Below are positions 1 to 64,000 of a stretch of DNA of 64,000 bases, one piece after another. The DNA is from Bacteroidetes bacterium RIFCSPLOWO2_12_FULL_37_12 (lineage in GTDB: Bacteria; Bacteroidota; Bacteroidia; 2-12-FULL-37-12). Every line of letters starts with the position of its first letter. The stretch's first letter is position 1. The stretch covers positions 62,001-126,000 of the forward strand of contig MEPC01000020.1 in NCBI GenBank assembly GCA_001769655.1, given 5' to 3'. Below the pieces are notes generated by a model, which had not been told where the DNA came from, did not search any database, and worked only from the letters and a program-made list of their open reading frames with translations. Position numbers and translations under genes: made by a program.

Positions 1-1575
1 TTACCCCCTATACTCCCCCCACACTTTTCTGAACGTATCGCTGATTTCTCCCAACGTCACGTAGTTTTCTACCGCCTTTAAAATGTGCGGCAGAACATTT
101 CTGTTTTCACGGGCTGAGGATTCCAGTTCAGTGACACAGGATTCCACCATTGCTTTTTCCCGGGTTGATTTCAAATGTTTTAGCTTTTCCATTTGCATTG
201 TTCGCGCTGATTCATCAATTCTCATCCGGTTTGGGATAATAGATTCATGCTCGGAAAATTTATTGATTCCTACTACAATTTTTTCACCGCCCTCTATTTC
301 CTTCTGGTACCGGAACGCGGATTGGGCAATTTGATTCTGAATGTAATGTTGTTCTATCGCTTTTACAGAGCCACCCATCCCATCAATCTTTTTTATTTCT
401 GCAAGCGCTTTTTCTTCCATCTGGTCTGTAAGGGTTTCTATAAAATAAGAACCCGCCAACGGATCTACTGTATCAGTGACACCCGATTCGTGTGCTATGA
501 TTTGCTGAGTTCGTAATGCAATTTTCACAGCTTTCTCCCCGGGCAATGAAAGTGCTTCATCAAAACTGTTGGTATGAAGTGATTGAGTGCCACCCAACAC
601 AGCGCTTAGCGCCTGTAGCGTGACACGAACAATATTATTTTCCGGTTGTTGTGCAGTGAGTGTGGAACCACCGGTTTGTGTATGAAAACGAAGCATCAAA
701 GATGCCGGTTCTTTAGCACCAAGTTCTTTCATCATCTTCGCCCAGATTCGCCTTGCAGAGCGGAATTTCGCTATTTCTTCAAATAAATTATTATGTGCAT
801 TGAAAAAAAATGACATTCGTTTGGCGAATGAATCAATCGAAAGACCTTTCTCCAATGCCGCCAGCACATAAGCTTTTCCGTTTGACAATGTAAAAGCGAG
901 TTCCTGCACAGCGGTGGCGCCTGCTTCACGTATATGATACCCTGAAATGGAAATGGTGTTCCAGCGGGGTATTTCTTTTTCACAGTATTCAAAAACATCC
1001 GTAATTAGTTTCATAGAAGGCGTTGGAGGAAAAATATACGTTCCCCTTGCGGCATATTCTTTTAAAATATCGTTCTGAACAGTGCCATTTAACTTTTTAA
1101 GGTCTGCCCCCTGTTTCTTAGCCAATGCAATATAAAATGCAAGAAGCGTGGAGGCAGTGGCATTAATCGTCATGGAAGTGGATATTGTAGCAAGTTGAAT
1201 ATCGTCAAACAAAATTTCAATGTCTTTTAAGGAATCAATTGCTACTCCGACTTTCCCGACTTCCCCTTCTGCCAACGGGTGGTCGGAATCGTACCCGATT
1301 TGAGTAGGAAGGTCAAAAGCCACCGACAATCCGGTAGTTCCTTGCTGTAATAAATATTTATAGCGCTTGTTGGATTCTTCTGCGGTGGAAAAACCTGCAT
1401 ATTGCCGCATCGTCCATAATTTTCCGCGATACATGGTAGGATGAATGCCGCGGGTATAAGGATATTCGCCGGGAATTTCTTTTTCCTTTTGAACGGGTTC
1501 GTAATACTGCTTGATTTCTATTCCGGAATCGGTATGGAAATTTTGCTTGGGGTCAGGATTTTTTTTGTGGGACAT
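1..1575 (-). CDS. Methylmalonyl-CoA mutase, large (catalytic) subunit
   Basis: This 524-residue protein is the acyl-CoA mutase barrel domain that interconverts (R)-methylmalonyl-CoA and succinyl-CoA with adenosylcobalamin. It carries the N-terminal segment [16 protein letters not shown] (Tyr49), the block ARGTYIFPP (Arg177) and [12 protein letters not shown] (His214). A Tyr and an Arg at these places are what methylmalonyl-CoA mutases use, as opposed to isobutyryl-type mutases; that substrate call is my inference. The B12-binding domain is absent, as in split mutases where it is a separate small subunit; that gene is not in the window and may lie beyond the edge, because the stop codon falls at base 1. 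Four GTGNCAC words lie in its 3' third. Confidence 0.9.
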
Positions 1576-1619
1576 TTATGAGATTTACGCTTTACGAATT
1601 ACGATTTACGCCTTACCAA

Positions 1620-2141
1620 TTAAAAGTATTCCGCCACTTCTTTTTTAATATAATTAAGTGCAATGAGCGTGGGAACCTCTTTCATCTTAATCACCCTGTC
1701 GGTAATTGCTTTAATCAAGTCCATATTGGAATGATTGCTGTTCAACCCTTGTGCGCTTAAAATAATAATTTTAGTGATTTCTTCTTTTGCCTGTGACACT
1801 AAATTCCACGCTTCTGGAGATAAATAAACCTGTTGGGATAAATTATGCTCAAATTCAAAACGTATATCCTGAAGTAGCGCCCGCTGAAGTTCGACAGCAT
1901 GATACGTGGAATTATTAACTCTGTGAAGAAGGACATTGGGAGATATTCTCTCGAGAAAAAGACAAACTCTTTCATACGCTTGAAGGCGCAAAGGTAAAAT
2001 GACTTTTTGATTCAGGGTTTTAATTTCATTTTTCTCTTTTTCCTTTTCTCTGGAGAGAAAAGTTTTTATCATGACCAATGCGGTTGCCAGTACAATCAGA
2101 GATGGGATAATTATTTTTAATAATTCAAAGAGGGTGTTCAT
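1620..2141 (-). CDS. Membrane-anchored hypothetical protein
   Basis: The product has 173 residues. Residues ~8-30 form one hydrophobic segment, followed by a charged linker (EKEKEKNEIK) and a soluble, mostly helical domain with a conserved-looking NVLLHRVNN block. It resembles the uncharacterised single-pass proteins common in Bacteroidota, with a short N-terminal anchor and a cytoplasmic helical domain, but I cannot name a function. It lies between the mutase gene and the channel-like gene on the same strand, 44 bp from the former. The 44-bp gap holds three near copies of the octamer TTACGATT. Confidence 0.75.
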   Translation of the reverse strand: MNTLFELLKIIIPSLIVLATALVMIKTFLSREKEKEKNEIKTLNQKVILPLRLQAYERVCLFLERISPNVLLHRVNNSTYHAVELQRALLQDIRFEFEHNLSQQVYLSPEAWNLVSQAKEEITKIIILSAQGLNSNHSNMDLIKAITDRVIKMKEVPTLIALNYIKKEVAEYF

Positions 2142-2200
2142 TGAGAAGAAATAATTTTAAAGCTGAAAATTTAAGAATTTTCTGAATGAATAAAAAATGA

Positions 2201-3760
2201 TTATTGCAAAACCTGGCTTATCAGTGACACTGAAAAAATACTTAGCAAAAACCAACCGATAAATCCTTCAATAACCGCTATGTATAATAAAAGTCCTCTT
2301 ACTTCAATGCTACCGAAACCGAGCGAAGTAAAAAGGTTCAAACTTAAAATAAATGAGTCAAAAATACGTAACAGAGTTTTATAAATAAAACCAAAAATAC
2401 GCTTAAATAGAGAGGATTTTTTGGGAGTATTTTCGTTGATTGTAACTGGCATTTCCGGGAGTTCTTCGGTTTCCTGCTTTTTTATGTTTTTTAACTTTCT
2501 TGATTTATCCATTAAAGCGGCATAATCATAAGGAATCAGGAAATACAATAAGCCAAACCCAAATACCACATAAAAGGACCATATCATTGATTTTACCGGA
2601 TTCGTTCCATAATCACAAAATATTCGCAGAAAATCATTCATTTTCCATTTGAAGAAATCATACATTTCTTTCTTCTCTTCATAAAGATGTCCAAAAAAAT
2701 ACGTCTCCAGGTCCTTCCATTCTACTAAGCAAGCACGGGAAGAAAGCACATCCCCCTGCTCCTTGTAAAACCCATATAATTTAGCATAGGTGTGAATGAG
2801 ACGGTCATAATTGTCTTTATTTGAAATGCCTTCACGGGAATAGGGTTGATAAATTTCATACAAAAAATTGCCGGTGCCATCGTCAATAAAATCATAAGCG
2901 ATTTTGATTTTTTGATTTGCTATCTGATCCCAGGTTATCCGGGTGTTAAATTCCGGGGTCTGCAGGTCACCTGTAAAAATTCCTTCACCAAACGTATTAT
3001 TCATCACTTCAAATTTGTTGATAATAGTTGCATCGGTTAAATCTAACGGTACTGTAAAATTGGAATTTAACAAAGTAAAATTGCTGAAATAACATTCCCT
3101 CAGGATGACATGCCCACTGAATCCTTTAGGTAAACGGTAGTTGAAATCGCAATCACGTATTTCAATAAAATAATTGGTTTCGGCTGAATTTGCCAGAAAG
3201 AAATACGGAGGGATTATTGATTTATTTTCCTGCTTTTCTAATTTTGGTACATTGGGACTAAAAACAGTTGTCTCAATATAAAATTTTCCTACCCTCTGTT
3301 CAATGAATTTTACATTATTGTAAATGGTATTATGCGTAAATCCAAGGATATTAAAATAATTTCGCCGCATATCTATTCCATTTTTAAACTGATTATAGTC
3401 AAAATACAAATAATACGGCTCCACTCCATGGCAATCGTACATCCGGAAATTTTCTTCAAAAACCATGTTTGAGAAGCTGATATTTACACCGCCTTCAAAC
3501 GTTACATTTTTTAGATTGACAAGCGCCGTTATCCGTATTTTTTTAGGATTATCCTCAGCGGCAATCTCAAATTCAGCATCCGTTTCCGGATTAAACTTAA
3601 CCAAAGCGTTTACCAACGAATACAACCTCTCAGCATTTCGCATTTCATCTACAAACTGAGATAATGAAATTACCCGTGTAGAATCTATGGGTTTTTGGGT
3701 TGCTATAGAAGAATGTGTAAACCCGGTTATAAATAATATGTAAACGATTATCCTTCGCAT
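2201..3760 (-). CDS. Secreted beta-helix-like protein with C-terminal potassium-channel-like pore
   Basis: This 519-residue protein starts with a signal peptide (residues ~1-21). A long central part follows, with alternating short strands such as NVTFEGGVNISFSN and NTIYNNVKFIEQ, which reads like a pentapeptide or right-handed beta-helix region. From ~390 there is a transmembrane helix (SMIWSFYVVFGFGLLYFLIP), a basic and glutamate-rich loop, then a second hydrophobic part containing TSLGFGSIEV (478-487) and IEGFIGWFLLSIFSVSLI. The last two blocks match the pore-loop plus inner-helix pattern of two-TM (Ion_trans_2) channels, with GFG in the filter position instead of GYG. Channel function is inferred from that pattern only. 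No partner genes are evident. Confidence 0.7.
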   Translation of the reverse strand: MRRIIVYILFITGFTHSSIATQKPIDSTRVISLSQFVDEMRNAERLYSLVNALVKFNPETDAEFEIAAEDNPKKIRITALVNLKNVTFEGGVNISFSNMVFEENFRMYDCHGVEPYYLYFDYNQFKNGIDMRRNYFNILGFTHNTIYNNVKFIEQRVGKFYIETTVFSPNVPKLEKQENKSIIPPYFFLANSAETNYFIEIRDCDFNYRLPKGFSGHVILRECYFSNFTLLNSNFTVPLDLTDATIINKFEVMNNTFGEGIFTGDLQTPEFNTRITWDQIANQKIKIAYDFIDDGTGNFLYEIYQPYSREGISNKDNYDRLIHTYAKLYGFYKEQGDVLSSRACLVEWKDLETYFFGHLYEEKKEMYDFFKWKMNDFLRIFCDYGTNPVKSMIWSFYVVFGFGLLYFLIPYDYAALMDKSRKLKNIKKQETEELPEMPVTINENTPKKSSLFKRIFGFIYKTLLRIFDSFILSLNLFTSLGFGSIEVRGLLLYIAVIEGFIGWFLLSIFSVSLISQVLQ

Positions 3761-3791
3761 AGTTTGCGTAAAGTTATGAATATTTAAGGTA

Positions 3792-3822
3792 TTGCAAATA
3801 TCCCACTCATGATTTACCTTTG
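3792..3822 (+). promoter_or_regulatory. Bacteroidota-type promoter of sdhA
   Basis: TTG at 3792-3794 and TACCTTTG at 3815-3822 are separated by 20 bp, matching the TTTG / TAnnTTTG consensus of the Bacteroidota primary sigma factor. Transcription should start a few bases downstream, which excludes a TTG start at 3820 and supports the ATG at 3847. Confidence 0.75.
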
Positions 3823-3846
3823 CATACTCACATTAAAAACCTCATC

Positions 3847-5760
3847 ATGCAACTCAATTCAAAAATTCCCACCGGACGTTTACAGGAAAAATGGACCCAG
3901 CATAAGTTTAATTCCAAACTTGTGAATCCAGCCAATAAACGTAAATATGAAATTATCATTGTCGGCTCTGGCCTTGCAGGCGCTTCTGCCGCGGCTTCAC
4001 TGTCGGAGTTAGGATATAAAGTAAAATGTTTTTGCATTCAGGATAGTCCCAGACGCGCGCATAGTATTGCCGCTCAGGGTGGAATTAACGCCGCAAAAAA
4101 TTATCCCAACGATGGCGACTCCGTCTGGCGGTTGTTTTATGATACCATCAAAGGAGGCGACTACCGTGCCCGTGAAGCCAATGTATATCGTCTGGCTGAA
4201 GTCAGCAATAATATTATTGACCAATGTGTTGCGCAGGGTGTTCCATTCGCAAGGGAATATGGAGGATTACTTGATAATCGCTCTTTTGGCGGCGCACAGG
4301 TTTCGCGAACTTTTTATGCACGCGGACAAACAGGACAGCAATTATTATTGGGAGCGTATAGTGCACTCTCCCGTCAGATTGGGAAAGGAACCGTGCAGAT
4401 GTACCCCCGAAGAGAAATGCTGGAATTGGTAGTTATAGAAAATTCTGCAAGAGGTATTGTGGTAAGAAATTTAGTGACGGGAGAAATTGAGACACATTCA
4501 GCAAACGCTGTATTATTGGCTACCGGTGGTTACGGAAATACTTATTTTCTCTCTACCAATGCCATGAATTCCAATGCCACAGCTATATGGAGAGCCCATA
4601 AAAAAGGAGCGTTGTTCGGAAATCCGTGTTATACTCAGATTCATCCGACTTGCATTCCTGTTGCCGGCGAACATCAATCAAAACTTACGTTGATGAGTGA
4701 AAGTTTACGCAATGATGGGAGAGTTTGGGTTCCTAAAAAGCAAGGCGATAAACGAGCACCCGACCAGATTCCTGACGAGGAAAGAGATTATTTCCTTGAG
4801 AGAAAATACCCATCGTTCGGAAATCTGGTACCCCGTGATGTTGCCTCGCGTAATGCGAAAGAACAATGTGACCAGGGAAAAGGGGTTGGCGCTTCGGGCT
4901 TGGCTGTATATCTTGATTTCAGAGATCCCATCAAGCGGCTCGGTAAAAAAACCATCGAAGAAAAATATGGCAATCTTTTTCAGATGTATGAAATGATAAC
5001 CGCTGAAAATCCGTATCAGGTTCCCATGAGAATTTATCCTGCGGTTCATTACACCATGGGGGGATTATGGGTTGACTATAATCTGATGACCACGGTACCC
5101 GGATTATATGCTATGGGAGAAGCAAATTTTTCTGACCATGGCGCAAACCGTCTGGGCGCAAGCGCACTTATGCAAGGTCTTGCGGATGGATATTTTGTAA
5201 TTCCCTATACGCTTGGTGATTATATAGCAACTACTAAATTCAGTAATGTAACGACTGACCATCCTGAGTTTAAATCAGCGGTAAAAAAAGTGGAGGAACA
5301 AACTAAAAAGCTACTTTCTATAAAGGGAAAAAATTCAGTGGATGAGATTCATAAAGAATTAGGAAAAATAATGTGGGAGCATGTAGGCATGGCACGCAAT
5401 GCCACTGGGTTGAAAACAGCCGTTGGTAAAATAAAAAATCTCCGGGCGGAATTCTGGAAAGATGTAAATGTCACCGGTGGAGAAATGGAATTAAATCAAG
5501 CCCTTGAAAAAGCAGGACGAGTGGCTGATTTTCTGGAACTCGGTGAATTGATGGCTAACGATGCTTTGCAACGGAATGAATCGTGTGGTGGACATTTCCG
5601 CGAAGAATATCAAACCGAAGAGAACGAAGCCAGAAGGGATGATGAGAATTACGCGTATGTCTCGGCATGGGAATATTCCGGAGAAGGAAAAGAAGAAATA
5701 ATGCACAAGGAACCGTTGATTTTTGAGAATGTAAAACCAACGCAGAGGAGTTATAAGTAA
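3847..5760 (+). CDS. sdhA: Succinate dehydrogenase/fumarate reductase flavoprotein subunit
   Basis: The product has 637 residues and is the FAD-binding catalytic subunit that oxidises succinate to fumarate or does the reverse. Residues 40-45 are the GxGxxG dinucleotide fold (GSGLAG); HSIAAQGG at 72-79 contains the histidine that carries covalent FAD; later blocks include [11 protein letters not shown] and [18 protein letters not shown]. Length and motifs fit the Bacteroidota class B enzyme, which normally lies in an sdhCAB operon. Here neither the iron-sulfur nor the cytochrome b subunit is adjacent: upstream is a divergent membrane gene and downstream is gene debris. A longer TTG-initiated reading frame exists, but its start lies inside the promoter, so ATG 3847 is chosen. 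Confidence 0.93.
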
Positions 5761-5864
5761 GTTATAATCTATTTTAGGATAAGACACATCATTCCGTCCG
5801 AGATCTGCAATATTTCAGTGCAGATTATGCGAAATTGTTAGAACCATCCATAAATCTAATGTAG

Positions 5865-6062
5865 CAGATTGCTCTATTGAAAAGCAGAGGGCTGATTATT
5901 ACCGACATTTTAAACCCATCGAATTCGATGGATTTAAAGGTAACGGATTTAAGATATTTAAAATTTATTCAACTACTTTTTAATTACCCCGAATTCGGGG
6001 TAATTAAAAGTGGTAAAAAAATAAAAATTAACTATGGCGAATTCGCCACAATTAAAAAATAA
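5865..6062 (+). pseudogene. Gene debris with possible Abi_2-like and KilA-N-like fragments
   Basis: No intact gene is seen here. One frame reads QIALLKSRGLIITD after a stop, which resembles the N-terminal block of Abi_2 family (phage abortive infection) proteins. A neighbouring frame reads FKPIEFDGFK, which resembles the IEFD block of the KilA-N protein just downstream. Both matches are short and recognised by eye, so the assignment is weak. Three GAATTC-centred palindromes lie in this stretch and just after it. Confidence 0.3.
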
Positions 6063-6287
6063 AAACATGACAAAAAATAAAATAATAAATGTTCAGGGAA
6101 GAGAGATTGCCTTAATTTCCGACAAAGTGAATGACTATATATCACTCACTGATATGGCTCGTTACCGGGATGCTGAAAGAACCAATTACATTATTCAAAA
6201 CTGGATGCAAACTCGCAGTGCCATTGAGTTTTGTGGACTTTGGGAGCAGCTCAATAACGCTGATTTTAAAAGCATCGAATTCGATGC
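5916..6287. repeat. Four perfect palindromes centred on GAATTC
   Basis: Perfect inverted repeats lie at 5916-5931 (16 bp), 5978-6009 (32 bp, arms TAATTACCCC/GGGGTAATTA plus A/T ends), 6035-6048 (14 bp) and 6272-6287 (16 bp). All share the GAATTC centre but differ in their arms, except that the first and last share ATCGAATTCGAT. The last lies inside the KilA-N remnant, where it encodes IEFD. Confidence 0.85.
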
Positions 6288-6442
6288 CTTAAAAAATGAA
6301 TCGGGAGCAAACAGTTTTGCTCTTACCTGTTTTGGTACATCAGGGCTTGAAGCAAAGTGAACGACTGCAACAACTCAATTAAATTGCCATTACCCAAATG
6401 AAATCACTGCTACAAAACAGCCAACTGAAAAAATTGAAATGA
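6067..6442 (+). pseudogene. KilA-N domain DNA-binding protein, internally deleted
   Basis: The first ~80 codons read as a typical Bacteroidota KilA-N protein: start MTKNKIINVQGREIALIS, then YISLTDMARYRDAE and IEFDALKNESGANSF. The frame then leaves the family sequence and stops at 6360. A different frame from about 6328 resumes the C-terminal tail of the family (GLKQSERLQQLN, stop, IAITQMKSLLQNSQLKKLK) and ends at 6442. So a central part of the gene is deleted, the join is out of frame and there is an additional stop codon in the tail. KilA-N proteins are usually phage- or defence-associated. The remnant sits between sdhA and narK and probably has no function. Confidence 0.75.
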
Positions 6443-6451
6443 ATCCCATTT

Positions 6452-7846
6452 TTACTTCCCCCACGTATCCTTTGCCTTATCCCACCAGGTTCCCCCTTTT
6501 GTACCCCAATCATACCGCTCAGCTCCTTTGCGGGTATAATAGTGCCAGTTAAGCCAGGTGGCTATGGCGTAAAAAATCAGCGCTCCCCAGAAGAAAATTT
6601 TAGCATTTCCATAACTGGTAATAGCGGCTCCAATTAATGATGAAAATATAAAAGGTCCATACGCCGCCCAGGCGCCTGTCCAACCTAAAATCTGCGCCCC
6701 CTGGCGAGGTGAAAAAGCAAATACAATCGGATATTGACGGAAGGTAGCGGCATTTCCGATTCCTGCCATCAGGAAAATAAAAAGCATAACCCAGACAAAC
6801 CCGGAAAATTTATCGAGTGACACTGGAGTAAGAAACCCCCCGAAAATTAAAAGCAAACTGCCCGCAATTAATCCAATGCCACTGATCATTAACCAGAAAC
6901 TTCCTCCCAATTTATCAGAGGATTTTCCCATGATGGCACGAATCAGTGAGCCAATGAGCGGTCCGTAGAACGCATATTTCAACGGATCAGGCGCTCCTTC
7001 AAAACCTCCATAAATTGTTTTAATCATCAGAGGAAAAGCCGCTGAGAATCCGGAAAAACTTCCGAAAGTCATCATGTAGGTAATGACACAAAACCAGGTG
7101 TGTTTATTATCTGTCATGTTTTTTAACATTCCACCAATAGATGGTTTTTCTATGCGAATACTTCTTAAATACAGCCAGCATAAAATTCCCGCGATAATTA
7201 AAAAAGGAATATACCAGTATGCGGAATTCTGCAACCAGATATCTTTAACTACTTCTCCTTTTTTGAAGGTTTGCGTGTTTCCGGTTAGTGTGCCCAATGT
7301 TGCCAATCCTATAATCCAGGGAGTGACAAACTGAGTGAGTGACACTCCGAAATTTCCTATTCCTGCCTGAATTCCCATTGCATAACCTTGTAATTTTTTT
7401 GGAAAATGCAAACTGGTGGAGGGCATGTAAGAAGAAAAATCGCCGCCGCCAAATCCGCAAAGAATTGAAATCAAAAGAAAATGCGAATAGGGAGTTGATA
7501 AATCCTGGACAGCGATACCCAGCCAAATCATCGGAATAATTTTTAAAAATGTTGAAATAGTTATTGTGTGCCTTGTTCCATAAATGGGTATCAGAAAAGT
7601 ATGAATAAATCGGAAAGTGCCACCGGCAAGACCCGGCATTGCCGTTAACCAGAATAATTGCATCGTATCAAAACTGAATCCGATATTCGGTAGCCGTACC
7701 ACCACTGCGCTTATTACAAACCAGGTGGCAAAAGAGAATATTAAACTGAAGGTGGTTATCCACAAGGTGCGGTTGGCGTGAGCGCTTCCCTCGAATTTCC
7801 AGAAATCTTCGTTTTCCGGTTGCCATTTATTGAGCCATGTTTTCAT
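6452..7846 (-). CDS. narK: Nitrate/nitrite transporter (NNP family, NarK type)
   Basis: This 464-residue major facilitator protein has about 12 hydrophobic segments. It carries the nitrate-porter signatures GGGDFSSYMPS and, after TM5, GIQAGIGNFGVSLTQF, plus FGSFSGFSAAFPLM in the second half. It would import nitrate and/or export nitrite across the inner membrane. It is the last gene of the minus-strand respiratory block, 15 bp after actF, so nitrate supply appears co-transcribed with the nitrate reductase and Act genes. The C-terminus is a short Trp/Lys-rich tail. Whether it is a nitrate/proton symporter or a nitrate/nitrite antiporter cannot be told from sequence reading alone. Confidence 0.9.
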   Translation of the reverse strand: MKTWLNKWQPENEDFWKFEGSAHANRTLWITTFSLIFSFATWFVISAVVVRLPNIGFSFDTMQLFWLTAMPGLAGGTFRFIHTFLIPIYGTRHTITISTFLKIIPMIWLGIAVQDLSTPYSHFLLISILCGFGGGDFSSYMPSTSLHFPKKLQGYAMGIQAGIGNFGVSLTQFVTPWIIGLATLGTLTGNTQTFKKGEVVKDIWLQNSAYWYIPFLIIAGILCWLYLRSIRIEKPSIGGMLKNMTDNKHTWFCVITYMMTFGSFSGFSAAFPLMIKTIYGGFEGAPDPLKYAFYGPLIGSLIRAIMGKSSDKLGGSFWLMISGIGLIAGSLLLIFGGFLTPVSLDKFSGFVWVMLFIFLMAGIGNAATFRQYPIVFAFSPRQGAQILGWTGAWAAYGPFIFSSLIGAAITSYGNAKIFFWGALIFYAIATWLNWHYYTRKGAERYDWGTKGGTWWDKAKDTWGK

Positions 7847-7861
7847 GTTATTGTGGGTTAA

Positions 7862-9016
7862 TTACGATGTATAATGAAATGTTTCCTCAAGAAAGGGATG
7901 ATTTTTGGGAAGCAATATTTTTCCGGATAAAGAACGAAATACAACGAACATAAATAATCCGCCGAAACACAATGCCATTCCTATTTCAGAAAATCCAATG
8001 GTAACATGTTCGTGAAATACCGAAGGTGCAATAAGCAAATACAGATTCAACCAATGTCCGATAATAATGCTACCGCAGGAGATAACGAGGTATTTTATAT
8101 TCCTTTTTGCATCCCGTGTCATTAATACTAAAAAAGGAATTGCAAAATTCAATACTAATATCAAATAAAACAAAACAGGATAATTATCCATTCGCGGAGC
8201 ATAATAAACCGTTTCCTCGGGGATGTTACTATACCAAATCAATAAAAACTGTGAAAACCAGAGATAGGTCCAAAAAATACTGAAACCAAAGAGATATTTT
8301 CCTAAATCATGAAAATGGTTTTCATTTATCCAGGGCATAAATCCATTTTTGAAAAGATAAATTACCAGCACGGTAATTACGGCAATGCCACTTACCAGCA
8401 ATCCGGAAAAAATATACCAGCCAAACAACGTACTGTACCAATGCGGGTCGAGTGACATTATCCAATCCCAACTTGCCATAGAACTCGTTATTGCAAACAG
8501 AACGATAAAGATGGCTGAATAACGAATCCGGTTACGATGATGTTCCAAGCCGCCTTCTTCCTCCTCTTTCAGAGAGATATTTATTAATTTATAGGAAAAA
8601 AATATCCACAATCCAAAATACAAAATCATACGGATGATAAAAAAAGGAAGGTTAAGCCAGGAAGTTTTTCCAAGCAGTATCGTGTCACCCTCTTCAACGT
8701 GTGTCCAGTGATAGAGATTTCCCGTTCCCAATAGCAGTAGCAACATGATAACAGCGGAGATGGGTAAAAATTTTATGATTGCTTCAGGTATTTTTGAAAT
8801 GGCAGTGTGCCACCCAGAATTGGCAAGCGTATGGATAGAAATAAATACGGTTCCGGATAAAGCAATGAGTGTGAAATAAAATCCATTTAAAAGCCAGGAA
8901 CTCCAGAATTTTTCATGATTGGTTATTAAACCAAGAAAAACCAAGAGTAATCCTGCTCCCATTAGGATATACAGGAATTTTTTTTCTGTGAAGGAATAGG
9001 ATTTATAGTTTTGCAT
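7862..9016 (-). CDS. actF: Alternative complex III, quinol-binding membrane subunit ActF
   Basis: This 384-residue polytopic protein of the NrfD/PsrC-like group has about ten hydrophobic segments. Together with ActC it forms the membrane part of alternative complex III, which oxidises quinol and passes electrons to a periplasmic cytochrome c. Identification rests on the hydrophobic pattern, the block MASWDWIMSLDPHWYSTLFGWY typical of ActF (SLDPHW) and the position at the end of the act cluster. It follows actDE after a 98-bp gap that contains a hairpin repeat and a GTGACAC word. Confidence 0.88.
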   Translation of the reverse strand: MQNYKSYSFTEKKFLYILMGAGLLLVFLGLITNHEKFWSSWLLNGFYFTLIALSGTVFISIHTLANSGWHTAISKIPEAIIKFLPISAVIMLLLLLGTGNLYHWTHVEEGDTILLGKTSWLNLPFFIIRMILYFGLWIFFSYKLINISLKEEEEGGLEHHRNRIRYSAIFIVLFAITSSMASWDWIMSLDPHWYSTLFGWYIFSGLLVSGIAVITVLVIYLFKNGFMPWINENHFHDLGKYLFGFSIFWTYLWFSQFLLIWYSNIPEETVYYAPRMDNYPVLFYLILVLNFAIPFLVLMTRDAKRNIKYLVISCGSIIIGHWLNLYLLIAPSVFHEHVTIGFSEIGMALCFGGLFMFVVFRSLSGKILLPKNHPFLEETFHYTS

Positions 9017-9044
9017 ATAATAATTTTTAAGACCTCACCCCAGC

Positions 9045-9065
9045 CCCTCTCCAAAATGGAGAGGG
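9045..9065. repeat. Hairpin CCCTCTCC/GGAGAGGG between actDE and actF
   Basis: An 8-bp stem with a 5-base AAAAT loop, embedded in a CCTCACCCCAG...GGGATGAG context. A shorter sibling is at 11747-11766 between actB and actC. There is no T-run, so a simple intrinsic terminator is unlikely. Confidence 0.75.
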
Positions 9066-9114
9066 ATGAGAGAGAAGCTATAATACTATAGTAGTGACAC
9101 TGTGTATCATGCTG

Positions 9115-10209
9115 TTACAATTTTTTTTGTAATGATTGAACAAAAAGCACAACCTTGCACCTTTCCTGATAGGATAACATGGACGCATGAGGTCCCATCA
9201 GGTTTTTCCCGTAGGTGATACTGTGAAATATCTTACCTGCGGGAAGTTCTTTTAAAATATCAGAGCTAAAAGAAGGCGGTGGTGGGAATTTTTGTTTTTC
9301 TACCAGAATTCCATTGGCTTCCCCTTTTTGACCATGACAATAGACACAATACAATTCAAATAATTTTTTCCCTTCATCAATATATATATCATTTGATGAA
9401 AGAGGGTTAATCCATTCTTTTCCGGCTTGTTCGTAGCCATCTTTTGTATTTGGATAAGGATACGGTGTAAAACTTCTTGGGATAGATCCAACAGGGGGGA
9501 CTTTTGCCATGCTTTTACTTTTGTCTAACGGATTTGCTGAATAATATTCAAACGAGCGTGAGTAAACCATATCAGGCATGTATTCATATCCGGGTTGTTC
9601 TTTATTGTTTTTACAGGATGAAAAACAAAGAATGAATGCCAGAGGAACGAGTGCCACTATTTTATTATTGAAAAAAGTTAGTTTCTCTGATATTGCAATT
9701 TCGGGATTATCCAACTTTACTTTTAATTCATTCACTAATTTTTGCAAGAGAGTCAACTTTTCTCCTTCGGGTTTCATTAATTTAATTACAAATTGATCAT
9801 CCGTAGTAATTGGGACTTTCTCAGTAGAACACTCCTTATGCGGATAAAGTTTGGAACGATACAAAAATGCCAGCACCATACCGAGAGCAGAAAATAGCAC
9901 TGTCATTTCAAAAATAACAGGTATAAAGGAGGGAAATGCAAAAAACGGTTTTCCTCCGAAATTCATGGGCCAACTACTGGTAAACACCCAGCTCTGAAAG
10001 AAAAATCCGGTCAATGCACCGATGGCGCCACAGATAAAACCTACGGTAGGAATCAAAGAGGGCTTCAAGCCAATTTTATGATCCAACCCATGAACCGGAA
10101 AGGGAGTCATGACATCCACAATCGAAAAATCATTTGCGCGCAACAAATCAATCCCTTCAAAGAGGTTTTCTTCGTCACGAAAAACAATATGCAGATATTT
10201 ATTGGTCAT
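9115..10209 (-). CDS. Alternative complex III, ActD-ActE fusion (DUF3341 + monohaem cytochrome c)
   Basis: This 364-residue protein joins two subunits that are usually separate. Residues 1-~180 are ActD (DUF3341): a soluble N-terminus with DVMTPFPVHGLD and two membrane helices (~52-72 and ~95-117). Residues ~185-364 are ActE: a hydrophobic stretch ending in a lipobox-like FSSC (Cys199), then a class I cytochrome c domain with CVYCH at 288-292 and a candidate distal Met in GPHASMLSY. There is no stop between the halves, but an in-frame GTG at base 9657 begins a peptide that would be a normal lipoprotein signal, so ActE could also be made by internal initiation. The gene lies between actC and actF. 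Confidence 0.88.
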   Translation of the reverse strand: MTNKYLHIVFRDEENLFEGIDLLRANDFSIVDVMTPFPVHGLDHKIGLKPSLIPTVGFICGAIGALTGFFFQSWVFTSSWPMNFGGKPFFAFPSFIPVIFEMTVLFSALGMVLAFLYRSKLYPHKECSTEKVPITTDDQFVIKLMKPEGEKLTLLQKLVNELKVKLDNPEIAISEKLTFFNNKIVALVPLAFILCFSSCKNNKEQPGYEYMPDMVYSRSFEYYSANPLDKSKSMAKVPPVGSIPRSFTPYPYPNTKDGYEQAGKEWINPLSSNDIYIDEGKKLFELYCVYCHGQKGEANGILVEKQKFPPPPSFSSDILKELPAGKIFHSITYGKNLMGPHASMLSYQERCKVVLFVQSLQKKL

Positions 10210-10248
10210 ATTTAAAATTTCCTATTTTCTATATTATAATCCTATACA

Positions 10249-10345
10249 AACCTTCAAGGTTATCTGTCGCCTCAAATCCGTGCCAAACCTTGAAGGTTCT
10301 ATTCTATTTACTATCTTCTATTTACTATCTTCTATTTTCTATTTT
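10249..10345. repeat. AACCTTnAAGGTT palindromes and TTCTATTTACTATC tandem repeats in actC-actDE gap
   Basis: Two 13-bp palindromes (10249-10261 and 10286-10298) are followed by about three copies of a 14-bp unit that run into the end of actC. Each inter-gene gap of this operon carries a different repeat of this sort. Confidence 0.7.
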
Positions 10346-11699
10346 CATATTCCCCCGATGACTTCATAATATTTTTTATCTCCGAAATGGCAATCACGGG
10401 AAAAAATCTTGTAAATAATAAAAATGCTGTAAAGAAAAAGCCAAGGGTTCCCAGAAATATTCCCACTTCAACAAAGGTTGGCTTGTAATACGTCCAACTC
10501 GAAGGGAGATAATCCCTGCTGAGAGAAGTAACTATAATTACAAACCGTTCAAACCACATTCCTATATTTATAAAAATGGCTATGATAAAAGTTGCTATTA
10601 CATTTCGTCTTATTTTTTTAAACCAGAAAAGTTGTGGCACTCCAAGATTACAGGTCATCATAGTCCAATACGCCCAAGCGTACGGACCCTGCATGCGATT
10701 CATAAATACATACTGCTCATACTGTACTCCTGAATACCAAGCCATAAAAAGTTCGGTGAGATAAGCCATTCCCACTATAGACCCTGTAAGAATGATTACT
10801 TTATTCATTGCTTCTATGTGACCGATGGTGATATAATCTTTCAGGTTCATTAATTTTCTGGTTATAATCATGAGGGTAAGCACCATAGCAAAACCGGAGA
10901 AAACAGCGCCTGAAACGAAATACGGAGGGAAAATGGTAGTGTGCCACCCTGGAATTACGGAAGTGGCAAAATCCATGCTGACAATGCTATGCACAGAGAG
11001 AACCAATGGAGTAGCCAATCCCGCCAATATTAAACATAATGATTCGTGTCTTTCCCAATGTTTTGCTGAACCATTCCAACCAAAACTAAGCCATGAGTAA
11101 ACTTTTCTTTTCAGGGGAGAAGCGACTTTATCGCGCAACGTTCCCAGGTCAGGTATTAATCCTACATACCAGAAAAGTAGTGACACTAAAAAGTATGTGC
11201 TGATTGCAAAAACATCCCACAATAAAGGTGAGTTAAAATTCACCCATAGAGGTCCTCTGATGTTAGGGTAAGGAAATACATAGAAGCATAGCCAAACTCT
11301 TCCCATGTGGATGACGGGGAACAATCCCGCACAAATAACTGCAAAAATGGTCATCGCTTCTGCGGCGCGATTAACACTGGTGCGCCATTTTTGCCGGAAT
11401 AGTAATAATATGGCTGATATAAATGTACCTGCGTGACCAATTCCTATCCACCAGACAAAATTTGTAATATCCCAACCCCAACCAACCGTTTTGTTTAAAC
11501 CCCAGACCCCGATTCCTTTCCAAAGTGTGTATATAATCATGCTAAGTCCGTAGAGGAAAACAAGTGTAGTGACACTAATCACTATATACCAGAGCTTACC
11601 CGGTTTTCCCAAAATGGGGGAACAGATATCCTGCGTGATCTGGCGATAGGTCTTTCTACCTGAAATCAGCGGTTCTCTATGGGGCGATTCGTGTGTCAT
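10332..11699 (-). CDS. actC: Alternative complex III, membrane subunit ActC (NrfD-like)
   Basis: This 455-residue polytopic protein has about ten transmembrane helices. The N-terminus (HREPLISGRKTYRQI) and the blocks SPLLWDVFAISTYFLVS and VSMDFATSVIPGWHTTIFPPYFVSGAVFSG are typical of ActC, the quinol-site membrane subunit that contacts the iron-sulfur part of ActB. It lies between actB and the actDE fusion. It contains four GTGNCAC words that fall in all three codon phases (coding VP, WH, VS and SVT), which argues that the word is not just a codon habit. Confidence 0.9.
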   Translation of the reverse strand: MTHESPHREPLISGRKTYRQITQDICSPILGKPGKLWYIVISVTTLVFLYGLSMIIYTLWKGIGVWGLNKTVGWGWDITNFVWWIGIGHAGTFISAILLLFRQKWRTSVNRAAEAMTIFAVICAGLFPVIHMGRVWLCFYVFPYPNIRGPLWVNFNSPLLWDVFAISTYFLVSLLFWYVGLIPDLGTLRDKVASPLKRKVYSWLSFGWNGSAKHWERHESLCLILAGLATPLVLSVHSIVSMDFATSVIPGWHTTIFPPYFVSGAVFSGFAMVLTLMIITRKLMNLKDYITIGHIEAMNKVIILTGSIVGMAYLTELFMAWYSGVQYEQYVFMNRMQGPYAWAYWTMMTCNLGVPQLFWFKKIRRNVIATFIIAIFINIGMWFERFVIIVTSLSRDYLPSSWTYYKPTFVEVGIFLGTLGFFFTAFLLFTRFFPVIAISEIKNIMKSSGEYENRK

Positions 11700-11746
11700 T
11701 TATATTTATTAAAGATTTTCTATTCTATAAATACCTCACCCTAAAT

Positions 11747-11766
11747 CCCTCTCTAAATGGAGAGGG
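11747..11766. repeat. Hairpin repeat between actB and actC
   Basis: CCCTCT and AGAGGG form a short stem around CTAAATGG, preceded by CCTCACCCTAAAT. It is a sibling of the hairpin at 9045-9065. Confidence 0.6.
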
Positions 11767-11819
11767 ACTTTCTACCGCACCAGCAAGTGCATTTGACATC
11801 TTTCTCATATTTATTAATC

Positions 11820-14789
11820 TCAAATCCTAACCTTAGTCATATAACCGACATTCGGAACAGTATGCAATTCTTCCAATACATGATACATCCGTTCATCATC
11901 GTATAATTTTTTGATTCGACTGTTAGTGTCATTCAGGTCGCCAAATACAATAGCTTGTGCCGGGCAGGATTGTTCACAAGCGGTTTTTATGTCACCATCT
12001 TTCAATGACCGGTTTTCTTTTTTTGCATTCAATTTTGCTTCCTGAATCCGTTGTACACAGAATGAACATTTTTCCATAACTCCCTGGGAACGCACCACTA
12101 CATCGGGATTCAACACCATGCGGGGTAAATCTTCTGTCATGCCTGCCGGGTCCTCGGTATTATTTTCAATGCTGTCGGCACCTGTATAATCAAGCCAATT
12201 AAATCTTCGTACTTTATAAGGGCAGTTATTGGCACAATAGCGTGTACCCACACAACGGTTATAAACCATCTGGTTTAATCCTTCGGAACTATGCATGGTT
12301 GCGGCAACAGGACAAACATTTTCACAGGGTGCATTATTACAATGCTGGCACAACATGGGTTGAAAAACAACTTCCGGATTTAAAGTGTCACCGGAATAAT
12401 ACCTGTCAATCCGCAACCAGGACATTTCGTGCGCCCTGCTTATCTCTTCTTTTCCAACCACCGGAATATTATTTTCAGCCATACAGGAAACCACACATCC
12501 GCCGCATCCGGTACATGCGCTGAGATCTATGGACATTGCCCAATGGTGACCTTCAAATGAATTTGAAGGATAGAGTGTCATTGATTTTTCTACTATTTCT
12601 TTACGGTCCTGATTACCTGATGATGGGTTATTCCTGTATTCCTTGCCGGTTGTTTCTTTAATATGAGGTCTTCCTTCTAACGACTCGTGGGTTTGTGTTT
12701 TAGCAAATGTGTGCTTGGTTCCTGTTTTTCTGATTTCTGATACAGTGGATGATGTCACCAAACATTTATCTTCTTTCTTCATGAAAGGATAAACATTCAC
12801 GCCTACTCCATTGCCGGCTTTCCCGGATTTTTCTCTCCCGTACCCCAGCGCTATCGCCAAGGTGTTGTCTGCCATCCCCGGTTGGATTATCACCGGCAAT
12901 TCGGCTGAAAATTTTTCCGTTCGTATGGAAAGCATATCGCCCTCTTCCAATTCATACAAGGAAGCGAGTAGCGGTGGCACTGAAACATAATTCCCCCAAC
13001 ATACTTTTGAAATGGTATCAGGCAATTCCTGTAGCCATGGATTATTGGCAAACGTCCCATCTCCAACGGTTGAATTTTTATAGAGAATTAATTCTATTCT
13101 TTTTTCTGATTCAGGAAGAAGTACGGGCACAACCTGATTAAGCTCAAAATTAAAAGCAGGTTGAATAGTTTCTGTTATGGAAATAGTATAAACACCTTCC
13201 TGAACAATCTGATTCCAGAATAAATTAAAGTCAACGGATTGATTTTGTTTAGAAAATACATTTTCTTTCCATGCATTTTTCAAATAATCTAACCAATTCC
13301 CTTCCATCCCAAACCAATTCATAAAAGATTGTTGTGCCTGTCGTGTTTGAAATAATGGATTGATTACAGGTTGTGTGACACTATAAAACCCTTTTTGCGG
13401 TTCCCCATCGTTCCAGCTTTCCAGAAAATGGTGCTCCGGACAAATATAATGTGCGTAAGAAGAAGTTTCGTCTAAATAACCGGAAAGTGAAATGATAAGT
13501 GGCACTTTGGATAATCCCTGCAATAATTCATTTTTTTCAGGATAATGGTAAATGGGATTCGTATCCCATAGAATCAATGCATCTACTTTTCCTGATTTTA
13601 ATTCTTCCACCAGGTTGAACATTTGTTCGTCCAATCCTTGTCGTATTAATAAATTTTTGTCGAATGAAATTGTTTTTCCATAATTTCCCAACAGGTTATT
13701 TATAGCATTTACAATAATCTGGACAGCAGGTTTGTTTGAACCACTGATTAAAAGTGATTTTCCTCTGTTCACCCATAGCATTTCCGACAAGTTGAAAATT
13801 TCTTTTTCATGCTTTTGATAATTGACAGAAGGCAATCTATCGGATTTTGAAATAGTTGCCAGTTGATTATAAACGTTTATTAAAAAAGGACCTTCTTCGG
13901 AGGGAGCCACTGGTATTCTCCAATCGGCATTTGCTCCGGAGAGTGACATGCATGACTCAATCTGAACATGGCGGAGATAATTGGATTTATTCTTTGAAAT
14001 TTTTCTTTTCTCTGCATATTGACGGGTAAATACAGCAGGCATCAACCAGCTTCCCAGAAAATCGGCACCGGAACTAACGATTAATTCAGCCGATGAAATA
14101 TCATATCCCGGAATCATTTTCTTTCCGAAGGTCTGTTCGTTTGCTTTCAACATGGCAGAGCAGGAAACCGCATCATAAGAAATATGTTCAAAAAACGGAA
14201 CATTGTTTTTTATTTTTTGCAATAAGTTTAGTGTAGAAGGACTATAAACGGATGATGATAATAACCTTATATTTCCCCCTTTTAGTTTAATAGTATTTAA
14301 CTTCTCAATAATCTCTTTATCTATTTCTTCCCATGTAGTTTGTTTTCCATTTTTCATAGGAAATATGAGACGGGCACTGTCATACAAGTCAAGTACCGAT
14401 GCTTGTGTTTGCGCTGTTACACCGCCTTTGCTAAGTGGTGAAGATGGATTTCCTTCTATTTTTACAGGTCTTCCTTCTCTTGTTTTAACAAGAATTGAGT
14501 TACAGTCACCTCCCTTTGAAAAAGTAGATGCATACCAGTTAGCTATTCCGGGTGTAATTTCTTCAGGTCTGATTAAATAAGGAATTGCTTTGCGAACAGG
14601 AATTTCGCATGAAGATAAAAAGGCAATCCACGATACGCCGAAACCAAATTTTTTCAGAAAATCCCGGCGGGAGTCACTGGAGATTGGTTTATTATCATCT
14701 AGCGGAAGCAGTTCGGAAAATTCAGAGATTTCTGAAGATTTTGAGTCCGTCAATAAATTTTGCCAATATTTTTTGGGCTGATCTGACAT
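11820..14789 (-). CDS. actB: Alternative complex III, ActB (molybdopterin-like domain + iron-sulfur domain)
   Basis: This 989-residue fusion is typical for ActB. Near the N-terminus, SRRDFLKKFG (Arg41-Arg42) is a twin-arginine motif followed by a hydrophobic stretch and a lipobox-like LSSC (Cys61), so the protein is probably exported by Tat and lipid-anchored. The next ~650 residues resemble a molybdopterin oxidoreductase fold that in Act binds no cofactor. The C-terminal ~230 residues are ferredoxin-like with CTGCGGCVVSC, CQHCNNAPCENVCP, CVGTRYCANNCP and CSFC...CEQSCP motifs, enough for four clusters. It passes electrons from the membrane subunits to the haems of ActA and ActE. Confidence 0.93.
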   Translation of the reverse strand: MSDQPKKYWQNLLTDSKSSEISEFSELLPLDDNKPISSDSRRDFLKKFGFGVSWIAFLSSCEIPVRKAIPYLIRPEEITPGIANWYASTFSKGGDCNSILVKTREGRPVKIEGNPSSPLSKGGVTAQTQASVLDLYDSARLIFPMKNGKQTTWEEIDKEIIEKLNTIKLKGGNIRLLSSSVYSPSTLNLLQKIKNNVPFFEHISYDAVSCSAMLKANEQTFGKKMIPGYDISSAELIVSSGADFLGSWLMPAVFTRQYAEKRKISKNKSNYLRHVQIESCMSLSGANADWRIPVAPSEEGPFLINVYNQLATISKSDRLPSVNYQKHEKEIFNLSEMLWVNRGKSLLISGSNKPAVQIIVNAINNLLGNYGKTISFDKNLLIRQGLDEQMFNLVEELKSGKVDALILWDTNPIYHYPEKNELLQGLSKVPLIISLSGYLDETSSYAHYICPEHHFLESWNDGEPQKGFYSVTQPVINPLFQTRQAQQSFMNWFGMEGNWLDYLKNAWKENVFSKQNQSVDFNLFWNQIVQEGVYTISITETIQPAFNFELNQVVPVLLPESEKRIELILYKNSTVGDGTFANNPWLQELPDTISKVCWGNYVSVPPLLASLYELEEGDMLSIRTEKFSAELPVIIQPGMADNTLAIALGYGREKSGKAGNGVGVNVYPFMKKEDKCLVTSSTVSEIRKTGTKHTFAKTQTHESLEGRPHIKETTGKEYRNNPSSGNQDRKEIVEKSMTLYPSNSFEGHHWAMSIDLSACTGCGGCVVSCMAENNIPVVGKEEISRAHEMSWLRIDRYYSGDTLNPEVVFQPMLCQHCNNAPCENVCPVAATMHSSEGLNQMVYNRCVGTRYCANNCPYKVRRFNWLDYTGADSIENNTEDPAGMTEDLPRMVLNPDVVVRSQGVMEKCSFCVQRIQEAKLNAKKENRSLKDGDIKTACEQSCPAQAIVFGDLNDTNSRIKKLYDDERMYHVLEELHTVPNVGYMTKVRI

Positions 14790-14792
14790 TTA

Positions 14793-14905
14793 CTATTGAT
14801 GTTTGATATTTGATGTTAGATATTTGAAGTTTTAAAAATTGTTTTACATTTAAAAATATCCAATATCCAACATCTAACATCCAATATCCAACATCCAACA
14901 TCCAA
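14793..14905. repeat. Imperfect inverted repeat of TTGGATG-like units between actA and actB
   Basis: Units of 7 bp of the type TTGATGT/TTGATAT on one side and ATCCAAC/ATCCAAT on the other face each other across a central AT-rich stretch, so the whole gap can fold into a long imperfect hairpin. Related TCCAACA units recur at 52468-52512. Confidence 0.75.
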
Positions 14906-15541
14906 TCAATAGTGACACTTCTGGCAATCAATGCCCCCTATATCACTCACAAACACTTTTTCTTTTTTACCTGATTTAAAATCATCGTGTAATTTTTTAA
15001 AATCGTCGTAATAATCATTTCCCCCAAAATCTACTTCACTTTTTCTGTGGCAGTCAATACACCACCCCATCGAAAGAGTATTTACCTGTTTGATTTGTTC
15101 CATTTCTTCCACCTTTCCGTGGCACGATTGACAATCCACTTTTCCTACTTTTACATGCTGGGCATGATTGAAATAAACATGGTCAGGAAGATTGTGTATT
15201 TTAACCCACGCCAGTGGCTTCCCTTCTTTGTATGCATCTAAAATTTTCGATATTTCCATTTTTCCAAATTTTTCTCCTTTCCGGATTCCCGCATGACAAT
15301 TCATGCAGGTTTGTACATCGGGAATGAGTGCATGCTTGCTTTTCTCAACCCCATTGTGACAATACACGCAATTGATTTTATAAACACCTGCATGCGTTTT
15401 ATGAGAGAAAGCAATGGGCTGTTCCGGTTGATACCCTTCCTGTAAGCCAAGTCCTGATGCAAAACGGTAAGTATTGTACAGGATAAACGCAATGGCGAGA
15501 AAAGAGATGAGATAATATATATGACTTTTTTTGAATGACAC
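14906..15541 (-). CDS. actA: Alternative complex III, pentahaem cytochrome c ActA
   Basis: This 211-residue protein has one N-terminal membrane anchor (residues ~9-27) and five c-type haem motifs: CVYCH, CMNCH, CQSCH, CIDCH and, at the extreme C-terminus, CQKCH. This is the usual haem count of ActA, which collects electrons from ActB on the periplasmic side. It opens the act part of the block, 12 bp after narI. The final haem motif ends one residue before the stop, and its codons contain the GTGACAC word. Confidence 0.92.
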   Translation of the reverse strand: MSFKKSHIYYLISFLAIAFILYNTYRFASGLGLQEGYQPEQPIAFSHKTHAGVYKINCVYCHNGVEKSKHALIPDVQTCMNCHAGIRKGEKFGKMEISKILDAYKEGKPLAWVKIHNLPDHVYFNHAQHVKVGKVDCQSCHGKVEEMEQIKQVNTLSMGWCIDCHRKSEVDFGGNDYYDDFKKLHDDFKSGKKEKVFVSDIGGIDCQKCHY

Positions 15542-15553
15542 AAGATTTGTTTT

Positions 15554-16222
15554 TTACCCTTTTTTATTCCAAATCACCTGCTGATAATCGCGCCATATAT
15601 AGTTGATTGGTGGCACGAGGAAATGTACGAGACGGGTGAATGGAATGATAGCAATTATTGAAATTGCCGAGATTATATGAAGTTTTATGCTCAATGGCAA
15701 AGTTTGCACAGCATCAATAGTTGGTTTAAACACAAATAATGAACGCAGATAAGGAGTAAGCACGGCGGCAAACCAGGAAGAGCCCCAACGATCGAAAAAG
15801 GCAACCCATAAACCAGAAATTATCTGAATAAGTAATAATCCAAGCACTATATAATCCATATAATTAGAAACCACACGGATGCGTTTTGTCATTAATCTTC
15901 GTTTAAATAACATAAAAACACCGATAAGGCAGGATAAACCAAATACAAATGCACTTAATTCAAGAATAATAAGTCGTACGGGCTGACTATTCCAAGCAAT
16001 GAGAGTGTTAGGAAATAGAAAAGCGATCAGATGTCCTAAAAACAAAAAAGAAATACCAATATGAAAAGGCATGGTTCCCCAGTATAATTGCCTCCCTTCC
16101 AAAAATTCTGCTGATAAGGATGAAAATTTATATGGGTTTGAATTATAACGGTAAATGGATCCTACCAGAAAAATAGCTATGGCTAAGTAGGGAAATATGG
16201 CAAAAAGAAACGTATCGCTCAT
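15554..16222 (-). CDS. narI: Respiratory nitrate reductase, cytochrome b (gamma) subunit
   Basis: This 222-residue membrane protein has five hydrophobic helices. The four haem b ligands are visible: His54 and His64 (PFHIGISFLFLGHL) and His182 and His200 (KLHIIS...RLVHFL). NarI takes electrons from membrane quinol and passes them to NarH. It is followed 12 bp later by actA, so the nitrate reductase and Act modules are transcriptionally joined here. Confidence 0.92.
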   Translation of the reverse strand: MSDTFLFAIFPYLAIAIFLVGSIYRYNSNPYKFSSLSAEFLEGRQLYWGTMPFHIGISFLFLGHLIAFLFPNTLIAWNSQPVRLIILELSAFVFGLSCLIGVFMLFKRRLMTKRIRVVSNYMDYIVLGLLLIQIISGLWVAFFDRWGSSWFAAVLTPYLRSLFVFKPTIDAVQTLPLSIKLHIISAISIIAIIPFTRLVHFLVPPINYIWRDYQQVIWNKKG

Positions 16223-16297
16223 GATGTTAATAGTTTTTTAAATTCTAAGTTTCATTGTTATATGGTTATATGGTTAGGGTGTTTCGTTGTTTATCTG

Positions 16298-16906
16298 TTA
16301 TGTTGCGCAGTGACACTGCAAACAATTTTCAATCTTCAAATTATTCTGTATGATCTCCGGTATTTTATCAATTTCAATAGTATATTCTTTTTGTAAAATG
16401 AATTTCAGTGTGATAAATAAATATTTATATGGATTTTGACCTTCTTTAAATGTTGCAAGCATTTTAGTTACCGCCGGAAAAAAAAGTTCATTTACAAACT
16501 CATTGACAAAAACCGGATCAGGATGTGTTGATAACAGTGTCAATACATTCGGAAGATGGTCTGCCAATTCTTTTCCACACTCATTTCCACACCTTCGTTG
16601 TTCTTCATTCATTTTAACCAGAAAAGCGCCACGCTTATAGTCCTCGCCGAATAACACATAGCCAATGTCAAGAAAACAGATTGCCTGAACGTCAAACGTG
16701 CTGATATATAATTCTTCGATTTCAATAGGGACAGTGGTGTTTACGAAATTCAAAAAAACAGCATAGTCATCAGACGTTTCAAAGTAATTTGTTTGAATCA
16801 GTTTATTAATTTTCTCTGCATGGCTTTTCAATGTATCACCGGGATACCGGAACAGTTGTGCCAAATCCAAATAGTGGCACTTGGCTATGTTGTTATTTTT
16901 ATTCAT
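16298..16906 (-). CDS. narJ: Nitrate reductase assembly chaperone
   Basis: This protein is about 202 residues long from the ATG at 16906. A GTG nine codons upstream, which almost abuts the narH stop, is the alternative start. It resembles the NarJ/TorD-like helical chaperones (LAQLFRYPGD at the N-terminus, LPNVLTLLSTHPDPVFVNEFV in the middle) that bind apo-NarG during molybdenum cofactor insertion. Its place between narH and narI is the standard narGHJI order. The C-terminus reads CLQCHCAT, which accidentally contains CxxCH; since NarJ is cytoplasmic this is not a haem site. Confidence 0.87.
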   Translation of the reverse strand: MNKNNNIAKCHYLDLAQLFRYPGDTLKSHAEKINKLIQTNYFETSDDYAVFLNFVNTTVPIEIEELYISTFDVQAICFLDIGYVLFGEDYKRGAFLVKMNEEQRRCGNECGKELADHLPNVLTLLSTHPDPVFVNEFVNELFFPAVTKMLATFKEGQNPYKYLFITLKFILQKEYTIEIDKIPEIIQNNLKIENCLQCHCAT

Positions 16907-16933
16907 TGTATTTTTTATATTTTTCACCCCCAC

Positions 16934-18427
16934 TCACAACCCCCTCGCCGGTTTAATCTTAAACCCAAAACCGGCATTTCCCTTTGCAATATCTGTTTCC
17001 TCCAATAATTCCATGGCTTCTTCCCTATGCATCGGAGGAATGACAAAGCGATCATCAAACGTAACAATGGATGTCAATTTGTAAATACTCTCAGCTATGT
17101 CGGAGGTAACTCCGCTTTCACTTAATGCCTGATGAAGCACATCCGCCTTGATATCTCCTACCGTTACCGACCTTCTGTGAATTCTGACAGCCATCAATTT
17201 CAACAATACATTTTTTACTTTTTCAGTGTCACCGCATGTAAAAAGATTCGCAAGATATTTCAGGGGCATTCGTGCCTGTTCTATGGTTTGAAATAATTCT
17301 TTGGTGGTGCTCTCATACATCCCTTCTTCTCCTATTTTAGCCATTGCAGGTAATAGGGGTGGAACATAAAACAGCATGGGGATTGTTCTGAATTCCGGAT
17401 GAAGTGGAAGAGCAAGACCCCAATCTTTTACAAATTTGTAAATTGGCGATTTCTGTGCGGACTTAATAACTGAATCGTGTATTCCACATTCGAGAGCGGC
17501 TTTGGCAATGACAGGGTCGTTTGGATCAAGAATTAATTCCAACTGCCGTTGAACCAAGCTCGATTCATCACAGGATGCAACTTCATGAATTCTGTCGGCA
17601 TCGTATAATAATACTCCAAGATACCGAATTCTACCTACGCACGAGTGCATACACGCAGGGGCTTGTCCGCTTTCAAGTCGTGGATAACACAATACACATT
17701 TTTCTGATTTTCCGGTATTCCAGTTATAAAAACTCTTTTTATAAGGACAAGCAGTGACACACATTCTCCATGCACGGCATTTTTCCTGATTGATAAGTAC
17801 TATTCCATCTTCTCCTCTTTTGTAAATAGCTCCGGAAGGACACGATGCAACACAACACGGATTCAGGCAATGATTGCAAATTCTGGGAAGATAAAACAAA
17901 GTCATCTTCTCCAATTGAAATAATGTCTCCTGGTCTGCCGGTGATAAGTCCTTAAAGTTTACATCATTCCTTGCGTATTCCGGAGTGCCACTAAGATCAT
18001 CGTCCCAATTCGGTCCGTATTTTACTTCCATGTTTTCGCCCGTAATCAGTGACACGGGTCTCGCAGTGGGCTGGTCATTCCCTTCAGGAGCGTCAAATAA
18101 ATCCTTGTATTTGTAAGTCCATGGTTCGTAATAATCATCTATGGTTGGCAGATACGGGTTAAAGAAAATATTTTTTAATCCTTTAAATTTTCCAGCTCCT
18201 CTCAATGCGATGTCTTGATGATTTTTTTCCCATCCCCCTTTATATTCATTCTGATCTTCCCATTTGTAAGGGTATCCGGTGCCTGGTTTGGTTTCTACAT
18301 TATTCCACCACATGTATTCAGCCCCCTTGCGGTCTGTCCATATATTTTTACATGCAATGGAACAGGTATGACACCCGATGCATTTGTCGAGGTGAAATAC
18401 CATGGATATTTGGGAACGGATATTCAT
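16934..18427 (-). CDS. narH: Respiratory nitrate reductase, iron-sulfur (beta) subunit
   Basis: The product has 497 residues. It carries the four NarH cluster motifs: CIGCHTCSIACKNIW, CNHCLNPCCVASCPSGAIY, CRAWRMCVTACPYKK (Trp in place of the second Cys, which marks the [3Fe-4S] cluster) and CVLCYPRLESGQ followed by CMHSCVGRIR. It relays electrons from NarI to NarG. The start codon is the last of eight ATGs in a tandem octamer array (18424-18487), so translation initiation here may be unusual. The start is fixed by the conserved N-terminus MNIRSQISMVFHLDKCIGC. Confidence 0.93.
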   Translation of the reverse strand: MNIRSQISMVFHLDKCIGCHTCSIACKNIWTDRKGAEYMWWNNVETKPGTGYPYKWEDQNEYKGGWEKNHQDIALRGAGKFKGLKNIFFNPYLPTIDDYYEPWTYKYKDLFDAPEGNDQPTARPVSLITGENMEVKYGPNWDDDLSGTPEYARNDVNFKDLSPADQETLFQLEKMTLFYLPRICNHCLNPCCVASCPSGAIYKRGEDGIVLINQEKCRAWRMCVTACPYKKSFYNWNTGKSEKCVLCYPRLESGQAPACMHSCVGRIRYLGVLLYDADRIHEVASCDESSLVQRQLELILDPNDPVIAKAALECGIHDSVIKSAQKSPIYKFVKDWGLALPLHPEFRTIPMLFYVPPLLPAMAKIGEEGMYESTTKELFQTIEQARMPLKYLANLFTCGDTEKVKNVLLKLMAVRIHRRSVTVGDIKADVLHQALSESGVTSDIAESIYKLTSIVTFDDRFVIPPMHREEAMELLEETDIAKGNAGFGFKIKPARGL

Positions 18428-18487
18428 TGTTTCATTGTTACATTGTTACATTGTTTCATTGTTTCATTGTTTCATTGTTTCATTGCT
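18424..18487. repeat. Eight tandem CATTGTTT-like octamers overlapping the narH start
   Basis: Plus-strand units are CATTGTTT or CATTGTTA, with a last degenerate CATTGCTA. On the coding strand each unit contains ATG (AACAATG). The unit nearest narH supplies its start codon. As eight is not a multiple of three, successive ATGs lie in different frames. Confidence 0.9.
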
Positions 18488-18562
18488 ATCCATAATAAAT
18501 TCAAAAAATATATAAAGTTATAACCCAACAATGAATCAATTAAACATTATTAAAAAAAATAA

Positions 18563-21500
18563 TCAAAACACAACCTTCTCCATTTTCTTTACAAGAACAT
18601 GAGTGTCACGATTTACACCCGTGGGTCCCCAATAATTGAAATGATAGGAGAACTGAGCATACCCGCCAATCAGAAGATTTGGCTTTAACCGTACTCTCGT
18701 AAAACTATTATGTCCACCCCCTCTGCGGTTTCCCCTTACTTGTGATTTTGGTTGTGTATAAGTTCTTTCCGGAGAGTGATATACAATGCAAATCCCTTTG
18801 GGAATCCTGGATGAAACGCAGGCACGCGTGCAGTAAACCCCATTATCGTTATATACTTCCACCCAATCGTTATCTGAAATACCCAATGCCTCTGCATCTT
18901 CTTCACTAAGCCAGCAGGGTTCCATTCCTCGTGACAACGTAAGCATTCTTAACGTGTCACCATACGTAGAGTGAATGTGCCACTTTCCGTGGGGAGTTAA
19001 TACATTTAGAATTTTTGCCCTTCCCTCGGCTACAGTTTTACGGAGGTCGCCATATACTTCCGGTTTAGGAGAGGGTTTGTAGGTGGGAAGGTTTTCGCCA
19101 AAAGCGAGATATACTTCATGGTCTAAGTAAAAACTTTGTCTTCCGGTTAATGTGCGAAATGGCACTAATCTCTCAATATTGTAAGTGAATGGGGAATACG
19201 TTCTACCATTATTCATGATACCTGACCATAGCGGGGATGTATTATATCGCTTGGGCTGTGCCTGCAAATCCTTGTAAGTCATTTTTACTTCACGATTTGC
19301 CTCACCGAGGTCTGCTAAAACCAACCCGGTTTTTTTCTCCATATTTTTATAGGCACGACAAGTTAATTCTCCATTGGTCAACGTGGACATCTGTAATACA
19401 ATATCCGCCGCTTCTACATCTTCTTTAAGGGAAGGATATGATTTTCCATTCCATTCTACAGACGGGTGATGATTTTTCAAATCCTCATACACATCGTTCA
19501 CCATCAGATTATTTCCATGCGCTCCTATTGGGGAATTTTGTAAATTAGGTCCCAGAGAAATAAACTTATTATATAGTTCGGTGTAATTTCTTTCTACAAT
19601 AGCAAATTTGTGCATGGTTTTGCCGGGAATGGCTTCACATTCACCCTTACTCCAATCTTTGACGGAGGTCTGTGAAAGCTCATCGGGCGTATCGTGCGAA
19701 AGAGGCGCAGTCACTATATCTTTTATAGGATACGGCAAATGTGTTTTAGCAAGTTCTGAGATGGATTTAGCAATACTCTTAAAAATCTCCCAATCACTTC
19801 TTGATTCCCAAACCGGTGCGATAGCCGCCGAAAGAGGGTGAATAAAGGAGTGCATATCGGTACTGTTGAGATCAGCTTTTTCGTACCAGGATGCGGCAGG
19901 AAGTATGATATCTGAATACAATGCTGAGGTATCCATCCGGAAATTCAAATCAACCACCAAATCCATTTTTCCTTCAGGCGCAATTTCGTGCCACTTGACT
20001 TCTTCGGTCTTGCCTTTTCCGATTTCTTCCGCTATATCATTGTGATGTGTTCCCAAATAATGATGCAGGAAAAACTCATGCCCTTTGGCGCTCGACATCA
20101 ACGCATTTCCTCTCCAGATAAACCAAACTCTTGGAAACGACATTTCTTCATCGGGGTCAGTGACACAATAGGTTGTTTCCTTTGATTTTATTTTTTCGAG
20201 TACTATCTTTTTAATTTCATCATCGTTTTTGGCGCCTGCTTTTTCTGCTTCATTACACAGCGTCAGGTTGCTTTCATTAAACTGCGGGTAGAATGGCATC
20301 CAGCCGGAACGGACTGATTTAGCAATAAAATCTGCGGTATGTCCTTTCGTATATTTATTTTCGGGATTAGCGCAATAATCAGAAAAATCTCCATCGTACC
20401 TCCACTGGTCTGAGTTGATATAATGCCAGATTGGTGCCTGTTGCAAACGAACAGCACCCACCCAATCTTTGGCAAAAGCGAGAGTGCTCCATGAATCCAT
20501 GGGAGCTAATTTTTCCTGACCTACATAGTGCGCCAACCCGCCTCCGTTAACTCCTACCGCACCGCATAATATCAGTGCGTTGATGGCGGCACGGTAAATG
20601 AGATTATTATGATACCAGTGATTAATTCCGGCGCCTATGATAACGGTACATTTTCCTTTTGTTCTTTCGGCAGTGCCAGCCCATTCTCTTGCAAATTGTA
20701 AAACCGTTTTATCGCTGATTCCTGTAAATGTTTCCTGCCATGCAGGTGTATATCCGGATTTCTTATCTTCATAAGATAAAGGATATTCGCCCGGTAAATC
20801 CCTGCCTACTCCATATTGTGCCATCATCAAATCGTAAACAGTCGTTACAGGAACTTTCCCATTCATGGTATCAATATACCTGACGGGTACAGAGCGTTTT
20901 GCATGAATGTTTAATCCAAATTCAGTGATAGTCAGTTGCACTACTCCTTCTTTATGGTCTATAAAAGAAAGAAGCGGTTCGTAGGAGGTGTTATCCAACC
21001 CATCTTCAAATTTCATATTCCAGTTGCCGGTTTTAGCATCCCAGCGATGACCTACACTTCCTTTAGGCATTACTGGATTTAGTGTCACTGCATCTAGATT
21101 CAGGAATTTCCAATCCCCGTTTTCCACGTCTTTGTATTTAGCGGTGCGATTGGCGCGTAAAAATTTTCCAGGTTTGTACTCGCCTTTTTCTTCAATTAAT
21201 TCCACTAAAAACGGAGAATCAGTATAGCGTTTACAATAGTCAATGAAATAGGGAGATTTTTTTTCGTAATGAAATTCTTTTAAAATAATATGTGTCACTG
21301 CCATCCAGAAAGCTCCATCCTGTCCGGCATGAACCGGAATCCATTGGTCGGCATATTTTGAAACCTGCGAGAAGTCGGGAGAGAAAACCACCATTTTAGT
21401 TCCATTATGACGGGCTTCAGCGGCAAAATGCACATCGGGGGTACGTGTCATGTTCAAATTAGCGCCCATTACGGCAATATATTTTGCATTATACCAATCG

Positions 21501-22174
21501 GCGCTTTCATTCACGTCGGTTTGTTCTCCCCATATTTCGGGAGAAGCCGGAGGTAAATCGCAATACCAGTCATAAAAACTCAGGTTTACACCTCCTAATA
21601 ATTGCAGGAATCGCGAGCCGGCGGCATAACTTAACATGGACATAGCCGGAATAGGTGAAAAACCAAAAATCCGGTCGGGACCATATTTTTTTATAGTATA
21701 AATATTAGCGGCGGCAATAATCTCCAATGCTTCTTCCCAGGTAAACCTTCGTAATCCGCCTTTTCCACGGACTTCCTGATAACGTTTTCTTTTCTTAGGA
21801 TTTGTCTGAATGGCTTCCCATGCCTTTACAGGGTCATTATGCTTTTGTTTTTCTTCTCTGTATAAATCCAGCAGTGCGCCCCGTATCATGGGATATTTTA
21901 CCCGTATGGGACTATATAGATACCATGAAAATGAAATCCCCCTCTGACAACCTCTGGGTTCGTAAGGCGGAATTTCTTTATTTATCACCGGATAATCCAA
22001 TGCTTGCGTTTCCCAAACTACAATGCCATCTTTCACATAAATATTCCATGAGCAACCGCCGGTACAATTAACACCGTGCGTACTGCGAACCGACTTATCG
22101 TGTTGCCAGCGATTGCGGTAAAATTCTTCCCAGCGTCTTGTTTCGGGAGAGATTATGTCTTTGATCCAAGTCAT
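18563..22174 (-). CDS. narG: Respiratory nitrate reductase, catalytic (alpha) subunit
   Basis: This 1203-residue molybdopterin enzyme reduces nitrate to nitrite. The N-terminal iron-sulfur ligands are His33, Cys37, Cys41 ([13 protein letters not shown]) and Cys76 (EPRGCQRG). [20 protein letters not shown] contains the aspartate (about residue 206) that ligates molybdenum in membrane-bound NarG. There is no twin-arginine signal, so the active site faces the cytoplasm, in line with the need for NarK. The protein is about 45 residues shorter than the E. coli enzyme, mostly at the N-terminus. It is followed by narH after a 135-bp gap. Six GTGNCAC words lie within it. Confidence 0.95.
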
Positions 22175-22267
22175 GGGTTATATAGTAAATTAGTACGTTT
22201 TCAGTTAGTTTTTTATTTTTTCAGAAAAATATTTTCATTATTTATTACTACTAAGGCGGTTTTTATG

Positions 22268-22362
22268 TCACGCAAAGGCGCAATGACCGCAAAGTATTAA
22301 GTTCGCAGAGTAAAAAAATCATTTATGATTTTTTTCTTTGCGTTCTCTGCGACTTTGCGTGA
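22268..22362. repeat. Inverted-repeat element A (TCACGCAAAG...CTTTGCGTGA)
   Basis: This element of ~95 bp starts with TCACGCAAAG, has internal CGCAAAG-like units, a central AATCATTTATGATTT palindrome, and ends in CTTTGCGTGA. Sister copies are at 25745-25837 and 36979-37070, with a degraded half at about 58111-58141. It lies between the cytochrome gene and narG. Confidence 0.85.
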
Positions 22363-22428
22363 TAACTTTTTTTATGCTGAATAGTTACCATTATTTCAAT
22401 GAAAAATGACACGCTTAGCTTTCTATAT

Positions 22429-22512
22429 TAATAACATATAACACTAAACAAAAAATAAAAAATGATAAAGTGCTTATCCTTAAACATTTTTTATTTTTTG
22501 TTATATGTTTTT
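22429..22512. repeat. Inverted-repeat element E (AACATATAACAC...GTTATATGTT)
   Basis: Complementary arms of AACATATAACACTAAACA type enclose an AT-rich core. Similar elements lie at 40002-40090 and 49754-49836, with related pieces at 34064-34100 and 36355-36385. Together with element A it fills the 363-bp gap between narG and the cytochrome gene; I see no gene there. Confidence 0.65.
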
Positions 22513-22537
22513 TATTTTTTTTATAATTTTTATTGTA

Positions 22538-23398
22538 TTACGACTTCTTCTTATTGCTCCACACCAGCGGTATCAACAGAAAAAACAACAACATACCGGC
22601 AAGACCGGTGTATAAAAAACGGAATTGCTTGTCGGCGGGACGTTGAAATGCGTAATTCTCTGTTGATTTTTTCAGGAATGCTACTAAGGATACTGCTTCC
22701 TCTTCTGTTATTTTTTTATCCTGATAAGCGACACTCATAGCCGGAAACGGAGGATTGGCTATTAAATTAAGCAATGCCTTTTCGTTATATCTTTCAGTGA
22801 TACGATCTAAATTTTTTGCCAATGCCCCCCCCAAAATCACTGAGTCGTGGCGTACGTGATGGCAGGTTACGCAGGAGGGACCTTTCAGTGTGAATCGTTT
22901 TTCTCCTGTAAAATACATCAGACCTGTATTTATTGTTTGCGAATTCATCGTTATGGTTGGCTCAGAAGTGACCGGTTTCATATTTTCAGTGATTGCGGAA
23001 GTGCCACTTTGAGAAGTACTATTAGAAACATTGACAACATCGCCGGCGCCTGAAAATTTTTTCATATACGTAATAACTTCTGTGATTTCATTGTCGGCAA
23101 TTTTGGGGTCGGGCATTTCTTTTTTGCTGTATTTTTCGAATATTGCGACAGCCGCGGCATCTCCTTTTTTAATCATGGTAGAGGAAGACCTGATAAACTC
23201 CATCAGCCAGGGTTCGGGGTGACGTTGGGTGACACCAGAAAGGTCAGGACCGATTAACTCACCATCGCCGAGAGTGTGGCAGGAGGCACATTTTGTTTTA
23301 AAAAGAACTTCCCCGTTTTGCGGGAAAGCATTGGTTGAGAAAGCTGTGATAAAAATTACAGCAATTTTAAGTGGGTTGATTTGAAAACAGTTTCGCAT
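22538..23398 (-). CDS. Dihaem cytochrome c with C-terminal membrane anchor
   Basis: The product has 286 residues: signal peptide (1-~26), a first cytochrome c domain with CASCH at 37-41 and PDLSGV after it, a Ser/Thr-rich linker (~120-165), a second domain with CVTCH at 176-180, and a C-terminal transmembrane helix (~262-280) with a lysine tail. Two linked class I domains tethered to the membrane would suit an electron carrier between Act and a terminal oxidase, or between Act and NarGHI-linked pathways. It is the first gene of the 17-kb minus-strand block. The family is known in general terms (c-type cytochrome); the specific partner is inference from position. Confidence 0.85.
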   Translation of the reverse strand: MRNCFQINPLKIAVIFITAFSTNAFPQNGEVLFKTKCASCHTLGDGELIGPDLSGVTQRHPEPWLMEFIRSSSTMIKKGDAAAVAIFEKYSKKEMPDPKIADNEITEVITYMKKFSGAGDVVNVSNSTSQSGTSAITENMKPVTSEPTITMNSQTINTGLMYFTGEKRFTLKGPSCVTCHHVRHDSVILGGALAKNLDRITERYNEKALLNLIANPPFPAMSVAYQDKKITEEEAVSLVAFLKKSTENYAFQRPADKQFRFLYTGLAGMLLFFLLIPLVWSNKKKS

Positions 23399-24025
23399 GG
23401 ATGTGGGTATCCTTCTGTTTGCAAAATTGCTGTGACATGGGAGATTTTTGGCTGACAGGTTTCAGGAATTATTATGATTGTGCTCATAATAATTTGAAAT
23501 CAATGTTTTGTTTTTTGCTCTAATGCATCCGCTTTATTCTGAAGAATATCAATTAAAAGGGTAGAAGAAATATTTTTCTTAATATTGGAGTTCAGATAAT
23601 AATAAAGAAGAGGATTAATCCTTTGGGTTGCTTCATTGTATGATAGATCTTCTTCATAAGTCAAAAAAACAAATAAAATTTAAACGCTGAGACACAAAGA
23701 AACACGAAGAAAATATTTTATTTTTTTATCAGGATTTTGAAAACAAAAAATTATTCAATTGAATTTTTAATCTTGACTGAAATTATCTTACGCAGAAAAC
23801 CTTAGTAGCAAAACGTGACCAAGAAATTACATCAACCTTTTTACCTTATTTGGGTTTAATGTTTTATTAAATAAATTGGTTACTGTCAGTCCAAACAAAG
23901 TACAGCTCATTTAACATTTACAAAGTTACAAACTTTGGTTTATTGATAGGTTTAAGTAGCCAACTCACTGGCATGGCTACATACTTAAACCAGAGTGGGT
24001 TTAAGTAGCCAACACACTGGCTTGG
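23399..24025. other. Long gap with gene remnant and hairpin repeats
   Basis: This 627-bp stretch has no intact gene. On the minus strand, 23500-23665 is an open frame of about 50 codons without an ATG (ending LLIDILQNKADALEQKTKH), probably the C-terminal remnant of a lost gene. At 23675-23705 there is a CACAAAGAAACACGAAG-type repeat. The phrase ACAAAGTTACAAACTTTGG at ~23918 precedes two tandem copies of hairpin D, and the same phrase precedes the copy at 32.7 kb. Confidence 0.55.
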
Positions 24026-24044
24026 CTACATACTTAAACCAGAG
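23949..24044. repeat. Two tandem copies of hairpin element D
   Basis: Each ~46-bp copy reads GGTTTAAGTAGCCAAC...GGCTACATACTTAAACC, with stem arms of about 15 bp, and is followed by AGAG. Other copies are at 32691-32738 (single, degraded) and 54695-54795 (two). The second copy here encodes the last codons and stop of the neighbouring ATPase gene. Confidence 0.85.
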
Positions 24045-25189
24045 AGGGGGGACCCTGGCGATAATTCCCGTATAAATTTTTCGCAGGGAATGCAATGTAT
24101 TTTTTCTTTCAATAGAATTTCTTCTCCGCGGTAAAGAAACAAAAGTTTTGCCTCAGGATTATCTTCGCTGAATGCCTTCAATCCAACCAAGTCAGCCGGA
24201 TGAATCACACTGGAATTTTTTACTTCTATGGCAGTTATTCCGTCATCTCCATACACAATAAAGTCAACCTCAGTGCCACTTTGCGTTCTCCAGAAAAAAA
24301 GTTGATTTTGATTTTCCCTGTATGAATTCCATGCACGAAGATGCTGAAGCACGAGTCCTTCCAAAGCAGGTCCTTCTGTGTTTTGCCGGTTGTCTCCTGG
24401 TCCTTTTGGACGAAATGCTCTATATACGCCGCAATCAAAAAAATAAAATTTATTATGTGAAATAAGTTTTCGTTTCTGTACGTTACGGAAAGGTGGAAGC
24501 AGGTACCCGAGTAATAAATCTATCAGAATATCCACAAATCCTTCCACTGTTTTTCGAGGCACTTCACATTCTCTTGAAATATTACTGTAATTGAGCAGAG
24601 AAGCATGAGAAAATGAAATGGATTCCATAAAACGATTGAATTGACCAACATTTCTCACCAACGCTTCCATCTGTACTTCTTCGCGAAGATACAAAGTTTG
24701 ATAAGCGGATAACGAAAAGCGAGGGTTTTTAGAAAACCAGATTAAAGGGATGGTACCAAACTGAATAGCTTTTGAAAAATCAAATTGGTCACCCAGCTCT
24801 GATGCCATAAAAGGATGCATAGAAATATTAAGCGCCCTTCCACCGAGTAAATCTACGCCTGCCCGTTTTAATTTACGGGCACTTGAACCGGTCAGGATAA
24901 ATTGTTTTTCCGGGTATTTATCTATTAAAAAATGAATTTCATTCAGTAGTTCCGGCAACTTCTGTATTTCATCAATGATGAATTGGTTTTTATCTGAATT
25001 TCCTGAAACAAGTTCAGAAAGGCGTTCCGGATAGGCAGAAAATTGCCTTAACACGTTTGGACGGAGTAAATTAATGGTTAATGCATCCGGGAAATACCTG
25101 TTGAGCCAAAATGTTTTACCCGTTCCTCTTGGTCCAAAAAGGAAAAAAGAGGAATTTGGGCTTTGTAAATATCGTCTTACTTCCGCCAT
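24026..25189 (-). CDS. AAA_14/DUF4143 family ATPase
   Basis: The product has 387 residues: Walker A GPRGTGKT at 19-26, Walker B FIIDEIQ at ~69-75, and a sensor-like LTGSSARKLKRAG block, followed by the DUF4143 C-terminal domain with a nuclease-like FWRTQSGTEVDFIVYG...IEVKNS segment. These proteins are widespread, often variable between strains, and of uncertain role. The C-terminal codons (SGLSM, stop) come from hairpin element D rather than from the family sequence. The gene stands alone on the minus strand. Confidence 0.85.
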   Translation of the reverse strand: MAEVRRYLQSPNSSFFLFGPRGTGKTFWLNRYFPDALTINLLRPNVLRQFSAYPERLSELVSGNSDKNQFIIDEIQKLPELLNEIHFLIDKYPEKQFILTGSSARKLKRAGVDLLGGRALNISMHPFMASELGDQFDFSKAIQFGTIPLIWFSKNPRFSLSAYQTLYLREEVQMEALVRNVGQFNRFMESISFSHASLLNYSNISRECEVPRKTVEGFVDILIDLLLGYLLPPFRNVQKRKLISHNKFYFFDCGVYRAFRPKGPGDNRQNTEGPALEGLVLQHLRAWNSYRENQNQLFFWRTQSGTEVDFIVYGDDGITAIEVKNSSVIHPADLVGLKAFSEDNPEAKLLFLYRGEEILLKEKIHCIPCEKFIRELSPGSPLSGLSM

Positions 25190-25293
25190 TTTTAGTCAAA
25201 TAATGGCGGTAAAGGTATAAAAATTTATTGATTTATTGTTTTATTCTTTATACCATATACCCATATACCCCTATACCCCTATACCCTTTTCCT

Positions 25294-25632
25294 TTAGTCC
25301 AGCAGTTTATCTATTTTAGCCGCCACAATAAAATCATTTTCAGATAGTCCGCCGATGGAATGAGTGGAAAGTGTTATTCTTACATTTTTATAAGAAAAAA
25401 GAAACATATCGGGGTGATGATTTTCTGCTTCAGCAATTTTTCCAATTTTATTCAGCAAGCTGAGAGATTGGACAAAGTTTTTTAAAACAATTAGTTTTTC
25501 AATTTTATTTCCTTCAACAATTTTCCATCCCTTTAATTTTTTGAGCAACTCATTACATCTCTCGGAAGGTAAGGGAAATGTTAATCCTTCGCAAGGGAGA
25601 CATTTTTTGGATGAAAGGGATTTTTTTTGCAT
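25294..25632 (-). CDS. 4a-hydroxytetrahydrobiopterin (pterin-4a-carbinolamine) dehydratase
   Basis: This small protein of 112 residues contains the family signature EAENHHPD (two catalytic histidines) and the typical W-K start of the domain (LKKLKGWKIVEGNKIEK), ending in FIVAAKIDKL. It dehydrates the carbinolamine formed by aromatic amino acid hydroxylases, or supports molybdopterin-related pterin chemistry in bacteria. It is a stand-alone gene; a short run of CTATACCC-type repeats lies just downstream (~25250-25287). Confidence 0.9.
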   Translation of the reverse strand: MQKKSLSSKKCLPCEGLTFPLPSERCNELLKKLKGWKIVEGNKIEKLIVLKNFVQSLSLLNKIGKIAEAENHHPDMFLFSYKNVRITLSTHSIGGLSENDFIVAAKIDKLLD

Positions 25633-25744
25633 GGTTATTGGAATGTTGGAATATTTTATAATTTTATAACAATTTTACATAAACAAATTGTATTTTTGGG
25701 TACCGGTAATTAAATTGTGCAACTACTCAGCATAAAAAAAGTTC

Positions 25745-25837
25745 TCACGCAAAGTCGCAAAGAGCGCAAAGAAAAAAATAAGTTGATTTTTTTTCTCTGC
25801 GCTCTTAATGCTTTGCGTACTTTGCACCTTTGCGTGA
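25745..25837. repeat. Inverted-repeat element A, second copy
   Basis: TCACGCAAAGTCGCAAAG at one end and CTTTGCGT...CTTTGCGTGA at the other, with a TTTTTTTTCTCTGCG core. It is the same family as at 22268-22362 and lies in the gap between divergently transcribed genes. Confidence 0.85.
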
Positions 25838-25894
25838 CATAATATTTGTGAGAAATAACACATACCTGAGCAGTTACTAAATTGTTAATTGAAA

Positions 25895-26302
25895 ATGAAA
25901 AAAATCCCTTATGAGTTTGTGTTGGATTATCTTTTATCTGTTGATCCCGTGGTAAAACCCATGTTCGGATGTCATGCCATTTACATTGGCGAAAAAATAT
26001 TTTTGATTTTACGTGACAAGCCCGATCATACTTCTGCTAATGGAATATGGATTGCCACTTCTAAAGAATATCACCCTGGTCTAAAAAAAGAAATTCCATC
26101 TCTTAAATCTATTGACATTCTATCGGGAGGTAAAAGTGAAACGAATTGGCAGATGATTTCCAATGAAAATGATGCCTTTGAAACGTCAGCAATCAAAATA
26201 TGTGAGATGATTTTGAAAGGAGATAAAAGAATTGGGAAAATCCCAAAATTGAAAAAGAAAAAAAGGGTACTACCGCTAAGAAAAAAAATAGTTAGCCACT
26301 GA
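25895..26302 (+). CDS. TfoX N-terminal-like small protein
   Basis: This protein has 135 residues from the ATG at 25895 (a TTG two codons upstream is not preferred). The block VKPMFGCHAIYIGEKIFLILRDK resembles the TfoX N-terminal domain fold, which in Bacteroidota occurs as stand-alone proteins of unknown role. The C-terminus is very lysine-rich (KLKKKKR). The last three codons and the stop (VSH, TGA) lie in the first half of repeat element B (GCCACTGATTACACAGATTA), so the original end may have been altered by the repeat. Confidence 0.6.
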   Translation: MKKIPYEFVLDYLLSVDPVVKPMFGCHAIYIGEKIFLILRDKPDHTSANGIWIATSKEYHPGLKKEIPSLKSIDILSGGKSETNWQMISNENDAFETSAIKICEMILKGDKRIGKIPKLKKKKRVLPLRKKIVSH

Positions 26303-26444
26303 TTACACAGATTAAACACTATGTCTCATCCTGATATAGGTTTGCAATAAATTTGTAGTCAACGGGACAGAAAAGCATTACTAAAAAAATTTCATGTATG
26401 TTTGTAGAAAATTTTAACGGACACTTTTAAACTAAAAAAAAATC

Positions 26445-27305
26445 ATGAAGCAATTAATTTTTTCCGGATACCTTTTATGCGGGTTATTTATGTTTTTCAA
26501 ATCATCTGCACAAATTCAATTACCTGCTCCCAGTCCTAAAGCTGTCGTTTCTCAAACGGCTGGATTGACGGATATAACCATTGACTACAGCAGTCCTGGT
26601 GTAAAAGGCAGAAAAATCTGGGGTGAACTTGTACCCTATAACAAACCCTGGCGTGCCGGTGCGAATGCCGCAACTAAAATCACTTTCAGCAAGGAGGTGA
26701 AAGTGGACACTACAACTGTTCCAAAAGGAAGTTACTCCGTAGCCATCACTCCCTCTGAAAAGGAAGAATGGACGCTTGTATTGAACAAAGATGCCGATGC
26801 ACAACCCGATGATCAAAAACCGGAAAACGATATTGTCAGGATAAAAATTAAACCCATGGAAATACCGTTGAGAGAACGCCTTGCATACTCTATTACTGAT
26901 TTTAATGATGCAAGCGCTATGGTAAATATGGAATGGGAAAAAGTAAAAATTTCTTTCAATGTAGTGTTGGGCACCGAAAAACAAGCAATGGAAAATATCA
27001 ACAATGCCATTAATCCGTCTTTTAGTGTTTACAGAAATGCCGCCCGCTACATGCTGGAAAAAAAGGATTACGACAAGGGTTTGGTTTATATCAATCAGTC
27101 CATTGCCATAGACGCACTCAAATGGTACAGCCATTGGCTCAAAGCACAATTATTAAAAGCAAAAGGAATGGACAAAGATGCCTACAATTCAGTGCTTAAA
27201 GCAAAAGAACTTGGGGATAAAGAAGGAGATGGATTCTTCTTTAAAGCGGAAGTGGAAAAAGCTGTGGTTGATTGGAAGCCGGTGATGGAGGTGAAGAAGA
27301 AATAG
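26445..27305 (+). CDS. DUF2911 domain protein with C-terminal TPR-like region
   Basis: This 286-residue protein has a signal peptide (~1-22, ending SSAQ). The DUF2911 domain follows, recognisable from ITIDYSSPGVKGRKIWGELVPYNKPWRAGANAATKI and the later VPKGSYSVAI. The C-terminal third has TPR-like helices (YDKGLVYINQSIAIDALKWYSHWLKAQLLKAKG). The family is common in Bacteroidota, exported, and of unknown function. Its last 65 bases overlap the convergent symporter gene. Confidence 0.85.
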   Translation: MKQLIFSGYLLCGLFMFFKSSAQIQLPAPSPKAVVSQTAGLTDITIDYSSPGVKGRKIWGELVPYNKPWRAGANAATKITFSKEVKVDTTTVPKGSYSVAITPSEKEEWTLVLNKDADAQPDDQKPENDIVRIKIKPMEIPLRERLAYSITDFNDASAMVNMEWEKVKISFNVVLGTEKQAMENINNAINPSFSVYRNAARYMLEKKDYDKGLVYINQSIAIDALKWYSHWLKAQLLKAKGMDKDAYNSVLKAKELGDKEGDGFFFKAEVEKAVVDWKPVMEVKKK

Positions 27306-28974
27306 ACAATTGAATCAGATGCGCAACTATAACCACCAGAATCGCCCCAATCACATTGTACCATAAAAATGAAACCGGCGTAAATACAGCGCAAAGGATA
27401 ACTCCGATTTCAGCAATCAGTGCAGAATAAAAAGCAGTACTTCCTTTAATACGCTTAAACAAAAACGCAAGTATAAAAATTCCGAGTATCGTCCCATAAA
27501 AATAAGAACCCAATTTATTTACCGCTTCTATCAAACTGCCGAGATTCGTTGATAATTGTGCAACGAGAATCGCATATATTCCCCATCCGGCTGTAAACCA
27601 TTTAGATGCGGAGAGATAATGTGCATCGGTTTTGTTTGTTCTGAAATTTCGTTTGTAAATATCAATCAAGGTAGTGGAGGCAAGCGCATTCAACTCGGAG
27701 GAAGTGGATGACATGGAAGCGGCAAAAACCAATGCTATGAGTAAGCCCACCACTCCTACGGGCAAATATTCCAACACATACGAGAGAAAAATATAATTCA
27801 CATCTGAGGTGGCTGATGTTGCAGAATTTTTTTTCATTATGGCAATCCCTTCCTCCTTTAATGATTTTCTTTTTTCACATTCTATTTTTAATTGTTCTAC
27901 ATTGGACACAAAAGAATTATCGTCTTTGTTTCTCAATGAATTTGCTGTGCTGACAGCAATCGTGTTGATTTGGCGCTGGCAATCATTAAAATCTGTCTCA
28001 ACTTTTTTAAATTCATCCGAATAAACGCTCTGTTTTACTTTTTCTAATTCTACTTTGTTGAAAAGAAGAGGGACGGGAACAAAAAGATAAAAAACAAAGA
28101 GAATGGCGCCGATTAAAAGAATGGAAAACTGCATTGGAATTTTTACAAGCCCATTAAAAAGAAGACCTATTTTATTCTCTGTCACAGATTTTGCAGAAAG
28201 ATACCGTGACACCTGCGACTGGTCGGTTCCGAAATAAGAGAGCGCAAGAAACATTCCGCCAATTAATCCGGACCAAATAGTGTATTGATTGGAAAAATTA
28301 TGGCTCACATCTATGATATTCATCTTTCCCATTTTACCGGCGATGCGTATTGCCTCCGTAAACCCTACATTATCCGGCAGATAATAAATCAGTAAAAATC
28401 CGGCTACAAACATTCCCACAAGAATGATAGCCATTTGTGGTAATTGTGTGTAACTTACTGCTTTTGTTCCACCAGTTACCGTGTAAATTATTACAATTCC
28501 ACCGATGACTATGTTAGTGAGATAAATATTCCATCCCAACAAAGTTGAAAGAATTATTGCGGGAGCATAAATGGTAAGCCCCGAAGCAATTCCTCTTTGA
28601 ATGAGGAATAACAATGCCGCAAGGGATCTGGTTTTTAAATCAAAACGTGTTTCTAAAAATTGATACGCTGTATAAATTTTTAAACGATGATAAACCGGAA
28701 CTACAAAAATGCAGATGAGGATCATGGCGAGTGGTAGCCCGAAATAAAACTGCACAAACCGCATTCCGTCAGTGTATGCCTGCCCTGGTCCTGATAAAAA
28801 AGTTATGGCGCTTGCCTGAGTCGCCATTACTGAAAGTCCTACGGCATACCAGGGGAGGGTATTATCTCCTCTCAGATAACGTTCGGTGTTTTGTGTCCCA
28901 CGACTTTTGTAAATTCCATACACCGAGATAAACACCAGCGATGAAATCAATATGCTCCAGTCAATCCCGCTCAT
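27241..28974 (-). CDS. Sodium:solute symporter (SSS family)
   Basis: This 577-residue protein has about 13 hydrophobic helices with typical SSS blocks: RYLRGDNTLPWYAVGLSVMATQASAITFLSGPG near the start and YFGTDQSQVSRYLSAKS in the middle. The substrate is unknown. It is translationally coupled (ATGA overlap) to a 39-residue membrane peptide, itself coupled to a PIG-L deacetylase-like gene, so the transporter may carry a product of that hydrolase; this is inference. The final ~20 residues (Ser/Pro rich) are read from the antisense strand of the convergent DUF2911 gene and are probably not functional. Confidence 0.9.
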   Translation of the reverse strand: MSGIDWSILISSLVFISVYGIYKSRGTQNTERYLRGDNTLPWYAVGLSVMATQASAITFLSGPGQAYTDGMRFVQFYFGLPLAMILICIFVVPVYHRLKIYTAYQFLETRFDLKTRSLAALLFLIQRGIASGLTIYAPAIILSTLLGWNIYLTNIVIGGIVIIYTVTGGTKAVSYTQLPQMAIILVGMFVAGFLLIYYLPDNVGFTEAIRIAGKMGKMNIIDVSHNFSNQYTIWSGLIGGMFLALSYFGTDQSQVSRYLSAKSVTENKIGLLFNGLVKIPMQFSILLIGAILFVFYLFVPVPLLFNKVELEKVKQSVYSDEFKKVETDFNDCQRQINTIAVSTANSLRNKDDNSFVSNVEQLKIECEKRKSLKEEGIAIMKKNSATSATSDVNYIFLSYVLEYLPVGVVGLLIALVFAASMSSTSSELNALASTTLIDIYKRNFRTNKTDAHYLSASKWFTAGWGIYAILVAQLSTNLGSLIEAVNKLGSYFYGTILGIFILAFLFKRIKGSTAFYSALIAEIGVILCAVFTPVSFLWYNVIGAILVVIVAHLIQLSISSSPPSPASNQPQLFPLPL

Positions 28975-29090
28975 TGAAATGTAATGGTTATTAAGTAAAA
29001 CAAAAGGATGAGTACCGCAAGAAAAACAGACAGGGCAGAATACCAGTAAGTCCAGTTTTTGAAAAAAGGGGGTTTGTCTTCGGGAGTCAT
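28971..29090 (-). CDS. Small single-pass membrane protein, 39 residues
   Basis: This short ORF starts MTPEDKPPFFKNWTYWY and continues as one hydrophobic helix (SALSVFLAVLILLFYLITITF) to a final Gln. Both ends are coupled by ATGA overlaps: its ATG overlaps the stop of the PIG-L-like gene and its stop overlaps the symporter ATG. A soluble Trp/Tyr-rich head plus one helix directly before an SSS transporter suggests a small accessory subunit of the symporter, as known for some SSS carriers. The reading is direct; the role is inferred. Confidence 0.75.
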   Translation of the reverse strand: MTPEDKPPFFKNWTYWYSALSVFLAVLILLFYLITITFQ

Positions 29091-31564
29091 TTTCTTATAC
29101 TTAACAAATTAGCAAATAAACGATAAGCGCCCGGTACTCCCGCGGGCAACTGCCGGAAAAACGACAATCCGGTATAAATAAAATGACCTTTACCGTATTT
29201 TGCAGTGATAATACTGCCGGAGGAAGGTTTTTCTCCCGGATCATTCATAGATAAAATTGTTTTGTAGGATTTATCCATGTCGGAAACAAAATATAATCCT
29301 CGCTCTTGTATCCATCCTTCAAAATCCTTTTCTGTTATTTTATTAGGAAAGTTCAATAAAGGATGTGATGAATCAGTAATTGAAACAGGAGAATTCTCAA
29401 CCGTTACACGTTCTCTTGAAATTTTAAATGGAAATGGACCCATCTCTGATTTTACAGTTCCAAGAAAATTATTTGTGTTATACTGAACTAACAGCGTGCC
29501 ACCGTTGAAAATATATTTCATTAATTTTGTGTGATATTTTTGCATGAATTGATTCGTATTGTAAGCGCGGATTCCGGTCACAATAACATCAAAACGGGAA
29601 AGATCTTCGGTTGAAAGTGCGTGCTCATTTAGCTGTACAACAGTACCGCCCATCTGCTCTATGCACTCAGACACATCGTCTCCGGCACCGTTGATGTAAC
29701 CGATGGTTTTTGCTTTCATGGAATAATCCGTGCAAGTCAATGTTGCTCTTGACTCGCTTACTAAAATCATTTCAGGAATATGTGAATAATTGATTTCTGT
29801 TAATGCGCTTGAGTATCGTTTATCACCGGTTTCTACATATACTTTAATAAATCCATTGGAAAGGTGAGGAGGTGAAGTAATCAAAAAAGAAAATTCTTTT
29901 TTCTCACCGGTTGTTAACGAATCAAAAGCAAATTCAGCCGGCGTTGAACTCCATCCTTCAGGCATTTCAAGCAATAATTTCCCTTTTATATTTTGAAAAT
30001 GTGTCTCAAGCCAAACAATCATTTTTTTTGTTTGTGATGGCTTAAAAATGTAGGATTTGGTTTGAAAATTTACTGTAACCGGCGGAACGACTTCAATATT
30101 TCTTTGTTTCTCCCCTTCTACAGGGTCAGTCCATTTAAAAATAAGGGGTTGATGGAACTCTATTTTTTCTCCATGAATTATTAATGTGAAAATTGCTTCC
30201 AATACAGGTTTATTCTCAGCCCTGCCTACCAATGTAATATCTTCCAATTGATGCAGACCTTCTGCCCCTTTGTTTTTCAACCAGAAGGGAGTGGTGTAAG
30301 GAGTAGTTGAAGGTATGGTGATTTTAAAATCTTTTAGAAATGATTCGTTTAATTTTAGTTCCGCATTGACTGATGAATCCAACCCTGCAATTTTTAAACG
30401 TTCTATTGTTATGGGAAGTGGTGACATGTTTAGGGCATACATATTCACTTTCAGATCTTTTCCTGGAACAATAAATTTTTCTTTCGAAGTTACTTCCAAC
30501 CACACGCCCAGACATTGTTGAATGATCTGCTTAATATCTTCTTTTTTCTTTTCTTTCCAGTATTCATCTTTTATATTCTCTGCTGACTTCAGTGCTTTTA
30601 ATAGAATCTCTGCAACCAGATAGGGTTTGTTGTCATTGAATGATTGTAACGCATTACCTACATAAGTACCGTAATCGTTAGTACCAATCGTTCTGGAAAT
30701 ATCAACGGAAATTCCTTCAAAGATATCGTTGCTTTCAGAAGAGTCCCCTTTGATGTGTTTAAAATATTCCATTTTACTTCCTCTTGTGGAGGCAGAGCCG
30801 AAGCCCTGACTTTTGTGCATGGTCCGGCTTTGTGCCGCAATTTCTCCATAAGATTTTCCAAGTAAAGGATTGTACGCGCCAATATCAAGTTTGTAAAAAG
30901 GCGAAAGATCCTTTACAGTGTCCTGCACCCATGTATTCCATAACAACCGTTTGCATTTCCATGGTTTTACATAATTGAGTTGCCATTTAAACTGAGTAGA
31001 GTCAGCCGCGGCATCAAAAGCGATTTCAGCCAAAATAGCTGATGCGGTATGATGTCCATGCCCCCCATCCCCATTGGAAGGAAAGCGATTAATGATTATA
31101 TCGGGGCGCACATTTCTGATGAGCCATACTACATCGGAAAGCACGCTGTCTTTATTCCAGATAGTCATGGTTTCTTCCGGCGTTTTAGAAAAACCAAAAT
31201 CGCGGGCGCGGGTAAAATATTGCCGGGCTTTATCAATTTTTCTTGCTGACAGCAACTCTTGTGTCCGTACCATTCCGAGGAGATCGCCTTGTTCGGTTCC
31301 GATGAGATTTTGTCCGCCATCACCGCGGGTAATAGACAAATACGAGGTAATAACTAATTTTTCATTCGCCAGAAAGGAGAGCAAGCGTGTATTTTCATCA
31401 TCGGGGTGTGCCGCAATGTACAAGACAGAGCCGGCGACTGATAATTTTTTGAGCGCTAATCTTAGCTCGGAACTATTCAGCGATTGAGGTAATGGTTGTG
31501 AAATAGCTATTCCTGAAATCAGAAAAAGGAGGAAAAACAGATATTTTAAATTTTTTATAAACAC
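29087..31564 (-). CDS. PIG-L/LmbE-type deacetylase with C-terminal extension
   Basis: The product has 825 residues. After a signal peptide (~1-22), the PIG-L domain shows the zinc-binding AHPDDE at ~57-62 and the later GHGHH (~171-175). The remaining ~500 residues contain immunoglobulin-like beta regions and a C-terminal part with a ThuA/GATase-like look (FDVIVTGIRAYNTN...YIFNGGTLLVQYNTNNF). Such enzymes deacetylate N-acetyl sugars; the substrate is unknown. The start is a GTG. A TATATTTG element at 31573-31580 ends only 8 bases upstream, so the mRNA would have almost no leader. Confidence 0.85.
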   Translation of the reverse strand: MFIKNLKYLFFLLFLISGIAISQPLPQSLNSSELRLALKKLSVAGSVLYIAAHPDDENTRLLSFLANEKLVITSYLSITRGDGGQNLIGTEQGDLLGMVRTQELLSARKIDKARQYFTRARDFGFSKTPEETMTIWNKDSVLSDVVWLIRNVRPDIIINRFPSNGDGGHGHHTASAILAEIAFDAAADSTQFKWQLNYVKPWKCKRLLWNTWVQDTVKDLSPFYKLDIGAYNPLLGKSYGEIAAQSRTMHKSQGFGSASTRGSKMEYFKHIKGDSSESNDIFEGISVDISRTIGTNDYGTYVGNALQSFNDNKPYLVAEILLKALKSAENIKDEYWKEKKKEDIKQIIQQCLGVWLEVTSKEKFIVPGKDLKVNMYALNMSPLPITIERLKIAGLDSSVNAELKLNESFLKDFKITIPSTTPYTTPFWLKNKGAEGLHQLEDITLVGRAENKPVLEAIFTLIIHGEKIEFHQPLIFKWTDPVEGEKQRNIEVVPPVTVNFQTKSYIFKPSQTKKMIVWLETHFQNIKGKLLLEMPEGWSSTPAEFAFDSLTTGEKKEFSFLITSPPHLSNGFIKVYVETGDKRYSSALTEINYSHIPEMILVSESRATLTCTDYSMKAKTIGYINGAGDDVSECIEQMGGTVVQLNEHALSTEDLSRFDVIVTGIRAYNTNQFMQKYHTKLMKYIFNGGTLLVQYNTNNFLGTVKSEMGPFPFKISRERVTVENSPVSITDSSHPLLNFPNKITEKDFEGWIQERGLYFVSDMDKSYKTILSMNDPGEKPSSGSIITAKYGKGHFIYTGLSFFRQLPAGVPGAYRLFANLLSIRK

Positions 31565-31572
31565 TTCGGGTG

Positions 31573-31580
31573 CAAATATA
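31573..31580 (-). promoter_or_regulatory. Probable -7 element upstream of the PIG-L operon
   Basis: On the minus strand TATATTTG matches TAnnTTTG, with a TTCG 19 bp upstream in place of TTTG. The distance to the GTG start suggests a leaderless or near-leaderless transcript. Confidence 0.5.
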
Positions 31581-31783
31581 CTGGTCTTAATTTGATTTGC
31601 GAAGGTTGCAGTAAAATAGAATCCGGTAAAAAATTTAACGTTTTTTATTCAGAAATTTCATCCACCGCTTATCGACAGAACTTCTATGTCGGATTATAGA
31701 TAGGAGGGATGGTTACTCAGCTTGACTCTTGATGAATACTCAACTTTTAAGTTAATAAAAAAATCGTTAAACACAATCCTTGA

Positions 31784-32602
31784 TTAATTTAAAACAGCTT
31801 TAGGAATTTTGTATTTCATTTTTAACTTTCTGTTATATTCTTTAATCATAGGTTGGCCTATAATAACACCAAAATATAATGTCTTCCATATTAGTAAACT
31901 TGATAAACCGATTATGGGTATTGCAATTTTATCATTCTTGGTTCTACCGATAAATGCGCCGCCAAGTATTGGAATATAGTGCAACCCTTCCCAAACATAT
32001 CCAAAAAGTTTAATGTTTTCTGACGCATAAGGATTTTTATCTGCAACGTAGGATAAACCATACCCCATATTGATTAAATTCCTTTTCCAAAACTCTGCAT
32101 TACTTTTTTCTGGAAGTACAATAAAATTATCCAAATTACACAAGTAGGACGAGTCGGTTTCCTGTAGATAAGCTGACAATAATAGTTGACTAAATTTTTT
32201 ACTTTGCTTTTTACCTGCTGAAGATAATACAGAAAAACCAACCAAATGAATACTGTCACCTATTTGAAAGGATTTCTCAATGTTATTTATTCTGAGATTT
32301 TGTGGGCTACTAAGAATTATTTTTGCATCAAGGATCCAAAATTTGATGTTAATCATTCCCATCCAAAAAATGTAATAGCTATCACCAAAAAGATTTTTCT
32401 GTCTGTATGCTTGATATTCCTTAGATATGGAATCAATTATATTCCAATGAATAGGATGGAATTTATCATCTAAAATAAAACTTGAATGCTTCTCAAAATA
32501 ATTATTTAAATGAATTGTTTGTCCATTTAAAGTGAAAACAAAAAGAATTATTGAAAATAATGAAATAATAACTCTGATTAAAAGATTCATGAATTGTTTC
32601 AT
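31784..32602 (-). CDS. Hypothetical exported protein
   Basis: The product has 272 residues: a signal peptide or anchor (~5-27), then a soluble domain, and a hydrophobic segment near residues 225-250 (IPIIGLSSLLIWKTLYFGVIIG). I recognise no family. It is strongly AT-rich and sits in a zone of decayed genes between 31.6 and 34.2 kb. The upstream gap contains one degraded copy of hairpin D. Confidence 0.55.
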   Translation of the reverse strand: MKQFMNLLIRVIISLFSIILFVFTLNGQTIHLNNYFEKHSSFILDDKFHPIHWNIIDSISKEYQAYRQKNLFGDSYYIFWMGMINIKFWILDAKIILSSPQNLRINNIEKSFQIGDSIHLVGFSVLSSAGKKQSKKFSQLLLSAYLQETDSSYLCNLDNFIVLPEKSNAEFWKRNLINMGYGLSYVADKNPYASENIKLFGYVWEGLHYIPILGGAFIGRTKNDKIAIPIIGLSSLLIWKTLYFGVIIGQPMIKEYNRKLKMKYKIPKAVLN

Positions 32603-33103
32603 TCTTAGGTGAAATAATCAAAAAAGAGAGGTTTCAATTATATTTGAATTTTCTTTTTTTTACAAAGTTACAAACTTTGGTTTATAGATAAGTTTATGTA
32701 GCTAACTCACTGGCTTGATTACATACTTAAACCAGAGAGGGTATTTTATCACTATTTTTTTTACAAATTTACAAACGTTGTTTTTTATTACAGTACCTTA
32801 TATCATAAGGATAATAATATTTCCATAAGTCATCAAATTCTTTTTTATTTCTGACTTCGTCGGCATCTAAATATTCTTTGTAGTCGCCAAAGTCATCAAT
32901 TTACCACGTTCAGCAGTAATCCAGATGCTCCGGAATTAATCGTCATCCCGTTTTTCCAACAGGCGCACCCTATTAAAAATTAAGGGTAATTTTTTTATAT
33001 GATATTTATTTTTTATTACAGGATTTCCACTGCAAGAATTAATTAAACGGTCAACAAAAGGTGCGGTTAAATGTTTCGGTTTCATTTTGTGAGTGGTTAT
33101 TTT
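32603..33103. other. Gap with hairpin D copy and two coding remnants
   Basis: Hairpin D (degraded) lies at 32691-32738, preceded by ACAAAGTTACAAACTTTGG. On the minus strand 32769-32897 encodes a C-terminal remnant (DYKEYLDADEVRNKKEFDD...CNKKQRL, stop) with no start. 32936-33085 is a small ORF of 49 codons (MKPKHLTAPFVDRLIN...LLEKRDDD) that could be a tiny gene or another remnant. I do not recognise either. Confidence 0.45.
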
Positions 33104-33685
33104 TCACTCAATTGAGTGCCATTTTAATAATTTATACTTTCCACTATTTATATTTAATCTGAGAAATTTACCCCCTGCCTGATAAGGATGTTCTGTTTCT
33201 TCATATTGAAAAGAATATATATCCCATGATACGTCATCTACGACTCCTGATAGCTTTATTTCCCATTCTTTGATTCCTTTTTCTAATCCTATTTTTTGTG
33301 CCAATTCAATGGCAAATGTTTTATTATAAAATATATTCATTGAAGGTCCCCCATTATAATATCTCTTCAAATCAGTAGCGTCTATTTTTGTATTATATTT
33401 TGTTTCAATGTAGTTACCATCAATAAAAACAACTATCATATTTTTATTATTTTTAATTATTTGTGGTTTGATTTCAAATGTTACCATATATAAAATACTT
33501 TGGTAAAAACCACTAAACTCTAAACTATCTTTTACAAATCTTTCACCTAATTTATTAATTAAATATTTTTGAGCTCTAATCATTTTTATAGAATCATCGA
33601 TGGAAAAATGATTGATTACACACTGAGATTGGCTCAAGCTAAATTTAAAACAAAGTAATAAAAACATGAGGGTGTGTCTTTTCAT
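33104..33685 (-). CDS. Hypothetical secreted protein
   Basis: The product has 193 residues with an N-terminal signal peptide (~1-20, FKFSLSQSQ) and a soluble domain rich in Lys/Ile/Asn. The C-terminal half (GIKEWEIKLSGVVDDVSWDIYSFQY...GKFLRLNINSGKY) has the look of a PepSY- or NTF2-like small fold, but I cannot assign a family with confidence. It lies among decayed genes. Confidence 0.5.
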   Translation of the reverse strand: MKRHTLMFLLLCFKFSLSQSQCVINHFSIDDSIKMIRAQKYLINKLGERFVKDSLEFSGFYQSILYMVTFEIKPQIIKNNKNMIVVFIDGNYIETKYNTKIDATDLKRYYNGGPSMNIFYNKTFAIELAQKIGLEKGIKEWEIKLSGVVDDVSWDIYSFQYEETEHPYQAGGKFLRLNINSGKYKLLKWHSIE

Positions 33686-33692
33686 AAGTCCA

Positions 33693-33846
33693 TCATTTAA
33701 TTACGTACTGTTTATAGTAAAAAGTGCCCCTTCCTCTGTCAGGGTAAACTCCGGCACGATTCATATCAAATCCTAAAAAAGGTATCTTTCGTCATACGAT
33801 GCTTTAAGCTTTTTCAAAAACTCCAGATGCTCGTCTCTTAATTTTA
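33693..33846 (-). pseudogene. C-terminal gene remnant with homopolymer frameshift
   Basis: Minus-strand reading gives LRDEHLEFLKKLKASYDERYLF, then a stop. Adding one T in the TTTTTT run continues as LGFDMNRAGVYPDRGRGTFYYKQYVIK and a stop at 33693. This looks like the end of one gene broken by a one-base slip. The 5' part is missing and replaced by the repeat at 33857-33951. Confidence 0.5.
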
Positions 33847-33856
33847 GTTTTTTTAA

Positions 33857-33951
33857 GATTCGTTCCTACGGAACTCAATTGTTTGAAGCCAGCGTTACCA
33901 CAACGGACTGAAGTCCGTTGTTACAATATGATTCGTTCCTACGGAACTCAA
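33857..33951. repeat. Direct repeats GATTCGTTCCTACGGAACTC flanking a 20-bp palindrome
   Basis: Two identical 22-bp units (33857-33878 and 33930-33951), each containing the palindrome GTTCCTACGGAAC, flank CAACGGACTGAAGTCCGTTG (33901-33920). The rest of the gap to sucC (33952-34238) holds AT-rich inverted repeats of the AACATTAA type and no gene. Confidence 0.8.
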
Positions 33952-34207
33952 ATGCAAAGATATGTCCTTTCTAACATTACTTGTAGCACCTTTAAATAAA
34001 AATTAGCCCAAGTCTAGTTTATCTAAACTACTCATTACACAACTATTTCTCCTTTAAAAGAACACTTAACATAAAACACATAATAAAAATGTTTAAGTGT
34101 TTTTTTGACGACCGGAGCTTTTCGTTTAACATTAATTATTTTTTGTTTAATGTTATTTGCTTTTTGTGACTAATGGTATCTGGTGAGCAGGTATAGTTTT
34201 TCTTTTA

Positions 34208-34215
34208 TATCTTTG
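34208..34215 (+). promoter_or_regulatory. -7 element of sucC
   Basis: TATCTTTG matches TAnnTTTG and lies 23 bp before the ATG. No clear TTTG box is seen at the usual distance. Confidence 0.6.
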
Positions 34216-34238
34216 CCATCCCCTAACCCCCCTTTCCC

Positions 34239-35432
34239 ATGAACCTTCACGAATATCAAGCTAAATCCCTCCTAAGCCAATACGGTGTAAAAATTGCCCA
34301 AGGCATAATGGCGGAAACTCCTGAAAGTGCAGTGTCAGCCGCTAAAGAACTTCAGAAAAATACCGGAACGAGACTTTGGGTAGTCAAAGCACAGATTCAT
34401 GCCGGAGGAAGAGGAAAAGGAGGCGGAGTTAAAGTGGCTAAAACCCTGGAAGATGTCTTTGAAAAAAGTAAAGCCATTCTGGGAATGAAGTTAGTGAGTC
34501 CTCAGACGGGTCCCGAAGGAAAATTGGTCAGAAAAATATTAATTGCCGAAGACGTTTATTATCCGGGCGAAAAAGAACCCAAGGAATTTTACATGAGTAT
34601 TTTATTAGACCGTTCCACCGGAAAAAATATAATCATGGCAAGCACCGAAGGGGGCGTTGAAATTGAAGCAGTGGCAGCAAAAACCCCTGAAAAGATTTTT
34701 AAAGAGTGGATAGAACCCTCTGCCGGCTTACGGGCATTTCAATGCAGAAAAATTGCCTTTTCGTTAGGATGTACCGGCAAGGAAGTAAACGAAATGATTT
34801 CATTTATTAAAGGAATTTACCAGTGTTATGAGGCATGTGATGCTTCGCTGGTTGAAATAAACCCGGTGTTGAGAACCTCTGACGGACAAATTCTTGCCGT
34901 GGATGCCAAAATCAAGCTCGATGACAACGCAATGTTCCGTCATAATGACTTCCCCGAATTAAGGGACATTCATGAAGAAGACCCGCTGGAAGTGGAGGCA
35001 TCTTTATCAAATCTTAATTACATAAAATTAGATGGGAATGTAGGATGTATGGTCAACGGAGCCGGTCTTGCCATGGCTACTATGGATATGATAAAACTGG
35101 CAGGTGGTCATCCGGCAAATTTTCTGGATGTGGGAGGGAGCGCAAGTGTGGAAACCGTTGAGGCGGGATTTAGAATCATCCTAAAAGATCCTAATGTAAA
35201 AGCCATACTCATCAATATTTTTGGAGGAATTGTTCGCTGTGACCGCGTAGCCGGCGGGGTGGTTCAGGCATATAAAAATATAGGAAATGTCAAAATCCCT
35301 ATAATTGTGCGGCTTCAGGGGACCAATGCTGAAATGGGAGCAAAAATCATAGAAGATTCCGGGTTAAAGGTGACTTCTGCGATTTTGCTTAAAGATGCGG
35401 CGGAAAGAGTGGCGGATGCGCTGAAAAATTAA
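34239..35432 (+). CDS. sucC: Succinate-CoA ligase, beta subunit
   Basis: This 397-residue ATP-grasp protein starts [17 protein letters not shown], with [15 protein letters not shown] (nucleotide-binding lysine region), LVEINPV and [12 protein letters not shown]-type block ([13 protein letters not shown]). With SucD it interconverts succinyl-CoA and succinate with phosphorylation of ADP or GDP. No sucD is adjacent: the next gene is rpsF after an inverted repeat. Separated sucC and sucD are found in some Bacteroidota. Full length, no anomalies. Confidence 0.95.
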
Positions 35433-35474
35433 CCTTATTATCCTAACGTGGATAAACCACAATCAAACAAGTAT

Positions 35475-35536
35475 CCCGCAGATAACGCAGATAAGCGCAG
35501 ATTAATTTTTCTGCGAAAATCTGCTTAATCTGCGGG
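35475..35536. repeat. Inverted repeat CCCGCAGAT...ATCTGCGGG
   Basis: Arms with CGCAGATNA units (CCCGCAGATAACGCAGATAA... and ...CTGCTTAATCTGCGGG) form a hairpin of about 62 bp just downstream of sucC. Similar in style to element A but with a different unit. Confidence 0.7.
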
Positions 35537-35585
35537 AAAATATCTTAGCCAAATTAGTTGAAATATTTTTTATAAGACACTAAAC

Positions 35586-35616
35586 TTGCAACTTTCATTT
35601 ATATTCCCTACCTTTG
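35586..35616 (+). promoter_or_regulatory. Promoter of the rpsF-rpsR-rplI operon
   Basis: TTG at 35586-35588 and TACCTTTG at 35609-35616 with a 20-bp spacer fit the Bacteroidota consensus. The rpsF ATG is at 35645. Confidence 0.75.
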
Positions 35617-35644
35617 CCCTCCTTTTTAAAAAAAACTAAACACA

Positions 35645-36013
35645 ATGACTTCTAAGCATTACGAAACGGTTTTTATTCTTTCTCCTCTTTGCCAGGAATC
35701 CATCCGCGACGAAGTGGTTACCCGGTTTGAGGGAATTATTAAATCAAATCAGGGGACCGTTGTCAGTACAGATAACTGGGGACTGAAAGAACTTGCTTTT
35801 ACGGTAAGAAAGCAAAATACCGGTTATTATTTTTCCATGGAATTTTCAGGACCGGGCATCGTGGTTTCTGCCTTGGAGACCGCTTACAAAAGAGAAGAGA
35901 ACATACTTCGCTATCTGATAGTTGCCCTCGACAAACATGCTGTTGATTATAATGAGCGAAGGAGAAAAGGATTGGTGGGAAACAAAAAAACACTTGTTGA
36001 AGAAAATGTTTAA
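35645..36013 (+). CDS. rpsF: 30S ribosomal protein S6
   Basis: This 122-residue protein shows the S6 fold pattern: YETVFILSPL at the start, VVSTDNWGLKELAFTVRKQNTGYYFSMEFSG in the middle and REENILRYLIVALDKHAVDY. It binds 16S rRNA as a dimer with S18. It is first in an operon with rpsR and rplI, the usual bacterial arrangement. Confidence 0.95.
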   Translation: MTSKHYETVFILSPLCQESIRDEVVTRFEGIIKSNQGTVVSTDNWGLKELAFTVRKQNTGYYFSMEFSGPGIVVSALETAYKREENILRYLIVALDKHAVDYNERRRKGLVGNKKTLVEENV

Positions 36014-36049
36014 TAGAAAACTTTTAAAAATAAACAAATAATTTAACTC

Positions 36050-36337
36050 ATGATTCCTTCAAAACAAAATTCCAACGTACTGAACAATCAGGATTTTACC
36101 AAACCCAAGTCCAACGAGATAAAAAAGAAATACTGCCGGTTTAAAAAATTCAAAATTAAATATATTGATTATAAAGACCCGATATATCTTAAAAAGTTTT
36201 TGAACGACCAGGGAAAATTACTTCCCAGACGGCTTACCGGCACAAGTTTGAAATATCAACGGAAGGTTTCTCAGGCGGTTAAAAGGGCAAGGCACATTGC
36301 GCTGTTGCCATTTGTAACGGATGAGTTTAAGAGTTAG
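36050..36337 (+). CDS. rpsR: 30S ribosomal protein S18
   Basis: The product has 95 residues with the S18 core [23 protein letters not shown] and the ending [27 protein letters not shown]. The N-terminal extension before KKKYCRF is longer than in E. coli, as is normal in Bacteroidota. It follows rpsF by 36 bp. Confidence 0.96.
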
Positions 36338-36411
36338 ACGTTGGTAATAGATTCTTTACACATAACACTAAACACATAACACTTAATTTTTAATTCTGAA
36401 CAACTAATATC

Positions 36412-36858
36412 ATGGAAGTCATACTTAAACAAGACGTAGAAAAATTGGGCTACAAGGATGATGTAGTAAAAGTACGAAATGGCTTTGCGTTAAATTTTCT
36501 GGTACCAAGAAATCTGGCGGTAATTGCTACTGACACCAACCGGAAAATTCATAAAGAAAACATGAAGCAGGCGGAGCAAAAAACAGCTAAAATCAAATTA
36601 TCGGCACAAAAGACGGGCGAGCAATTATCAACTACCTTACTTCGTGTTGCGGCAAAAGCGGCGGAAACCGGAAAAATTTACGGCTCGGTCACGCCTTTGC
36701 AGGTTTCTGAAGCAATCCGGACTGCCACTGGCTTTGAAGTTGACCGCAGAAGAATCAAAATACCTAAAGACATTAAAGACCTTGGCACTTATACAGCAAA
36801 AGTTGACCTTCACCGAGAAGTGCATATTGAGGTAAAATTTGAGGTTTTTGCTGAATAG
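36412..36858 (+). CDS. rplI: 50S ribosomal protein L9
   Basis: The product has 148 residues. The N-terminal domain is diagnostic (MEVILKQDVEKLGYKDDVVKVRNGFALNFLVPRNLA); a long central helix and the C-terminal domain (GKIYGSVTPLQVSEAI...VDRRRIKIP) follow. It is the last gene of the operon; inverted element A lies 120 bp downstream. Confidence 0.96.
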   Translation: MEVILKQDVEKLGYKDDVVKVRNGFALNFLVPRNLAVIATDTNRKIHKENMKQAEQKTAKIKLSAQKTGEQLSTTLLRVAAKAAETGKIYGSVTPLQVSEAIRTATGFEVDRRRIKIPKDIKDLGTYTAKVDLHREVHIEVKFEVFAE

Positions 36859-37188
36859 TAGTACTGCCTCCCACTGCTACTGCTACTCCCTACTACTTTC
36901 ACGCAAATCAATGGGTTTCTACTTTTTACGTTCCAATTCTCACTTTTCTTCATCAATCTCAGTTTCATCAGAAGTATGTCACGCAAAGACGCAGAGTACG
37001 CAAAGAATTAATCCCGCAGAGAAAAATCATTAATGATTTTTCTCTTTGCGAACTCAGCGCCTTTGCGTGACATCTTTAATATTGCTTGGTAATCTTCTTT
37101 TAAATATGTAAATATTGCAATTTTTCATTCGCGAAAATCCGCGTACTGTTAGCGTAAATTAGCGGTTAAATTTTCTCCTTCTCACTTT
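36859..37188. other. Gap downstream of rplI with inverted element A
   Basis: Element A (third copy) occupies 36979-37070: TCACGCAAAGACGCAGAG... AATCATTAATGATTTT ...CTTTGCGTGA. The remainder is AT-rich, with no gene seen. The element may serve as a bidirectional end signal between the convergent rplI operon and the broken TPR gene. Confidence 0.75.
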
Positions 37189-38042
37189 TCACTTCTCACC
37201 TCTCCCTTTCCCTATCATCCGCCCCTTCAACACCCTCTCAAAAAACTTATGAACCGGAAATATTACTCCCGCCATGATAGCGTTTATCAATAGTTTAATA
37301 GCCGGCTCACCACCTTTTTGCCCAGTAAGTGCGGTGATCAGTTGGTCTGTGTGAGGGTCAAGCCATATCAACAGAAATTCAAACAAGAATAAAAACGGTA
37401 TAAAAACCAGTAGGTTTACAAGCCAAACTGGTAAATTAAAACGGAACGCAAAAAAGAGTAAAGCGAAAATAATAAAAATACCTACAGCAAGTAATGAGTA
37501 CTGCAAATTATTCCTCCTTTCAACAGCCACTGCCTCCTGCCGCTGTTTCTCCTTCTCCTCCTGCTCTTTCACAATGAGTTGCTTCTCAAACTCATACTTC
37601 GTCTGCTGACGAATTGCCGCCTTCTCATTCTCTTTATTTTTGATGCTGTCTCTATAGACAATGTACTGTTCATAATGCGCCAGCGCCTGCTCGTGCTTTT
37701 TCGTTTTACAGTAAATTTGAAAAAGCAAATTCTCCGCATTGCGTAAGTTTTCTATTTATAATTTTTCTTTTCTGAAATTGTCTTTGCCTGTTCACAGTAT
37801 TCCATTGCTTTTGATGGAGTGGAGAGATAATATTCGCTGGCTAATTCAAGCAAAGTATTGACGCGGGAGGTGTCGTGGGTGGTGGCAGAGAGGATAGAAT
37901 TCAGTGAATCAACAGTTCGGTTTTGTAGAGTCACGGTGCTCTGTGTCTCCTGGTTTTGCGCCGGAGCAGTTGAAATGCCGGAGAGTAAAAAATAAATAAT
38001 TAAAAAAAATATGCTATGGTTTCTCATTGCCAATCCTATCAT
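37189..38042 (-). pseudogene. TPR-containing membrane sensor-like gene, internally deleted
   Basis: The 5' part (38042 to 37752) encodes a signal peptide and one TPR-like segment (SRVNTLLELASEYYLSTPSKAMEYCEQAK) and ends in a stop after KKNYK. Just downstream, in another frame, the sequence resumes with NAENLLFQIYCKTKKHEQALAHYEQYI, a coiled coil (KQLIVKEQEEKEKQRQE), two or three membrane helices and a C-terminus known from Bacteroidota TPR membrane proteins (VFIPFLFLFEFLLIWLDP...PVHKFFERVLKGR). Most of the TPR array is missing and the two parts are out of frame, so the gene is probably dead, unless the second part is made from the ATG at 37728. Confidence 0.7.
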
Positions 38043-38156
38043 AATTTCATTCCTTTATGGGCGAAATATCGGTAGAAAAAAAATAGTACAACAACCCAAA
38101 GTCCCTTTAGTGTCAAAGATTTCTGATTCTGACATACTGTTAATAAATAATTGAAA

Positions 38157-38225
38157 AATTTCCTGTACATTTGACGCAATGGACACTATATCTGCTGTGG
38201 TAATAACCCAGAACGAAGAAGCAAA
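38157..38225 (+). repeat. 69-bp direct repeat, copy 1 (duplicated promoter and 5' end of glycosyltransferase gene)
   Basis: It is about 90% identical to 39209-39277. It includes the -7 element TACATTTG (38166-38173), the ATG at 38179 and codons for xSAVVITQNEEAN. The mismatches concentrate in codons 2-5. Confidence 0.9.
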
Positions 38226-39210
38226 TGAACGGCTTTATCATGAGTTATCCCAACTTATTGAACAAAGCAAAACAAAGCTTGTATCGTATGCCAATAGCAC
38301 ATTAACCACTTTGTTCTGGCAAGTTGGCAAACGCATTAACGAGCATATACTTCAAAATAAACGTGCAGAATACGGAAAACAAATTGTGTTTACACTGTCG
38401 GCACAATTGGAAAAAGCTTATGGGCAAAATTTTACAGAGAAAAATGTAAGAAGAATGATGCAGTTTGCAGAACAATTCACAGATATTGAGATTGTCGTTA
38501 CACTGTCACGACAATTAACATGGTCTCATTTTTTAATACTGATACCGCTAAAAACAATTGAAAAAAAAATATTTTATGCTGAACTATCTGCTAATGAAAG
38601 ATGGAGTGTTCGTGAACTAAGAAAACAAATTGAAATCAAAACTTATGAAAGAACCGAAATAGCAAATACTCAATTGGCAAAATCCGGTAATATTCCTTTA
38701 AACACATTTAAAGACCCATATATTCTGAATTTTTTAGGACTGAAAGATGCATATCTTGAAAAGGATTTGGAGTCGTCTATTTTAAGAGAATTAGAACTAT
38801 TTATTCTCGAAATTGGAAAAGGATTCACATTTGTTGAACGCCAAAAACGGATGATTATTGACGGTGAAGATTATCACCTGGATTTGCTTTTCTTTCACAG
38901 AAAATTGAAACGACTTGTAGCTATTGATTTAAAATTAGGAAAGTTTCAGGCAAAAGACAAAGGTCAAATGGAGCTTTATTTGAAGTGGCTCAATCGTTAT
39001 GAAAAGCAGGAAGGCGAAGAAAAACCAATTGGTCTTATATTATGTGCCGAAACCAGCCGAGAACAAGTTGAATTGCTGGAACTGCATAAAGATGGAATAA
39101 TGGTGGCTGAATATTGGACTGAATTGCCACCCAAAAAAGAACTTGAAGCAAAACTTCATAAAGCATTGATTGAAGCAAGAGAAAATATTGAAAGAAGGAA
39201 ATTACTGTAA
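38179..39210 (+). CDS. DUF1016 (YhcG-type) PD-(D/E)XK nuclease, inserted in a glycosyltransferase gene
   Basis: The product has 343 residues. From residue ~18 on it is a standard DUF1016 protein: an N-terminal helical domain (RLYHELSQLIEQSK...LFWQVGKRINEHIL) and a C-terminal nuclease domain with FVERQKRMIIDGEDYHLDLLFFHRKL and VAIDLKLGKF, the likely D...(D/E)xK site. The first 16 residues are not from this family: they match the N-terminus of the glycosyltransferase downstream (SAVVITQNEEAN). The gene therefore uses a duplicated host promoter, start codon and 16 host codons, and its stop codon overlaps the second copy of the duplication by two bases. Function of the family is not established. 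Confidence 0.9.
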   Translation: MDTISAVVITQNEEANERLYHELSQLIEQSKTKLVSYANSTLTTLFWQVGKRINEHILQNKRAEYGKQIVFTLSAQLEKAYGQNFTEKNVRRMMQFAEQFTDIEIVVTLSRQLTWSHFLILIPLKTIEKKIFYAELSANERWSVRELRKQIEIKTYERTEIANTQLAKSGNIPLNTFKDPYILNFLGLKDAYLEKDLESSILRELELFILEIGKGFTFVERQKRMIIDGEDYHLDLLFFHRKLKRLVAIDLKLGKFQAKDKGQMELYLKWLNRYEKQEGEEKPIGLILCAETSREQVELLELHKDGIMVAEYWTELPPKKELEAKLHKALIEARENIERRKLL

Positions 39211-39277
39211 TTTCTTGTACATTTGACGCAATGGATCCACTATCTGCTGTCGTAATAACTCAGAACGAAGAAGCAAA
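39209..39277 (+). repeat. 69-bp direct repeat, copy 2
   Basis: This is the copy at the intact glycosyltransferase gene: TACATTTG at 39218-39225, ATG at 39231 and the first codons. It begins inside the stop codon of the DUF1016 gene. Confidence 0.9.
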
Positions 39278-40019
39278 CATTTATCATTGCCTTACTTCAT
39301 TGCAACCCGTTGCCGACGAAATTCTGGTCATAGATTCAAACAGTAGCGACCGAACTGTTGAGTTATGCAAGGAACTTGGCGCAAAAGTCATCTCACAGAA
39401 CTGGATGGGGTATGGTCCCACTAAAAATTTTGGTAATAAAAATGCAAGGCATGACTGGATTTTATCGTTGGATGCCGATGAAGAGCTTAACCCTGAACTT
39501 CAAAAAGCGATTATGGAGGCGAAAAAAGAGTTGAAAGGAGTGTATAGTTTTAAGCGCTTGAATAATTATTGTAAAAGATGGGTGCGTCACTGCGGATGGT
39601 ATCCCGATATAAAAGAAAGAATATTCAACCGTAATGAAAGTTTCTGGAACGAAAAGTTAATTCACGAAAAACTCATTTCTCCGCCTAAAACCAACAAACA
39701 ATTACTGAAAGGGGATTGTCTGCATTATTCGTATGCTACGGAGGGAGATTTATTGATTAAGACGGAAAAATATGCGCGCCTGGCGGCAGAGGAAATGCTT
39801 AAAAAGAAGCAGTTTATTTTTCCGGGGGTCGTTCTCCTAAAGTCATTATTTCGTTTTTTTAAAGGATACATTTTACAGGTTGGATTTTTAGACGGCAAAG
39901 CGGGGTGGGAAATTTGCAGGATGAACGCTCATGGAGTATTTTTGAAATATAAATATTTTGGGGAGCTGAAAAAAACAGAGGCAAACAGGGTTCAAAAAAA
40001 AATAACATATAACATATAA
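39231..40019 (+). CDS. GT2 glycosyltransferase, WaaE-like
   Basis: This 262-residue protein has a GT-A fold: SAVVITQNEEANI at the start, EILVIDSNSSDRT, WILSLDADEEL (DxD-type metal site) and the later WYPDIKERIFNR and HEKL...LHYSY blocks found in WaaE/KdtX-like enzymes that add sugars to the lipopolysaccharide inner core. It is intact despite the DUF1016 insertion because the duplicated segment rebuilt its promoter and start. It heads a run of plus-strand surface-sugar genes. Confidence 0.88.
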   Translation: MDPLSAVVITQNEEANIYHCLTSLQPVADEILVIDSNSSDRTVELCKELGAKVISQNWMGYGPTKNFGNKNARHDWILSLDADEELNPELQKAIMEAKKELKGVYSFKRLNNYCKRWVRHCGWYPDIKERIFNRNESFWNEKLIHEKLISPPKTNKQLLKGDCLHYSYATEGDLLIKTEKYARLAAEEMLKKKQFIFPGVVLLKSLFRFFKGYILQVGFLDGKAGWEICRMNAHGVFLKYKYFGELKKTEANRVQKKITYNI

Positions 40020-40090
40020 CACAAAACAGCTAATGTCAAAGGGTCTGGGTACTTAGAAATTATTCATTTCTTGATAAGTGTTATATGTTT
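40002..40090. repeat. Inverted-repeat element E
   Basis: AACATATAACATATAACAC at the end of the glycosyltransferase gene and GTGTTATATGTTTTT before the ligase gene form the arms. The first arm overlaps the last codons and stop of the glycosyltransferase gene. Confidence 0.65.
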
Positions 40091-40130
40091 TTTTTTCTAA
40101 AACCTGAGTTATTTTGGTATAAACCAGAAA

Positions 40131-41357
40131 TTGACAAACATCCGCTACTATACAACCTTATTTTCCTGCTACCTCGTTCTCACAGGTCTTCTCTACAGCC
40201 GTGTCATGATGAGCATTGGGATGGGACTTATTTTTCTGAGCGCCATCATTCATCCGGAAATATTCGGAAATGTAAAATCATTTTTTACTCAAAAAATCTG
40301 GTGGATAGTGTCACTGCTTTTTTTTATCTATCTTCTGAGCGGAGTTTACACTGAAAATCATACAGCGTATTTTGAACGGTTAAAAATCCGCACTCCATTT
40401 TTATTGTTACCAGTGGCATTTGCTTCGTTGCCTGCCATAAAAAGAAATGATTATCTGAATTTATTTTATTTTTTTTTATTGCTCATCACGGTCAGTGCGG
40501 TAATTTCAACCATTCGGTATTATAAAAATTTTGATGAAATTAATATTCTTTATTTCCAATCAAAAGTATTACCTACTCCCATTCACCACATCCGTTATAG
40601 TTTGATGGTAGTTTTTGCCATCGCTACCGGCTTTTATTTAATTATCAATTCCTATTACATATATTCGCGATTTGAAAAAATAATATTTATTTTGATTACT
40701 GCTTTTCTGATATTCTACCTTCATATTCTTTCAAGCAGGATAAGTTTGCTGGTTTTTTATCTGTTAGCCATCTCCGGTGCCATTTATTATTTTGTTAAAT
40801 TAAAAAAGTGGCTCTTGTTAAGCATCGCGTTGGTGCTGTTGCTAGTTACTCCATTTTTCTCCTATCATTTTTTAGATAGTTTTAAACACAGGGTTTGGAA
40901 TACACAGATGGATATAAAAATTGCAAGCGAAGGTGGCAACGCAAATTATTGGTCTATCGGGAAACGTTTTGTAGCGTGGACGATTGCCTGGAAAATTTTC
41001 AAATCAAACCCGGTATGGGGAGTAGGGGTTGGCGACCTGAAAGACGAAATGATAACCTATTACCAAAGGGATTACAAGGAATTTCAGGACTGGAGTTGGA
41101 TACTTCCGCATAATCAGTTTCTTCATTATCTGGCATCCTTCGGAATCCTTGGTTTTCTTGTTTATGCCGGTTCTTTATTTTACCCTCTTTTCTATCAGAG
41201 GAACTGGACAGATTATTTTTTTCTGATTCATTTTTTAATTTTTTTTGTGTCACTCTTTACGGAGTCCACACTGGAGGACCAGCGCGGAACGTGTTTTTAT
41301 ATTTTATTTACCTGTCTTAATCTGAATCAATTGGTTAGCCAAAAATGCCGGACATAA
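40131..41357 (+). CDS. O-antigen ligase family membrane protein (copy 1)
   Basis: This 408-residue polytopic protein has about eleven helices. The large periplasmic loop region contains the ligase hallmark GVGVGDLKDEM...LPHNQFLHYLASFGILG with the conserved HNQFL histidine. It would join polymerised glycan to lipid A-core or polymerise repeat units. The proposed start is TTG at 40131; the next candidate, ATG at 40206, would cut the first helix. It overlaps the next gene by 13 bp. A paralogue with the same GVGxGDxKD...HNQFL pattern is encoded at 56870-58126. Confidence 0.8.
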   Translation: MTNIRYYTTLFSCYLVLTGLLYSRVMMSIGMGLIFLSAIIHPEIFGNVKSFFTQKIWWIVSLLFFIYLLSGVYTENHTAYFERLKIRTPFLLLPVAFASLPAIKRNDYLNLFYFFLLLITVSAVISTIRYYKNFDEINILYFQSKVLPTPIHHIRYSLMVVFAIATGFYLIINSYYIYSRFEKIIFILITAFLIFYLHILSSRISLLVFYLLAISGAIYYFVKLKKWLLLSIALVLLLVTPFFSYHFLDSFKHRVWNTQMDIKIASEGGNANYWSIGKRFVAWTIAWKIFKSNPVWGVGVGDLKDEMITYYQRDYKEFQDWSWILPHNQFLHYLASFGILGFLVYAGSLFYPLFYQRNWTDYFFLIHFLIFFVSLFTESTLEDQRGTCFYILFTCLNLNQLVSQKCRT

Positions 41358-42181
41358 CTTCTTTCTCTATCCTGATTCCTACCTGGAACAATCTTCCTTA
41401 TCTTGAATGTTGTGTAAAAAGCATACTCAAAAATTCGGCTCATGTTCATCAGATTATTTTACATATCAATGAAGGAACCGATGGTACTTTTGATTTTGCA
41501 AAACAACATGCTATTGATTTTACTTTCAGTAAAGAGAATATTGGAATATGCAAAGCGTTGAATAAGGCATCTGCGTTGGTCAGCACCGGTTATATTGTTT
41601 ATATGAATGACGACATGTATGTTTGCCCCGGTTGGGATTCGGAACTTTTAAAAAAAATTCCAAAAAACAATGATCTTTTCATGCTTTCTTCCACGTTAAT
41701 TGAGCATACCGGAAAAGATGCTTGCCGGGTCCATGCTGATTTTGGAAAAAGCATAGAAACATTCAGAGAGGAAGAACTTTTAAATCAAGTTCGGAGTCAT
41801 GCAAGAGAAGATTGGCAGGGAAGTACCTGGCCCCCGACATTAGTAACAAAAAAAATGTGGGAAAAAGCCGGCGGTTATAGTGAGGAATTCAGTCCGGGTT
41901 TATATTCAGACCCTGATTTTTCTATGAAACTCTGGCAAATGGGTTGCAGGGATTTCATAGGTTGCGGAAAAAGTTTAGTTTATCATTTTCAATCGAAATC
42001 GCTGAGACGGATTCAGTTGAATAACGGAAAAAAACAATTCTTTGAGAAATGGAGAATAAAATCATCTACCTTTATGAAATATTTTTTGCGTATAGGGAAA
42101 AAGTACGATGGAAAATTACCGGAGCCAAAACGAAATATCGCGTTTCTCACTAAAAGAATATTGGATAAATTTGTTTTTTAA
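41345..42181 (+). CDS. GT2 family glycosyltransferase
   Basis: The product has 278 residues. It shows FSILIPTWNNLPYLECCVKSIL, a NEGTDGTFDFA loop, ENIGICKALNKA and the metal-binding YMNDDMYV, typical of GT2 rhamnosyl- or glucosyl-transferases for surface glycans. A later GGYSEEFSPGLYSDPDFSMKLW block contains the likely catalytic acid region. It starts within the end of the ligase gene, so the two are co-translated. Acceptor and donor are unknown. Confidence 0.88.
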   Translation: MPDITSFSILIPTWNNLPYLECCVKSILKNSAHVHQIILHINEGTDGTFDFAKQHAIDFTFSKENIGICKALNKASALVSTGYIVYMNDDMYVCPGWDSELLKKIPKNNDLFMLSSTLIEHTGKDACRVHADFGKSIETFREEELLNQVRSHAREDWQGSTWPPTLVTKKMWEKAGGYSEEFSPGLYSDPDFSMKLWQMGCRDFIGCGKSLVYHFQSKSLRRIQLNNGKKQFFEKWRIKSSTFMKYFLRIGKKYDGKLPEPKRNIAFLTKRILDKFVF

Positions 42182-42197
42182 TTTGAAACTAAATATA

Positions 42198-42263
42198 GTT
42201 GTAATACGGTTGTAATACGATTGTAATACGGTTGTAATGCGATTGCAATACGGTTGTAATAAA
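42198..42263. repeat. Six tandem 11-bp units (GTTGTAATACG) before a lipoprotein gene
   Basis: Six consecutive 11-bp units, with G/A at position 1 and slight variants at positions 5 and 9, end three bases before the ATG at 42267. They occupy the leader/promoter of that gene. Confidence 0.9.
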
Positions 42264-42266
42264 AAC

Positions 42267-42839
42267 ATGAAAATACAAATAAAAGTCCTTTTATTTTTTA
42301 CCTTATTTCTGCTGACGAAATGTGGGGGTAGCGAACAAAAAAATACTACTCTGATTTACTATAATTTGACCGGTTTATTAAACAGTCAAATTGAAATTTT
42401 AAAAAACACTCCTGTGCAGTTGGAAAAAACCGTTTACATGAATCATAAAAGTGATAAAGTGGTTGAAAAAAATCCGGATTGGAAAAAAATACTTGCCTCA
42501 TTTTCTGAATCAGACATCAATAAAACCGCATGGATTGGATTTTTCCGGATAGATATTACAGAATCAACAGAACAGCTTTCATCTAAAAACATAGCATATA
42601 AATTGCTTCCGGAGGTCACTAACATTCCTGTAAAGAAAATGGAAATTTATAATTATAACCACTCCGTTCCTGATTCAATCAACATATATTCTGAAGAAAA
42701 AAATCTGCTGTTTTATTCAAGGAAGAATCTTCATATTCATTTTTCTGATTCAACTATAACATTTATCGGAGTTGATTGCCTGCAAAAAATAAAGTGGATG
42801 GATACGGTGAACTATGGCTTCAGGGGAAATGTGAGGTGA
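42267..42839 (+). CDS. Hypothetical lipoprotein
   Basis: The product has 190 residues from the ATG at 42267; an upstream in-frame ATG would be inside the tandem repeat and is rejected. The N-terminus MKIQIKVLLFFTLFLLTKCGG is a lipoprotein signal with Cys as the mature first residue. The remainder is soluble, with no recognised domain. The tandem repeat directly in front may affect expression. Confidence 0.65.
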   Translation: MKIQIKVLLFFTLFLLTKCGGSEQKNTTLIYYNLTGLLNSQIEILKNTPVQLEKTVYMNHKSDKVVEKNPDWKKILASFSESDINKTAWIGFFRIDITESTEQLSSKNIAYKLLPEVTNIPVKKMEIYNYNHSVPDSINIYSEEKNLLFYSRKNLHIHFSDSTITFIGVDCLQKIKWMDTVNYGFRGNVR

Positions 42840-42849
42840 TGAGGTTTCT

Positions 42850-44493
42850 CTAAAAAATCCCATACCCCTGTTCCAGCAACGTCTTGCTTACAATTTCAAT
42901 CCCTTCTTTCCGCGAGAACATGACGGTTTTTTCGTGCAAAAAATCCATGATGGGCTTGTCATCGGAAAGTATCACTCCACCTTCGAAGGAATAACCTTCC
43001 AGATACAAATTATTTTTTGTCGGGAATTTATATTGTTTGGTAAACTCGGGTAATTGGTCATATAAATAATTTTCCAATGCAACAGGTTTATGAGTGGCTA
43101 AAAAAATAATTTCTCCCGGACTACCTGGTTTATGTTTTGTATTCAGGAGTTTTACAAAAAAACCACTTTCTATTAACGTTTTTCCAACAGATCTAACCGC
43201 CAGCCCTTCCTCTCCATATAAAAAATCGGGAAAATGTATAAAAAATAAACCGTCTTCCTTTAATAATTTTTTGATTTCCATAAACGATTCCATGGTATAA
43301 ATATTTGAGGGTTGATTTTCACCAAAGCTGATATCAATAATTATAATATCATAACGATGAAAAGTGGTTTTTACGTAGTGTCTGAAGTCATCCGTATGAA
43401 AATTGATCTTGGCATTTAAACCAAAATATTTCTCAGAAACATTTTTCATTCTTTCATCCAACTCAATTACATCCGGTATAAAATGTAGTCCGGTTAGTTC
43501 TTTTACCAACAAGCCACCACCCATTCCTGCGAGTAAAACTTTTGAAGAAGGTGATTTTACAGAACAATAATGGGTAAGACGGTGTACATAATGCCATAAG
43601 GAACGCCCGGAGGGAATGTACATGAAACTTTGTGAAATATGATTGATGAATAATGACCGTGAATGAGCGAGATTATCATCGGCAACTGTTAGTTGTCCCA
43701 GCAATCCGTATTCGTTGTAATGCACCTTGATATAAGATTTTTTTACTTTTTGGTTTGTGTCACCGGTATTTATTCCCAACAGAAAAAATGAAAGCATTAT
43801 CAATGAAAATCCCCAGAAAAAAACATTTTTCTTTTGGGACAATAAAAGATATCCCGTTAATGTTGCAGGTATTAAACTGTTCAGCACGATGGCTGTTTTC
43901 ATCCCAAAATGGGGTATTAAAAAAAATCCAAAAAGAAAAGTAAACAGGATTCCACCCGACGTAGAGATTGCATAAATCAATCCTGATGTTTTTCCTGAAG
44001 TAGTTGTGTCTGCAGAAAGAATTTGAATTAACATAGGGGATAACATTCCCAGAAAAAACAACGGTGGCAGAAGAATAAAAATCGCAGAAATGAAAGCTCC
44101 GGTAATGATACCTGTATTAAGTGTAACAGGGATCAGTTTTCCTGCAATAAATGGTTGAAGAATTATGGCGAGAGTGGCAACTAACAGACAGAGGTTTAAT
44201 TTGTGTAAGAGGGTATCAGATTTCAGAAAAAACAGTTGACTTCTTTCTTCCGTCTTCCGTCTTCCGTCTTCCGTCTTTTTTTTAGATAAATATCCCCCTG
44301 AAAAATAGCCGGCTGTCAATGCCGTCAAGGTGGATATTAAAATTACCGCCCATGTTTGCAAAGAGTTTCCGAAATAGGGTGCAAACAACTGTGCGCAGAT
44401 AAGTTCAGTCGCTAAAACGGCTCCCCCTTCCACAAAAGCTATTAAATAAAAGAAGTTGTATGGGAGAGAGATTTCTGTGTTTTTGTCAATCAA
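42850..44493 (-). CDS. Fused membrane protein/spermidine-synthase-like protein
   Basis: The product has 547 residues: about eight transmembrane helices (residues ~10-235) followed by a spermidine-synthase-like Rossmann domain with VLLAGMGGGLLVKEL, DVIELDERM and YDIIIIDISFGENQPS. Such fusions are common but mostly of unproven function. The start is TTG at 44493, supported by a TAAATTTG element 20 bp upstream. Between helices 2 and 3 a perfect 7-bp repeat (four CTTCCGT units at 44247-44274) encodes the charged loop KTEDGRRKTEDGRR-like, where unit gain or loss would shift the frame. Confidence 0.85.
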   Translation of the reverse strand: MIDKNTEISLPYNFFYLIAFVEGGAVLATELICAQLFAPYFGNSLQTWAVILISTLTALTAGYFSGGYLSKKKTEDGRRKTEERSQLFFLKSDTLLHKLNLCLLVATLAIILQPFIAGKLIPVTLNTGIITGAFISAIFILLPPLFFLGMLSPMLIQILSADTTTSGKTSGLIYAISTSGGILFTFLFGFFLIPHFGMKTAIVLNSLIPATLTGYLLLSQKKNVFFWGFSLIMLSFFLLGINTGDTNQKVKKSYIKVHYNEYGLLGQLTVADDNLAHSRSLFINHISQSFMYIPSGRSLWHYVHRLTHYCSVKSPSSKVLLAGMGGGLLVKELTGLHFIPDVIELDERMKNVSEKYFGLNAKINFHTDDFRHYVKTTFHRYDIIIIDISFGENQPSNIYTMESFMEIKKLLKEDGLFFIHFPDFLYGEEGLAVRSVGKTLIESGFFVKLLNTKHKPGSPGEIIFLATHKPVALENYLYDQLPEFTKQYKFPTKNNLYLEGYSFEGGVILSDDKPIMDFLHEKTVMFSRKEGIEIVSKTLLEQGYGIF

Positions 44494-44512
44494 TGGTGAA
44501 ATTTTTATATTG

Positions 44513-44520
44513 CAAATTTA
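44513..44520 (-). promoter_or_regulatory. -7 element of the fused membrane/spermidine-synthase gene
   Basis: Minus-strand TAAATTTG lies 19-20 bp before the TTG start, which supports that start. It is divergent from the TACCTTTG at 44582-44589. Confidence 0.55.
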
Positions 44521-44581
44521 CGAAAAATTACCTTATTCTCGTCTCACATCCAGGACAATTTATTTATTTCTAATTTTTCTC

Positions 44582-44589
44582 TACCTTTG
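44582..44589 (+). promoter_or_regulatory. -7 element of the T9SS adhesin-like gene
   Basis: TACCTTTG matches TAnnTTTG and lies 33 bp before the ATG at 44623. It also shows that a TTG-type start inside this region would be too early. Confidence 0.6.
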
Positions 44590-44622
44590 CGCTTCTTTAA
44601 AAATTTAACCAAAGTACAAATC

Positions 44623-47016
44623 ATGAAAAAATCGATACTACTTTTTGCACTCTCCATTTCTATGATCTCCCTCCAGGCACAACATGCCTTTAAAAACATA
44701 ATAGAAGTTGGCGCACAAGACGAAATCGGATTTGATCTCCAGGAATCGTCAGACAAGTCATTTCTCGTAGCAGGGTATTACACCGTGGTCGCAAATTCTC
44801 AGTGGAACAGCGGTTTATTCCGTGTTGATTCCATCGGTGCTTTGCTGGGTCAAACCAATTACGGCTCCAATGGTGATAATGGAACTTTCAATTTTAAGAA
44901 GACCGCTGATGGTGGCTATGTCCTTTGCGGCTATACAAACGCGGGGGGTACTACCTACAAAATACTTGTCATAAAATTGGATGCATCCATGAATTTTCAG
45001 TGGGAAAAAGTTCTTAATGTCACTCCGTATGAACTGGACTGGTCAACCCCCGGCAATTTATATGACTTAATAGAAGCCCGTGACGGAAATATTATTGCGG
45101 CGGGATTTGATAATATTTCTCTTACCGAAAAATCCGGCTATATTGCTAAATTGAATGTAGCTAACGGTGACACTATCTGGGTAAGGCGCTTTATTAAATC
45201 CGGATATACTTATTCATTTTCATCCGTAACCCAAAGTCCTGATGGCGGCTATGTTGCAACCGGTATTGCAAATTCCACCACTACTGCAAATAATAATGTT
45301 CTTATTCTGAAATTTAATGAAGATGGAAATTTTACGGGCGAGAAAATTATCGGAGGAACTACGGTAAATCAGATTGGGAAAAAAATTATAGCCACTCAAA
45401 ATGGGTATGTCATCGCAGGAAAACGAAATGGTAACGGATGGGAGGCAATGCTTATGAAAACCGACCTCTCCGGAGATAATGCTGTTTCAAAAATATATGG
45501 AGACGGTAATGCTGACTGGGATGATATTTTTAGCTTGGATTCAACTAACGATTGGGGATATGTTATTTCAGGGTATGCTGGAAATGGAAATGAAAAAATC
45601 GGTTATTGTGTAAAAACGGACTCAAATCTGACTAAGGTATGGTCAAAAAAATATTCTAATTCCAACACTACTATTCTTTATTCCGTCATCAATACAACGG
45701 ATGGTGGTTATGCACTTTGCGGCTATACCAATACAGGAGTACGTTGGGATTTAATCCTTATTAAGACAGATGCGGCAGGCAATGAAACAGCAAATAATTT
45801 TCCTGTCCCTGTAGTTACGGCGCCTTCAACAGCCGCCCCCAGCACTCCTGTTCAATTTACTACTAATGTTAATTATGGGACAAGCCCTTTTTCGTATAAA
45901 TGGACTGGTGAAGGTGGTTTTAGTTCAACGTTACAAAATCCTACGCATACTTTTACAAATGGAGGAACATTTCGCTATACGTTTGAGGTTACCGATGCGA
46001 ATGGTGCAAAAGGATTGTTTGCCGGGCAAATCATTATTTCTTCCTGCAGTATTCCAACTGTCACTGCAATTGTAGATAGTAGTTATTGCAACATTAACAA
46101 TGGAGCAATCACTATTGCAGTTTCCGGAGGAATTAGTCCCTACTCTTTTTCGTGGTCAAATGGAGCCGTTTCCAAGGATTTGACAGACCTTGGCGCAGGA
46201 ACATATAGTGTTTCGGTTACTGGCAACGACGGATGTGTATCCGTCCTTTCAAACACGGTCCCCAATAATACTGGACCTAGTATCACTGCTACTGTAAATA
46301 ACGCATCCTGTGGCGTAAATAATGGCACAATTACCCTTGCAGTTGCAGGAAGTATAAGTCCCTATACTTTTTCATGGTCAAATGGAGCAATAACTCAAAA
46401 TTTGGTTGACCTTGGCGCCGGAACATTTACTGTTTCTGTAACCGGAAATGATGGTTGTATGGCAACGCTCGCCAAAGCGGTTTCAAAAACTCAAAATCCA
46501 ATCATTTCAATATTAACGCAAAGCAACCCAACCACAAACGGAGGCACCGATGGCGCTATTGATATATCTGTAGTAAGCGGCGTGCAACCGTATCAGTATA
46601 ATTGGTCCAATGGACAACTCGCTCAGGATATTGATAGTTTAATTGCCGGTACCTATACAGTTACCGTAACCGATTCAAAAGGGTGTACAGTAGTCGCTCA
46701 ATACACGCTTACAGAGCCGGTTTCCATGAATGAAAATAAAAATGCTGTATTTTCAGATGTCATTGTAATTCCTAACCCATTTAGAAATTCAGTTCATTTC
46801 TATTTTGATAAGAGCGAAACAACCGGAAAAATAAACGTTGAAATTTTTTCTCTGACAGGAAAAAAACTTTACGCTAAAAATTTAGAAAAAGGAAGTGATA
46901 ATTTGAAGATTGATTTTACTGAAACCATTTCTGCAGGCACTTATTTTTATAAGATTAACGGTGAAGGTGGTATGGGAAGTCGTAAGCAAGTTTGGGGGAA
47001 ATTGGTGAAATTTTAG
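44623..47016 (+). CDS. Secreted SprB-repeat protein with type IX sorting domain
   Basis: The product is 797 residues long. A signal peptide (~1-20) is followed by about eight propeller-like repeats with DGGYVxCGYTNxGG and LVIKLDASMNFQWEK motifs, then a PKD domain (~390-475, with FTNGGTFRYTFEVTD), then three SprB repeats (e.g. ISPYTFSWSNGAITQNLVDL), and a C-terminal domain with VIPNPFRNSVHFYF...KINVEIFSLTGKKLYA...SAGTYFYKI typical of T9SS type A cargo. It is exported through the outer membrane and probably anchored to lipopolysaccharide made by neighbouring genes. Confidence 0.9.
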   Translation: MKKSILLFALSISMISLQAQHAFKNIIEVGAQDEIGFDLQESSDKSFLVAGYYTVVANSQWNSGLFRVDSIGALLGQTNYGSNGDNGTFNFKKTADGGYVLCGYTNAGGTTYKILVIKLDASMNFQWEKVLNVTPYELDWSTPGNLYDLIEARDGNIIAAGFDNISLTEKSGYIAKLNVANGDTIWVRRFIKSGYTYSFSSVTQSPDGGYVATGIANSTTTANNNVLILKFNEDGNFTGEKIIGGTTVNQIGKKIIATQNGYVIAGKRNGNGWEAMLMKTDLSGDNAVSKIYGDGNADWDDIFSLDSTNDWGYVISGYAGNGNEKIGYCVKTDSNLTKVWSKKYSNSNTTILYSVINTTDGGYALCGYTNTGVRWDLILIKTDAAGNETANNFPVPVVTAPSTAAPSTPVQFTTNVNYGTSPFSYKWTGEGGFSSTLQNPTHTFTNGGTFRYTFEVTDANGAKGLFAGQIIISSCSIPTVTAIVDSSYCNINNGAITIAVSGGISPYSFSWSNGAVSKDLTDLGAGTYSVSVTGNDGCVSVLSNTVPNNTGPSITATVNNASCGVNNGTITLAVAGSISPYTFSWSNGAITQNLVDLGAGTFTVSVTGNDGCMATLAKAVSKTQNPIISILTQSNPTTNGGTDGAIDISVVSGVQPYQYNWSNGQLAQDIDSLIAGTYTVTVTDSKGCTVVAQYTLTEPVSMNENKNAVFSDVIVIPNPFRNSVHFYFDKSETTGKINVEIFSLTGKKLYAKNLEKGSDNLKIDFTETISAGTYFYKINGEGGMGSRKQVWGKLVKF

Positions 47017-47099
47017 AAGGATTAATTAAATTAAAATATGTTTCATTGTTAAATTTATACGATCCTGAGATTAATTATTAAATCATTCAACAATGAAAT

Positions 47100-48611
47100 A
47101 TGGGCAAAAATCAAATAAAAAACATAAGCGTCAAAAATCTACCCGCTACTAATAAAAGCAATCGCTCCCTTCTGATTTATAAAATTTTATTCATTACATC
47201 TTCCTCAATTTTATTCTCTCTTTTTGTTTATGCAATTTACGATGGAAAATTTTTTCCTACCAGCGAAGATGAAACCATCTATTATAACTCGGCGCGTCTT
47301 TTTCAGCAAACTAATTCCATTCAGGCAAGTGACTGTGTCATGGAAGAAGTATCAAAAATAGGCAGATGCAACTGGTATGGTCCTTTTTATAATATTTTTT
47401 ACGGATCCCTGGCTAAAATTATCGGATACGAAAGCATACAATTCGTAATTATTCATTTTCTGCTGATCCTCTCCTGTTTCTTATTGATTTATAAATTTCC
47501 GTTAGAATCAATGATAAAATGGCAAATCGCTTTATGTTTTATTTTATCGGAAGTAGCAAATGTGTTTATCTTTACTTATTTCCCGGAATCGTTCCATTTA
47601 TTTTCCGGCTTTGTATTGACTTTTTTGCTGATACTGATCTTCCAAAACGATAATCCCTTTTATAAATACCTCTATATAGCATCCGTTCTGTTCTTTACTT
47701 TTACGAGACCAACAGCCATTTTCTGGATGATTGGCTTAATCCCTTTCGCAAAGAATAAAATGGAGTATTGGATATATGCTATTATCTTCGTATCGGGAGT
47801 TTTGGTGACCATGATATTTCAAAAATTTTTCTTTGCACCCGCGTGGGCTTCCGGTTTGAAAACGATTGATTACCTCTATAAATTTGAAGTGTTCAAATTT
47901 ATAAACCATTCATCAAAACAGTTTTTTCAAAACGGTAAGAACTTGTTTCAGGTTCACAATTCATTCGTAATATTTTTTTTCTTTCTTACTTTTATCAGAG
48001 CATTGATAATAAAAAACAAGTTTCTTACTTCAACCGCACTTATCTGTTCCGTAATTCTGGTATTGCTTCTTGCATTTTATGATACGAACCCATTATTTTT
48101 TATTAAACAAGTCGCATTCATGATTCCCCTGATGATTACCGCTAACCTTACCATTAAATCCCCACGTAATTATCTGATTATTCTTTTTATGTTGCTGACT
48201 TTTCCTTTCACCATTCGTTTTACTTATTCAAAAATCAGAGACAGCAAATCTGCCTATACATACAGGGAAAACCAGAAGGAATTTGTTTCCTCTCTTGCGG
48301 ATATAGTAAACTACGTAGAACCGGAAAAGAAAAATACAATTCTCTGGTCATATAATGAATATCACTATCCTGCGGCAGAAGCATTGATTCCCTTAGCTAC
48401 TTCAAAAGGATTTCCTATTCTATATACTACGAATATAACGGATACGAATGCTCCACCGGAAGAGAAATTCCGGCTTTATAATAAACTGAAAGTTGATTAT
48501 ATATTATCCCGTTTCCAGTTGGCAAAACCTGAATTGAAATTATTGGTTTCAAATAAATATTATTATTTTTATAAAAATAAAGTTACTGTTCAGTCCAAAA
48601 TGAAAAAATAA
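47100..48611 (+). CDS. Polytopic membrane protein, possibly GT-C glycosyltransferase
   Basis: The product has 503 residues with about ten transmembrane helices and an acidic motif, SEDETIYYNSARLF, in the first periplasmic loop, a pattern seen in GT-C type glycosyltransferases (acidic residues after TM1). The C-terminal ~120 residues are soluble. I do not recognise a specific family. Its place between surface-protein and sugar-nucleotide genes fits glycan assembly. It begins just after an AACAATGAAA/TTTCATTGTT inverted pair. Confidence 0.6.
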   Translation: MGKNQIKNISVKNLPATNKSNRSLLIYKILFITSSSILFSLFVYAIYDGKFFPTSEDETIYYNSARLFQQTNSIQASDCVMEEVSKIGRCNWYGPFYNIFYGSLAKIIGYESIQFVIIHFLLILSCFLLIYKFPLESMIKWQIALCFILSEVANVFIFTYFPESFHLFSGFVLTFLLILIFQNDNPFYKYLYIASVLFFTFTRPTAIFWMIGLIPFAKNKMEYWIYAIIFVSGVLVTMIFQKFFFAPAWASGLKTIDYLYKFEVFKFINHSSKQFFQNGKNLFQVHNSFVIFFFFLTFIRALIIKNKFLTSTALICSVILVLLLAFYDTNPLFFIKQVAFMIPLMITANLTIKSPRNYLIILFMLLTFPFTIRFTYSKIRDSKSAYTYRENQKEFVSSLADIVNYVEPEKKNTILWSYNEYHYPAAEALIPLATSKGFPILYTTNITDTNAPPEEKFRLYNKLKVDYILSRFQLAKPELKLLVSNKYYYFYKNKVTVQSKMKK

Positions 48612-48616
48612 AATTT

Positions 48617-48689
48617 TGCCACAGATTACACGGATTAATGTTATAAAAAAATCATAATACCATTTTTAATCAGTGTAATCAGTGGCTAA
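48617..48689. repeat. Dispersed element B (73 bp, terminal inverted repeats)
   Basis: It starts GCCACAGATTACACGGATTA and ends TAATCAGTGTAATCAGTGGC. The whole element, including the non-palindromic middle, matches the reverse complement of 60948-61021 at roughly 85-90%. A half copy is at 26293-26316. Confidence 0.9.
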
Positions 48690-48784
48690 AATTTTTTTTC
48701 TTATTCAATTTATGATTAATTGCGTGTGTACTAAACAGTAACTAAAATTCGATTCTTCTCAAACCCTAAAATCTTATATCAACA

Positions 48785-49756
48785 ATGAAAGTATTCATCA
48801 CAGGAGTTGCCGGCTTTATTGGTTCCAATTTAACAGGATGCCTTCTGAAAAACGGAATTTCTGTATCAGGCATTGATAATTTTAGTTATGGGAATTTGCG
48901 CAACATCAAACCCTTTCTCAACCATAAAAATTTCAATTTCATTAATGGGAATCTGACGGATGCACGATTGATTAAGAATACAAAAGCAGACGTTTTCGTT
49001 CATCTTGCATCGCAGAAAATTCCCCGTTATTCCACCGGATTGCGCACGTTAGACGAAAATTATTGCATGACTAAAAATGTAATTACGAAGTGTCTCAAGG
49101 ATAAATCAAAGTTGGTTTTTGCTTCCACTTCCGATGTGTATGGGAAAAACCAGCATGTTCCTTTTTCGGAGGAGTCAGATTTAGTATTGGGGAACCCTCA
49201 GATCAAAAGATGGTATTACGCCTCTTCCAAAATCTACGGTGAACAACTGATCGTTGCTCATCATGAAGAACACGGGTTAAATTATTCCATAGCACGATTT
49301 TTTGGGGCTTATGGTCCCAAACAGAATTTAACATGGTGGGGAGGTCCGCAATCCGTTTTTATTGCCAATGCATTGCTCAGAAAGCCGTTGGAAATTCATG
49401 GGAATGGTTTACAAACAAGAACGTTTACCTATATTGATGACACTATTTCCGCATTGATGAATTTAGTAACGGATAAAAAAGCTAACGGAGAAACTTTTAA
49501 TATTGCAGGAAACCCCGCTGACGAAATAACCATTCTGGATCTGGCAAAAAAAATATGGAAGGGGGTAAATGAAAATTCTAAACCAAAAATCAAATTTATT
49601 CCCTACTCAACTTTCGGCAACTATGAAGATGTAATGAGAAGAGTCCCCGATATCAGCAAATTAAAGAGATTTTTTAATTTCAAACCCCGCTTTACGCTTG
49701 ACCAAGGGCTGAATAAAACCATTGAGTGGCAGAAGGGGTGTGAAAAAAATGAATAA
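48785..49756 (+). CDS. NAD-dependent epimerase/dehydratase (extended SDR)
   Basis: This 323-residue protein begins with the Rossmann motif ITGVAGFIGSNL (residues ~4-15). FASTSDVYGKN and the catalytic YYASSKIYGEQ (YxxxK) follow, and the C-terminal part has RTFTYIDDT. It resembles UDP-glucose/GalNAc 4-epimerases and related sugar-nucleotide enzymes; the exact substrate is not determinable here. It lies among glycan genes and is followed by element E. Confidence 0.88.
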   Translation: MKVFITGVAGFIGSNLTGCLLKNGISVSGIDNFSYGNLRNIKPFLNHKNFNFINGNLTDARLIKNTKADVFVHLASQKIPRYSTGLRTLDENYCMTKNVITKCLKDKSKLVFASTSDVYGKNQHVPFSEESDLVLGNPQIKRWYYASSKIYGEQLIVAHHEEHGLNYSIARFFGAYGPKQNLTWWGGPQSVFIANALLRKPLEIHGNGLQTRTFTYIDDTISALMNLVTDKKANGETFNIAGNPADEITILDLAKKIWKGVNENSKPKIKFIPYSTFGNYEDVMRRVPDISKLKRFFNFKPRFTLDQGLNKTIEWQKGCEKNE

Positions 49757-49836
49757 CATATAACAAAAAATAATTAATATCAAAGGAGGCGAGTGATTAA
49801 CCATTTTTTGTTAAGTGTTTTATGTTAAGTGTTATT
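49754..49836. repeat. Inverted-repeat element E
   Basis: AACATATAACAAAAAATAA and TTTTTTGTTAAGTGTTTTATGTTAAGTGTTA arms around a short core. It starts at the stop of the epimerase gene and ends just before the promoter at 49840. Confidence 0.55.
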
Positions 49837-49839
49837 TTT

Positions 49840-49847
49840 TATCTTTG
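49840..49847 (+). promoter_or_regulatory. -7 element before a GT2 gene
   Basis: TATCTTTG lies 11 bp before the ATG at 49859 and inside a longer possible reading frame, so it supports the later start. Confidence 0.6.
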
Positions 49848-49858
49848 TTAACTCCCCA

Positions 49859-50587
49859 ATGACCCACTACATCCTCATCCCCGTTTTTAACGAAGAACGA
49901 AATTTAGATCTTCTTGCCCAAAGGTTAAAAAATAGTTTACCCGGAACAGTCAACTATTTTGTGTTTGTGGATGATAACTCAACCGATCGCTCAGTTGAAA
50001 AACTTAAAGAACTATTTAATGAAAGTAAATTCGTTGTATTGGAAAAAAAAATCAACAAAGGTCCCGGAGATTCCTTTAACATGGGATTTGAATGGATACT
50101 TGAAAATTCACACCATCCTGAAGATGTTATTATAACGATGGAAGCAGACAATACTTCTGATATTTCAATACTTCCCGACATGGTGGCAATTTCCAACTTA
50201 GGATATGATTTGGTTTTATCGTCCGTTTATGCGCAGGGGGGCGGATTTGTTAAGACAACTTTTTTCAGAATGTTTGCGTCTTTTTTTGCAAACTTGTTTT
50301 TCCGGAGTTTTTTTGGAATCAAAGTCCATACGCTAAGTTCATTTTACCGCGTATATCATTTGTCACTTATTAAAAAATTAAAAGCCAATTATAACAGGAT
50401 AATTGATGATAACGGTTTTATCTCCATGCTTGAAATCTTATTAAAATCCATTAAAGCAGGAGCAAGAATTATTGAAGTTCCTATGATACTTCGTTCAGAC
50501 CTCAGAAAGGATAAAACCAAGATGAAAATAGGAAAAACAATTTTCAGTTATCTACACTTTTTCTTTTTTTATAAAAAAACATTCTAA
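49859..50587 (+). CDS. GT2 glycosyltransferase, DPM1-like
   Basis: The product is 242 residues from the ATG at 49859. It reads YILIPVFNEERNLDLLAQRL, FVFVDDNSTDRS, GPGDSFNMGFEWIL and MEADNTSD, the pattern of dolichyl-phosphate mannose synthase-like enzymes that load polyprenyl phosphate or extend surface glycans. C-terminal residues are basic (RSDLRKDKTKMKIGKT) as in that family. Its stop codon overlaps the start of the next gene (TAATG), so they are coupled. Confidence 0.87.
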   Translation: MTHYILIPVFNEERNLDLLAQRLKNSLPGTVNYFVFVDDNSTDRSVEKLKELFNESKFVVLEKKINKGPGDSFNMGFEWILENSHHPEDVIITMEADNTSDISILPDMVAISNLGYDLVLSSVYAQGGGFVKTTFFRMFASFFANLFFRSFFGIKVHTLSSFYRVYHLSLIKKLKANYNRIIDDNGFISMLEILLKSIKAGARIIEVPMILRSDLRKDKTKMKIGKTIFSYLHFFFFYKKTF

Positions 50588-51645
50588 TGAAAACAATTGC
50601 CGTTGTATTAGGAGCACGACCACAGTTTATCAAACATGCTCCCGTCAGTCCCCATTTACGGAAATATTTTAATGAGCTAATAATTCATACGGGACAACAT
50701 TATGAAAAAAGGATGAGTGAGGTGTTTTTTAAGGAATTAAAATTGCCAACACCCATACTATTGCGTAGGGGCATAAAATTTTCTACTCCTTCCAAGCAAT
50801 GTGAAGGAATGATTGATATGCTGAAAAAGACATTTTCAAAACATAAACCCGATGCAGTTTTGGTTTATGGAGATACCACTTCTACTTTAGCGGGAGCCAT
50901 CACTGCAAGGATTTGTAATTTACCACTAATTCATGTTGAGGCAGGGTTAAGAAGTTTTAATTACACTATGCCTGAAGAATTTAACAGGGTAATTACCGAC
51001 CACTGTTCACAATTAGTTTTTGCGCCCACAAAAGATGCAGTGAAAAATCTGAAGAAAGAAAAATGTTTAGCCATAATCAAAACATGCGGAGATGTTATGT
51101 TTGATGCTTTTTTAATGGCAAAGAAGTTTAATTCCTCAAGAAAATTAACTATTAATAAATTCTATTTTTTAACACTTCACAGAAACTATAATGTTGATAA
51201 ATTATCATACTTAAAAAAAATCCTTTATGCAGTAAATAAATTGGATAAAAATGTCATTTTCAGCATTCATCCCCGTACAAAAAAAATGCTGAAATCAGCA
51301 GGCATACCCTACCGTAATTATGAAAACATTCAATTTCTGAAACCCTTGTCGTATTTTGACACTCATTTGTATTTACAACATGCCGAATGTATTCTAACCG
51401 ATTCAGGAGGAATGCAAAAAGAGGCGTATTGGCATAAGAAAAAATGCATTACGCTCCGGACAGAAACCGAATGGACAGATACACTTAAAGGCGGATGGAA
51501 TCATTTGTGTGGTAATCACTTTAATGAAATAAGCAAACTAATCGGCATAAAACCTAACGAAAGAAGATATAATAAAAATTTATTTGGAAAATCCGGTTCT
51601 TCAAAAAGAATTGTTGGAGAAATCAGAAGGATGCTTCGTTTGTGA
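50587..51645 (+). CDS. wecB: UDP-N-acetylglucosamine 2-epimerase, non-hydrolysing
   Basis: The product has 352 residues. VVLGARPQFIKHAPV at the start, VLVYGDTTSTLAGA (Asp), HVEAGLRSFNYTMPEEFNRVITD (Glu residues) and SIHPRTKK (His) are the hallmarks of WecB-type epimerases that make UDP-ManNAc or, with related substrates, other 2-epimers for surface polysaccharide. TDSGGMQKEAYW binds the uridine part. Coupled to the upstream glycosyltransferase. Confidence 0.88.
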   Translation: MKTIAVVLGARPQFIKHAPVSPHLRKYFNELIIHTGQHYEKRMSEVFFKELKLPTPILLRRGIKFSTPSKQCEGMIDMLKKTFSKHKPDAVLVYGDTTSTLAGAITARICNLPLIHVEAGLRSFNYTMPEEFNRVITDHCSQLVFAPTKDAVKNLKKEKCLAIIKTCGDVMFDAFLMAKKFNSSRKLTINKFYFLTLHRNYNVDKLSYLKKILYAVNKLDKNVIFSIHPRTKKMLKSAGIPYRNYENIQFLKPLSYFDTHLYLQHAECILTDSGGMQKEAYWHKKKCITLRTETEWTDTLKGGWNHLCGNHFNEISKLIGIKPNERRYNKNLFGKSGSSKRIVGEIRRMLRL

Positions 51646-51692
51646 GGACACAAACGAGGGCGGTAATGTCCCCACAAACAAGAAAAAATAAA

Positions 51693-51724
51693 TTTGGTAG
51701 ATTCAATAAATAGTCATACCTTTG
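51693..51724 (+). promoter_or_regulatory. Consensus promoter before a small secreted protein gene
   Basis: TTTG at 51693-51696, 20-bp spacer, TACCTTTG at 51717-51724: the best full match to the Bacteroidota consensus in the window. The ATG used is at 51764. Confidence 0.8.
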
Positions 51725-51763
51725 GACTTCCAAATGTCTGTTTTACGCCCTAAAATCTTAAAA

Positions 51764-52111
51764 ATGAAGTATGTAACAATTTTACTCGTCGCACTTTTTA
51801 CCGGAATCAATCTATTCGCACAAAGTGAAAAAAATGAAAAACCGGCTACTGCTAAAACGGAACCAACCATTGTGTCTGAAAAAAAACAACACAAATCCAT
51901 CCGCGCTGTACAATTCAAATACACAGAAATAAAAGATAAAAACAATCCTTTTTTTGAAGTTGAAAATGTGAAGTATCCCTGGTTTAGCGATAGGGAGAAA
52001 GCAATGGGTTATTTTAATAAGCAGACCTTTAAAAAGGACTTTACAATTCTTTATGTTGACGGAAAAGATCCAGACCCTGCAAAAATGGATGTGGTGGAAT
52101 TTGAAGAGTAA
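51764..52111 (+). CDS. Small secreted hypothetical protein
   Basis: The product has 115 residues with a signal peptide (YVTILLVALFTGINLFAQ), a Lys/Glu/Thr-rich linker and a small domain (VENVKYPWFSDREKAMGYFNK...FTILYVDGKDPDPAKMDVVEF). No family recognised. An upstream ATG in frame overlaps the promoter and is rejected. A clear intrinsic terminator follows the stop codon. Confidence 0.7.
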   Translation: MKYVTILLVALFTGINLFAQSEKNEKPATAKTEPTIVSEKKQHKSIRAVQFKYTEIKDKNNPFFEVENVKYPWFSDREKAMGYFNKQTFKKDFTILYVDGKDPDPAKMDVVEFEE

Positions 52112-52112
52112 C

Positions 52113-52138
52113 AACAACATCTTGCTGTTGTTTTTTTT
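52113..52138 (+). terminator. Intrinsic terminator
   Basis: A perfect 7-bp stem AACAACA/TGTTGTT with a 6-base loop (TCTTGC) is followed by a T-run. It begins directly after the stop codon of the small secreted protein. Confidence 0.8.
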
Positions 52139-52146
52139 ATTTTGGT

Positions 52147-52314
52147 ATGCGTAATTATTATCTTGATATATCTAAAATATGTTTTGGCGTTGGCTTTTAT
52201 GGATGTTTATCAAGAATTGAAAATCCAAAACTTGCGGCTACTCTTGCAATATTAAGTTTAATTTTAGCAATGTTTTTCGCATTTATTGGTTATAAACACA
52301 ATAAAGAAAAATAA
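52147..52314 (+). CDS. Small membrane protein, 55 residues
   Basis: The ORF starts MRNYYLDISKICFGVGFYG and has one hydrophobic helix (AATLAILSLILAMFFAFIG) and a Lys-rich end (KHNKEK). It is followed after one base by another tiny membrane ORF. The compact tandem layout and helix design suggest real small proteins, but no family is recognised and no promoter was found directly upstream, so support is moderate. Confidence 0.5.
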   Translation: MRNYYLDISKICFGVGFYGCLSRIENPKLAATLAILSLILAMFFAFIGYKHNKEK

Positions 52315-52315
52315 A

Positions 52316-52423
52316 ATGATAGGAGTAATAATTTTATTAGTCGGCATGATGATTTTTGGAATCGTATTCCATTATTACATTAAAAAAAATCATCCTGAGG
52401 ATTTGAGAGATACTGAAAAATAA
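52316..52423 (+). CDS. Small membrane protein, 35 residues
   Basis: MIGVIILLVGMMIFGIVFHYYIKK is a single membrane helix with a positive flank, followed by a short acidic tail (NHPEDLRDTEK). Its ATG is one base after the stop of the preceding small ORF. Unknown function. Confidence 0.5.
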   Translation: MIGVIILLVGMMIFGIVFHYYIKKNHPEDLRDTEK

Positions 52424-52534
52424 GTAACAATGAAGCAAATGAAGCAATGAAACAATGAAGCAATTTAACCATCAACAAACATCCAACATCCAACATCCAA
52501 TATCCAACAAACAACATCCAAAACCCATAAACTC
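52424..52534. repeat. AACAATGAAGCA-type and CATCCAACA-type tandem repeats before the second SprB gene
   Basis: Units of AATGAAGCA/AATGAAACA (52428-52465) echo the narH array, and ATCCAACA/ATCCAATA units (52468-52512) echo the actA-actB gap. They occupy the leader of the following gene. Confidence 0.75.
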
Positions 52535-54664
52535 ATGATAAAAACCTCTACTCTCCTTCTTCTTCTTTTTTCCTTCCTCATCCTACCAACCCTGACTTTT
52601 GCAGGCGGTGGTGGTGGCTCTGACTGTACCGGAGGAACGGCATTAAGTTGCAGTGGCACCGTATCTACCAGTACCGGAAACTGCGTGGGTTGTGACCCTA
52701 CCAATGCTAACAATGGCGGTGGCGCCTGTTGCTGGGGTGGCTCCGATATTAATTGCGATGGTACGCAGGATATGACTTATTCCGTCGAAGACATGAAGGG
52801 CTTTACTTACACTGTCCCCGCGGGCATCGCTTGTGGTTCAACTTATACTATCACAATTACTACAACAGCAAATCTTCAGGGAAATATGTATAACGTCACG
52901 CAAGGTGGAGGGATTAATGCCGGTCATGTTACAACCGATGAATTTGGCAGTAGCTGGATGGGTGGCGGGTCATTTACATTGACAACCACTGCTTGTGCCG
53001 GTGACCAATTACAAATTCTGATAGATGGTTACGCAGGTACTACCGGAAATTTTGATATTACGTTAACCTGCCCCTCCGCTTGTACTGTTCCAACTCTTTC
53101 TTCGACAAACACAAACCCCGCTTGCGGAGCCGCTACTGGTGCTATTAATCTAACTACTAGCGGAGGTACCAGTCCTTTTACATATTTATGGTCCGACGGA
53201 CAAACTATACAGGATATTTCATCTCTTTTAGCTGGAACCTATACGGTAACAGTGACCGCTACAGGAGGATGTACTACCACTTTTAAAACAACACTCACAG
53301 CCACCGGTGCGGCGACACTTTCTACAACTGTCACCAATGCCAGTTGCGGCGCGGCAAACGGTTCAATTAATCTTACGGTATCAGGTGGTGTCGCTCCATT
53401 TACCTACAATTGGTCGAATGGTTCCTCTAGTGAAGATCCTTCTTCCCTTGTAGTTGGCACATATACCGTTACGGTGACCGGTGCTAACTCGTGTACAGCA
53501 ACTACTTCAGCCGTTGTTACTGATGCGGGTATTCCGACAATTACTTTAACATCTCAAACGAACCCTTCGTGCGCAGGGGGTTCCGATGGCGCTATAAATA
53601 TAAGTATCACAGGAGGTACTGCGCCTTACACGTATGCCTGGAGTAATGGATCATCCATTGAAGATATAGCAACATTAATCGCTGGAACTTATACCGTAAC
53701 TGTTACCACAGCGGGGGGCTGTACTGCTACTGCTTCTTATGTATTGGCAGACCCGGTGCCTATTACCCTTTCTACTACACAGGTAAACCCTACTTGCGGT
53801 TCTTCCAATGGCTCTATTGATTTAACTGTAGCAGGTGGAAGTGGTGGGCTTAAATACGTATGGTCCAGCGGGAATACTACGCAGGATATTTCTTCGCTTG
53901 CAGTAAATACCTACACGGTCACCGTTACGGATGGTAAATCCTGCTCAGCAACTATTTCTGCTACGTTAACTTCCTCCGGCATACCTACTATTTCCTTAGT
54001 GACACAAACAAATGTTTCATGCAGTGGTGGCAGTAACGGTGCATTAGACATCAATGTCACCGGTGGAACTGCACCCTATACGTATGCATGGAGCAATGGT
54101 GGCTCTGTTCAGGATATAACCGCTTTAACCGCAGGAACCTATACGGTCACTGTCACTACTGCGGGAAGTTGTACCGCTACAGCAAGCTGGACAATTACAG
54201 CGCCACCTGCCTTAACGGTTTCTCTTACATCTTCTACAAATGTATTATGTGCCTGTGATGCCACCGGAGCTATAAATATTACTGCGGGTGGTGGAACACC
54301 CGGATACACTTATGCTTGGTCGAGCGGTGCATCCACCGAAGATCTTTCTTCCATTGTTGACGGAACTTATACAGTCACTGTTACAGATTCGAAGAGTTGT
54401 ACGGCTACACTTTCTACAGTGATTACCGAACCCTCTCAGATTACAGTGGCACTGAATTCACAAACGAATTTAAGTTGTTTTGGTGTTTGTACCGGGTCTG
54501 CAACTATTCAGGCATCGGGTGGCACAGGTCCTTATGATTATTCAAATAACGGGGGTGGTGCCTGGCAATTCAGCAATCAGGCAGGTGCGGTAACGTATTC
54601 AAGTTTGTGCGCGGGCTCCTATACCTATACTGTTCGTGATGCGAATAATTGTCTGACGCATTAA
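52535..54664 (+). CDS. Secreted SprB-repeat protein lacking a recognisable sorting domain
   Basis: The product has 709 residues. A signal peptide (~1-23, ending TFA) is followed by a Gly/Cys-rich segment (GGGGGSDCTGGTAL, CDPTNANNGGGACCW) and a beta domain up to ~180. Then come about seven SprB repeats (~185-690) of the type GGTAPYTYAWSNG...AGTYTVTVTxxGGCTATA. The protein ends at SYTYTVRDANNCLTH in the middle of a repeat-like unit, without the type IX C-terminal domain expected of such cargo. Hairpin D copies begin 30 bp downstream, so truncation is likely. Confidence 0.85.
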   Translation: MIKTSTLLLLLFSFLILPTLTFAGGGGGSDCTGGTALSCSGTVSTSTGNCVGCDPTNANNGGGACCWGGSDINCDGTQDMTYSVEDMKGFTYTVPAGIACGSTYTITITTTANLQGNMYNVTQGGGINAGHVTTDEFGSSWMGGGSFTLTTTACAGDQLQILIDGYAGTTGNFDITLTCPSACTVPTLSSTNTNPACGAATGAINLTTSGGTSPFTYLWSDGQTIQDISSLLAGTYTVTVTATGGCTTTFKTTLTATGAATLSTTVTNASCGAANGSINLTVSGGVAPFTYNWSNGSSSEDPSSLVVGTYTVTVTGANSCTATTSAVVTDAGIPTITLTSQTNPSCAGGSDGAINISITGGTAPYTYAWSNGSSIEDIATLIAGTYTVTVTTAGGCTATASYVLADPVPITLSTTQVNPTCGSSNGSIDLTVAGGSGGLKYVWSSGNTTQDISSLAVNTYTVTVTDGKSCSATISATLTSSGIPTISLVTQTNVSCSGGSNGALDINVTGGTAPYTYAWSNGGSVQDITALTAGTYTVTVTTAGSCTATASWTITAPPALTVSLTSSTNVLCACDATGAINITAGGGTPGYTYAWSSGASTEDLSSIVDGTYTVTVTDSKSCTATLSTVITEPSQITVALNSQTNLSCFGVCTGSATIQASGGTGPYDYSNNGGGAWQFSNQAGAVTYSSLCAGSYTYTVRDANNCLTH

Positions 54665-54694
54665 GGGTTTCTTGTATAAATCATAGTGCTCTTT

Positions 54695-54795
54695 CTGGTT
54701 TAAGTATGTAGCCAAGAGCGCGCGAAAGCTACTTAAACCCTAAATGGGGTTTAAGTCACACACACACTAGCTGGGCTACAGGCTTAAACCAGAGT
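54695..54795. repeat. Two copies of hairpin element D
   Basis: The first copy is TGGTTTAAGTATGTAGCC...GCTACTTAAACCC and the second GGGTTTAAGTCACACA...GGGCTACAGGCTTAAACC. They separate the convergent SprB and dehydratase genes. Confidence 0.8.
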
Positions 54796-54809
54796 ATCTA
54801 CAAATTGAT

Positions 54810-56708
54810 TTATATACCACCGACAGGCGATTCATCTAACCGTTCGTAAATAGAATTTTTACTGATAAATTCCGGAACTATTTGTTTCATTTTTTTAACA
54901 ATGGATTCGTTGTTCTGAAGTCCAAATAGTTCAATGAGCGAATTAACTTCCTGTGAGATGGTTTCCCAGTCATATTCTTTTACTTTCGCTATCATAATCT
55001 GTGGATGATGTGTGGGCTGTGTATTTTCCTGTGAATTAAGAAGTTCTTCGTAGAGTTTTTCACCAGGTCGTAAACCGGTATAAACCAATTGAATGTCTTT
55101 TCCGAGAGTAAGTTTGGAAAGTTTGATCATCTTCTTTGCCAGATCTGCAATCTTAACGGATTTCCCCATGTCAAAAATAAAAATTTCTCCTCCGTTTCCG
55201 GACATTCCTGCTTCCAATACTAACTGGCAAGCTTCCGGGATGGTCATGAAATAGCGGGTAATTTCAGGGTGAGTGACAGTCACAGGTCCACCTTTCGCAA
55301 TCTGTTTCTCAAAACGCGGAACCACTGAACCATTGGAACCAAGCACATTTCCAAACCGGGTAGTGATAAATTTTGTGTGTCCTGTATGTTTTGATAAGGA
55401 TTGAATATAAATTTCCGCAATGCGTTTCGATGCTCCCATAACGCTTGTCGGGTTTACTGCTTTATCAGTGGAAATCATCACGAATTTTTGCACCTTGTAT
55501 TCTACAGATAAATCGGCAAGAATCTTTGTGCCCAGCACATTTGTTAATATTGCCTCAGAGGGATTATTTTCCATAACCGGAACGTGTTTGTAAGCGGCGG
55601 CGTGATAAACCAATTCCGGTTTAAATGTTTTAAACACATTCTCCACTCTTTCTTTGTTTCTGATATCACCAATGACTGTTTCAATGAAGTTCATGTTATG
55701 AATTTCAAGAAACTCAAGTTCCATGTCATATAAAGAGGTTTCTGATTGATCAAAGAGAACTAACTTTTGCGGTTTGTATTCTGCAATTTGACGGGCAAGC
55801 TCAGTGCCGATGGAGCCAGCCGCTCCGGTTATTAGAACATTTTTCCCACGGATTTGATTTTTAATCTGTTCGTCGTGCAATTTAATAGGAGTTCTGCCGA
55901 GCAATTCCTCAATCCGGATTTTTTTAATTTGTTTAAAACTCAGTTCTCCATTAATCCATTTATGAACGGGTGGAATGTTTAATACAGTGGTGTTGTAATT
56001 CAGGCAGGTTTCAATAATTTTTTCCTTATTGGGAATTTCAGCATTCTGAATGGAAATAATTAAATGGGCAATGTCATTATTTTTCAGCAGGTTTTCCAGA
56101 TTAGAGGTAGGATGGATTTCAACACCTTCCAACTTTCTTCCTGTTTTTTTCGGATCATCATCTATATAGGCGCTTACTTTATACTTGGTTCCTGCATCAC
56201 GGTCTAAAGTTCGTTTTGTAATAATTCCTGATTCTCCCGCTCCGAATATGATGACGTTGGTTTTTAATTTAGTGGGATTAATATGCTCGAGATACAATGT
56301 TTTTATCAGTACGCGACTGGCAGTCAGTAAAAGAATGGTGGTAATATAATCAATGATAACTATGGAATAGGGTATAATAAACTTTCCGGTTAGAAAATAG
56401 TATGCAAAAATATTAGATAGCGCAAAAAATGCAGAGCCGATAGTTATGGTAATAAATATTTGCTCGGCATCTTTTGTGCTGGTGTAGCGGATGATTCCTG
56501 AATAGGTTTTGCCCAAATAAAAGCTTATCGCACGAATAAATAAAACAAAAGGTACAGCATATCTTAAGGTGTCACTATCATTTTGTGGAATATCAAAATT
56601 AAACCTAAGTAAATAGGCAAGATAAATAGAACACAGAGACAAAAATACATCCGCTAGGAAGATAATCCAGCGGGGGCTATGTTTTTCGGTAAAGAATATG
56701 GGATACAT
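54810..56708 (-). CDS. Polysaccharide biosynthesis nucleotide-sugar dehydratase (CapD/WbpM type)
   Basis: The product is 632 residues from the ATG at 56708. A further 48 codons upstream are open, but they are encoded by the GACACGGTGCACC repeats and are rejected. There are four N-terminal membrane helices, a first Rossmann domain with VIIFGAGESGIITKR, then the extended SDR domain with VLITGAAGSIGTELARQI and the catalytic STDKAVNPTSVMGASKRIAEIY. It acts on UDP-sugars (4,6-dehydratase type) to start deoxysugar synthesis for capsule or O-antigen. Confidence 0.9.
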   Translation of the reverse strand: MYPIFFTEKHSPRWIIFLADVFLSLCSIYLAYLLRFNFDIPQNDSDTLRYAVPFVLFIRAISFYLGKTYSGIIRYTSTKDAEQIFITITIGSAFFALSNIFAYYFLTGKFIIPYSIVIIDYITTILLLTASRVLIKTLYLEHINPTKLKTNVIIFGAGESGIITKRTLDRDAGTKYKVSAYIDDDPKKTGRKLEGVEIHPTSNLENLLKNNDIAHLIISIQNAEIPNKEKIIETCLNYNTTVLNIPPVHKWINGELSFKQIKKIRIEELLGRTPIKLHDEQIKNQIRGKNVLITGAAGSIGTELARQIAEYKPQKLVLFDQSETSLYDMELEFLEIHNMNFIETVIGDIRNKERVENVFKTFKPELVYHAAAYKHVPVMENNPSEAILTNVLGTKILADLSVEYKVQKFVMISTDKAVNPTSVMGASKRIAEIYIQSLSKHTGHTKFITTRFGNVLGSNGSVVPRFEKQIAKGGPVTVTHPEITRYFMTIPEACQLVLEAGMSGNGGEIFIFDMGKSVKIADLAKKMIKLSKLTLGKDIQLVYTGLRPGEKLYEELLNSQENTQPTHHPQIMIAKVKEYDWETISQEVNSLIELFGLQNNESIVKKMKQIVPEFISKNSIYERLDESPVGGI

Positions 56709-56782
56709 TGAAGTCAAAAGACATTCAAACTTACATGAAAATTCTTGATTTTCATATAAACGATGAAAAAATCGGGATGTAA

Positions 56783-56867
56783 CAACACGGTGCAGGGTGT
56801 CGTTAATCTGTAAGCGACACGGTGCACCGTGTCGCAACACTTTGATAGACACGGTGCACTGTATCGC
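56783..56867. repeat. GACACGGTGCACCGTGTC hairpin repeats
   Basis: A perfect 22-bp palindrome (56814-56835) is flanked by two partial copies (56783-56802 and 56848-56867). A related 28-bp palindrome with AAAGACACGG arms is at 62021-62048. Confidence 0.85.
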
Positions 56868-56869
56868 TG

Positions 56870-58126
56870 TTAATTATCTTCTGAAGTCATCAATAGGGAA
56901 TAGAACAATGAAAAAAACACAACCCCATTTTGAGTATTCAGCATGGATTCAAACATGAAATTGACAATGATTATGATAGAGAAAAAAACAAGAAGAAGAT
57001 TTCTGTGTTTTATTCCTAAAATGAAAGGCAGTAAGGTTAATGAGAGCAACAGGACTCCGCCAACTATCCCTAATCCGAGGGTTGTTTCCAGAAATTGATT
57101 ATGTACGTTCATGTTCTGAACTTCCGCTGATATGATTCCTGCCTGATGATATCTGTTCATTAACACATCTTTTACATCTCCTGTTCCGACCCCCTTCCAG
57201 AAATTTTCTTTTATCAGGTTTAAAGTTTCAAGGACCACTTGATACCTGACAGATACATTTTCATTGAGCGTGTGTTGGGAAGATGTATTTGTTTGAAAAA
57301 ATTGAGTTAATAGCACAAATCTCCTGTTTTGATTTACGAGAAAAAGAAGAACAAACAGCGAGAGTGTGATAGCAGTTATTTTAACAAACAGGTTGAGTTT
57401 TATTTTATAAAAAAAAACGAATAGAGATACGAGAATAATTGCCAATCCCGACAGTAAACCGGCTCTTGACGAATAAAGAAAGACAATACCGCACAGGAAT
57501 AAAATCATGCCCACCATAAGCCATTTCATTTTTTGTGAAGAAAGAACGTTTTTCCATTCAGGGATTTTTCCATTCATTAAAAAATTGACTAAAATGGAAA
57601 TTGAGAAAAGCACATACATGGCTCCGTAGGATGGATGAAGAAATACTGTAAATTCACTATAGAGGTAATATTCGGAAGGAATTTTAGGAATTACCGCGAT
57701 GAAACAAATCAGAGAGGAAATAATGTTTGAAATAACAAAACACCACAGAAAATGATTCACCTGTTCTTTCTGGCAGGAAGCAACTATGCCTCCCATTAAA
57801 AAAGGGAATAGTAGCAATGATAATTTCACCTCGAGGTCAAATCTTCCAGCCGGTTGGTTGGTGGAATATAATAAACCCACTATATGCAAAAAGTAAAAAA
57901 GCAACAACAATAGGGTAAAACGGTTTTTAAAGGGGCGATAAAAATTTTCTTTGAGGTTTCCCTGAAGGAACCAAAAAATAATCAGGAGAATGATAAGGGG
58001 AGGGATTGCCTGCCTGTAAAAGGGCATCAGAAATAGGATGAGGAGCAAAATATAATAGTGTGCTCGGGTAGAAAAATTCTGAAGTGTTATGTTTCCGGTT
58101 TTCAATTTTTTTTTCTTTGCGCTCAC
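56870..58126 (-). CDS. O-antigen ligase family membrane protein (copy 2)
   Basis: This 418-residue protein has about eleven helices and the hallmark GVGTGDVKDVL...NVHNQFLETTLGLGIVGG. It is the second Wzy/WaaL-like protein of the window; its motif pattern matches the one at 40131-41357. Two copies may mean one polymerase and one ligase. The start is a GTG at 58126 that lies in a degraded half of element A (GGCGCAGTGAGCGCAAAG), so the first residues (MSAKKKK) are repeat-derived. Confidence 0.8.
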   Translation of the reverse strand: MSAKKKKLKTGNITLQNFSTRAHYYILLLILFLMPFYRQAIPPLIILLIIFWFLQGNLKENFYRPFKNRFTLLLLLFYFLHIVGLLYSTNQPAGRFDLEVKLSLLLFPFLMGGIVASCQKEQVNHFLWCFVISNIISSLICFIAVIPKIPSEYYLYSEFTVFLHPSYGAMYVLFSISILVNFLMNGKIPEWKNVLSSQKMKWLMVGMILFLCGIVFLYSSRAGLLSGLAIILVSLFVFFYKIKLNLFVKITAITLSLFVLLFLVNQNRRFVLLTQFFQTNTSSQHTLNENVSVRYQVVLETLNLIKENFWKGVGTGDVKDVLMNRYHQAGIISAEVQNMNVHNQFLETTLGLGIVGGVLLLSLTLLPFILGIKHRNLLLVFFSIIIIVNFMFESMLNTQNGVVFFSLFYSLLMTSEDN

Positions 58127-58145
58127 TGCGCCTTAGCGTGAAAAA

Positions 58146-59327
58146 TTAATAAGCGCTGGTTAGTAACCGATTTAAATGGTTTTTGACTTTTTGTAATGTT
58201 TCCATTTTTTTGCAGAAAGCAAATCTTACCAGATTTGATTTTTTATTTTTTTGATGAAAAAAAGAAAATCCAGGTACTGTTGCCACACGGGTTTTCTCTA
58301 TGAGTTTCTTGCTGAAATCAAGATCGTTGCACGATTTTAAACGGGTGGCAAGTTGTTTTATATCCGTCATCATGTAATAAGCGCCCTTCGGAATATAGGG
58401 ATTAAATCCATTTTCCACCAGGGTATCGTAAAGAAATTTTCTGGCATTTTCGTATTGACGTTGCAGTTTTTTGTAATAAACATCCGGAAAGGCAAGCGCA
58501 GTTGCGGTGGCATGCTGAAAAGCAGTGGGAGCGCCGACGGTCATGAAATCATGAACTTTCCGGATTCGTTTGGTGATTTTCGCAGATGCGATTGCCCATC
58601 CTACCCTCCAGCCCGTTACAGAATATGTTTTTGAAACGGAATTTAAGGTGATGGTGCGGTCTTCCATTCCGGGCAACGAAGCGATTGAAACATGCTGTTC
58701 GCCATCATACAAAATGTGTTCGTAAATTTCATCGGTGATGGCAAACGAATTCCATTTATGGCAGAGTTGACTTATTTCTGTTAATTCTGTCTTAGAAAAA
58801 ACTTTACCGGTAGGATTATTGGGAGTGTTAATGATAATCGCTTTTGTTTTCCGGTTAAATGCTTTTGATAATTCTTTGCTATCGTAATGCCAGTGAGGCG
58901 GATGCAGTGACACAAACCTGGGAGTGGCACCCGATAAAATCCCATCGGGAATATAATTTTCATAAAAGGGTTCAAAAATAATGATTTCGTCTCCGGGATT
59001 TATAATTGCCATCAAGGTGCTTAGCATGGCTTCAGTAGCGCCGCAGGTAACGGTTATATCCGTATCAGGATTACAGCGGATTTTATTGTATCTCCATGCT
59101 TTTTTACTTATGGCTTCTCTTAATTCCGACTCTCCAAAAGTTACAGGATATTGATTAAAATTATTTTTAATGGCACGGATTGCCGCTCGTTTTATTTCTT
59201 CCGAAGCATTAAAATCCGGAAATCCCTGTGATAGATTTATTCCGTTCATGGAGTCGCTGATGCGTGTCATTTCACGGATGACTGATTCGGTGAAGGACTC
59301 TGTGCGGTGGGAGAGGGGTTTTATCAT
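58146..59327 (-). CDS. Pyridoxal-phosphate aminotransferase, class I (methionine aminotransferase-like)
   Basis: The product has 393 residues. GINLSQGFPDFNASEEIK at the N-terminus, TCGATEAML, NTPNNPTGKVFS, AITDEIYEH and the PLP lysine block NSVSKTYSVTGWRVGW identify fold-type I aminotransferase close to YbdL/kynurenine-methionine aminotransferases. It transfers an amino group between an amino acid and a 2-oxo acid. It follows a small antitoxin-like ORF by 21 bp and is not obviously part of sugar synthesis. Confidence 0.88.
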   Translation of the reverse strand: MIKPLSHRTESFTESVIREMTRISDSMNGINLSQGFPDFNASEEIKRAAIRAIKNNFNQYPVTFGESELREAISKKAWRYNKIRCNPDTDITVTCGATEAMLSTLMAIINPGDEIIIFEPFYENYIPDGILSGATPRFVSLHPPHWHYDSKELSKAFNRKTKAIIINTPNNPTGKVFSKTELTEISQLCHKWNSFAITDEIYEHILYDGEQHVSIASLPGMEDRTITLNSVSKTYSVTGWRVGWAIASAKITKRIRKVHDFMTVGAPTAFQHATATALAFPDVYYKKLQRQYENARKFLYDTLVENGFNPYIPKGAYYMMTDIKQLATRLKSCNDLDFSKKLIEKTRVATVPGFSFFHQKNKKSNLVRFAFCKKMETLQKVKNHLNRLLTSAY

Positions 59328-59348
59328 GCAGGGTTTGTTTGTGCAATA

Positions 59349-59561
59349 TCATTTTATAACCTCCCAATCATTAATGTCTGTTGCGGGTCCAAAAGGATCT
59401 TCATATTTTAATACGGTTCCCTTTAAAGGATTTTTTTTTATTTTTTTTTTCATTTTATTTCGAACAGTTTGTTCAACAGAAACTGCAATCCCAATGGATT
59501 TCAAAAACTGTGTCAATGTTTGAAACACGTTAGGATTTTCTATTTTGATGGTCAGTTCCAT
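59349..59561 (-). CDS. Small protein, antitoxin-like
   Basis: The product has 70 residues. MELTIKIENPNVFQTLTQFLKSIGI and the acidic end DPFGPATDINDWEVIK resemble the small stand-alone antitoxin-like proteins frequent in Bacteroidota. There is a Lys-rich middle (RNKMKKKIKKN). No toxin gene is next to it. The assignment is by general resemblance only. Confidence 0.5.
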   Translation of the reverse strand: MELTIKIENPNVFQTLTQFLKSIGIAVSVEQTVRNKMKKKIKKNPLKGTVLKYEDPFGPATDINDWEVIK

Positions 59562-59744
59562 AAATTATACGGGTTAAATTGTTGGCAAGATTAGTAAGAA
59601 AAAGGATGTTTACAATTAAAATGTACACTGCCTGGATTTTGATGAAAATTTTTCTGTTTTTTTTTGTTAAAAACAAACACTCCCCAAAATTACTAAAAAT
59701 ACATTAAAATATATACCGATTTTATTCCTTATATCCAATGACCA

Positions 59745-60851
59745 TCACTTCCCATAAAACCCTCTCACCACTTTAATCACATACGCAATCTGTTCTTCTG
59801 TAAGCTCCACACACATCGGCAGAGAGCAAACTTCTTTACTCAACTGCTCTGTTTCGGGAAATCCTCTGTCTATCAAATTTAACTCCGTATGCTTATAATA
59901 CGGTTTGCGAAATTGCGTAAGCACTTCCACTCCGTTTTTTTTCAGATATTCCGAAAATTCATTCCCCTGCTTGGCTCTCACCACATAATTCTGATATACG
60001 TGATCGAAACCCGGCTTGGAATAATGTGGTAAAAATAAATCCGGAATTTCAGAGAATGCTTTCCAGTATTTTTCTGCAATTGATTTCCTGATTTTTATCC
60101 ATTCAGGAAAAAATTTCAATTTTAAATCAAGGAATCCTGCTTGGAGATTATCAAGAATACAGGTAAATCCATGCCCATGATACTCACCGGTTTCGCGGTC
60201 TTCCCCGTTGTAACGCATTCTTTTTACAAACAGTGCCACCGATTCATTGTTCGTGGTAATAGCGCCACCGTCACCATAGCCACCCAGTATCTTGAATGGA
60301 TAAAAACTAAAACATCCTGTCAATCCCCAGGCGCCTGCTTTTTTTCCGTGGATAAATGAACCTAAACTCTGACAGGCATCTTCCACTATAACGAGATTAT
60401 GTTTTTCAGCAATTTTCTCAATAACCGGCATATCTGCCATAAACCCATTGAGATGAACCGGTATAATCCCTTTTGTACGGGGGGTAATTGCTTTTTCAAT
60501 TTGAATTATGTCAATGTTAAAGTCCTTTCCTACATCTACTAAAACCGGAGTAGCACCCACATTTACAATCGCAGAACAGGTTGCCACAAAAGTATGAGCG
60601 GGTACCATCACCTCATCCCCTTTGCCAATCCCCGCCGCGCGCAATGATAAATGCAAAGCATCGTATCCGCTGTTTAAACCCACGGCATATTTTGTCCCGA
60701 CAAATTTTGCGAGGTTGTCTTCAAACGATTTCAATTGGTGACGATAAACCAAATCGCCTTTTGACATGATTTCATGGTACACGGTTTCCAGTTCATTTTT
60801 AATCAATAAATAATTAGCGGCGGGATTTACAAAGGGAACGAAGTATTTCAT
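59745..60851 (-). CDS. DegT/DnrJ/EryC1/StrS-type sugar aminotransferase
   Basis: The product has 368 residues. VGLNSGYDALHLSLRAAGIGKGDEVMVPAHTFVAT, VEDACQSLGSF and SFYPFKILGGYGDGGAI (PLP lysine in FK) are the signature of the family that aminates keto-sugars of nucleotide-activated hexoses. It would act after the CapD-type dehydratase in making an amino-deoxy sugar. It is separated from the transketolase genes upstream by element B. Confidence 0.92.
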   Translation of the reverse strand: MKYFVPFVNPAANYLLIKNELETVYHEIMSKGDLVYRHQLKSFEDNLAKFVGTKYAVGLNSGYDALHLSLRAAGIGKGDEVMVPAHTFVATCSAIVNVGATPVLVDVGKDFNIDIIQIEKAITPRTKGIIPVHLNGFMADMPVIEKIAEKHNLVIVEDACQSLGSFIHGKKAGAWGLTGCFSFYPFKILGGYGDGGAITTNNESVALFVKRMRYNGEDRETGEYHGHGFTCILDNLQAGFLDLKLKFFPEWIKIRKSIAEKYWKAFSEIPDLFLPHYSKPGFDHVYQNYVVRAKQGNEFSEYLKKNGVEVLTQFRKPYYKHTELNLIDRGFPETEQLSKEVCSLPMCVELTEEQIAYVIKVVRGFYGK

Positions 60852-60947
60852 GAACGATGATTGTTATTTACAATTTGCATTTGATAAGCAATTTTTGTTA
60901 CAGTTCAGTACCCACTCAATTAAACCATAAATTAAATAAAAAAAATT

Positions 60948-61021
60948 TAGCCACTGATTACACAGATTAAAAATGGTTTTAAGATTTTATGTAACATTAA
61001 TCCGTGTAATCAGTGGCTAAA
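60948..61021. repeat. Dispersed element B, inverted copy
   Basis: Reverse complement of the element at 48617-48689, including the central AACATTA/ATAAAATCTTAAAACCA part. It supplies the stop codon of the transketolase C-terminal gene (TAG at the repeat edge). Confidence 0.9.
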
Positions 61022-61967
61022 TATTATTTTTCACCTTGGACTGAACATTTTGCAATTTTTCAACTATTTTTTGCGCTGACAATCCATAAACATCTCTCAG
61101 ATAATTCTGGTCTCCTACTTTTGAAATAAACTGTGAGGGTAAAGAAAATGGAATGAAGTTTTCCAACCGGATACCGGTCGCACCCACCAGGGATTCCAAA
61201 ACTGCAGAAGAAAAACCTCCTGTGCCACTGTGTTCTTCTAACGTAGCCACATATTTGTATTCTTTAAACAAACCACGCACCTGCTCCACATTCATTGGCT
61301 TTATGGTATGAAAACTATACACAGATGACTCAATCCCTTTTTCCTTAAGCATGGCTGAAACATTTACTGCTGTTTCAAGCATGCCACCGGTAGAAAGAAG
61401 CGCCAGTTCTTTGCTACTGCTTTCTATTAATGGAAATCCTTTGCCAAGTATTATTTTTTTTATGCTTTCCTCGGAATGTATTGTGGCTTCTCCCGCTCTT
61501 CCGAGGCGTAAGTAAACAGGTCCTGAGATTTCAGTGATAATTTTCTTTGTTATATGATATGCTTCGACAGTATCACCGGGAGCAAATACTTTCATGTTCG
61601 GAATGGCTCGCATGATGGCAATATCCTCCGTTGCATGATGAGAAACTCCCAGAGAGCCATACGCTAAGCCACCTCCCACTGAAACAATAGTTACGTTCAG
61701 ATTATGATATGCCACATCGTTGCGGATTTGCTCAAGCGGGCGAAGCGTTGTGAAATTAGCAATGGAATAAGCGAAAACCTTTTTACCGGCGAGTGCCAAC
61801 CCTGCCGCCATGCCTACCATGTTTTGTTCTGCAACGCCGGCATTGATAAATTGAGCAGGAAATTTTTTTATGAAATTATCTAACACACCGAACCCAAGAT
61901 CTCCGGTTATAAAAACCGTTTCGGGTTGGGCATGTTCCTCAAGGGCACGGAAAAAAGAGTTACGCAT
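61017..61967 (-). CDS. Transketolase, C-terminal (pyrimidine-binding and C) subunit
   Basis: This 316-residue protein carries ETVFITGDLGFGVLDNFIKKFPAQFINAGVAEQNMVGMAAGLA (with the catalytic Glu in AEQN), followed by the C-terminal domain. With the N-terminal subunit it forms a split transketolase. Such split pairs occur inside polysaccharide clusters and make unusual sugars or sugar-chain precursors. It lies 99 bp downstream of the N-terminal gene; the gap holds a 28-bp GACACGG palindrome and TTACGATT octamers. Its last codon and stop touch repeat B. Confidence 0.9.
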   Translation of the reverse strand: MRNSFFRALEEHAQPETVFITGDLGFGVLDNFIKKFPAQFINAGVAEQNMVGMAAGLALAGKKVFAYSIANFTTLRPLEQIRNDVAYHNLNVTIVSVGGGLAYGSLGVSHHATEDIAIMRAIPNMKVFAPGDTVEAYHITKKIITEISGPVYLRLGRAGEATIHSEESIKKIILGKGFPLIESSSKELALLSTGGMLETAVNVSAMLKEKGIESSVYSFHTIKPMNVEQVRGLFKEYKYVATLEEHSGTGGFSSAVLESLVGATGIRLENFIPFSLPSQFISKVGDQNYLRDVYGLSAQKIVEKLQNVQSKVKNNI

Positions 61968-61969
61968 TT

Positions 61970-62048
61970 TAATTTACGATTTACGATTTACGATTTTGCT
62001 TTTCCCGTAATGTTTTTAAAGTAAAGACACGGCGCACCGTGTCTTTAC
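61970..62048. repeat. TTACGATT octamers and 28-bp GACACGG palindrome between the transketolase halves
   Basis: Three tandem TTACGATT units (about 61972-61996) precede the nearly perfect palindrome at 62021-62048. Related octamers lie at 1584-1612. Confidence 0.75.
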
Positions 62049-62066
62049 ATAATACAATACCATCTA

Positions 62067-62903
62067 CTATTTTGTATGCAACGTTTCCAACTCCTTCAAC
62101 GCCCTCTCCAATTCCTCTCCCTGGGGACTTCGATAGTGCCACAAAACCTTGTTTTCCATGAAGGAAATCCCTTTCCCTTTGATTGTATTCGCAATAATGA
62201 CACTGGGTTTGTTTTTACAAAGTGGCACTGCAGATAAAGTGTGTTTCAAATCATCAATGTTGTGACCATCCACGGTACTGACATTCCATCCGAAAGAAAT
62301 AAATTTATCGGCAAAGGGTTCCAGCCCGATGGTATCTTTTACCGGAGCAATGCTTTGAATTTTATTATAATCAATTATTGCGATTAAGTTATCTAATTTA
62401 TGATGAGAAGAAAATAAAATTGCTTCCCAGTTTGAGCCCTCATCACATTCACCATCACTCATCACGACAAATGTTCTATAATCCTTTTTATCCATTTTTG
62501 CGGCTAAGGCAAGCCCCACTCCTACAGATAAACCATGTCCTAAAGATCCGGTAGATAATTCCACTCCCGGAATTCCGAGATGTGAAATATGACCTGAGAA
62601 AGAAGAACCATTCTGGCAATGCGTGTTAAGAATTTCGGTGGGGAAGAATTCTTTTTCAGCGAGCACGGCATACACACCTGCCCCTGCATGCCCTTTACTT
62701 AGGATGAACCGGTCGCGGTCTTTCCAGTCAGGTTGTGCAGGTTTCACTCTTAAAATATCGTTATATAAGACAGCAAGAATATCGGCGATAGATAATACGG
62801 AACCAACATGCGAACTTTTTCCATGCGCGGTCATTTTAACTGCATGAATTCGGATTCTTTTTGCTAATTCCAGTGCGGTCATTTTAAGATATGAATTGGA
62901 CAA
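62067..62903 (-). CDS. Transketolase, N-terminal (thiamine pyrophosphate-binding) subunit
   Basis: The product has 278 residues. HVGSVLSIADILAVLY, DRFILSKGHAGAGVYAVLAEKEFF, GSLGHGLSVGVGLALAAK and the TPP motif MSDGECDEGSNWEA...IAIIDYNKIQS identify the N-terminal half of transketolase. It partners the C-terminal protein downstream. A ~20-unit CTATACCY array lies in its upstream region and probably covers any local promoter. Confidence 0.92.
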   Translation of the reverse strand: MSNSYLKMTALELAKRIRIHAVKMTAHGKSSHVGSVLSIADILAVLYNDILRVKPAQPDWKDRDRFILSKGHAGAGVYAVLAEKEFFPTEILNTHCQNGSSFSGHISHLGIPGVELSTGSLGHGLSVGVGLALAAKMDKKDYRTFVVMSDGECDEGSNWEAILFSSHHKLDNLIAIIDYNKIQSIAPVKDTIGLEPFADKFISFGWNVSTVDGHNIDDLKHTLSAVPLCKNKPSVIIANTIKGKGISFMENKVLWHYRSPQGEELERALKELETLHTK

Positions 62904-62922
62904 ATTAGTGAGTTTACTCGAT

Positions 62923-63090
62923 TATACCCTATACCTTTATACCTCTATACCCCTATACCTCTATACCCCTATACCTCTATACCTCTATACCCCTATACCT
63001 CTATACCTCTATACCCCTATACCTCTATACCTCTATACCCCTATACCTCTATACCTCTATACCTCTATACCCCTATACCTCTATACCCCT
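62923..63090. repeat. About 21 tandem octamers CTATACCC/CTATACCT
   Basis: It is an uninterrupted 8-bp array of ~168 bp between the methyltransferase and transketolase genes. The last units encode the final residues and TAG stop of the methyltransferase gene. A small relative is at ~25250-25287. Confidence 0.95.
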
Positions 63091-63845
63091 ATTTCCGCAA
63101 AAGCAATATACGGGTCAAAATCCAAACGTTGTAATTTTAATTTATTGATTCCAACGGATTCGAGTAAAGCGAGCGTTTCGCCGGGCCAAATAGGATTATC
63201 CAATTCATCAAAAGCGATAATGGCGCCTTTAGGCATGCGGGGAAGAAAATTTTCTAATGCCACTTTGGTTGAATCATATAAATCAAAATCCAGAAACAAC
63301 AAACTAACCACTAAGTGTTTATTGTTTTTTATAAATTGAGGAATAGTTTTTATTACATCCCCTTTTACCATATATACTTTTTGAATATGATTCAGAAAGC
63401 GGTTTTTATCATAAATAGTTATCAGGGACATTAATTCCTCATAATTCCTTGCTTTCAGGTCGCCCGAATTTGGATTCCTGATAAAATTTTTATCTTTTTC
63501 AGATACCGTTGGAAATCCTTCAAACGTATCAAAACCGTAAATGCGTCTTGTGAGATTAATGGGCTCTAGCATGTCACTGAATAAAGCCCAGGACATTAGC
63601 CCTGATCCTTTAAATACACCACACTCTACGACCGAGCCCTTGACGTGCAAACATTTTTTGAAAATTTCATATCTTGCCATAAGACGGGTAAGATCCTGCC
63701 GTCTTGTGTATTTGATAAAATTATGCAATTTATCTTCGATGGAGTCCGGTGATTGAGCAAAAATCTTTGCATATTCAGCCGATACTTCCGCTTCAATTTT
63801 TTTCCGGAAGGGACCTTCCGCAGGAATTTTTTTTAGGGTTGGCAT
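63081..63845 (-). CDS. TylF/MycF-like SAM-dependent O-methyltransferase
   Basis: The product has 254 residues. GSVVECGVFKGSGLMSWALF (SAM-binding motif I), RRIYGFDTFEGFPTVSEKD and LLFLDFDLYDSTKVALENFLPRMPKGAIIAFDEL are typical of macrocin-O-methyltransferase-like proteins, which methylate sugars, in keeping with the polysaccharide cluster. The last residues (EIGV, stop) lie in the CTATACC array, so the natural C-terminus may have been replaced. Its start follows the sugar transferase stop by two bases. Confidence 0.88.
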   Translation of the reverse strand: MPTLKKIPAEGPFRKKIEAEVSAEYAKIFAQSPDSIEDKLHNFIKYTRRQDLTRLMARYEIFKKCLHVKGSVVECGVFKGSGLMSWALFSDMLEPINLTRRIYGFDTFEGFPTVSEKDKNFIRNPNSGDLKARNYEELMSLITIYDKNRFLNHIQKVYMVKGDVIKTIPQFIKNNKHLVVSLLFLDFDLYDSTKVALENFLPRMPKGAIIAFDELDNPIWPGETLALLESVGINKLKLQRLDFDPYIAFAEIGV

Positions 63846-63847
63846 GG

Positions 63848-64000
63848 TTATGAAAATAAACTTTTGATAGTCAAAAAAATAATCTTCAGGTCTGTTAAAA
63901 AAGATCTTTCTTTCACATACTCTAATGACAAACGCATTTTTTCGGGATGAATAAGTTCCATATAAAGTTTGTCTGGGTCGTTACTGCCTTTCAGGATTTC
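63848..64000 (-). CDS. Sugar transferase, C-terminal end (partial)
   Basis: The window edge cuts this gene; 50 codons and the stop remain. IHPEKMRLSLEYVKERSFLTDLKIIF matches the C-terminal end of bacterial sugar transferases (WcaJ/undecaprenyl-phosphate glycosyl-1-phosphate transferase type), which load the first sugar on the lipid carrier. It lies two bases before the methyltransferase start, so they form one transcription unit. Confidence 0.75.
   Translation of the reverse strand, partial: EILKGSNDPDKLYMELIHPEKMRLSLEYVKERSFLTDLKIIFLTIKSLFS

Follow-up and report, generated by a model that had tools for sequence, protein, structure and literature searches.

A short one-helix peptide conserved beside a sodium symporter gene in several bacterial phyla

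The stretch analyzed here (64,000 nucleotides of contig MEPC01000020.1; the window) carries three adjoining genes on the reverse strand: a PIG-L/LmbE-type hydrolase of 825 aa (29087..31564; PF02585, E 5.7e-14), a 39-aa single-helix peptide, here called SM (28971..29090), and an SSS symporter of 577 aa (27241..28974; PF00474, E 4.6e-39; TIGR00813). Both larger products belong to their Pfam families by score, the hydrolase at 53.2 bits against a cut-off of 28.2 and the symporter at 134.9 bits against 22.8. As an earlier note on this DNA had described, the three genes are joined by two 4-nt ATGA overlaps, which the ORF coordinates place at 29087..29090 (PIG-L stop, SM start) and 28971..28974 (SM stop, SSS start), both on the reverse strand. 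On the forward strand, a gene for a DUF2911 protein (26445..27305; PF11138, E 2.1e-46) converges with the symporter gene, and the 3' ends of the two overlap.

The SM translation, MTPEDKPPFFKNWTYWYSALSVFLAVLILLFYLITITFQ, bears out the Trp/Tyr-rich head and single hydrophobic helix that the note had read in it, with Trp13 and Tyr17 in the head and a helix spanning about residues 13-38. Its charges predict an N-terminus inside the cell and a C-terminus in the periplasm. Conservation along the peptide is periodic, with a peak at 100 degrees per residue (a 3.6-residue period) that none of 10,000 permutations reached; the conserved face comprises W13, Y17, L/V20, L24, I28, F31, T35, and F38. Among 34 independent pairs, pN/pS is 0.23 for SM vs 0.098 for SSS. 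The median length of family members is 38 aa.

A profile HMM built from 22 peptides and searched in a sample of 395 genomes of the class matches 203 of them at E<=0.05. Among the matches listed at E<=2.3e-6 (150 genomes), 149 genomes also hold an SSS orthologue (E<=1e-80); the lone exception lies at a contig end, where the start of SSS is still visible after SM. Placement is similarly regular: in 116 of the 120 listed cases with both positions, SM and SSS share a strand and SM ends no more than 200 bp ahead of SSS. Conservation in the same gap of other genomes, the point on which the earlier note had said its proposal could fail, was examined, and the ORF is retained in 178 of 211 SSS-bearing genomes of the class (29 have no SM at the locus and 4 are undecidable) and before SSS in 28 of 30 loci of a distant phylum. 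Fifteen of the 29 genomes belong to one family. Given this absence in 29/211, the symporter can evidently function without SM.

A chance ORF, that is, a hydrophobic stretch that happens to lie in an intergenic gap, might be suspected from the shortness of the peptide and from Pfam and NCBIfam searches, which gave no family match for the window's SM; conservation across phyla, selection, and constant placement have already refuted this reading, and we give it practically no credence. By comparative sequence evidence, SM is a real protein under purifying selection that is tied to SSS. Its association with a bacterial sodium symporter is old and has been conserved across several phyla. No natural SM-SSS fusion occurs among the matches listed. 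Among titles and abstract openings in the open PMC literature, no paper dealt with a small partner of SSS in these phyla.

The two overlaps differ in standing. The SM/SSS overlap recurs in 16 of 22 relatives, 54 of 77 named loci, and 158 of 211 pairs; a 4-nt PIG-L/SM overlap was found in 1 of 58 named loci, and the idea that both matter was dropped. Frequent overlap invites the view that SM is a mere leader ORF bringing ribosomes to the SSS start, with no role for the peptide itself. Such a role was argued for cbrX in 2019, where CbrA was still obtained when the peptide's reading frame had been altered (PMC6591292). However, a leader accounts poorly for the pN/pS of SM and its conserved helix face, and in 48 of the 211 pairs SM is retained although its gene does not overlap SSS. 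Moreover, in three genomes (G107, G199, G205) an SM with Trp and Tyr sits directly behind PIG-L while SSS is located elsewhere, so that it cannot be an SSS leader there. We regard this explanation as unlikely.

These same three genomes, with SM beside PIG-L and not SSS, could instead suggest that the peptide belongs to the hydrolase, as an inner-membrane anchor or escort of the secreted PIG-L, and that its place before SSS is simple gene order. Of 80 named loci, 62 do contain a PIG-L family member, in most cases immediately upstream. Against this, named loci with no nearby PIG-L still have SM in front of SSS, and in three others (L394, L398, L401) PIG-L comes after SSS, with SM still in front of it. 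Where PIG-L is not next to SSS it was found elsewhere in the genome in 21 of 21 searched, a count that leaves out G014 and G034, in which PIG-L is beside SSS. Since SM stays with SSS when PIG-L is distant or on the other side, the partner is more plausibly the symporter, as the earlier note had supposed; assignment to the hydrolase is improbable.

Relatives of the symporter are modeled with 13 transmembrane helices (TM0-TM12) and, between TM7 and TM8, an additional helical insertion (model of L277). The nearest fold to that model is SiaT, of which a Na2-site serine, in an alignment read by hand, corresponds to the near-invariant S423 of SSS; transport is probably sodium-coupled. Also read by hand, the carboxylate-binding Arg135 of SiaT falls on a non-arginine residue of SSS, which makes SiaT-like sialic acid binding doubtful. 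A read-through SM-SSS structure model, built on an alignment that combined 62 SSS rows with 16 read-through pairs, gave the SM helix a pLDDT near 77 and yields no readable SM-SSS contacts.

SM was lost about nine times independently, and changes in SSS coincide with these losses, mainly affecting the periplasmic loop between TM5 and TM6 and individual positions of TM7. The associated columns are G213, F283, 297, 230, and 433, with a smallest p reached by 0 of 300 mock clade sets; four of these top five lie in TM2, loop TM5/6, or TM7, a result matched by 1 of 300 mocks. The change at column 230 is limited to Arg to Lys, and SM-loss clades are more divergent across the whole of SSS. In a rank test over all SSS columns, loop TM5/6 is the one significant region (p 0.0006); TM7 gave 0.35, TM2 0.96, and the three regions together 0.12. 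The three genomes in which SM does not adjoin SSS retain both G213 and F283 in the symporter. Alteration of SSS where SM has been lost speaks against a leader ORF and, with the SSS columns compared, also against a peptide that serves the hydrolase.

Covariation points in the same direction. In a small set of 253 SM-SSS pairs (effective number 179), SM34-SSS218 scored z 8.6, against a maximum of 7.8 over 16 clade-wise shuffles, and it alone of the covarying pairs exceeds the shuffles; with 211 pairs, none did (6.9 vs up to 7.9 in 19 shuffles). The top 20 further include SM35-220, SM31-220, and SM34-220, which gives four pairs between SM and loop TM5/6 vs at most two in shuffles, in a counting window fixed after an earlier covariation result had been seen. 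Some other high-scoring pairs (SM20-SSS85, SM28-SSS437) are incompatible with a single docking pose. The statistics support a proposed site at which the C-terminal end of SM would contact loop TM5/6 (G213; residues 218 and 220), within SSS residues 205-226 (28297..28362, reverse strand), where loss-associated change and covariation both fall.

A peptide of Pseudomonas offers the closest parallel. A 2026 preprint places CbrX on TM3 and TM8 of CbrA, packed under loop TM6/7 (PMC13022988). In 0-based numbering these are TM2, TM7, and loop TM5/6. CbrX resembles SM as a small membrane peptide whose gene lies just upstream of, and overlaps, an SLC5/SSS gene for a 13-TM carrier; CbrX is translationally coupled and carrier-bound (PMC13022988, PMC6591292). 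For SM the same carrier region (0-based TM2, TM7, and loop TM5/6) is implicated indirectly, through loss-associated change and covariation at the matching loop and through single TM7 columns. Nevertheless, CbrX as described there is a two-helix hairpin of about 58 aa with a 17-nt overlap that serves a histidine-kinase transceptor, whereas SM, with its one helix and median of 38 aa, precedes a plain 577-aa SSS without STAC or kinase; length, helix count, and partner set it apart from a hairpin before an SLC5-STAC kinase. CbrX is reported to be dispensable in P. putida growing on histidine (PMC13022988).

Other small partners of such carriers are less similar. DUF485, DUF997, DUF3311, and DUF4212 are all missing from the 25 families that a search with 22 SM members listed (up to E 10), and the idea of SM as a fragment of known DUF families was dropped. 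DUF485 and DUF3311 proteins have two helices. MAP17 is presumably oriented opposite to SM, and it is absent from the three PDB sequences that SM matched (up to E 10). MAP17 (PDZK1IP1) with SGLT2/SGLT1 is likewise a single-helix auxiliary subunit of a sodium-coupled SLC5 carrier, but it is eukaryotic, has longer tails, and contacts TM13, a helix missing from the SSS model with its TM0-TM12 (PMC10803289); SM and SSS thus show neither a sequence match to MAP17 nor a TM13 contact. DUF485 beside ActP (PMC5715377) and DUF3311 beside MctP (PMC9100948) resemble SM as small membrane protein genes adjoining bacterial SSS genes, but they are other Pfam families.

Loss-linked changes in SSS, covariation between SM and the loop, and CbrX at the same place together make SM best read as a symporter subunit. 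We consider it likely that SM is a dedicated one-helix subunit of SSS located at loop TM5/6 near TM7, and that the carrier works with the secreted LmbE-type hydrolase; as a hypothesis, the most likely setting would be bacillithiol. SM would be made in step with SSS through the start-stop overlap, and its conserved helix face would pack on the carrier, with its periplasmic end touching the TM5/6 loop near TM7, where the apparently unrelated CbrX sits on CbrA. There it would most likely stabilize the folded carrier or steady the loop during the transport cycle (compare MAP17-SGLT2); a stabilizing role is what we infer. Small subunits of SLC5-type carriers are already known, and SM would add an ancient one-helix family to them; that an apparently unrelated Pseudomonas peptide reaches the same docking region suggests a general regulatory or stabilizing site on the fold. 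Gene callers that skip very short ORFs easily miss a 39-residue gene such as this, and heterologous work on these symporters may fail without SM.

The hydrolase bears on what the carrier might transport. Its motifs AAHPDDEN and HGHH are intact, with residues 51-58, H169, and H172 invariant in 56 sequences; the N-terminus is signal-like, and about 600 residues lie beyond the hydrolase part, read from the secondary structure of a model as beta-rich (Ig-like) and Rossmann-like. The model has a deacetylase fold, and diacetylchitobiose deacetylases are the hydrolases that occur among the solved structures closest to it. Each of seven PIG-L members examined has Mca as its best equivalog model, although all miss the Mca cut-off (TIGR03446, 277 bits), the window's protein at 33.6 bits and six relatives at 38-53. 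Mca/Bca mycothiol and bacillithiol S-conjugate amidases share with PIG-L the LmbE-like superfamily, N-acyl-glucosamine substrates, and the metal motif (PMC4101496); the window's PIG-L differs in lying far below the Mca cut-off and in its signal-like N-terminus and extra residues.

Runs of bsh genes and the co-occurrence of BshC point to bacillithiol. Two genomes carry a contiguous bshC-bshB1-bshA-PIG-L-SM-SSS run, and another has a rearranged version of it (L105, L406, L407), with bshA, bshB1, and bshC of all three above NCBIfam equivalog cut-offs. BshC is present in 209 of 211 SSS-bearing vs 152 of 184 SSS-lacking genomes of the class (Fisher 1.1e-9, shared descent ignored) and, in the other phylum, in 40 of 47 vs 42 of 102 (Fisher 3.9e-7, shared descent ignored). 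The GlcN-malate core of bacillithiol is itself a deacetylated amino sugar, the kind of cargo that the earlier note had proposed for the carrier. With the intact hydrolase motif and the bsh neighborhoods, a carrier substrate of GlcN-malate type is plausible, and gene neighbors lend support to the hypothesis that the SM-SSS pair may serve bacillithiol recovery or turnover.

It is also conceivable, with close to an even chance in our view, that the module is unconnected with bacillithiol: PIG-L would trim another N-acetylated sugar, SSS would import the product, and the bsh neighbors would reflect gene order in a few lineages together with phylogeny. The nearest hydrolase folds fit this, as does the rarity of bsh genes beside the module: they occur in 1 of 80 named loci, BshC lies <=8 kb from SSS in 7 of 47 genomes of one phylum, and the window has none around the module, its source genome nevertheless containing a BshC match. 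The 152 BshC-bearing genomes of the class without SSS, and seven SSS-bearing genomes of the other phylum without BshC at E<=1e-20, also agree. The runs in three genomes, co-occurrence in two phyla, and Mca as best model for 7/7 members weigh against it. Titles and abstract openings in the open PMC literature held no paper linking PIG-L/SSS to bacillithiol, and DinB-type thiol transferases, found in 8 of 80 named loci and not concentrated near SSS, were weakened as fixed neighbors.

For the bacillithiol reading, we tentatively envision, at somewhat less than an even chance, a periplasmic salvage route that would extend across Bacteroidota, the Aminicenantes phylum, Ignavibacteriales, Calditrichia, and Eisenbacteria. 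The carrier would be partnered by a secreted LmbE-type N-acyl-glucosamine hydrolase, a Mca/Bca-like amidase that would act in the periplasm to cleave bacillithiol or its S-conjugates; SSS with SM would return GlcN-malate or another product for reuse in synthesis. If the link is true, these phyla would have a candidate route for recovering a low-molecular-weight thiol from the periplasm, and the recurring PIG-L/SSS/DUF2911 gene group would gain a function. DUF2911 relatives lie near the module in 47 of 80 named loci, and their strand is opposite to that of SSS in 48 of 50 cases.

Three minus-strand genes of the window form a single unit: a PIG-L/LmbE-type hydrolase gene (PIG-L, 31564..29087, PF02585 match), a 39-residue ORF for a one-helix membrane peptide (SM, 29090..28971), and a sodium:solute symporter gene (SSS, 28974..27241, PF00474 and TIGR00813 matches). 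Two ATGA overlaps join them, as the earlier note described, and its observation of the peptide was sound: SM is conserved and a candidate subunit of the symporter. Model scans of Pfam and NCBIfam gave no match to the SM of the window. A DUF2911 gene (26445..27305, plus strand) is convergent with SSS; this is a recurrent neighbor of the three-gene module (47 of the 80 named loci introduced below), and accompanies it in the Aminicenantes phylum as well.

Searching 60 genomes, namely that of the window plus relatives from its class, Bacteroidia, turned up 25 loci with SSS orthologues (L005-L029) in addition to the window's own. The proposed check, a short ORF in the same gap of other genomes, came out positive: a short single-helix ORF lies upstream of SSS in 21 of the 25, as in the window, with none on inspection of L010, L012, L027, and L029, and a six-frame HMM scan (E<1) finds SM in 79 of 80 named loci, the best 80 of 587 confirmed and picked by SSS profile alone. 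Three of the 79 matches are weak (L140, L163, and L169, E 0.1-0.3). In 78 of the 79, no more than about 200 bp separate SM from the SSS start; in L105, an Aminicenantes chromosome, it stands behind PIG-L, 3.7 kb from SSS. L157 is the sole named locus in which the scan found no SM. There, a PemK/MazF-type toxin gene (PF02452, 7662-7997) sits between PIG-L and SSS, at SM's usual spot; L158 carries two SM-like ORFs ahead of one SSS, about 2.0 kb and 0.3 kb upstream.

Across 395 genomes sampled evenly from the class, SSS is present in 211 (E≤1e-80) and SM in at least 150, those listed at E≤2.3e-6. Of these 150, 149 also have SSS; the other reaches a contig end, where the beginning of SSS can still be read behind SM. 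Among the 120 genomes with both places listed (a further 29 SM genomes have no listed SSS place), SM adjoins SSS in 116; in one of the remaining four the two genes fall on different contigs, and in the other three SM follows PIG-L and SSS is located elsewhere. Where SSS was present but SM not listed (62 genomes), HMMs recovered a divergent SM in 17 and then 12 (two of the 12 weak, E 0.02 and 0.04) and none at the locus in 29, with four unassigned (two contig ends or cut SSS, two loci outside examination). Class totals are SM in 178 of 211 SSS genomes, 29 absent at the locus, 15 of these from one family, and 4 unassigned. The phylum of the Aminicenantes genome has SSS in 47 of 149 genomes, and SM precedes SSS in 28 of 30 fetched loci (E<0.01); the remaining two are L105's own genome and one with SM at E 0.1.

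The two overlaps fare differently across relatives. That between SM and SSS recurs, as a 4-nt stop/start overlap in 158 of 211 pairs, a set chosen in part via SM matches, and in 16/22 and 54/77 pairs of sets found via SSS alone; that between PIG-L and SM is rare (1/58). A PIG-L orthologue is present in 23/23 genomes searched (one cut by a contig end), away from SSS in 21 and beside it in G014 and G034; the parts of the module therefore travel together even without linkage. Three loci of the other phylum have PIG-L downstream of SSS, with SM still upstream. On this genomic evidence, the partner of SM is SSS.

The alignment of 211 SM proteins (median 38 aa) is marked by W13 (96%), Y17 (99%), and I28 (85%), and pN/pS is 0.23 for SM versus 0.098 for SSS (34 independent close pairs). 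The conservation signal is strongest at a helical period of 100 degrees per residue, a peak matched by 0 of 10,000 permutations, and one face of the helix is therefore conserved. Mean charges of 2.7 basic and 1.8 acidic residues before Y17, and of 0.6 and 0.2 after T35, would place the N-terminus in the cytoplasm by the positive-inside rule.

Mean-field covariation over 253 SM/SSS pairs, with 16 clade-wise shuffles as null, is headed by SM34-SSS218 (z 8.6) and SM35-SSS220 (6.5), of which only the former stands above the shuffle maximum of 7.8; four of the top 20 pairs join the SM end to SSS 205-226, against at most two in shuffles. With 211 pairs, the same two rank second and third, no pair rises above the 19 shuffles, whose maximum is 7.9, and four of the top 20 again fall in that region, against at most one. 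The pairing of SM34, SM35, and SM31 with SSS 218-220 would agree with SM having its C-terminal end in the periplasm, beneath the TM5/6 loop (SSS helices counted TM0-TM12); SM20-SSS85, SM28-SSS437, and others do not suit that pose.

Losses of SM were traced on a tree comprising 226 SSS that have SM, 28 that lack it, and 3 whose SM is located elsewhere; parsimony counts nine changes on it, and the SSS without SM form nine clades. Among the SSS columns that change with loss, G213 of the TM5/6 loop comes first (p 8e-8), followed by F283 and 297 in TM7, 230 before TM6 (solely Arg to Lys), and S433 in TM8. None of 300 mock sets of SM-bearing clades reached the smallest p of the real set, and one of 300 matched it in placing four of the top five columns in TM2, loop TM5/6, or TM7, a region drawn from the CbrX paper and known beforehand, the match being spotted only once the columns were known. 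Ranking all SSS columns singles out the TM5/6 loop (p 0.0006), with TM7 (0.35), TM2 (0.96), and the three regions jointly (0.12) not significant; SSS of SM-loss clades is more divergent throughout.

There are precedents for such small partners. CbrX is a 58-aa two-helix peptide whose gene overlaps cbrA, and cryo-EM places it on the SLC5 domain of CbrA, at TM3 and TM8 under the periplasmic TM6/7 loop (PMC13022988). The broken helices of CbrA are TM2 and TM7, and its numbering therefore runs one above ours; with that shift, the reported CbrX site coincides with the region proposed for SM. The same study describes CbrX as dispensable for growth on histidine, and an earlier one concludes that translation of CbrX matters and its sequence does not (PMC6591292). 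MAP17, a single-helix auxiliary of SGLT2, contacts TM13 (PMC10803289), a helix absent from the SSS model here. We infer a role for SM in transport.

That model, of the read-through SM-SSS pair of L277 (pTM 0.87), has 13 SSS helices, numbered by us from its secondary structure, and TM7 and TM8 are separated by an additional helical insert; by fold, the sialic acid symporter SiaT comes closest (E 3.9e-20). The insert comprises about 80 residues (SSS ~305-392; window 27799-28062, minus strand), is periplasmic by topology and absent from SiaT, splits the SSS Pfam match, and might contact PIG-L or DUF2911. In one family, SSS is longer by about 240 C-terminal residues (L020, 821-aa frame; L370, 811 aa); Pfam assigns nothing to the L020 extension at E≤0.001.

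What the module transports may be approached through PIG-L and its neighbors. PIG-L has invariant metal motifs (56 sequences) and a signal-like N-terminus; the matches of its confident model (pLDDT 90) include many beta-rich proteins and, for the hydrolase part, diacetylchitobiose deacetylases. The nearest NCBIfam equivalog is mycothiol conjugate amidase Mca for all seven PIG-L scanned, far under cut-off. Bacillithiol synthesis genes adjoin the module in L105 (DUF2911, PIG-L, SM, bshC, bshB1, bshA, SSS) and in L406 and L407 (bshC, bshB1, bshA, PIG-L, SM, SSS), the latter two with scant space for further genes, GTGA or ATGA at both the PIG-L/SM and SM/SSS overlaps, and a DUF2911 match upstream. 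In the Aminicenantes phylum, BshC lies within 8 kb of SSS in 7 of the 47 genomes that have SSS, with mutL and other genes intervening in four of the seven; bsh genes occur at one of the 80 named loci. In L402-L405 (Aminicenantes phylum), three genes stand between bshC and SM-SSS, which by their sequence starts alone look like mutL, a probable regulator of ROK type, and a large ORF resembling TonB/carboxypeptidase proteins.

Genome-wide, and with shared descent ignored, BshC occurs in 209/211 class genomes with SSS versus 152/184 without (Fisher 1.1e-9) and, in the other phylum, in 40/47 versus 42/102 (Fisher 3.9e-7), being undetected in seven of the 47 SSS genomes searched; all five named genomes searched outside Bacteroidota have it. 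Substrates of LmbE-like enzymes have an N-acylglucosamine core, and those of Mca/Bca are S-conjugates of thiols (PMC4101496). Because of these substrates, the traits of PIG-L, and the bsh neighbors, we propose that PIG-L would cleave in the periplasm and that the product would be taken up again through SSS. Bacillithiol is the leading lead for the module substrate. DinB-superfamily proteins (Pfam) are also encoded near the module at 8 of 80 named loci (L105 348-920, L171 11214-11732, and L110 2273-2794 among them); this superfamily includes bacillithiol transferases.

Follow-up and report, generated by a model that had tools for sequence, protein, structure and literature searches.

A DUF1016 nuclease gene between two copies of a glycosyltransferase gene start: probable insertion with a long target duplication, and similar repeats across the family

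The window analyzed here is a stretch of 64,000 nucleotides from Bacteroidetes bacterium RIFCSPLOWO2_12_FULL_37_12 (contig MEPC01000020.1, positions 62,001 to 126,000 of the forward strand). It carries a DUF1016 gene followed by a family 2 glycosyltransferase (GT2) gene, and the longest direct repeat of the region, 69 bp with 62/69 positions identical at a spacing of 1052 bp, covers the start of both genes (Table 1). Each copy holds the box TACATTTG, an ATG five bases 3' of it and, after the ATG, codons for (M D x x) SAVVITQNEEAN, as the preliminary description had noted; the last 2 nt of the nuclease stop codon (TAA, 39208-39210) are also the first 2 nt of the right copy. The pair scored 48; under the same scoring 5,490 dinucleotide shuffles, made over 183 loci, all stayed below 18, which rules out a chance repeat. 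Moreover an assembly artefact is unlikely because the two copies differ at 7 positions. The DUF1016 gene had been described as lying in-frame inside the glycosyltransferase gene: an insertion with duplication of host sequence is borne out, but the host frame is uninterrupted and the site is the 5' edge of the gene, where the right copy restores the start of a complete PF00535 gene. The adjacent genes in the window are not restriction genes. On the minus strand, the adjoining ORFs at 37189-37728 and 37752-38042 resemble, by eye, a single TPR-type regulator gene split by a frameshift.

Table 1. Coordinates of the features at the locus, numbered from the first letter of the window
Feature	Positions	Strand	Support
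Left copy of the probable target duplication, with the TACATTTG box, the ATG and the 15-16 codons that the DUF1016 gene uses	38157..38225	+	repeat search, shuffles
TACATTTG box, matching the presumed Bacteroidota -7 element TANNTTTG	38166..38173	+	
DUF1016/YhcG-type gene, predicted PD-(D/E)XK nuclease, 343 aa	38179..39210	+	
Probable inserted segment between the copies, 983 bp, coding sequence only	38226..39208	+	
DUF1016_N domain (PF17761)	38245..38652	+	
YhcG_C PDDEXK nuclease domain (PF06250)	38704..39156	+	
Right copy of the probable target duplication, rebuilding the putative promoter box and the glycosyltransferase start	39209..39277	+	
TACATTTG box of the glycosyltransferase gene	39218..39225	+	
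Intact host gene for a family 2 glycosyltransferase of 262 aa	39231..40019	+	

The window protein is a member of the DUF1016/YhcG family, with both domains scoring above their profile cut-offs: PF17761 over residues 23-158 (139.1 bits, cut-off 32.8) and PF06250 over residues 176-326 (154 bits, cut-off 32.5). A D...DxK motif read from the sequence (D235, D250 and K252) is likely catalytic, and these residues are apparently conserved. YhcG/DUF1016 (COG4804, PF06250) has been predicted to be a PD-(D/E)XK nuclease family (PMC1189080), and the window protein likewise has both domains and the motif. In the part of that account drawn on here, no obvious conserved neighbourhood is reported for the family and mobility is absent (PMC1189080). 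The closest relative found, L005, shares 83% identity in DNA and 89% in protein, with a dN of 0.067 and a dS of 1.08, and therefore the window gene is a working gene under purifying selection. The PADLOC profile of the phage-defence candidate PDC-S02 was matched with an E value of 1.2e-138, suggesting that the DUF1016 cargo is probably kept for phage defence. A sequence search found no relative with a solved structure, and no close relative was found on viral contigs. The genome itself (G000) is rich in single genes of mobile type (4 DUF1016, 3 RhuM, 5 Fic and 6 GxxExxY matches); its other DUF1016 genes (L002-L004) had no flanking repeat at the threshold of the survey given below.

The peptide common to the two copies identifies the source of the repeat. 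GT2 homologues start with M..LSVVIITxNEExNI, which is this peptide, while the SAVVITQNEEAN N-terminus occurs in no other DUF1016 gene among 190 full-length matches (L085, which matched the GT2-type N-terminus, is the window locus itself). Because the shared peptide is a GT2 N-terminus that other DUF1016 genes lack, the sequence moved from the glycosyltransferase gene to the nuclease gene, and this direction of copying is clear. The start of the nuclease gene, with its 15-16 codons in the left copy, is thus borrowed from the host gene, as had been proposed, and the putative host promoter would come with it. We take TANNTTTG to be the -7 promoter element of Bacteroidota; it lies within 60 bp upstream of 8 of the 41 window ORFs against 1.24 expected, so that the duplicated TACATTTG is plausibly a promoter. 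Across the family, DUF1016 N-termini ahead of the domain vary in length and sequence, and therefore a borrowed start probably costs little.

What was inserted appears to be narrowly bounded. DNA homology between the window and L005 starts at 38232, 6 bp past the repeat, ends on the stop codon and is absent outside, in line with the earlier remark that the gene turns into family sequence right after the repeat; the foreign part at this locus is the coding sequence alone. This boundary also bears on whether the locus goes back to an unrelated tandem pair of glycosyltransferase genes, one of which DUF1016 has replaced. Such an origin has a counterpart in a single survey locus, L041, but in this genome there is a single strong GT2 match of the host-gene kind, no glycosyltransferase sequence extends beyond the 69 bp, and homology to other DUF1016 genes begins 6 bp past the repeat; we regard it as very improbable. 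Neither of the two counter-findings listed in the preliminary description, a SAVVITQNEEAN start in further DUF1016 genes or a glycosyltransferase tandem, thus turned up. Similar boundaries were seen elsewhere: L069 and L074, whose flanks are unrelated, are 93% identical over a stretch that begins 3 bp past the domain start and finishes 12 bp short of the stop, and in the comparisons L118-L127, L189-L199 and L047-L058 homology ends exactly at the stop. For closely similar DUF1016 genes at different sites, DNA homology thus often stops at the ORF, and some inserts bring 100-200 bp extra on either side. By eye, the 31 insert-end pairs listed showed no shared ends or inverted repeats, and no transposase was seen with the inserts. 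The single coding sequence without a transposase, the lack of common ends by eye in the 31 pairs and the variable length of the duplication speak against a classical DNA transposon.

Such repeats are in excess across the family and are not unique to the window. The survey set consisted of 183 non-redundant full-length DUF1016 genes with usable flanks, mostly from one phylum, drawn from 80 relatives in a genome collection and from a phylum-wide PF06250 search; for each gene, sequence upstream of the domain was aligned with sequence downstream of the stop, at a threshold score of 18. Flanking direct repeats (score >=18) were found for 29/183 genes (28 once L041, where the repeat is a tandem duplication of a whole gene, is left aside), with lengths of 25-191 bp and identities of 83-96%, none reaching 100%. 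Under the same test the controls gave 3/233 for neighbouring ORFs, 0/29 for C5 methyltransferases, 0/30 for miaA and 0/28 for GT2, which rules out flanking repeats as a property of any gene; among further families, Fic gave 1/28 and RhuM 4/25. Fisher tests of 29/183 against 0/58 (miaA and GT2; p = 3e-4) and against 1/86 (with Fic; p = 1e-4) are indicative, since the genes share ancestry. On the other hand, ~84% of the DUF1016 genes had no detectable repeat, which counts against the target-duplication reading; therefore either repeats decay or other routes exist. The intergenic or unclear repeats among the 29, the tandem duplication at L041 and a probable later rearrangement at L019 count against it as well.

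By reading of the alignments, and with gene names taken from sequence recognition rather than profile searches, 3' ends of upstream genes account for about a third of the repeats (HsdS at L044, glutamate dehydrogenase at L160, glyoxalase at L064) and 5' starts of downstream genes for about another third (the window, L074, L187, L210), and the remaining ones are intergenic or unclear. The preliminary description had envisaged a gene that spreads into the 5' ends of other genes and takes its start from them. Specificity for 5' ends found no support, as insertions that copy an upstream 3' end are about equally frequent, nor did a borrowed start as a general trait: most surveyed DUF1016 genes have their own start, and the only clear cases of a start codon from the repeat are the window, L074 and L070, with L019 and L185 less clean. 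DUF1016 starts that match the downstream gene do exist, the cleanest twin being L074, in which the nuclease gene opens with a copy of the next gene's ribosome-binding region and its first 10 codons. At L019 the N-terminus carries a 25-bp near-copy of the start of the response regulator gene, which looks like a second rearrangement of a site already occupied; L019, L020 and L027 have in common a DUF1016 gene before a response regulator.

Two other gene families carried repeats of comparable form. RhuM (PF13310) genes lie between direct repeats at L231, L225, L229 and L248; at L231 a 68-bp duplication comprises the ribosome-binding region and start of another gene, and the RhuM ATG is at the end of the copy. 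This parallel suggests that the pattern is not tied to the DUF1016 enzyme. Among GxxExxY (PF13366) genes, 6/29 had flanking repeats of ~37-185 bp (L375, L380, L384, L386, L389 and L396). These were judged to be a different phenomenon, as they look intergenic and at least one pair is palindromic and of CGCAAAG type; they may reflect another mode of spread. The CTTTGCG-type repeats that flank the gene in L389 are similar to an element in the window at 36976-37073, a 31-bp imperfect inverted repeat with arms 90% complementary and a CGCAAAG motif, downstream of a 148-aa ORF.

Evidence of insertion at other loci came from relatives in which the site is empty. The outer flanks of L187 (genome G145) were joined and used as query, and in G275 a single uninterrupted match covered all 748 bases. 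The 88-bp target is single in G275 but double in G145 and G318, and the flanks are 99.7-100% identical between G275 and G145 (0/500 mismatches on the left, 1/390 on the right). The two copies differ from the empty site at 4/88 and 3/88 positions, three of the four at the junction, and the insert itself differs at 15/1365 positions between G145 and G318. Because the differences of the copies roughly match those of the insert, the 88-bp duplication was probably exact when it was made. Likewise, the 3' end of a glutamate dehydrogenase gene is present once in G353 and twice in G100. Insertions analogous to that of the window thus have an uninserted relative at two loci. For L210 only occupied relatives were found, and for the window locus, whose empty site the preliminary description had hoped to read from related strains, the relatives searched are no closer than class level.

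Taken together, we consider it very probable that the DUF1016 gene of the window was inserted with a long duplication of its target, the glycosyltransferase start, and that the host gene was kept whole, the insertion having presumably arisen as at the two loci with empty sites. The left copy would drive and start the nuclease gene, giving it an in-frame N-terminal extension, and the right copy would keep the glycosyltransferase working. DUF1016 insertion is recurrent, at gene ends of either polarity and with variable duplication length, and survives where the duplicated stretch spans a gene end or is intergenic, since the host gene is then preserved. Joining may have proceeded by break repair or illegitimate recombination, through a staggered break with fill-in or through template switching. 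Because duplication length varies and no shared end sequences were seen, such a joining step, rather than a transposase acting on fixed ends, is most likely.

The 10% difference between the window copies fits an old insertion and also fits a copy derived from a donor. A ready-made donor block of glycosyltransferase start plus DUF1016, or a circle from recombination between repeats, may have recombined once into a homologous start, so that one copy is the donor allele and no new target duplication took place here. Several observations agree with this route: i) the window copies differ by 10%; ii) repeat identities in the survey are 83-96%, with none at 100%; iii) the terminator that follows the left copy in G100 does not resemble the one at the empty site; iv) the left side in G318 is a diverged allele. 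However, at the best-dated locus (G145/G275) the copies are nearly the empty-site sequence, with differences about as frequent as those of the insert itself (15/1365), and the original insertion of the donor block would still need explaining. A single recombination with a donor block is therefore an unlikely account of the window, and the donor-allele route is possible where copies differ much. The further proposals of the preliminary description, that the gene drives its own spread and that it spreads by copying rather than by single acquisition, found no support.

Insertion with target duplication leaves the cutter open, and in this it overlaps with the idea of a homing-like selfish gene, in which the DUF1016 nuclease itself cuts near gene ends and repair of the staggered cut produces the duplication. 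The unit is just the nuclease coding sequence, its active-site residues are apparently conserved, purifying selection is strong, and the insertions are repeated and independent, all as such a gene would have it. Yet no shared target sequence or insert ends were seen by eye in the 31 insert-end pairs, the same pattern in RhuM, a different family, points to a host or general process, and purifying selection is compatible with a defence role too. Moreover a gene stays whole when the duplication spans its end, so that surviving insertions are to be expected at gene ends irrespective of what makes the cut. We thus hold a homing-like gene to be improbable. Similarly doubtful is the bolder proposition that DUF1016 nucleases are autonomous single-gene mobile elements, making their own widely spaced nicks at gene ends into which repair inserts the coding sequence; if true, repair would duplicate tens of bp, so that the insert gains a promoter and start from the host gene and the latter is spared.

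Reportedly, Nobusato (2000) and Furuta (2010) described insertion of restriction-modification genes with long target duplications. According to papers citing this work, the genes are flanked by long, variable direct repeats of recipient DNA, "in the order of 100 bp" (PMC3874152), and insertion without a known transposase was recognized from occupied versus empty sites (PMC3874152, PMC1643837, PMC3031569). The DUF1016 loci share the long and variable repeats of recipient sequence (69 bp in the window, 25-191 bp in related loci), but differ from the restriction-modification cases described in that i) a single DUF1016 gene makes up the cargo, in many cases away from restriction loci; ii) the duplication lies at gene ends, where it keeps the host gene and can supply a promoter and start; iii) the pattern is found across a phylum. 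The mode itself does not require restriction-modification cargo. Homing endonucleases and free-standing homing genes copy into a specific cognate site and leave no long direct repeats; DUF1016 resembles them in being a nuclease gene that is mobile and keeps the host gene functional, but its sites vary and its repeats are long. In integrase islands the 3' end of a tRNA gene or another gene is rebuilt, and the DUF1016 loci likewise duplicate a gene end and restore the host gene, but the inserts carry no integrase and the repeats differ in sequence and length at each site.

The mode of mobility is therefore already known from restriction-modification genes, and what is new is a single nuclease gene as the unit. 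Ever since the mode received its name in 2000, it has been an open question by what means restriction and defence genes move with long target duplications but no transposase. In the present case the moving unit is reduced to one gene of ~1 kb and the pattern is present in about one in six of the sampled family members (mostly from one phylum), and the comparison of occupied with empty sites makes the mechanism directly testable. Such insertion would explain how single defence genes enter operons harmlessly and start with a foreign N-terminus.
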